22,588 nucleotides of DNA from a virus, in IMG/VR virus record IMGVR_UViG_3300047357_000958, positions 1-22,588 of that record. One strand, given 5' to 3'. Below the pieces are notes generated by a model that had not been told where the DNA came from, searched no databases, and saw only the letters and a program-made list of their open reading frames with translations. A program made the translations under genes and the position numbers. Below are positions 1 through 22,588 of this stretch, piece after piece. Positions within the stretch are counted from its first letter, which is position 1, and every line of letters starts with the position of its first letter.

Positions 1-2792
1 AGCCTGAAGAAGACCAAACAGCAACAGACGGAAAAGATAAACGAGGCGACAACGCAGATAACTCCAAAGGTAGTAAGACTAAAAAATTAGGCGGAGGGTT
101 TTTAAATGGTGCCCTTAAGGCAACTCCAGAGAATACCGTAATTCTTGCTAGTACAGGAGCAACTGCTGGCATTACAATAGACAATATAGAATTAGTCACA
201 GTTTCAGGTGGCCCTAATAGTGTTGTTAATAAAACATGCGAGTTCGAAATAATACAGCCTGGTGCGGCATCGTTTCCAGACATGATTACAAGAGCCCAAA
301 CATATTTAGGTATCCCTACAGAAACAAAGGATTTTCCTATGTTTTTAGAGATATCATTTAAAGGTAGAACAGAGACAGGAGGTGATCCTCAAAAACCTGA
401 TTATGATGACATAGATGGAGGCGGAGAGATAGTAGCAGACATAGTAGGACCATTTATCTATAAACTTGCACTAAAACAATTTAGTATTAACATAGATCAA
501 ACAGGTAGTAGATATCAATTTGATACAGTAATAACAGACGAATATGCATACAGTCCACAACTAAAAGCATTACCAATACTAACAACAACTGTAGGTAGTA
601 CTATAACCGAACACATAAAAGGTCCTACAGGATTAGAAGTGCTTTTAAATGACCAACTGCAATCATCTGCAGATAAGAATGCAACACCAGACATAATAGA
701 ATTTGATTTAAGTGGGTTAGTAGCCGCACAACAAATAGACCCTAAAGAAAAACAAGGAATAGATGATTTTTCAAAAGGCATTAATTTAAGTGCATTTAAT
801 AAAGCAAAAGATACAGTTAATGATATACTAAACACACCTAATCCAGTAGACAGAATTGCCAAACAAGTACGAGGTACAGTAGGTGATCTTAAAAACGAAT
901 CTAAGAAACAATCAGGAATAGCAGAAAATTTAATAATAGATGAAACATTAAGCACAACAGAAACAACCAGTATTCAAAGTGTTCCTGGCTTAGACGAAAT
1001 AGACAAGCCAAATGCCGAAGAATTAGAGCAAATAATTGAAGAAAACAAATCTAGTGGGTTTGTTAAGAAAGTTGATACAGGAAAAATAGAATTAGTTGCA
1101 AAACGAGGCTTAGGTATAAACGAATATTTTGAAATGTTATTGTCTATGAACGATGAGTTCTTTACTAAGATTAGTAAGGTAATAAATCCAGGTGAACCAT
1201 TTGTAAAAGAAGACCAATCTAAAACATCAACATATAAACTATCGATGAATTACGAAGTTGTTGAATTAGAATATAATCCAACAAGAAGGAAATATGTTAA
1301 AAAAATAATCTATAAACCTGTACTTGTAAAAACACAACAAGTTACTGCATTGACATCTGAAGGATTAATTTATAACCCAGAACAAATGGCTAAAGCAGTT
1401 AAAGAAATGCAAATTAAGAAAGCATACCATTATTTGTTTACTGGTAGAAACGACCAAATAGTAAATTTAGATATTAACTATAATAAAGGACTAGACTTTT
1501 TATTACCAGTTGCAGGAGGCATGGTTGGAGATCCTGTGCTTAATACACGACATTCTTCTTCAGTTCCTGTTCCAGCAAGTGAAGATAGTAATGCCATCAA
1601 TGAATTATTTGATAAGGTTGAAAAAGTCAAAGATGCAAAAAAATTATTCGATCTGTTCAAAGGCAAAGATGATATTCTAGGAGGAATAGCAGGCATATTA
1701 GGTTTTGATTCTAACACAGCAAAGAACCTTTTAAACGACATAAATTCTTCTAGTGCAAAAGCATTTGCAGGTATGCTACAAGATAAAGTTACAAGAGAAA
1801 GTATATCTAATTTATTACTTAATAAAAAAGGTCCATCAAATCAATCTGGTACTAACACGGAAAGCGATAATCAAAGAATTGTAGACGGAAGTGAAGATTA
1901 TACTCCTACTCCTAGTGGGTATGTGTATGGTGTTGACCTCCTAGGAGGCTCAAAACATGCTGAAGAATTATTGCAAAAAGAGTTAGCAAAGCGAACTAGC
2001 GAAAACGTAAAAGAAAGCGATGCTGAAAAAGTATCTTCTGGTCCAGTAGCGGCTGGAAAAGAAGGCTATACAAATTCACATGTAATGGGAGCCCCACAAA
2101 AAAGTAATAGAAACTCCTTAATGGCATATTTGTTTCAACAACAGAATTCAGGTAGATTTTTGGTAGACCTTAATATGGTAGTCAGAGGAGACCCGTGGTA
2201 CTTAGGTCAGCCAAATGATAAACTATTTCATACACAAGAACTATCTTTTGGTAATGATGCTAATTCTAAAAGTAGCGATGCTGACGGTATTACTACATCA
2301 AGAAAAGATAATTTTTTATTATTAGAAATTAATACTCCTAGATATTTTGATTTAAATGTAAAAGATGAAGACAGTAATACTGGAAAATGGTATAGTGACG
2401 GAGAAGAAGGAACGGCATATTTCTTCTCAGGTGTTTATAGAATATTTACTGCAACATGTAGATTTCAAAATGGTGTGTTTACTGTTGATGTTGCAGGAGC
2501 AAAAGAAACAGCAATCGATATAAGTCAATTAAAACCTATGGTAGAGTATGATATGACTCTAGAAGAAAAAGACTTCCTAAGAGATAGACAGTCGGCATTC
2601 CAGTCTGAAACAGACTCTGATAAAAATAAATCACCTGCATGGATAAATGGTTACTTTACAGGAGATAGAATTGTAGCAGGTATACGAGAAGGAGACCCAG
2701 TAACACTACAAGATTTACTTGAGAGAGGGATAATTAATAGTGACGAAGCCGCGGCATACGAGTCATGGCAAAGGGATAAAGGCAGTAATTAA
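1..2792 (+). CDS. Large virion structural protein, baseplate-hub-like (5' end outside window)
   Basis: The frame is open from base 3, so the gene begins before the window; the ATG at 282 is internal and not a credible start. 929 residues are visible, ending at TAA 2790-2792. The early visible part (nt about 140-620) looks like a compact beta-rich domain, reading as a strand before FEIIQPG, then MITRAQTYLG and FPMFLEISFKG, as in hub or tail proteins of large contractile-tailed phages. A second recognisable block is YHYLFTGRNDQIVNLDINYN (nt 1426-1485), a pattern I associate with myophage tail-hub proteins. A third structured block follows NSGRFLVDLNMVVRGDPWYLGQ (about 2146-2211). The stretches between blocks are polar, Lys/Asp/Ser-rich and probably flexible. 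It lies 2 nt upstream of the gp5-like spike, which suggests a hub role comparable to T4 gp27. That equivalence is inference; a plain virion structural protein is the safe name. Confidence 0.75.
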   Translation, partial: PEEDQTATDGKDKRGDNADNSKGSKTKKLGGGFLNGALKATPENTVILASTGATAGITIDNIELVTVSGGPNSVVNKTCEFEIIQPGAASFPDMITRAQTYLGIPTETKDFPMFLEISFKGRTETGGDPQKPDYDDIDGGGEIVADIVGPFIYKLALKQFSINIDQTGSRYQFDTVITDEYAYSPQLKALPILTTTVGSTITEHIKGPTGLEVLLNDQLQSSADKNATPDIIEFDLSGLVAAQQIDPKEKQGIDDFSKGINLSAFNKAKDTVNDILNTPNPVDRIAKQVRGTVGDLKNESKKQSGIAENLIIDETLSTTETTSIQSVPGLDEIDKPNAEELEQIIEENKSSGFVKKVDTGKIELVAKRGLGINEYFEMLLSMNDEFFTKISKVINPGEPFVKEDQSKTSTYKLSMNYEVVELEYNPTRRKYVKKIIYKPVLVKTQQVTALTSEGLIYNPEQMAKAVKEMQIKKAYHYLFTGRNDQIVNLDINYNKGLDFLLPVAGGMVGDPVLNTRHSSSVPVPASEDSNAINELFDKVEKVKDAKKLFDLFKGKDDILGGIAGILGFDSNTAKNLLNDINSSSAKAFAGMLQDKVTRESISNLLLNKKGPSNQSGTNTESDNQRIVDGSEDYTPTPSGYVYGVDLLGGSKHAEELLQKELAKRTSENVKESDAEKVSSGPVAAGKEGYTNSHVMGAPQKSNRNSLMAYLFQQQNSGRFLVDLNMVVRGDPWYLGQPNDKLFHTQELSFGNDANSKSSDADGITTSRKDNFLLLEINTPRYFDLNVKDEDSNTGKWYSDGEEGTAYFFSGVYRIFTATCRFQNGVFTVDVAGAKETAIDISQLKPMVEYDMTLEEKDFLRDRQSAFQSETDSDKNKSPAWINGYFTGDRIVAGIREGDPVTLQDLLERGIINSDEAAAYESWQRDKGSN

Positions 2793-2794
2793 GT

Positions 2795-4990
2795 ATGGGT
2801 ATGGACGGTAAAAATGACGGAATGGTTAATGACAATATCCGTTCAAGTAAAAATTTAACAGAAAAAGCGGAAGGCCTATCTAATATACCGCCTGGTATAT
2901 ATTCTGGTGTTGTTAATGGAAATTCATCTAATAGAAGAGACGGCACAATAAATGTTTTTCTCGATAACTTTCATAAGTCCCCGGCAAACAAAGCAGGTAT
3001 AGGCGGCATCCAGGCCAGGTATGCTGGTCCATTTTACGGCAACATGAATATTAATAAAAATATAGATGATCCTACCGAATCTATAAAACCTATGACTAGT
3101 TACGGTATGTGGACACAGGCTCCTGAACCAGGCAACAGAGTACTAGTTGCTGTAGTAGATGGTAAGATAAAATCAGCATTTATTGTAGCCTATTATAATC
3201 TAACAGAAAAAAATAAAATGATACCAGGTAATGCTGGAGACCTAACTTATCAGGCTGATAGTTACTTTCTACCAACTGTAGAAAAACAACCAAAAGATCA
3301 AGGCGTAACAAATAATAAAGAATTATATCCAGTTAATAACCCTCTATCAAAGACCATAGTAAATCAAGGCTTAGCATTAGATCTAGTACGAGGCATAAGT
3401 TCATCTAGTGCTAGAAGAGAAGATGCTAGTAACATATGGGGTGTTTTAACTAAAGGCAGAAAAAATATAGATGGAAAAATCACACATGCTGGCCATAGTA
3501 TTGTAATGGATGATGGTGATGGTGATGCAAATAGTAAAAACATAAGAATTAGAACTGGTGGCGGAAATCAAATATTATTAGATGATGATACAGGTGTAAT
3601 ATACCTCATAAACAAATCAGGTAAAGCATGGGTTGAATTAGGAAATGATGGCTCTATACATTTCTTTGCTGATAAAGATATAAACTTTAGAGCAAAAAAT
3701 AATTTTAATCTAAGAGCAGATAAAAATATTAATATTGAATCAGGACAAGACATTAACATTATGGCGGCTGGTGATAACGATGCAGACGGTTATAGAGGTA
3801 GAGGCGGAATAGCAGGTGTACTAGGATTAGACAGCACTGGTTTTGGCCATATAAAATTACACTCAAAAGGTTCAACAAGTTTGCTATCAGAAAAAAGTGC
3901 TCAATTTACTGCACAGGCAGGTGATATAGAATTAAGTTCTAGTGGTAGGATAATGAATGACACAGGAAAATTTGATGTTGTTGCAAATAATATCTTTAAT
4001 CCTGCACTAGGAGGAATAAGTTTAGCAACAACAGGTTCTGCTTCAATTGACAGTTTACTTGGCTCAAGTATGAAAAGTGTTGCTATCACAGAGGTTAGAG
4101 GTGCTACGGTACAGTTAAACAGTTTACCAGCAGTTCCTCCACCGCCACCGTTGCCACCAAAGGCACAAGCGGCTACACCTCTACAATTTTCTAAAAAACA
4201 AGATCAAAGTAGAAAAGCACCTGAGTATAATGATTCAGGAGAAGGGCCAATTTTACCTACAGGAGGTAAACGTCCTGAGAAAGGTGATAAAATAGAAACT
4301 ATAGTTAGTCAACTTATAACAGCAGAGCCATGGAGCGGTCATGTAAATTATGATCCTGCAGGTGATAAAGATGATAAAAACAAAAAAGAAGATGTATCAG
4401 TTGATAAAGAATTACGACCCGGACAAATAGACCCTACTGATAGTGTACCTGCAGATGTAGACACTCCAGAAGGAACAAAATTAGGTACAAAATTTTCAGA
4501 TACAGTAGGTGATATAAAAGATAAAGTCTCAGGCGTAACTGATGCTTTATCAGATGCTAGAGGCGTATATGAAGATGTAATAGGAAATCCAATTTCAGCA
4601 TTTTTATTATCCGGTGAGTTAAACCTTAATGGTCTAGAAGCAGGTAAAAAACTTGCATCGTTAATGGGTATTACATTGCCTAAACTTCCTTCATTACCAT
4701 TCCAAGCACAAATTGACCAACTACAAGATAAAGTTAAACAATTAGTAAACTTTGATAAACTTAAAGGTATGTTTAGTTTAGACTTTTTAAATAATTTGCC
4801 GCTGGATATTAAAGATAAAATGGCACAATTAGATCTTGGTAATATAGAAAATGCTATTTCAGGCAGTTTAGAAAAGCAGTTTGGAGTTGGTGGCGATGCA
4901 GTAGATAACTTTAAAAAATCTGTAGGTGCTAACATAGGAGCATTTAACGATGCAAAAGCAAAATTTAATCAGATAACAGGAAAAGGATAA
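2795..4990 (+). CDS. gp5: gp5-like baseplate central spike (OB fold plus triple beta-helix, no lysozyme domain)
   Basis: 731 aa. It forms the needle under the tail tube in T4-like phages. Residues about 32-135 read as the OB-fold domain (IPPGIYSGVV through GNRVLVAVVDGKIKSAFIVAYY). Residues 234-327 carry the gp5/VgrG signature GHSIVMDD, then IRIRTGGGNQILLDD, then eight-residue repeats of the form KDINFRAK / NNFNLRAD / KNINIESG / QDINIMAA, the hallmark of the intertwined beta-helix. A second beta-repeat stretch runs to about 440. Residues about 444-456 are proline-rich (VPPPPPLPP), followed by about 280 residues of polar linker and amphipathic helices. T4 gp5 (575 aa) has a lysozyme domain between the OB fold and the helix; here about 100 residues of unremarkable sequence sit there, and a lysozyme-like domain is encoded by the next gene. 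The start ATG lies 2 nt after the previous stop; AAAGG about 12 nt upstream is a plausible ribosome site. ATG 2801 is an alternative start. Confidence 0.88.
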   Translation: MGMDGKNDGMVNDNIRSSKNLTEKAEGLSNIPPGIYSGVVNGNSSNRRDGTINVFLDNFHKSPANKAGIGGIQARYAGPFYGNMNINKNIDDPTESIKPMTSYGMWTQAPEPGNRVLVAVVDGKIKSAFIVAYYNLTEKNKMIPGNAGDLTYQADSYFLPTVEKQPKDQGVTNNKELYPVNNPLSKTIVNQGLALDLVRGISSSSARREDASNIWGVLTKGRKNIDGKITHAGHSIVMDDGDGDANSKNIRIRTGGGNQILLDDDTGVIYLINKSGKAWVELGNDGSIHFFADKDINFRAKNNFNLRADKNINIESGQDINIMAAGDNDADGYRGRGGIAGVLGLDSTGFGHIKLHSKGSTSLLSEKSAQFTAQAGDIELSSSGRIMNDTGKFDVVANNIFNPALGGISLATTGSASIDSLLGSSMKSVAITEVRGATVQLNSLPAVPPPPPLPPKAQAATPLQFSKKQDQSRKAPEYNDSGEGPILPTGGKRPEKGDKIETIVSQLITAEPWSGHVNYDPAGDKDDKNKKEDVSVDKELRPGQIDPTDSVPADVDTPEGTKLGTKFSDTVGDIKDKVSGVTDALSDARGVYEDVIGNPISAFLLSGELNLNGLEAGKKLASLMGITLPKLPSLPFQAQIDQLQDKVKQLVNFDKLKGMFSLDFLNNLPLDIKDKMAQLDLGNIENAISGSLEKQFGVGGDAVDNFKKSVGANIGAFNDAKAKFNQITGKG
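4978..4986 (+). promoter_or_regulatory. Ribosome binding site for the lysozyme-like gene
   Basis: AGGAAAAGG lies just before the ATG at 4990. The AGGA part is 8 nt from the start codon, a normal Shine-Dalgarno spacing. The start overlaps the gp5 stop as TAATG, so translation is probably coupled. Confidence 0.6.
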
Positions 4991-5622
4991 TGGCAGACAT
5001 TACAGATACATATTTACAAGTATTGATGGATTTAGATAAAGCAGGGTATACCATGGACGTTGATGGTGGAAGTATTATTTTTAGAAACAAGAAAACAGGA
5101 ATGACGTATGTCGATGTAAATAACGGAGTAGGACCTAAAGCAGAAGAACTAATTTTTAATGCAGATTTAACATTCATAAGTGAGCAAGTAAAGAATCTTG
5201 TAAAAGTACCATTAAACGAATATCAATTTACTGCACTTACAAGTTTTGCACATCACATAGGAATAGAGAATTTTTCAAATAGCGGTGTTCTAGAATCTCT
5301 TAATAACGGCAGGTACGAAGATGTTGTTAGCAAAATGCAAAGATGGAGAACTGGTACTAAAGGACCAAACACTAGACCTACAGTCAGAGAGGATTATGTA
5401 CAAAGACGTCAGTTTGAAGCAGAGTTATTTTCTACACCTGGTTGGTTAGACATACAAGCAGAGTTGGATCAATATATAAACATGCATCAAGGAACCACAT
5501 TATCCTTCAAGCAACAACGTGAAATTCTTATAGGAATAAAAGATAGGGCATATAGAAAAGCAGGTATATTTAGAACTGGAAGCCAACCAGTGCTACCGGA
5601 CCAAAAAGATTCTATCGACTAA
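4990..5622 (+). CDS. GH24 (phage lysozyme)-like protein lacking the visible catalytic motif; baseplate-associated
   Basis: 210 aa, beginning with ATG in a 1-nt overlap (TAATG) with gp5. Residues 51-150 match the C-terminal helical lobe of GH24 phage lysozymes: AEELIFNADL, VKVPLNEYQFTALTSFAHHIG, a helix with LESLNNGRYEDVVSKMQRW, and REDYVQRRQFEAELF, which parallels the family pattern RR-x-E-x-x-LF. The N-terminal 50 residues do not show the family catalytic segment (Glu, then about 9 residues to Asp/Cys, then Thr before GYGH). Instead there is a short beta-like stretch (GYTMDVDGGSIIFRNKKTG). Residues 151-210 are a helical tail not typical of the family. The protein is therefore probably non-catalytic, or uses a different active site. 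In T4 this domain is internal to gp5; here it is a separate gene next to a gp5 lacking it, so it may dock on the spike. The fold call is firm; the inactivity is inference from sequence reading. Confidence 0.75.
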   Translation: MADITDTYLQVLMDLDKAGYTMDVDGGSIIFRNKKTGMTYVDVNNGVGPKAEELIFNADLTFISEQVKNLVKVPLNEYQFTALTSFAHHIGIENFSNSGVLESLNNGRYEDVVSKMQRWRTGTKGPNTRPTVREDYVQRRQFEAELFSTPGWLDIQAELDQYINMHQGTTLSFKQQREILIGIKDRAYRKAGIFRTGSQPVLPDQKDSID

Positions 5623-5818
5623 GACTCTTAACTTCTTTTTTTAGATCAGCATTTTCAACTAATAATCTATATTTTTGCTCTTGCTCATCGGCAACTGCTT
5701 TTTCTAATAATTCTATATGAGATTTAAGATAGTTGTTTTCTTTATTTTTTTCAACTAGTAAGCATCTGAGTTCTTCTTCTAGTGTGTTATTAAGGTCTTT
5801 TGTAGTTAAATTTTGCAT
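5612..5818 (-). CDS. Small coiled-coil protein on the minus strand (68 aa)
   Basis: I do not recognise a family. The ATG is at 5818-5816 and TAG at 5614-5612, overlapping the end of the lysozyme-like gene tail to tail by 11 bp. From about residue 12 to 66 the protein is heptad-like and highly charged (LEEELRCLLVEKNKEN, IELLEKAVADEQEQ, LLVENADLKKEVKSL), which predicts a parallel leucine-zipper-type helix. It has no signal peptide or membrane segment. Three things make it a gene and not a shadow: it fills a region with no plus-strand gene, its codon style (TTA, AGA, GAA, AAA) matches the neighbours, and a sigma70-type promoter sits about 45-50 nt upstream. GGT within TGGTAAAAT is only a weak ribosome site. 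It is the sole gene opposing the structural cluster. Its role is unknown; a small regulator or a protein-protein adaptor are possibilities. Confidence 0.75.
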   Translation of the reverse strand: MQNLTTKDLNNTLEEELRCLLVEKNKENNYLKSHIELLEKAVADEQEQKYRLLVENADLKKEVKSLSR

Positions 5819-5869
5819 ATTTTACCATTTTGAATGTAGTACTATTTAAACAATTTTTATGTAATCTAC

Positions 5870-5898
5870 ATTATACAGTACATTTTTGATTAAGTCAA
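5870..5898 (-). promoter_or_regulatory. sigma70-type promoter for the minus-strand coiled-coil gene
   Basis: On the minus strand, TTGACT (5898-5893) is followed by exactly 17 nt and then TATAAT (5875-5870). This is one mismatch from the ideal -35 box, a perfect -10 box and the ideal spacer. The predicted transcript start is near 5863, giving an untranslated leader of about 45 nt before the ATG at 5818. Phage T4 early genes use this class of promoter and late genes do not, so early expression is a reasonable inference. Confidence 0.72.
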
Positions 5899-5927
5899 GT
5901 CTTATTAAAACATCTTTTAATACTTTT

Positions 5928-5935
5928 GATAAATA
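5928..5935 (+). promoter_or_regulatory. Candidate T4-type late promoter upstream of gp25
   Basis: GATAAATA differs from the T4 late -10 box TATAAATA only at the first base, and keeps the ATAAATA core reported for marine T4-like phages. The box ends 5 nt before the gp25 ATG. With T4 geometry, transcription would start about at the A of the ATG, which would make the message nearly leaderless. In an AT-rich genome a single 8-mer can occur by chance. Confidence 0.5.
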
Positions 5936-5940
5936 CAAGT

Positions 5941-6309
5941 ATGGCAATTTTGTTTAAAGGATTCAGTACAGCAGATAAAATTAGGGCACCTTATACTCTA
6001 GTAGATTCTGAATTAGTGAAGAGAGATTTATTAAATCAATTGTATACAAAAAAGGGCGAAAGAGTTATGCGTCCTGAGTACGGTACAATAATTTATGATC
6101 TATTAATGGATCCTAATATTCCAGAATTAGAAGAAATAGTAAAAGAAGATATTGAAAGAATAATAGATGGTGAGCCTAGAGCAACACTTGATAATATTAA
6201 TATATTAATTGGTGACCATTCAATAAGAGCAGAAGTTACAATTAGTTATGTTATGTTAAGTAGCAGTGAAACACTTTTTGTAGAATACATATCTCAGAGT
6301 GGAGTTTAG
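5941..6309 (+). CDS. gp25: Baseplate wedge protein gp25
   Basis: 122 aa, close to the 132 aa of T4 gp25. This is the gpW/gp25 family of small wedge proteins that help join wedges to the hub and seed the sheath. Residues 34-51 carry the family signature KKGERVMRPEYGTIIYDLL, preceded by a predicted helix (ELVKRDLLNQLY). Residues 62-80 form another helix (ELEEIVKEDIERIIDGEPR) and the C-terminal half alternates beta strands (INILIGDHSIRAEVTISYVM). I chose the ATG at 5941 over an in-frame TTG at 5926: MAILFKGFST is a sensible N-terminus, and the TTG has no ribosome site and overlaps the late box. There is no clear Shine-Dalgarno before the ATG, which fits the possible leaderless start. It lies 3 nt upstream of gp6, the usual partner in marine T4-like phages. 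Confidence 0.92.
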   Translation: MAILFKGFSTADKIRAPYTLVDSELVKRDLLNQLYTKKGERVMRPEYGTIIYDLLMDPNIPELEEIVKEDIERIIDGEPRATLDNINILIGDHSIRAEVTISYVMLSSSETLFVEYISQSGV

Positions 6310-6312
6310 TAA

Positions 6313-9300
6313 ATGGCTATTGTAAATAGACAAAATAATTTATTTGCGGCAGAAGACTGGAAAGTTGCCTATAAGGCTTACAGTCAAGTAGATTTTCAAG
6401 CATATGATTTTGACTCTATTAAGACTTCTCTTGTAAATTATATAAAAACAAACTTTCCTGAAAACTTTAATGACTATATTGAAAGTTCTGAATTTATTGC
6501 AATTATAGAATTACTTTCGTTTTTATCACAAAGTATTGCATTCAGAATGGATATCAATACTAGAGAAAACTTTTTAGAAACAGCAGAAAGAAGAGACTCA
6601 GTATTTAAACTAGCAAGAATGTTAGGATACAATCCTAAGAGAAATGTTGCGGCTAGTGGACTTATGAAACTAGTATCCGTAAAAACTTCTGAACCATTAA
6701 CAGATAGCCAAAATAACAGTTTAAATAATACAACAGTATTTTGGGACGATGCCAACAATCCAGACAGTTACGAACAATTTATAACAATTCTAAATGCTGG
6801 TATGAGTTCTACTAATAGATTTACTGCACCTATTAAAACAGGTTCGGTTAGCGGTGTGCCAACAGAAATGTATCAAATTAATACAACTATAGGTTCACCT
6901 ATTGCATACAGTTTTACAATTAATAGCAATGGCACTAGTAGACCATATGAAATAGTTAACGGTAATTTTAGTGACAACGGATATTTTTATGAAGTATCAC
7001 CTGATCCTCTAGCACCGTTTAATTTCTTTTATAGGAATGATGGTTTAGGCTTAGCAAGTGACAATACTGGATTTTTCTTAATGTTCAAACAAGGAACATT
7101 ACAATTTCAAGATTTTAATTTTACATCTCCAACAGAAAATAGGATACAAGATATAGCAGTAAACGGTATAAATGAAACTGATGTATTTGTTCAAGAAGTA
7201 TCCACAGGTGGCACGGTGTTAAATCAATGGGCAAAGATACCTAACACAGTAGGGCAAACACTAAACTATAATAGTAAAAGTTTAAACACAAGAAATTTAT
7301 ATGCTATTGAGAATTTAAACAACGATGGTGTTAGATTAAAATTCCCTGATGGCAATTTTGGTAACATTCCTACTGGTATTTACAGAGCCTGGTATAGAAC
7401 AAGTGCAGGAGACAGATTTAGTATACAACCTGATGATGCAAGAAATCTTTCTATATCAGTTCCATATACAAATGGTGCAGGAGACGATTATTTATTAACA
7501 CTTGGTTTTGAATTAAAATCTAGTGTAAACAACAGTTTACCTGCAGAATCAATAGAAAACATTAAAGCAAGAGCACCTCAAACATTCTATACTCAAAATA
7601 GAATGGTATCAGCACAGGATTACAATGTATTTCCTTTAAGTCAAAGTTCTAATATTTTAAAGTTAAGAGCAACAAATAAAACACATGCAGGGCATAGCAG
7701 ATATATAGATATTAATGATCCTACTGGAACTTTCCAAAGTGTAAAGACTTATACAGAAGATGGTGTTATTGCACAAAAAGATGCATTTTTAAATAAATCA
7801 TTAATTGTAAATGAAAACAATTCTGCATCTACAGTGGTAAGAAATATTTTACCAACATATTTTAAAGAACAAAATTTAAACAACTTTATGTATAATAAAG
7901 TTAGACAAACTTATCAAGCAATTAGACCTGCTGTTTTAAATACAACAGGACTAGTTATAAGTTGGAAACCTTTGCCTGTTAAAGCAAAAAATAAAACAGG
8001 TTACATGCTACAAACAGTTTACGATACTGATGGCAGTGGTGCAATAGATAGATCAGATGTTGTAGTAAACAACAATCCAAGTTTTTCAGGTCTACAAGTT
8101 TTCCAGGAGAATAACTTTGTAAAATTTGTTAATCCAGATATACCTTCCGAATATAAATGGGTAAGAATAATTGACGTACAAAATAATGGTGCGTTAGCAA
8201 GTGGTCTTAGTACTAGTGTAGGTCCGTGGTCATTGAGTGCAGACGTAAACGAAGATTGGAGAGCATACGAAGTTATTACAACACTTAGAAAAACATTTAC
8301 ACCAAGTGAAGAACAAGCATTAGTTTCTCAGATAAATGATAAGAAAAGTTTTGGATTAGGATTTAACATAGAAACAAACGAATTTTATATAATTACAAAT
8401 TCAAACTTACCTGCATTAGATAGAGATACAGATAATACTACAACTAGTACATATGGTATACAAAATATAGGTAATGCAGAAGATAACAGTTGGTTGCTCA
8501 AATTTGATTACACTCCGATCGATAACACTAGTTGGAGATATAATATTACAATTAGAGGCATAGAATATATTGCTGAAAGTAAAAATAATTTAAGATTTTA
8601 TAATGTAAATAGTGTAAAAGTTACAGATAGTACAACAAAAGCAACAAGAGATAAAATTGTCTTAAACACATTAAATTATAAACCATCTAATGATGAAGAG
8701 TTTTGGTGGAGCGACAAACCGAATGTTGTAACTAAGGTTGCAGACGGTATAGGTGATTCGTGGCAGAGTCAAGAAAATAATGCATTTTACGAACCTAATG
8801 GCGTCAACCCAATGATACCAATAAAATCTAGAGATGCTAAATGGAGTGATATTAGAATTAAATGGCAAAGTAACTTTGGTATACTCTCAGACGATATTTC
8901 AAATCCAGGCGACTTAGCATCAATTATTTCTAAAGACAGATTTGTCGATGAAGCAATAGTAGAACTTAACACATTTTTTGATGACCCACAAGGAAACGCA
9001 TTAACACCTAATGTTACAATTTCAAACTTTAGTGGTGCAGTATCTAAGTTACCAATAAATTTCCAAATAGAATTTTCAAATACTACATTTGGAACAAATA
9101 TTTTAACTGGTAGTGAAGGCAATATTACATATAAACAATTAAATCCAGATACAAACATTGTAGAAATATATCATGGTAATAATTTACAAGTTGGCGGAAA
9201 TGTTTATTCATATGGTGCCACTGGTGCTGTATACAATGCTTCAGCAATTGGTAGTGTAGTATTAGTAGATGCGAATGCTACTGCTGGAACAGGAACAATA

Positions 9301-10557
9301 CAATACAACGACTTAGATGACAATAATCATCTATACGCATCAGATTCTGTAGGTGTTAGTAGAGATAAAATTACTGTAAGTTATCTAAACAGTAGAGAAA
9401 AATTAGAAAACAATATTGAATGGGACATTATAGGCCCATATCAATATGAAGATGGATACACTGATCCTAGTAAAGTAAAAATTGCACCTGTAGACACAGA
9501 CGGTGATTTAGTACCAGATAGACCGCAACAGTATGATGAATTTGTAGGACAAAATGATTTAGTTATATACGAAAAAGTTACAGACTTCGATGGTTACGAA
9601 TACGACAGGCCAGTATCAGGTGGTATAGTAGATTATAGATCAGAAACAACATTAGACACAACTCAATCAGAAACATTGTCAGCAGGAAGTTTTGCAAACC
9701 CAATAGATATTGCTAGTATTAATTGGCTTATTGTAGATACACTTTCAGTTGCAGAACTATTAGAAAATGTTATAGGAAAATATAAAGACATATTAGTATA
9801 TGTTGTAGACGAAAACAATGTTTACAAATGTGCAGAAAGTACTACAACACCAGGTACAATAAGTTTGCTTTTAGTAAATAAAGATTATTTTGTAAGAAAC
9901 GGTAGAGCAGAAACACAAAATACTCTAGAATCAAATCCAGTACCAGTTGTAATGAAATGGGATCATAGAGCACCAAACGATGTAAGAATAGATCCTAGTA
10001 TTAGTAATGTTGTAGAAATGCTTGTATTAACAAATAACTACTACTCACAAATTTTAAAATATACAAATGTAGCAGGAACAGAATTTCCATTAGCACCGAC
10101 AAATGAAGAACTATCAAATGAGTTTTTATCGTTAGATCAATTTAAGAGTGCAAGTGATGTTATTGTTTATAAAAGTGCAGAATTCAAAAGATTGTTTGGA
10201 ACAGATGCTGACACAAGTTTACAAGCAAAATTTAGAATTGTAAAAATACCAGGTTCAAGTTTAAGTGATAATGAGATTAAATCTAGAGTTATACAAACAT
10301 TCAATCAGTATTTTAATATTAATAATTGGGAATTTGGTGAAACTTTTTACTTTACTGAACTAGCAAGTTATGTTCATCAGCAACTAGGTAATACTATAGG
10401 AAGTATAGTAATTTTACCAAAAAATACAGCAGGCAGTTTTGGTGATTTATTCCAAGTAAAATCTGAACCTTACGAGTTGTTTTTAAGTACAGCAACAGTT
10501 AATGACATAGAAATAGTAGAAAAAATTAGTTCACAAACATTAAGGGCTGACAAATAG
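6313..10557 (+). CDS. gp6: Baseplate wedge protein gp6, enlarged (1414 aa)
   Basis: gp6 dimers build the inner ring of the T4 baseplate. Residues about 1-130 show the gp6/baseplate-J-type N-terminal pattern (FPENFNDYIESSEFIAIIE, then IAFRMDINTRENFLETAERR and ARMLGYNPKRN). Residues about 417-450 give another family mark (IKARAPQTFYTQNRMVSAQDYN). The C-terminal end, about 1236-1380, has KFRIVKIPGSSLSDNEIKS and NNWEFGETFYFTELASYVHQ, the conserved gp6 tail. T4 gp6 has 660 residues; the extra length lies mainly between about 480 and 1200. Inside that insert are two acidic loops that look calcium-binding (residues 571-582 and 1061-1069). The start ATG has GGAG 8 nt upstream and lies 3 nt after gp25. 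The stop TAG shares its G with the GTG start of the next gene. No frameshift is seen. Confidence 0.9.
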   Translation: MAIVNRQNNLFAAEDWKVAYKAYSQVDFQAYDFDSIKTSLVNYIKTNFPENFNDYIESSEFIAIIELLSFLSQSIAFRMDINTRENFLETAERRDSVFKLARMLGYNPKRNVAASGLMKLVSVKTSEPLTDSQNNSLNNTTVFWDDANNPDSYEQFITILNAGMSSTNRFTAPIKTGSVSGVPTEMYQINTTIGSPIAYSFTINSNGTSRPYEIVNGNFSDNGYFYEVSPDPLAPFNFFYRNDGLGLASDNTGFFLMFKQGTLQFQDFNFTSPTENRIQDIAVNGINETDVFVQEVSTGGTVLNQWAKIPNTVGQTLNYNSKSLNTRNLYAIENLNNDGVRLKFPDGNFGNIPTGIYRAWYRTSAGDRFSIQPDDARNLSISVPYTNGAGDDYLLTLGFELKSSVNNSLPAESIENIKARAPQTFYTQNRMVSAQDYNVFPLSQSSNILKLRATNKTHAGHSRYIDINDPTGTFQSVKTYTEDGVIAQKDAFLNKSLIVNENNSASTVVRNILPTYFKEQNLNNFMYNKVRQTYQAIRPAVLNTTGLVISWKPLPVKAKNKTGYMLQTVYDTDGSGAIDRSDVVVNNNPSFSGLQVFQENNFVKFVNPDIPSEYKWVRIIDVQNNGALASGLSTSVGPWSLSADVNEDWRAYEVITTLRKTFTPSEEQALVSQINDKKSFGLGFNIETNEFYIITNSNLPALDRDTDNTTTSTYGIQNIGNAEDNSWLLKFDYTPIDNTSWRYNITIRGIEYIAESKNNLRFYNVNSVKVTDSTTKATRDKIVLNTLNYKPSNDEEFWWSDKPNVVTKVADGIGDSWQSQENNAFYEPNGVNPMIPIKSRDAKWSDIRIKWQSNFGILSDDISNPGDLASIISKDRFVDEAIVELNTFFDDPQGNALTPNVTISNFSGAVSKLPINFQIEFSNTTFGTNILTGSEGNITYKQLNPDTNIVEIYHGNNLQVGGNVYSYGATGAVYNASAIGSVVLVDANATAGTGTIQYNDLDDNNHLYASDSVGVSRDKITVSYLNSREKLENNIEWDIIGPYQYEDGYTDPSKVKIAPVDTDGDLVPDRPQQYDEFVGQNDLVIYEKVTDFDGYEYDRPVSGGIVDYRSETTLDTTQSETLSAGSFANPIDIASINWLIVDTLSVAELLENVIGKYKDILVYVVDENNVYKCAESTTTPGTISLLLVNKDYFVRNGRAETQNTLESNPVPVVMKWDHRAPNDVRIDPSISNVVEMLVLTNNYYSQILKYTNVAGTEFPLAPTNEELSNEFLSLDQFKSASDVIVYKSAEFKRLFGTDADTSLQAKFRIVKIPGSSLSDNEIKSRVIQTFNQYFNINNWEFGETFYFTELASYVHQQLGNTIGSIVILPKNTAGSFGDLFQVKSEPYELFLSTATVNDIEIVEKISSQTLRADK
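8023..8058 (+). other. EF-hand/dockerin-like calcium loop in gp6
   Basis: Residues 571-582 read DTDGSGAIDRSD. Asp, Asp, Ser, Gly, Ile and Asp occupy positions 1, 3, 5, 6, 8 and 12, as in dockerin and EF-hand calcium loops. This is visible directly; calcium binding is inference. Confidence 0.55.
9493..9519 (+). other. Thrombospondin-3-like acidic loop in gp6
   Basis: Residues 1061-1069 read DTDGDLVPD, the D-x-D-G-D-x-x-P-D spacing of thrombospondin type 3 and related calcium loops. A second acidic run with DFDGYEYD follows shortly downstream. Confidence 0.5.
10542..10546 (+). promoter_or_regulatory. Ribosome binding site for the giant gene (supports the GTG start)
   Basis: AAGGG lies 10 nt before the GTG at 10557. 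An in-frame TGA at 10548-10550 closes the frame just upstream, and no ATG precedes the conserved-looking N-terminus, so GTG is the only reasonable start. The start overlaps the gp6 stop as TAGTG. Confidence 0.6.
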
Positions 10558-13500
10558 TGGCAGATAAAATTTATACACAATTACCTAATGTACACCAAAC
10601 AAGTGCAATAAAAAACTTCTTTGAAAGTACAGTAGAGCAATTATATTCAAAAGCAAATGTTGTAAATATATCTGGTTTTGTAGGTTCTAAAACATCTGAA
10701 GATCATAATGTAAATGGTGCATTTATATCTGAACCATCAGTAGAAAGATCCTACTATAGTTTAGCACCCACAGTTAATACTATCAACTTAACCACAGGTG
10801 AAAGTGAAAACTTTTTGTTCTACGATGAACTAATTAGTATTTTCAATACATTTGGTATTGACACTAAAAATCATAATAAATTTTTTAATAGTAATTTTCA
10901 AACATTTTTACCGCCTATCGATGTAGACAAATTTGTAAACTATCAAGAATATTTTTGGGATCCTACTGTACAAGCAAATATTAGTAGCATATCACAGGCA
11001 AATCCTTGTATAGTTACAACTAGCACTAGTCACGGTTTTGTAACAGGGACCAAAGTAAGTATATCAGATGTAAGCGGAATGACTGAAATTAATAACAGTT
11101 CATTTTTTGTTAGAGTACTTACAGATACCTCAGTTGAATTATATACCGATAATGACTTAAGACTTACTGCAAATACACAGGGATATAGTTCCTTTACAAG
11201 TGGCGGTAGTATAGAACATAAAGGCGGACCAGATATTATTACCATTAATGGGTCTGCTAGTAATCCAATAGATATTGATAATGATATTATAGGTAAAACA
11301 TCTTACACAGACCCTAATAGTAGCACAAAATTTGCAAATGGTCAAGTAATTAAATTTAACGGCGACTATGTTATACCTCAAAATAAAATAGATATAGAAT
11401 ATATAGTTGAAGGTGTAGGCGACAGTATTCAATTAGTTAAGAAAAACTTAAATTTTGGTAATTTGTTTAATCCAAATCTTACTACAAAAAATTATTATAC
11501 AATTGGCAGAGGTGCTGGAAACGAAAATATTTGGAGTAGATTAAACTTTTGGTATCATGAAAGTTTATATACAAGCAATGCACCTGTAAGTTCTGCTAGA
11601 GCAGTAAGGCCTATCTTAGAATATGATAAGAATCTAGAGATGTATAATCACGGCACAACATCTAGAGGCAACGTAGATATTAATGCAGGTAACTTAAAAT
11701 TTGAAAATGTAAACGGCTCACCAGAAGAACAGTCTATAGATGGTGTAAATCTTACTAACGGCACAACAATTATTTTTCCAAAAGATAATATAGATATTGC
11801 AAAACATGTTTATAATGTAAGCATTTCAGCAAATGTAATTAATTTAAGTGTAGCAACAGATCCTGTAACATCTGCAAACTTTACATTAGCCAGTAATGAT
11901 ACAGTAACAGTTGTTTCAGGAACAGCACATAAAGGTAAAGATTTTTATCTTACATCAACTGAACTTACTGAAGCACAGAATAAATCTACTGCAAATCAGG
12001 CTCCGTTATTCAAACTGTATAACGATGAACTAAAATATTTAGGCAATGAATCACTTTATCCTTTAAATAATTTTACTGGTAGCAAAATTTTTGCACACAA
12101 ATTAGGCACAGGAACTAACGATGCAGAATACGGATTTCCTATAAGTTTTAAACCTTTTAAAAGTTCTAGTGAAGTAGAATACGAAAACTTTATAGATACT
12201 GTACGATATAGTTATACAGCAATTGGTTCTACAACAGAAACAAATCAAAATGGTTATTATTACTACAAAATTTTAAAATCTACACCAGAGTATCACACTT
12301 ATCTAAAAAATGCTTCTAATAAAAACAAGCAAAGAATTATAACAAAATTTGAATTGTCTATTTTTGATATAGATGAGAGCAAAACAAAATTTTATATAGG
12401 GTGTATTCCTAATGTAGATACAAACAACACTTCAGGATACGACATCGAAGTATTAGTAAACGGTAAGAAACGAGAAGATTTTACTTACAGTGATACTGGT
12501 TATATAACGTTTACATCTTTTAATTTTGTAGTCAATGACTTAATTGATATTAGTGTGTTAAGTGATAGTGGATTATTATCAAATGACTCCATATCAAAAT
12601 ACGAACTACCATTAAGTTGGAGAGGTAATCCTTTTAACAATGATGTTACTACTATTGCAGAACCTGAATATTTGCCACATTTTAAATCATATATCCAAGA
12701 TCAAAAAAACTTTACAGGCAATGTACTAAGTTCAAATAATTTTGCAAATTTAGAAAAAGATCCATCTAAAGCAGATCAGATTATACAAGCAACACAAGAC
12801 ACTATTTTAGGTGCATTTTTATTAGACGATCAAGAACATAATCTTGTAGATGCATTGAGATTTAATAATAGAGAATTTACAAGATACAAACGTAGATTTA
12901 AAAAAGAACTTACTAACTATTTCAATGTTACTGACGTAACAGAGTTATCAAACGAATTTATACTAGAAAAAGTATTAAGAAGTTTAATCAGTTATAGTGT
13001 AGGTAAAAAGGTATTTAACCAAACATATATTTTACCGTTTGGAGATAATTACACAGAAGAAAAATTCAGTATTTCATCTTTAGATCAAGTTTCTTTTACT
13101 CTAACAAACTATGCAGATTTAGATAAAATTGAAAACAGTTTATTAATATATCTAGATGACAGCAATAACAACAGAACATTACTTGAAGTAGATACAGATT
13201 ATACTATCACATCTTTTAACCCAATTACTGTAACATTGTCTGCAACGTCTGGTTATTCTATAGGCAACACAGTTATATCTAAATTATATAATCAAGATAG
13301 AGATAGTGCCCAATGTCCGCCTACACCAAGTACAATGGGATTATATCCATTATATACTCCTACTATAGAAGTAGATAGCAGTTTCCAAACTGATCAAAGT
13401 TTACTAGTTGGTCATGACGGAAGTAAAACATCTTTATATAATGATAGACGAGATGATATTTTACTTGAATTTGAAAAAAGAATTTATAACTCTGCAAAAG

Positions 13501-16500
13501 CAGAATTTAGAGAAAATAATAGTTTAGCAGATCTAAATGTTGCAGTTGTTAAACCAGGAGCATTTAGAAATACATTCTATAGTCAAAACGACTGGAACGA
13601 TTTATTAAATCTAAATTATGCAAACTGGGTGTCATCTAATAACCTTGATGCAGTAACTAACGAATTTTTTGATGCTGATGATTCTTGGACATGGAATTAC
13701 AGAGGCGACTCAGACTTGCCGGGGCACTGGAGAGGCTGGTATGAATACTATTACGATACAGTAAGACCTCATACACACCCTTGGGAAATGCTTGGATTTA
13801 CAGAAATACCAAGTTGGTGGATTAACCAGTATGGCTCTGATTATAGTTTATCTAATACATCTCTTTGGCACGATTTAGAACATGGTATTATTAGACGTGG
13901 CACTAGAGAAAACTTTACCAATTTATTATATTTAGAAAGCAATTTTAATCCGTTTAGAAGAAAAGGACTTAAAAATTATTATCCAATAGATAGTAACGGA
14001 GCATTAAGATCTCCGTATGATATTACGTCAACGCAGACTACAACAAGAACAGTATCTTACACTAATGCTAGTGCAAATACATCAGCAGGTTATGTAACAA
14101 CTAGTTTCTTAGAAACAGACGGTAGCAATGTAAACTTTGATGCATATAATGTATACATTACTAGTAATAATATATCTAATTATGCTACAAATAAAATTGA
14201 TAAATCATCAGATTTATATCCAATAGCACAAAAAGAATTAACGTATAACGTAGTAAGAGCGGATCTAACAACAGGTGTAGCGGCTAACAGTACTGTACTA
14301 CCAAGTAACGCAATAGGTGTACTTACAAACGGTCTACCGTTATACAATCCAAAAAGTAGTACGTCATACAATGACGAAGATGTATGGCATTATGATATTG
14401 GATACCAAAATAAATCAAACAGAGCGGCAGGCATTATATCAAGTACAAATGCAGATGGCATAATAGTATCACATGTTATTACAGAAGATATGTCGAATAC
14501 AACTGCTTGGGGTAATAGCACAACACACTCTGGTATTGTTGGCTGGGCATTTGACGGATTACCGATTTATGGCCCATATGGATATACTGATCCTTCAAAC
14601 ACATCAAGTGGAATTACAAATATTAAAAGTGCATTTGTACTCAAATCTACAAATAGAGCAAGTGGACCTGGCGGAAAGCATACTGGAGTTTTTGTAGAAG
14701 ACTACGAATTAGGAAGTGGAAATGTAGCGGATGGTTATGCTGATAAATGGAATCATAGAACAGGTTTAACTCCAGACTCGCCAAATGTACAAATTGATTA
14801 TTATGTTGTAACAATAGACGATGACGGTGAACCTATGTTCCCTTACGCAGTAGGTGGTGGCACAGAAGTTTTTGAATCATCAAATCTTTCTTTTGCAAGT
14901 ACATATTTTAAAATTGCATATGATGTAACTAATAATTCCAACAATCAAGGATACACGGTTCCTACAAGCGAAGTTGCTATTTCCAGTACAGAAGTAATCA
15001 CAAAAACATTTACTCCTGCTAGAAACTCTACATGGAGAATCGGTGACGGAGCATCAGTTGAAAATGCCTGGAAATATTCAGAAGAATATCCATTTGCAGT
15101 TACAGAAGGATTGTTATTAGCAAGGCCAGGATTATTTGCTACTTTGTTCAGTGACCCAATAAAACTTTATAATCCTACAGCAAATAAAAAACAATATCTT
15201 AGTACAGTAACACGAAGAAAATGGGATTTCAGAGATACTAATGATTTTGCTATTCATGGCGATATAAACGATAATGGCGAAATGATTACAAACATTGGTT
15301 ATACCCAATTTATTAATAGTTGGCTAAAATTCCAAGGATTAGACGTAAACAATTTTGCAGATAAATTAAGAACAATAAATTTAAAATTAGGACATAGGCT
15401 TGCAGGTTATGTAGACAAAGATACAATGATTCTAAGTTTAGATCAATACAGTACAACTGGTAGTAGTACAAACTTAATTATACCAGAAGAAAATATTACT
15501 GTAAATGTTCACAAGTCACCGTTTAAAACAAGAAATTCTTATAGTGGTGTAATAATAGAAAAATCTACTAACGGATATAAAATTAGAGGGTATGACAAAA
15601 CAACTGGGTATTTTGAATACTTACCAGGCGATACTCGATATGAAAAACAAAATGTATCAGCAGGTGGTACACCTGTTGATTATATCAGTTACACTGATAA
15701 TACTTCATATGACGAACAAGTATATGTAGAATATAACGATACATTCTATGTTTCTAAATCAACAGTTCCGAGTTCAGAAAATTTCAATCCTATATATTGG
15801 ACAAGTTTAAGTGCTTTACCTTTAGAAAATGCCGCTACAGGTGTTTACTATCAAAGAGATACAGGTGTTATTACTAGAGCATACTACGAAACAGAATATT
15901 CAGATATCCAAGATGTATTTGATATACTTGCTGGTATAGGTAGATATCAAACTAGTTTAGGATTTGACTTTGGCGAATACGATGCTGATATAGGTGATGT
16001 AAGAAACTGGGTGTATTCAGCAAAACAATTTTTATTCTGGACTACAGGAAGTTGGCAAATAGGTAATACAATAGAGTTATCACCATTAGCAACTAAAGTA
16101 ATGTTCGAGGCACCATTAGGCTTCGTAGCACAAATAAACAAGATAGATAGAAATCAATTTAGTATCATGGATAGGCAAGGTGTTGCTATTGATCCTAAGG
16201 CATGCGATATAATCAGAGAAAATAATATATTAACTGTTAGTCCACCGGCTGATATCGAAATTTATAGTATTACATTATATACAGCAGAAATAGAACATGC
16301 CATGGTGCTTGATAATACAACTGTATTTGCTGACACAATTTACGATCCTTTTGTAAATCAAAAACAAAATAGAATTAAGATTAAAGCAACCAAAACTGCT
16401 AACTGGAACGGTAGATTTTTAAGTGAAGGTTTTATTATAGATGGTGACGAACTTAAACCTAATTTAGACAACCTAGCAGAAACAATGGGCAAATACCATG

Positions 16501-19500
16501 AAGTTGGTTTTGTTCCTGTTGAAAAACAAGTTTACGAAACAGCAAGAAGTTTATATGGCTACAAAGAAAGAGATTTCTTAAATGAGTTAGATATTACTGA
16601 TGATCAACAATTTGAATTCTACAGAGGTATGATTCAAAATAAAGGAACAAATACAAGTCTTAGTAGAATAGGAAGAAGTAGTTCAATTGTTCAAGGTGAA
16701 ATGCAAGTTTACGATGAGTGGGCAATTAAGGTAGGTGATTTTGGAGACCTTAACAACGATCAAACAGTAGAATTAAAATTAGAGAAAAAAGACGTAGTAC
16801 AAGATCCACAATTAATCACATTATCATTTCCAGAAGATACTACAGGAATTATAGATAGAATTGATGTACTATCAAACACAACTGTTTATTACGAAACACC
16901 AAATATTAATATAGGTGCACCTAGCAGTGGAACTCAAGCAACAGGCACAGTATTATTAAATAGCGATAAAAAGTTAAGTTCTATAAATTTAATAAACCAA
17001 GGTACAGGATATGCTACTGCACCTAGTGTAAAATTAGAAGCAAGTAATACATCTATTATACTTAAAGGTAATACTGCTACATCTTCAAGTGCAATAACTA
17101 CTGTAAATGAATATGGAATTGTAGATGGGAATATAACATATGATTACATATGGCCGGCTGGCGTATATGTTGATACAACAACGGCTACACCTAGTAATGC
17201 TAATAGTTCTACTCAAATAGTGAGTATATCAGCAAATAGTAGTTTACGATTAGCCAATGTACAATTCACATCAGATAATAGTGCAATAGATAGCATATAT
17301 TATAATGCTAATACATCAGCAGTAAGTTTTACAGAAGGATTTTTTAATCAATATGGTAGTAGTGTAGGTGTTGCAGTTGTTCGTGTAGATCCTACAATTA
17401 GTGCTAATACAACTAATTTATCAGGTCTAAGCAACTTAATTATTACAGATAATTTAAGCGGTGATTCCGCAACAATAGATTTAAGTAGCATTTCAGATGT
17501 AAATGATATAGTAACAGCAATTAATACTAACGGCAATATAAATGCGTCTGTATCAGCAAACGAAATCACAAGCACAATAAACTTGAATCCATCAGCAAAT
17601 GTTCAGTATGATGCCAACACCAAAGCATATACAGGTGAACCGTCTAATGTATCAATAGTTTCAACATTATCTATTTCAGGTAGCGATTTCACATTAGCAG
17701 ATGATGACTCTAATACAACTTTAGGAAAATTATTATTGTCAAGTGGTAGATATCAACCTAGAAGAAGATACGGGTTTATTGTTGCAGATAATATAAATGA
17801 TACAACATTAAGCAATTTAGATTACGCAAATGTAATGCAAGTGTCTATAGAAGGCACAGCAATAGATTCTACCAAGTATACACTAGACCCAGGTGATAGA
17901 TGGTCTATTACTAATACTAGTGGTAAACTAACATCGGGTAGTATTGCATTTGATTTAGACACAGGAATTGTAAATAGTTCAAATACTTTTGTTACTGAAA
18001 ATATTGCAAATATAGAAGGCATATACGAGTTCATAGATGTTTATGTAGACAATGTTAAATTAGAAAACAATGTAGATGTTAGAGTATTTGAAGTACCAAA
18101 TGTTAGTGCAATATCATTCCCAGATGTATCCAAATTACCAAACGAAGGATTAGAAACAACATCTGTAATATCTATTGTAGAAAAAGCAACTATTGATTTA
18201 GATGCCACAACTGTTACAAACGACATACCAGGAAACACATTAAGAATTATTGCATACACAGAAGATGATTTAAGTTTAAAATTAGGCTTACAAAGAAGTT
18301 ATGATATAACTCCTGATGCAAGTGACGATGAAGTAATATTAATAGATATAGATGATACAGATAGATTCCTTAAAAAACCTCTAGGAGTTAGAGATTATAA
18401 ATTATGGGCAAACACATCTAATGTAACAAGTTACGGTATTACAGATAGCAAATTTAATCCACTCCCAAATAGCGGATATATAAATTCTAACAATGTAGAT
18501 TTCCAAGCATTTGATGTTCCTAGTATTTCAAATTTATTTGACGGTGATGTAATATACAAACCAGAAACAAACGATTTAATACATGTTGCTAAAAGCGAAA
18601 ACGATGACTGGAATGTTTATAAATTATCAAAAGCAAATACTACATTATCTTTTATAGAACAAGCAGGTGGCGATGCAACAACGTATCTGTACTCAAAAGG
18701 TAAAAGTTTATTTGATTACTTAGATGCTAATTTAATTGGCGGTAATGATAACGGCAGATATCTAGATTACCATTTAGTACTTAAAGATACAGACTTAGTA
18801 GATCAGTTTGTAATTTGGACTAACGAAGAAGTAGTTGATAGAAAACATGTAAGCATATCAGACTTTGGTGGCGTAAACATGCTAGAAGCAAACATTTCTA
18901 GTTTAGGTCCAATTACTAGTGCAAATGCAAATTCTACATATAGTAATTCAATTTATGGTATAAGTTCTTTTAGTCCAGCAAGTAGTGGTTATACAAGTGC
19001 AAGTGCTATACTTATAGGCAATAATACTGTACAAATAAATTCACAAACTTATAATTTAGAAGACGGTGATACTGTAGAATTTTATGCTGTAGATAATACA
19101 GATACATTATATTCGACGTCAAATATACAATATGTTCATGCAAATGTTACAACAAGTGTTAGCAGTAGTTCTAATGTAATAACATTTCCTAGTCCTCCTG
19201 CAGGAGTAGACGCAGATAACTTAATTTATTTTAGTACATATAATAATGATGTAGGCGCACCAATAGACCTACACTCAGAAGAAGAAAGTTTATATCTTGC
19301 AGATGCTAATAGCACACTATCATATGTGAATGAATCTAATGTTGTTATACCATCAGGTTCTCTTCCTTTACTAGGAGCAACTGCTAATAGTGTTACACTA
19401 TCAACTATTGTAAATAATCAAATAAAGATTACTGTAAATACAACAGGTATAGAAGAAGGTGATACAATACGTTTAGTTGCATCTAATGTAGAATTTCATG

Positions 19501-22500
19501 ATAGTACATGGGCAGTATCTAATGTAAATTCTAGCAGTAATTACATAATTATAGAAAGTGATGATTGGATAGATCAATCAGATAATTTAGGAATTGTTGA
19601 CAAAGATACCATAGGACTAACTGGATTTAACTTACAAGATGTAAGTAATCTACATGCTAATTCATATACAGTAAGTAATGTTGGTCTAACAAGTTTTACA
19701 ATTGAAGACGCAAACATTTCAGCAAATGTAGATTCATCTAATTTAACTTTTTCGTATTTTGGTAAAACACAAATTTCAACTACAGCAGATCACAACATTA
19801 GTTCAGGTGAATTTGTTAAAGTTATAGGCGGTACATATTCAGGATACCATTATGCAGAAACAGTATCAGCAAACACCTTTGTTATAAATGTTCCATATAA
19901 TGCAAATGCTACTGCAAATACTTCAATATCAAATGTTATTACACAAGGTATACAAATCACAACAACAAGTGACCATGGCATTTCAGGAAAATATGTAGGT
20001 AAAAGAATTGCAGTACATATGGCTGAACCTAGATATTATAACCAAGTATTTACAGTAAGTGATGTACCAAGTTCAAATACAATTATTATCACTCAAGGAT
20101 TTAGTTATGCAGATGTGGCTAATGCACAATCAAACGGTGCTGTATTAACAACATTAGATCATAATAAAGTTAGAATGAATAATGCAGATATTGTTGTTGA
20201 TAATATAAACAACGAAAGAGCAGTAGTTAGTAGTTTTAATAGAGCATTAGATCTGCGTAGAGGATTTATAGACGACGAAAATGGTGAGTTCTCAATGAGT
20301 ATTCCTATGTTTACTAGCATAGATAAATCATTTAAAAACAACGATGTCGATCCATTAATGACAGCAGGCGGTATGCCATATGTAACACAGTTAAAAAATG
20401 TTGCAGGTTTGACACAGGTAGGTGTTATGCCAATTGATCCTATGGTAGAACTACCTAGAGGATTTGCAAAAGATGGATTTATAACAGGGCAAAAAATTAA
20501 TCCAGCAACAATAGGCGATGCAGATTACGATCTTAATCCTTCTAGAATCCCATACAGTAAAATAAATTCTGGACCATTTACACCAAAAATTATAGGCAAT
20601 AGTTTATACGATCCAACTGGCAGTTTACAATCAGTGAACTTTGGACAGGCTGGCAATGGAGTAGATTTCTTAACAAGCGATAATGCAAAACCTCTTAGAG
20701 TACCTCTTTGGAATATTGATAAAAATGCAGTTACAAAACCTGCAGGATTAGGTACAGCACATATAGGTAAACCAATCATCGATCCTAGTAAAGCAATAGT
20801 ACAGGCTAAGAAAAAAACATGTGGACCAGAAGCATGTATAACTCAGCCAGTTCCTAAAAAACCAATCAATGTTCCAACAACAAAATTTGAAAGAACAAAC
20901 TATGGCGGAACTGTAACTGCTGGTAACGTTTCTGGTGTTGGTAAAGGTGCTAGAAGATGGGGTTCACAATATTCAGGTTACTATGTAAACACAGGTAAAT
21001 CGTCAGGACAGGCATCAAAAAACGGTGGAACAAGTGGTAAATTTGGTATACAACCTAGAGGATTATTTGGTGCAGTTGCTTGGTACGACAATGGAAGTAG
21101 ATCTAGTGTAAGTGCTAGTTTGACATTTAGTGTTGCAGGAACATTTTATTTACATGCTTACCAGGCAGGTAAAGGAGACTTTGGAACAACATACGTTCAA
21201 ATAAATGGTGTACAAACTAAAGGTAAGTATGTTGGTAAATATGGCACATACAACTCTACAGGTGCTGTATACGAGTTTACAGCAGATGCTGGCCAAACAA
21301 TTACAATAAGTGCAGTTGGAAAAGGTGGCGGAAATCATTGGGGGTCAATTGCTTTCCATATAAGTGCTAGAAAAGATACATTAACAATAGAAGGTCCTTA
21401 TAGACAAGTTACAGTAGGTGGAGAACCCACTACTTCAAATGCAACTAAATCTAATAATTTACATGGTAAACCAGATTTAGAATTTTGTCAACAAACAACT
21501 AGATCAAGAGGTGTAAATGATGACTGGTTCTTTGCACCAGCAGGTAGCGGACAAGTAGATTTAATTTTTGATAACTTCAGTGGTGCTGATGGTTATCAAA
21601 TATTCCAAGGTACTAGTAGAGGACAAGAAAATACATTAGTATATTCATCACTACCAGATAAAATAGTAAAAGCAAGTTCAGACGAAAAACAAGAATTATT
21701 ATTACAGGCATCATCCTTATATAAAACTGTAAATGGACAAACTAATAAGTTTAGTTCACAGCAAACAATTAAAGACTTTATAATTGCACCAAAAAATTCC
21801 CAAGGTCTAGGTGTTAGATATGGTGGTAAACTATCATGGTATCATGATAGTAGTAAAGGTGCATACATAAAAGTTCGTGTATTAAAACAAAGTAGTGTTT
21901 ATAGATTCTTAATAAAATTACCAAAAGTAGCACCACCAATAGACAATCCAAATCCTGGTACAGGGTGTACACAGGTTACTGTTTATCAACCGGGTGTAGC
22001 AACACCAACAGGTGGAAGTCAATCACCAATATACCAGCCAACTGGTAATCCTCAGACTACCAAGAAAGGTGGTGGCGGTGGTGGTGGATACATGAGTGTC
22101 GGCGGCGTCGGAGGAGGCGGTGGCGGTAGAGGCTCTACTAGATCTCATACTGGAAAATATTATTATCAAATGAACTTTGGTGGCTTTGGAACTCCTGCAA
22201 TGGCAGGCTATAGTTTTGTTCCTACTGTATTTAAGAAAACAATTAAAGTTGCCAGCACACCTAATTTTGGTTCATTCCAGCAATTAGATGATAGTATATA
22301 TGTAAACAGTACTAGTCAAAGAGTTACTGGCGGTATAACATTACCTTTAGCAAAACCGTTGTCAAGAAAAGCACAGATAGGACCTAAAGCATTACGAAGT
22401 GTAGATCTATCTACATTCCCTATATTCGATGAACTTATTGGTAACAACAGTGGTAACTTCTATAGAAATAATAATACAGTAAGTTACAGACCAAGAAAGA

Positions 22501-22588
22501 TAGGCAGTACAATAAAATTATCAGACGGTACTATAATTAGCAATGTTCTAAATACTATAGATTTACAAGATGTAATAGGTGGAGACAA
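10557..22588 (+). CDS. Giant baseplate/tail structural protein, gp7 position, YHYH domain (3' end outside window)
   Basis: One open frame from GTG 10557 to the right edge: 12,032 nt, 4,010 complete codons, no stop. T4 gp7, the wedge initiator that follows gp6, has 1032 aa, so this is at least about four times larger. Blocks in order: 142-222 FCCH-like module (TSTSHGFVTGTKVSISDVSG); 1071-1088 PHTHPWEMLGF...PSWW; 1258-1434 YHYH domain; 1493-1533 (GDGASVENAWKYSEEYPFAV); 1722-1748 Trp/Tyr adhesion-like segment; 1914-1952 (EHAMVLDNTT...NWNG); about 2018-2088 (YDEWAIKVGDFGDL); 2149 on, GTGYATAPSV; about 2150-3200 Asn/Ser/Thr-rich beta repeats; 3068-3195 two further FCCH-like units; 3449-3607 beta-sandwich-like; 3838-3859 glycine tract. 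I recognise the 1071-2088 blocks as typical of large marine myophage wedge or tail proteins. It is probably a wedge protein with host-contact extensions. The gp7 identity rests on position and general resemblance. No signal peptide or membrane segment is seen. Confidence 0.85.
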   Translation, partial: MADKIYTQLPNVHQTSAIKNFFESTVEQLYSKANVVNISGFVGSKTSEDHNVNGAFISEPSVERSYYSLAPTVNTINLTTGESENFLFYDELISIFNTFGIDTKNHNKFFNSNFQTFLPPIDVDKFVNYQEYFWDPTVQANISSISQANPCIVTTSTSHGFVTGTKVSISDVSGMTEINNSSFFVRVLTDTSVELYTDNDLRLTANTQGYSSFTSGGSIEHKGGPDIITINGSASNPIDIDNDIIGKTSYTDPNSSTKFANGQVIKFNGDYVIPQNKIDIEYIVEGVGDSIQLVKKNLNFGNLFNPNLTTKNYYTIGRGAGNENIWSRLNFWYHESLYTSNAPVSSARAVRPILEYDKNLEMYNHGTTSRGNVDINAGNLKFENVNGSPEEQSIDGVNLTNGTTIIFPKDNIDIAKHVYNVSISANVINLSVATDPVTSANFTLASNDTVTVVSGTAHKGKDFYLTSTELTEAQNKSTANQAPLFKLYNDELKYLGNESLYPLNNFTGSKIFAHKLGTGTNDAEYGFPISFKPFKSSSEVEYENFIDTVRYSYTAIGSTTETNQNGYYYYKILKSTPEYHTYLKNASNKNKQRIITKFELSIFDIDESKTKFYIGCIPNVDTNNTSGYDIEVLVNGKKREDFTYSDTGYITFTSFNFVVNDLIDISVLSDSGLLSNDSISKYELPLSWRGNPFNNDVTTIAEPEYLPHFKSYIQDQKNFTGNVLSSNNFANLEKDPSKADQIIQATQDTILGAFLLDDQEHNLVDALRFNNREFTRYKRRFKKELTNYFNVTDVTELSNEFILEKVLRSLISYSVGKKVFNQTYILPFGDNYTEEKFSISSLDQVSFTLTNYADLDKIENSLLIYLDDSNNNRTLLEVDTDYTITSFNPITVTLSATSGYSIGNTVISKLYNQDRDSAQCPPTPSTMGLYPLYTPTIEVDSSFQTDQSLLVGHDGSKTSLYNDRRDDILLEFEKRIYNSAKAEFRENNSLADLNVAVVKPGAFRNTFYSQNDWNDLLNLNYANWVSSNNLDAVTNEFFDADDSWTWNYRGDSDLPGHWRGWYEYYYDTVRPHTHPWEMLGFTEIPSWWINQYGSDYSLSNTSLWHDLEHGIIRRGTRENFTNLLYLESNFNPFRRKGLKNYYPIDSNGALRSPYDITSTQTTTRTVSYTNASANTSAGYVTTSFLETDGSNVNFDAYNVYITSNNISNYATNKIDKSSDLYPIAQKELTYNVVRADLTTGVAANSTVLPSNAIGVLTNGLPLYNPKSSTSYNDEDVWHYDIGYQNKSNRAAGIISSTNADGIIVSHVITEDMSNTTAWGNSTTHSGIVGWAFDGLPIYGPYGYTDPSNTSSGITNIKSAFVLKSTNRASGPGGKHTGVFVEDYELGSGNVADGYADKWNHRTGLTPDSPNVQIDYYVVTIDDDGEPMFPYAVGGGTEVFESSNLSFASTYFKIAYDVTNNSNNQGYTVPTSEVAISSTEVITKTFTPARNSTWRIGDGASVENAWKYSEEYPFAVTEGLLLARPGLFATLFSDPIKLYNPTANKKQYLSTVTRRKWDFRDTNDFAIHGDINDNGEMITNIGYTQFINSWLKFQGLDVNNFADKLRTINLKLGHRLAGYVDKDTMILSLDQYSTTGSSTNLIIPEENITVNVHKSPFKTRNSYSGVIIEKSTNGYKIRGYDKTTGYFEYLPGDTRYEKQNVSAGGTPVDYISYTDNTSYDEQVYVEYNDTFYVSKSTVPSSENFNPIYWTSLSALPLENAATGVYYQRDTGVITRAYYETEYSDIQDVFDILAGIGRYQTSLGFDFGEYDADIGDVRNWVYSAKQFLFWTTGSWQIGNTIELSPLATKVMFEAPLGFVAQINKIDRNQFSIMDRQGVAIDPKACDIIRENNILTVSPPADIEIYSITLYTAEIEHAMVLDNTTVFADTIYDPFVNQKQNRIKIKATKTANWNGRFLSEGFIIDGDELKPNLDNLAETMGKYHEVGFVPVEKQVYETARSLYGYKERDFLNELDITDDQQFEFYRGMIQNKGTNTSLSRIGRSSSIVQGEMQVYDEWAIKVGDFGDLNNDQTVELKLEKKDVVQDPQLITLSFPEDTTGIIDRIDVLSNTTVYYETPNINIGAPSSGTQATGTVLLNSDKKLSSINLINQGTGYATAPSVKLEASNTSIILKGNTATSSSAITTVNEYGIVDGNITYDYIWPAGVYVDTTTATPSNANSSTQIVSISANSSLRLANVQFTSDNSAIDSIYYNANTSAVSFTEGFFNQYGSSVGVAVVRVDPTISANTTNLSGLSNLIITDNLSGDSATIDLSSISDVNDIVTAINTNGNINASVSANEITSTINLNPSANVQYDANTKAYTGEPSNVSIVSTLSISGSDFTLADDDSNTTLGKLLLSSGRYQPRRRYGFIVADNINDTTLSNLDYANVMQVSIEGTAIDSTKYTLDPGDRWSITNTSGKLTSGSIAFDLDTGIVNSSNTFVTENIANIEGIYEFIDVYVDNVKLENNVDVRVFEVPNVSAISFPDVSKLPNEGLETTSVISIVEKATIDLDATTVTNDIPGNTLRIIAYTEDDLSLKLGLQRSYDITPDASDDEVILIDIDDTDRFLKKPLGVRDYKLWANTSNVTSYGITDSKFNPLPNSGYINSNNVDFQAFDVPSISNLFDGDVIYKPETNDLIHVAKSENDDWNVYKLSKANTTLSFIEQAGGDATTYLYSKGKSLFDYLDANLIGGNDNGRYLDYHLVLKDTDLVDQFVIWTNEEVVDRKHVSISDFGGVNMLEANISSLGPITSANANSTYSNSIYGISSFSPASSGYTSASAILIGNNTVQINSQTYNLEDGDTVEFYAVDNTDTLYSTSNIQYVHANVTTSVSSSSNVITFPSPPAGVDADNLIYFSTYNNDVGAPIDLHSEEESLYLADANSTLSYVNESNVVIPSGSLPLLGATANSVTLSTIVNNQIKITVNTTGIEEGDTIRLVASNVEFHDSTWAVSNVNSSSNYIIIESDDWIDQSDNLGIVDKDTIGLTGFNLQDVSNLHANSYTVSNVGLTSFTIEDANISANVDSSNLTFSYFGKTQISTTADHNISSGEFVKVIGGTYSGYHYAETVSANTFVINVPYNANATANTSISNVITQGIQITTTSDHGISGKYVGKRIAVHMAEPRYYNQVFTVSDVPSSNTIIITQGFSYADVANAQSNGAVLTTLDHNKVRMNNADIVVDNINNERAVVSSFNRALDLRRGFIDDENGEFSMSIPMFTSIDKSFKNNDVDPLMTAGGMPYVTQLKNVAGLTQVGVMPIDPMVELPRGFAKDGFITGQKINPATIGDADYDLNPSRIPYSKINSGPFTPKIIGNSLYDPTGSLQSVNFGQAGNGVDFLTSDNAKPLRVPLWNIDKNAVTKPAGLGTAHIGKPIIDPSKAIVQAKKKTCGPEACITQPVPKKPINVPTTKFERTNYGGTVTAGNVSGVGKGARRWGSQYSGYYVNTGKSSGQASKNGGTSGKFGIQPRGLFGAVAWYDNGSRSSVSASLTFSVAGTFYLHAYQAGKGDFGTTYVQINGVQTKGKYVGKYGTYNSTGAVYEFTADAGQTITISAVGKGGGNHWGSIAFHISARKDTLTIEGPYRQVTVGGEPTTSNATKSNNLHGKPDLEFCQQTTRSRGVNDDWFFAPAGSGQVDLIFDNFSGADGYQIFQGTSRGQENTLVYSSLPDKIVKASSDEKQELLLQASSLYKTVNGQTNKFSSQQTIKDFIIAPKNSQGLGVRYGGKLSWYHDSSKGAYIKVRVLKQSSVYRFLIKLPKVAPPIDNPNPGTGCTQVTVYQPGVATPTGGSQSPIYQPTGNPQTTKKGGGGGGGYMSVGGVGGGGGGRGSTRSHTGKYYYQMNFGGFGTPAMAGYSFVPTVFKKTIKVASTPNFGSFQQLDDSIYVNSTSQRVTGGITLPLAKPLSRKAQIGPKALRSVDLSTFPIFDELIGNNSGNFYRNNNTVSYRPRKIGSTIKLSDGTIISNVLNTIDLQDVIGGD
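10980..11229 (+). other. FCCH-like beta module near the N-terminus of the giant protein
   Basis: Residues 142-225 show the pattern strand, then T-S-H-G-F, then G-x-x-V-x-I-S-x-V-x-G-M, then an N-x-x-F-x-V strand pair and a terminal Y-x-S-x-x-S-G-G. This is the form of the small beta-barrel called E1_FCCH-like in databases and is common in phage tail proteins. Its role there is probably structural. Confidence 0.55.
14328..14858 (+). other. YHYH domain within the giant protein
   Basis: Residues 1258-1434. The expected landmarks appear in order: NGLPLYNP at 1258, HSGIVGWAFDGLPIYGPYGY at 1324-1343, NHRTG at 1399-1403, and FPYAVGG at 1428-1434 preceded by YYVVTIDDDGEP. The namesake Tyr-His-Tyr-His cluster is replaced by a V-x-I-D-Y-Y-V-V strand, a form I associate with phage versions. 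The function of the domain is not established. Confidence 0.7.
19758..20141 (+). repeat. Tandem pair of FCCH-like units in the giant protein
   Basis: Two copies of about 61 residues each. The landmark Asp-His is at residues 3078-3079 (TTADHNISSGEFVKV) and 3139-3140 (TTSDHGISGKYVGKR), each followed by a V-x-x-V/I strand ending near FVINVPY or IIITQGF. They are a protein-level repeat and are not identical at the DNA level. Confidence 0.5.
20901..21377 (+). other. Predicted beta-sandwich (adhesin-like) segment of the giant protein
   Basis: Residues 3449-3607, Gly/Tyr/Ser-rich with regular alternation: SASLTFSVAGTFYLHAYQAG, then GTTYVQINGV, GAVYEFTADAGQTITISAVG and GNHWGSIAFHI. This layout resembles Ig-like or carbohydrate-binding folds at phage tips. 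A Cys-x4-Cys pair (3422 and 3427) lies just before it. The function is inference. Confidence 0.4.
22068..22133 (+). repeat. Polyglycine tract (GGN codons) in the giant protein
   Basis: Seven glycines, a short YMSV break, then two further glycine runs to residue 3859. The stretch is GGT/GGC/GGA-rich and clearly more G+C-rich than its surroundings. It is probably a flexible linker or a packed polyglycine layer like those in phage tail tips. Confidence 0.75.

Follow-up and report, generated by a model that had tools for sequence, protein, structure and literature searches.

At the T4 replication origin oriE, the small early genes repEA and repEB lie antisense in late gene 5 and are served by an early-mode promoter (Vaiskunaite et al. 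1999, cited in PMC3016281). The cultured phage PA5oct has, in order, gp5, two antisense ORFs of 94 and 80 aa (ORFs 351-352), a TTGACG-17-TATACT promoter, the late promoter TATTTATC on the other strand, and gp25. The 80-aa ORF is a homologue of p86 (profile E 2.9e-9; whole-collection tblastn E 2e-9), a family that recurs below, and a p86 homologue is common to 11 related records including Paride. Unrelated antisense genes occupy the slot between gp5 and gp25 in Atu_ph07 and RaK2, and no antisense gene adjoins gp25 in 121Q, Hallingskeid, RAS14, Kyanoviridae HTVC008M, Melnitz-2 or S-CAM4. A literature search found no published transcription map for PA5oct or Paride.

Here we describe this slot in an uncultured marine T4-like virus. 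The window, by which we mean the whole stretch of DNA analysed, is a complete IMG/VR virus record of 22,588 bp and contains a T4-type baseplate cluster. We propose, with a probability of roughly 0.7, that a 68-aa antisense ORF in this cluster, cc68, encodes an early-expressed coiled-coil protein and is the terminal gene of an early cargo operon set among the late baseplate genes. The features of the region are as follows.

282-2792, plus strand: structural gene
2795-4990, plus strand: gp5-like baseplate hub gene (phrog_13211)
4990-5622, plus strand: lysozyme-domain gene (PF00959), convergent with cc68, with an 11-nt 3' overlap
5612-5818, minus strand: cc68, gene for a 68-aa predicted coiled-coil protein, marked by family conservation and purifying selection on the protein
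5819-5863, minus strand: predicted 5' leader of cc68, its start placed from the -10 element
5870-5898, minus strand: sigma70-type putative early promoter TTGACT-17-TATAAT, hexamers conserved, spacer divergent
5904-5921, no strand: palindrome ATTAAAA-CATC-TTTTAAT between the divergent promoters, the sole exact match in the window
5928-5935, plus strand: T4-type late promoter GATAAATA of the gp25-gp6 operon, the sole exact copy in the window
5941-6309, plus strand: gp25 baseplate wedge gene (PF04965, phrog_43)
6313-10557, plus strand: gp6-like wedge gene, in an operon with gp25

The gp6-like wedge protein (6313-10557) has 1414 aa, about twice the length of T4 gp6, and its closest cultured matches are jumbo phages of the PA5oct group, at about 40-42% identity.

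The cc68 ORF runs on the minus strand from an ATG at 5818 to a stop at 5612. Shuffling the region 2000 times gave an ORF of at least 68 aa in 27 cases, so this length is uncommon yet possible by chance. Six leucines (17, 31, 38, 52, 59 and 66) share one heptad register, in which position 24 is Lys and position 45 is Glu, and the AlphaFold2 model is a single helix spanning residues 6-67 (pLDDT 94). An earlier sequence-only reading of this DNA had called the gene leucine-zipper-like, and these two features bear the description out. One long helix, heptad leucines and invariant polar residues together make it likely that cc68 dimerises as a coiled coil and has a conserved partner. The protein contains 12 K/R against 14 D/E overall and its N-terminus (TLEEELR) is acidic; a bZIP-type DNA-binding protein was considered and rejected, since the zipper has no basic region ahead of it.

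The core of the family is nearly invariant (LNNTLEEELRxMLVEKNNE..LEKAVAEEQEQKYRLLVENADLKK). The window copy belongs to it by its core (LNNTLEEELR...EEQEQKYRLLVENADLKK), its antisense orientation, its place as the final gene before the lysozyme/gp5 3' end and its divergence from gp25. Family searches found no known family resembling cc68 and a profile search of the PDB returned no significant chain. A protein search of 50,697 cultured phage records gave only chance matches, a DNA search of those records with the 1.3-kb region gave no match, and a profile scan of the bacterial and archaeal genomes in GTDB gave no relative. In sequence terms, cc68 represents a protein family that had not been described before and that is very well conserved.

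In IMG/VR, 76 cc68 loci were found by close search, and 217 and 259 by two profile scans; these counts are lower bounds (at least 259 contigs), most of the contigs being fragments and several near-duplicates. Across the cases compared, identity is 62-85%. The median identity to the window is 76% for cc68, versus 43% for lysozyme, 37% for gp5 and 58% each for gp25 and gp6. Divergence by codon position is 0.175/0.064/0.366, which indicates that selection acts on the cc68 protein. At every locus examined cc68 is antisense, divergent from gp25 and the last gene before the convergent lysozyme/gp5 3' end.

To avoid bias, an independent scan was keyed on gp25 and not on cc68. Relatives with at least 50% gp25 identity all had an antisense neighbour (24/24), which was cc68 in 20. 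At 43-50% identity there was such a neighbour in 12 of 15, with cc68 in nine, and below 43% in 3 of 33, with cc68 in none. The sequence-only reading had named as evidence against itself relatives with neither ORF nor promoter; the close relatives are not of that kind. Four of the 24 have no detectable cc68, yet keep another antisense gene in the slot, so cc68 is not essential to the antisense arrangement.

The promoter that had been claimed to oppose the structural operon is present (minus strand, -35 TTGACT at 5898-5893, 17-nt spacer, -10 TATAAT at 5875-5870; score 11/12) and is conserved in relatives. The cc68 ATG lies 51 nt past the end of the -10 element and 45 nt past the predicted start near 5863, in agreement with the distance first given. 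Taken from this one window, the promoter is weak evidence, no more than chance would supply in AT-rich DNA, because sigma70-like sites in 20 kb of the window are as frequent as in shuffles (101 seen, 104 expected) and three others in the same 20 kb also score 11/12. Among relatives, the hexamers are kept while the spacer sequence drifts, and the best antisense promoter score in the gp25-based scan was mostly 10-12/12 where an antisense gene was present and mostly 7-9 where it was absent. Conservation thus establishes that the cc68 gene and its promoter are real, though the promoter alone is not beyond chance. No clear Shine-Dalgarno sequence precedes cc68 in the window, where the ribosome-binding site is weak; GAGG-type sites stand ahead of cc68 in loci L030, L038 and L042. 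The place of the window's 5' leader is taken by cargo genes in most relatives.

These cargo genes, one or two of which precede cc68 in most relatives, encode members of the p86 family (80-100 aa) and an alpha/beta hydrolase. The hydrolase gene (about 201 aa, PF00561) is directly upstream of cc68 in most relatives, and usually its stop codon and the start of cc68 are 1 nt apart. A promoter with a 16- or 17-nt spacer precedes it in 29 of 29 distinct slots, and in all of these exactly 6 nt separate the -10 element from the hydrolase start codon (for example at L006:3385), a spacing from which a leaderless hydrolase mRNA is predicted. More distant relatives have the order p86-hydrolase-cc68; others have a phosphorylase-superfamily protein, a TonB-dependent-receptor-like protein (561-665 aa), p86 and cc68, and further ones a longer antisense set that includes a SprT-like protein.

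Several of these variants can be described individually. The long antisense operon at L197:5893-8419 and L153:227-3216 comprises phosphorylase-like, SGNH-like (by eye), SprT-like, 175-aa, p86 and cc75 genes. At L207:4001-5686 and L224:3676-5661, the TonB-dependent-receptor-like protein (PF07715 Plug, leader-like N-terminus, C-terminal Trp) lies between a phosphorylase-family gene and p86-cc68, and possibly serves superinfection exclusion or nutrient uptake. At L379, a 253-aa antisense ORF with a signal-peptide-like start and the look of an outer-membrane protein begins 85 nt from gp25 and shares the slot with p86. A fold search with the p86 model found nothing.

The slot of the window holds cc68 only, with neither p86 nor hydrolase upstream, and cargo-less relatives are L002-L005, L030, L038, L042, L074 and L154. 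A tree of gp6 puts the hydrolase state basal to the inner clade that holds the window; the state without cargo arises in two or three places, one of which is the window's lineage. The tree indicates that this lineage lost the genes before cc68 and kept cc68 as the last piece of an early-gene island. Since operon contents vary, the hydrolase state is basal and the cargo-less state recurs, cc68 has persisted through gains and losses of its companions.

The late promoter GATAAATA (5928-5935) is back-to-back with the antisense promoter and is conserved at all gp25 sites listed. The palindrome ATTAAAA-N4-TTTTAAT (5904-5921) precedes it by exactly 6 bp in the window, and the composite of palindrome and late promoter is found also at the gp55 site and at a few other late promoters. 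Because the palindrome keeps a constant distance to the late promoter and not to the early -35, it most likely belongs to the former; a role as operator of the early promoter alone was dropped on the same ground, its distance to the early -35 being variable. More generally, the late promoters in this group of viruses come with a palindrome, ATTAAAAC-NN-GTTTTAAT, placed exactly 6 bp before GATAAATA, and we know of no comparable element for T4 late promoters. A search for the late-promoter pattern at one fixed distance from the ATG found little. At every gp25 site listed, the gp25 start codon follows GATAAATA at a distance of 5 nt (window 5928-5943), and T4 spacing predicts a leaderless gp25 late mRNA.

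The longer contigs contain few exact matches to TTGAC(A/T)-16/17-TATAAT, one of which recurs 7-10 kb upstream of the gp25 site. It precedes a gene of 286-289 aa that encodes the late sigma factor gp55 (phrog_12791, E 3e-94); in L286:550-1410 and relatives the sigma70-type promoter driving this gene is perfect and stands back-to-back with a late promoter. Because gp55 is needed before late transcription, we infer that this promoter class, which cc68 shares, is early. With little confidence, we also raise the idea that the slot is an early/late switch. At gp25 and at gp55 alike, the conserved palindrome stands between the late and the early antisense promoter, and a phage factor (the late activator or a cc68 complex) acting there would shut down the early operon while the late one is being switched on.

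In our model, transcription by the sigma70 RNA polymerase of the host would begin near 5863 immediately after infection, yielding a short cc68 mRNA. This would give an all-helical protein of 68 aa, probably dimerising as a coiled coil. The putative early cargo operon, comprising P-early, p86, the alpha/beta hydrolase, cc68 and lineage-specific swaps, is inserted between gp5/lysozyme and gp25; cc68 is its last and most persistent gene, and in the window's lineage every gene before it is gone. Later, gp55-type late polymerase would fire the adjoining GATAAATA in the other direction. Plus-strand read-through of the vsp-gp5-lysozyme operon would cover cc68, so that the late strand probably silences the early one and not the reverse. 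Because polar surface residues are invariant as well as the zipper core, cc68 most likely acts as an adaptor for one strongly conserved partner, belonging either to the host or to the phage early machinery.

Among other explanations, the slot could be an early replication origin of the oriE type, where the early antisense RNA would serve as primer for the leading strand and cc68 would help in initiation. The T4 origin depends on an early promoter and has antisense repEA and repEB in neighbouring gene 5, that is, in the same region and orientation. The slot of the window lacks iterons, no array of clustered 12-nt repeats being present at 5200-6500, and RepEA and RepEB are unlike cc68 by eye; we consider such an origin unlikely.

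Alternatively, cc68 could be a virion or assembly protein, either a baseplate chaperone or a coiled-coil part, encoded on the other strand by happenstance. It always adjoins hub and wedge genes, and coiled coils are common in assembly factors. Its promoter, however, is host-type and not late, and the genes that share its operon encode enzymes, a TonB-dependent-receptor-like protein and further products without a structural signature, which makes a virion role quite improbable.

The sequence-only reading had also suggested that the transcript may be a regulatory antisense RNA; on reading past 5612 it would anneal to lysozyme and gp5 mRNA and delay their translation. No terminator follows the cc68 ORF and none is conserved there among relatives, which would permit this. 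The ORF itself overlaps the lysozyme gene only in the gene's final 11 nt (5612-5622), and the transcript would have to run on for about 620 nt before it enters gp5. Repression of late messages fits poorly with several observations: (i) selection is seen on the cc68 protein and not outside it; (ii) the cc68 stop and the lysozyme gene overlap in some relatives and are up to about 200 nt apart in others; (iii) the presumed targets diverge freely, as the medians for lysozyme and gp5 given above attest; (iv) an early RNA would be made before its late targets exist; and (v) PA5oct has a strong terminator after its first antisense gene, well before gp5. No Rfam family was found in the window, nor conserved RNA or extended complementarity of the kind expected of a cis-acting antisense RNA. 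We regard this mechanism as very improbable. What survives of that reading is early protein expression, which has good if indirect support from the gp55 promoter class and the back-to-back late promoter, and not the antisense-RNA timing device. That a chance ORF adjoins a chance promoter match, which the frequency of such matches in shuffled sequence might suggest, is refuted by codon-level conservation and a fixed position across hundreds of contigs and has virtually no probability.

Returning to cc68 as an early protein, the finding that a lytic phage conserves it more strongly than its baseplate subunits points to a target under constraint, which is a common sign of host-takeover factors. 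The family, and the operon that cc68 closes, extend over hundreds of uncultured marine virus contigs, and their position and the shared p86 gene tie them to cultured phages PA5oct and Paride. As in PA5oct (and Paride, MIJ3, Deifobo and others), the slot lies between gp5 and gp25, the genes have the same orientation and the promoter is back-to-back with TATTTATC or GATAAATA. Unlike the cc68 relatives, PA5oct has neither cc68 nor hydrolase, and carries the strong intrinsic terminator after the first antisense gene. Within the same virus group, the gp55 pair likewise joins a perfect sigma70-type promoter back-to-back with palindrome and GATAAATA, but there the early promoter serves the late sigma gene.

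Like repEA and repEB, cc68 has an early-type promoter, its timing here being inferred, that is oriented against the late gene 5 region, and it has a site in the baseplate region with late transcripts running in the other direction. The T4 genes are nested inside gene 5 and located at an origin, whereas cc68 is intergenic, before gp25, and belongs to a multi-gene cargo operon with no iterons. RepEA and RepEB, of 50 and 45 aa, show no visible similarity to cc68 (by inspection, not by an alignment program). cc68 resembles the oriE genes in layout and is not homologous to them. Early genes within T4-type late clusters emerge as a recurrent and evolvable layout and not a T4 oddity: the layout is of a kind already known from T4, and the protein family is new.
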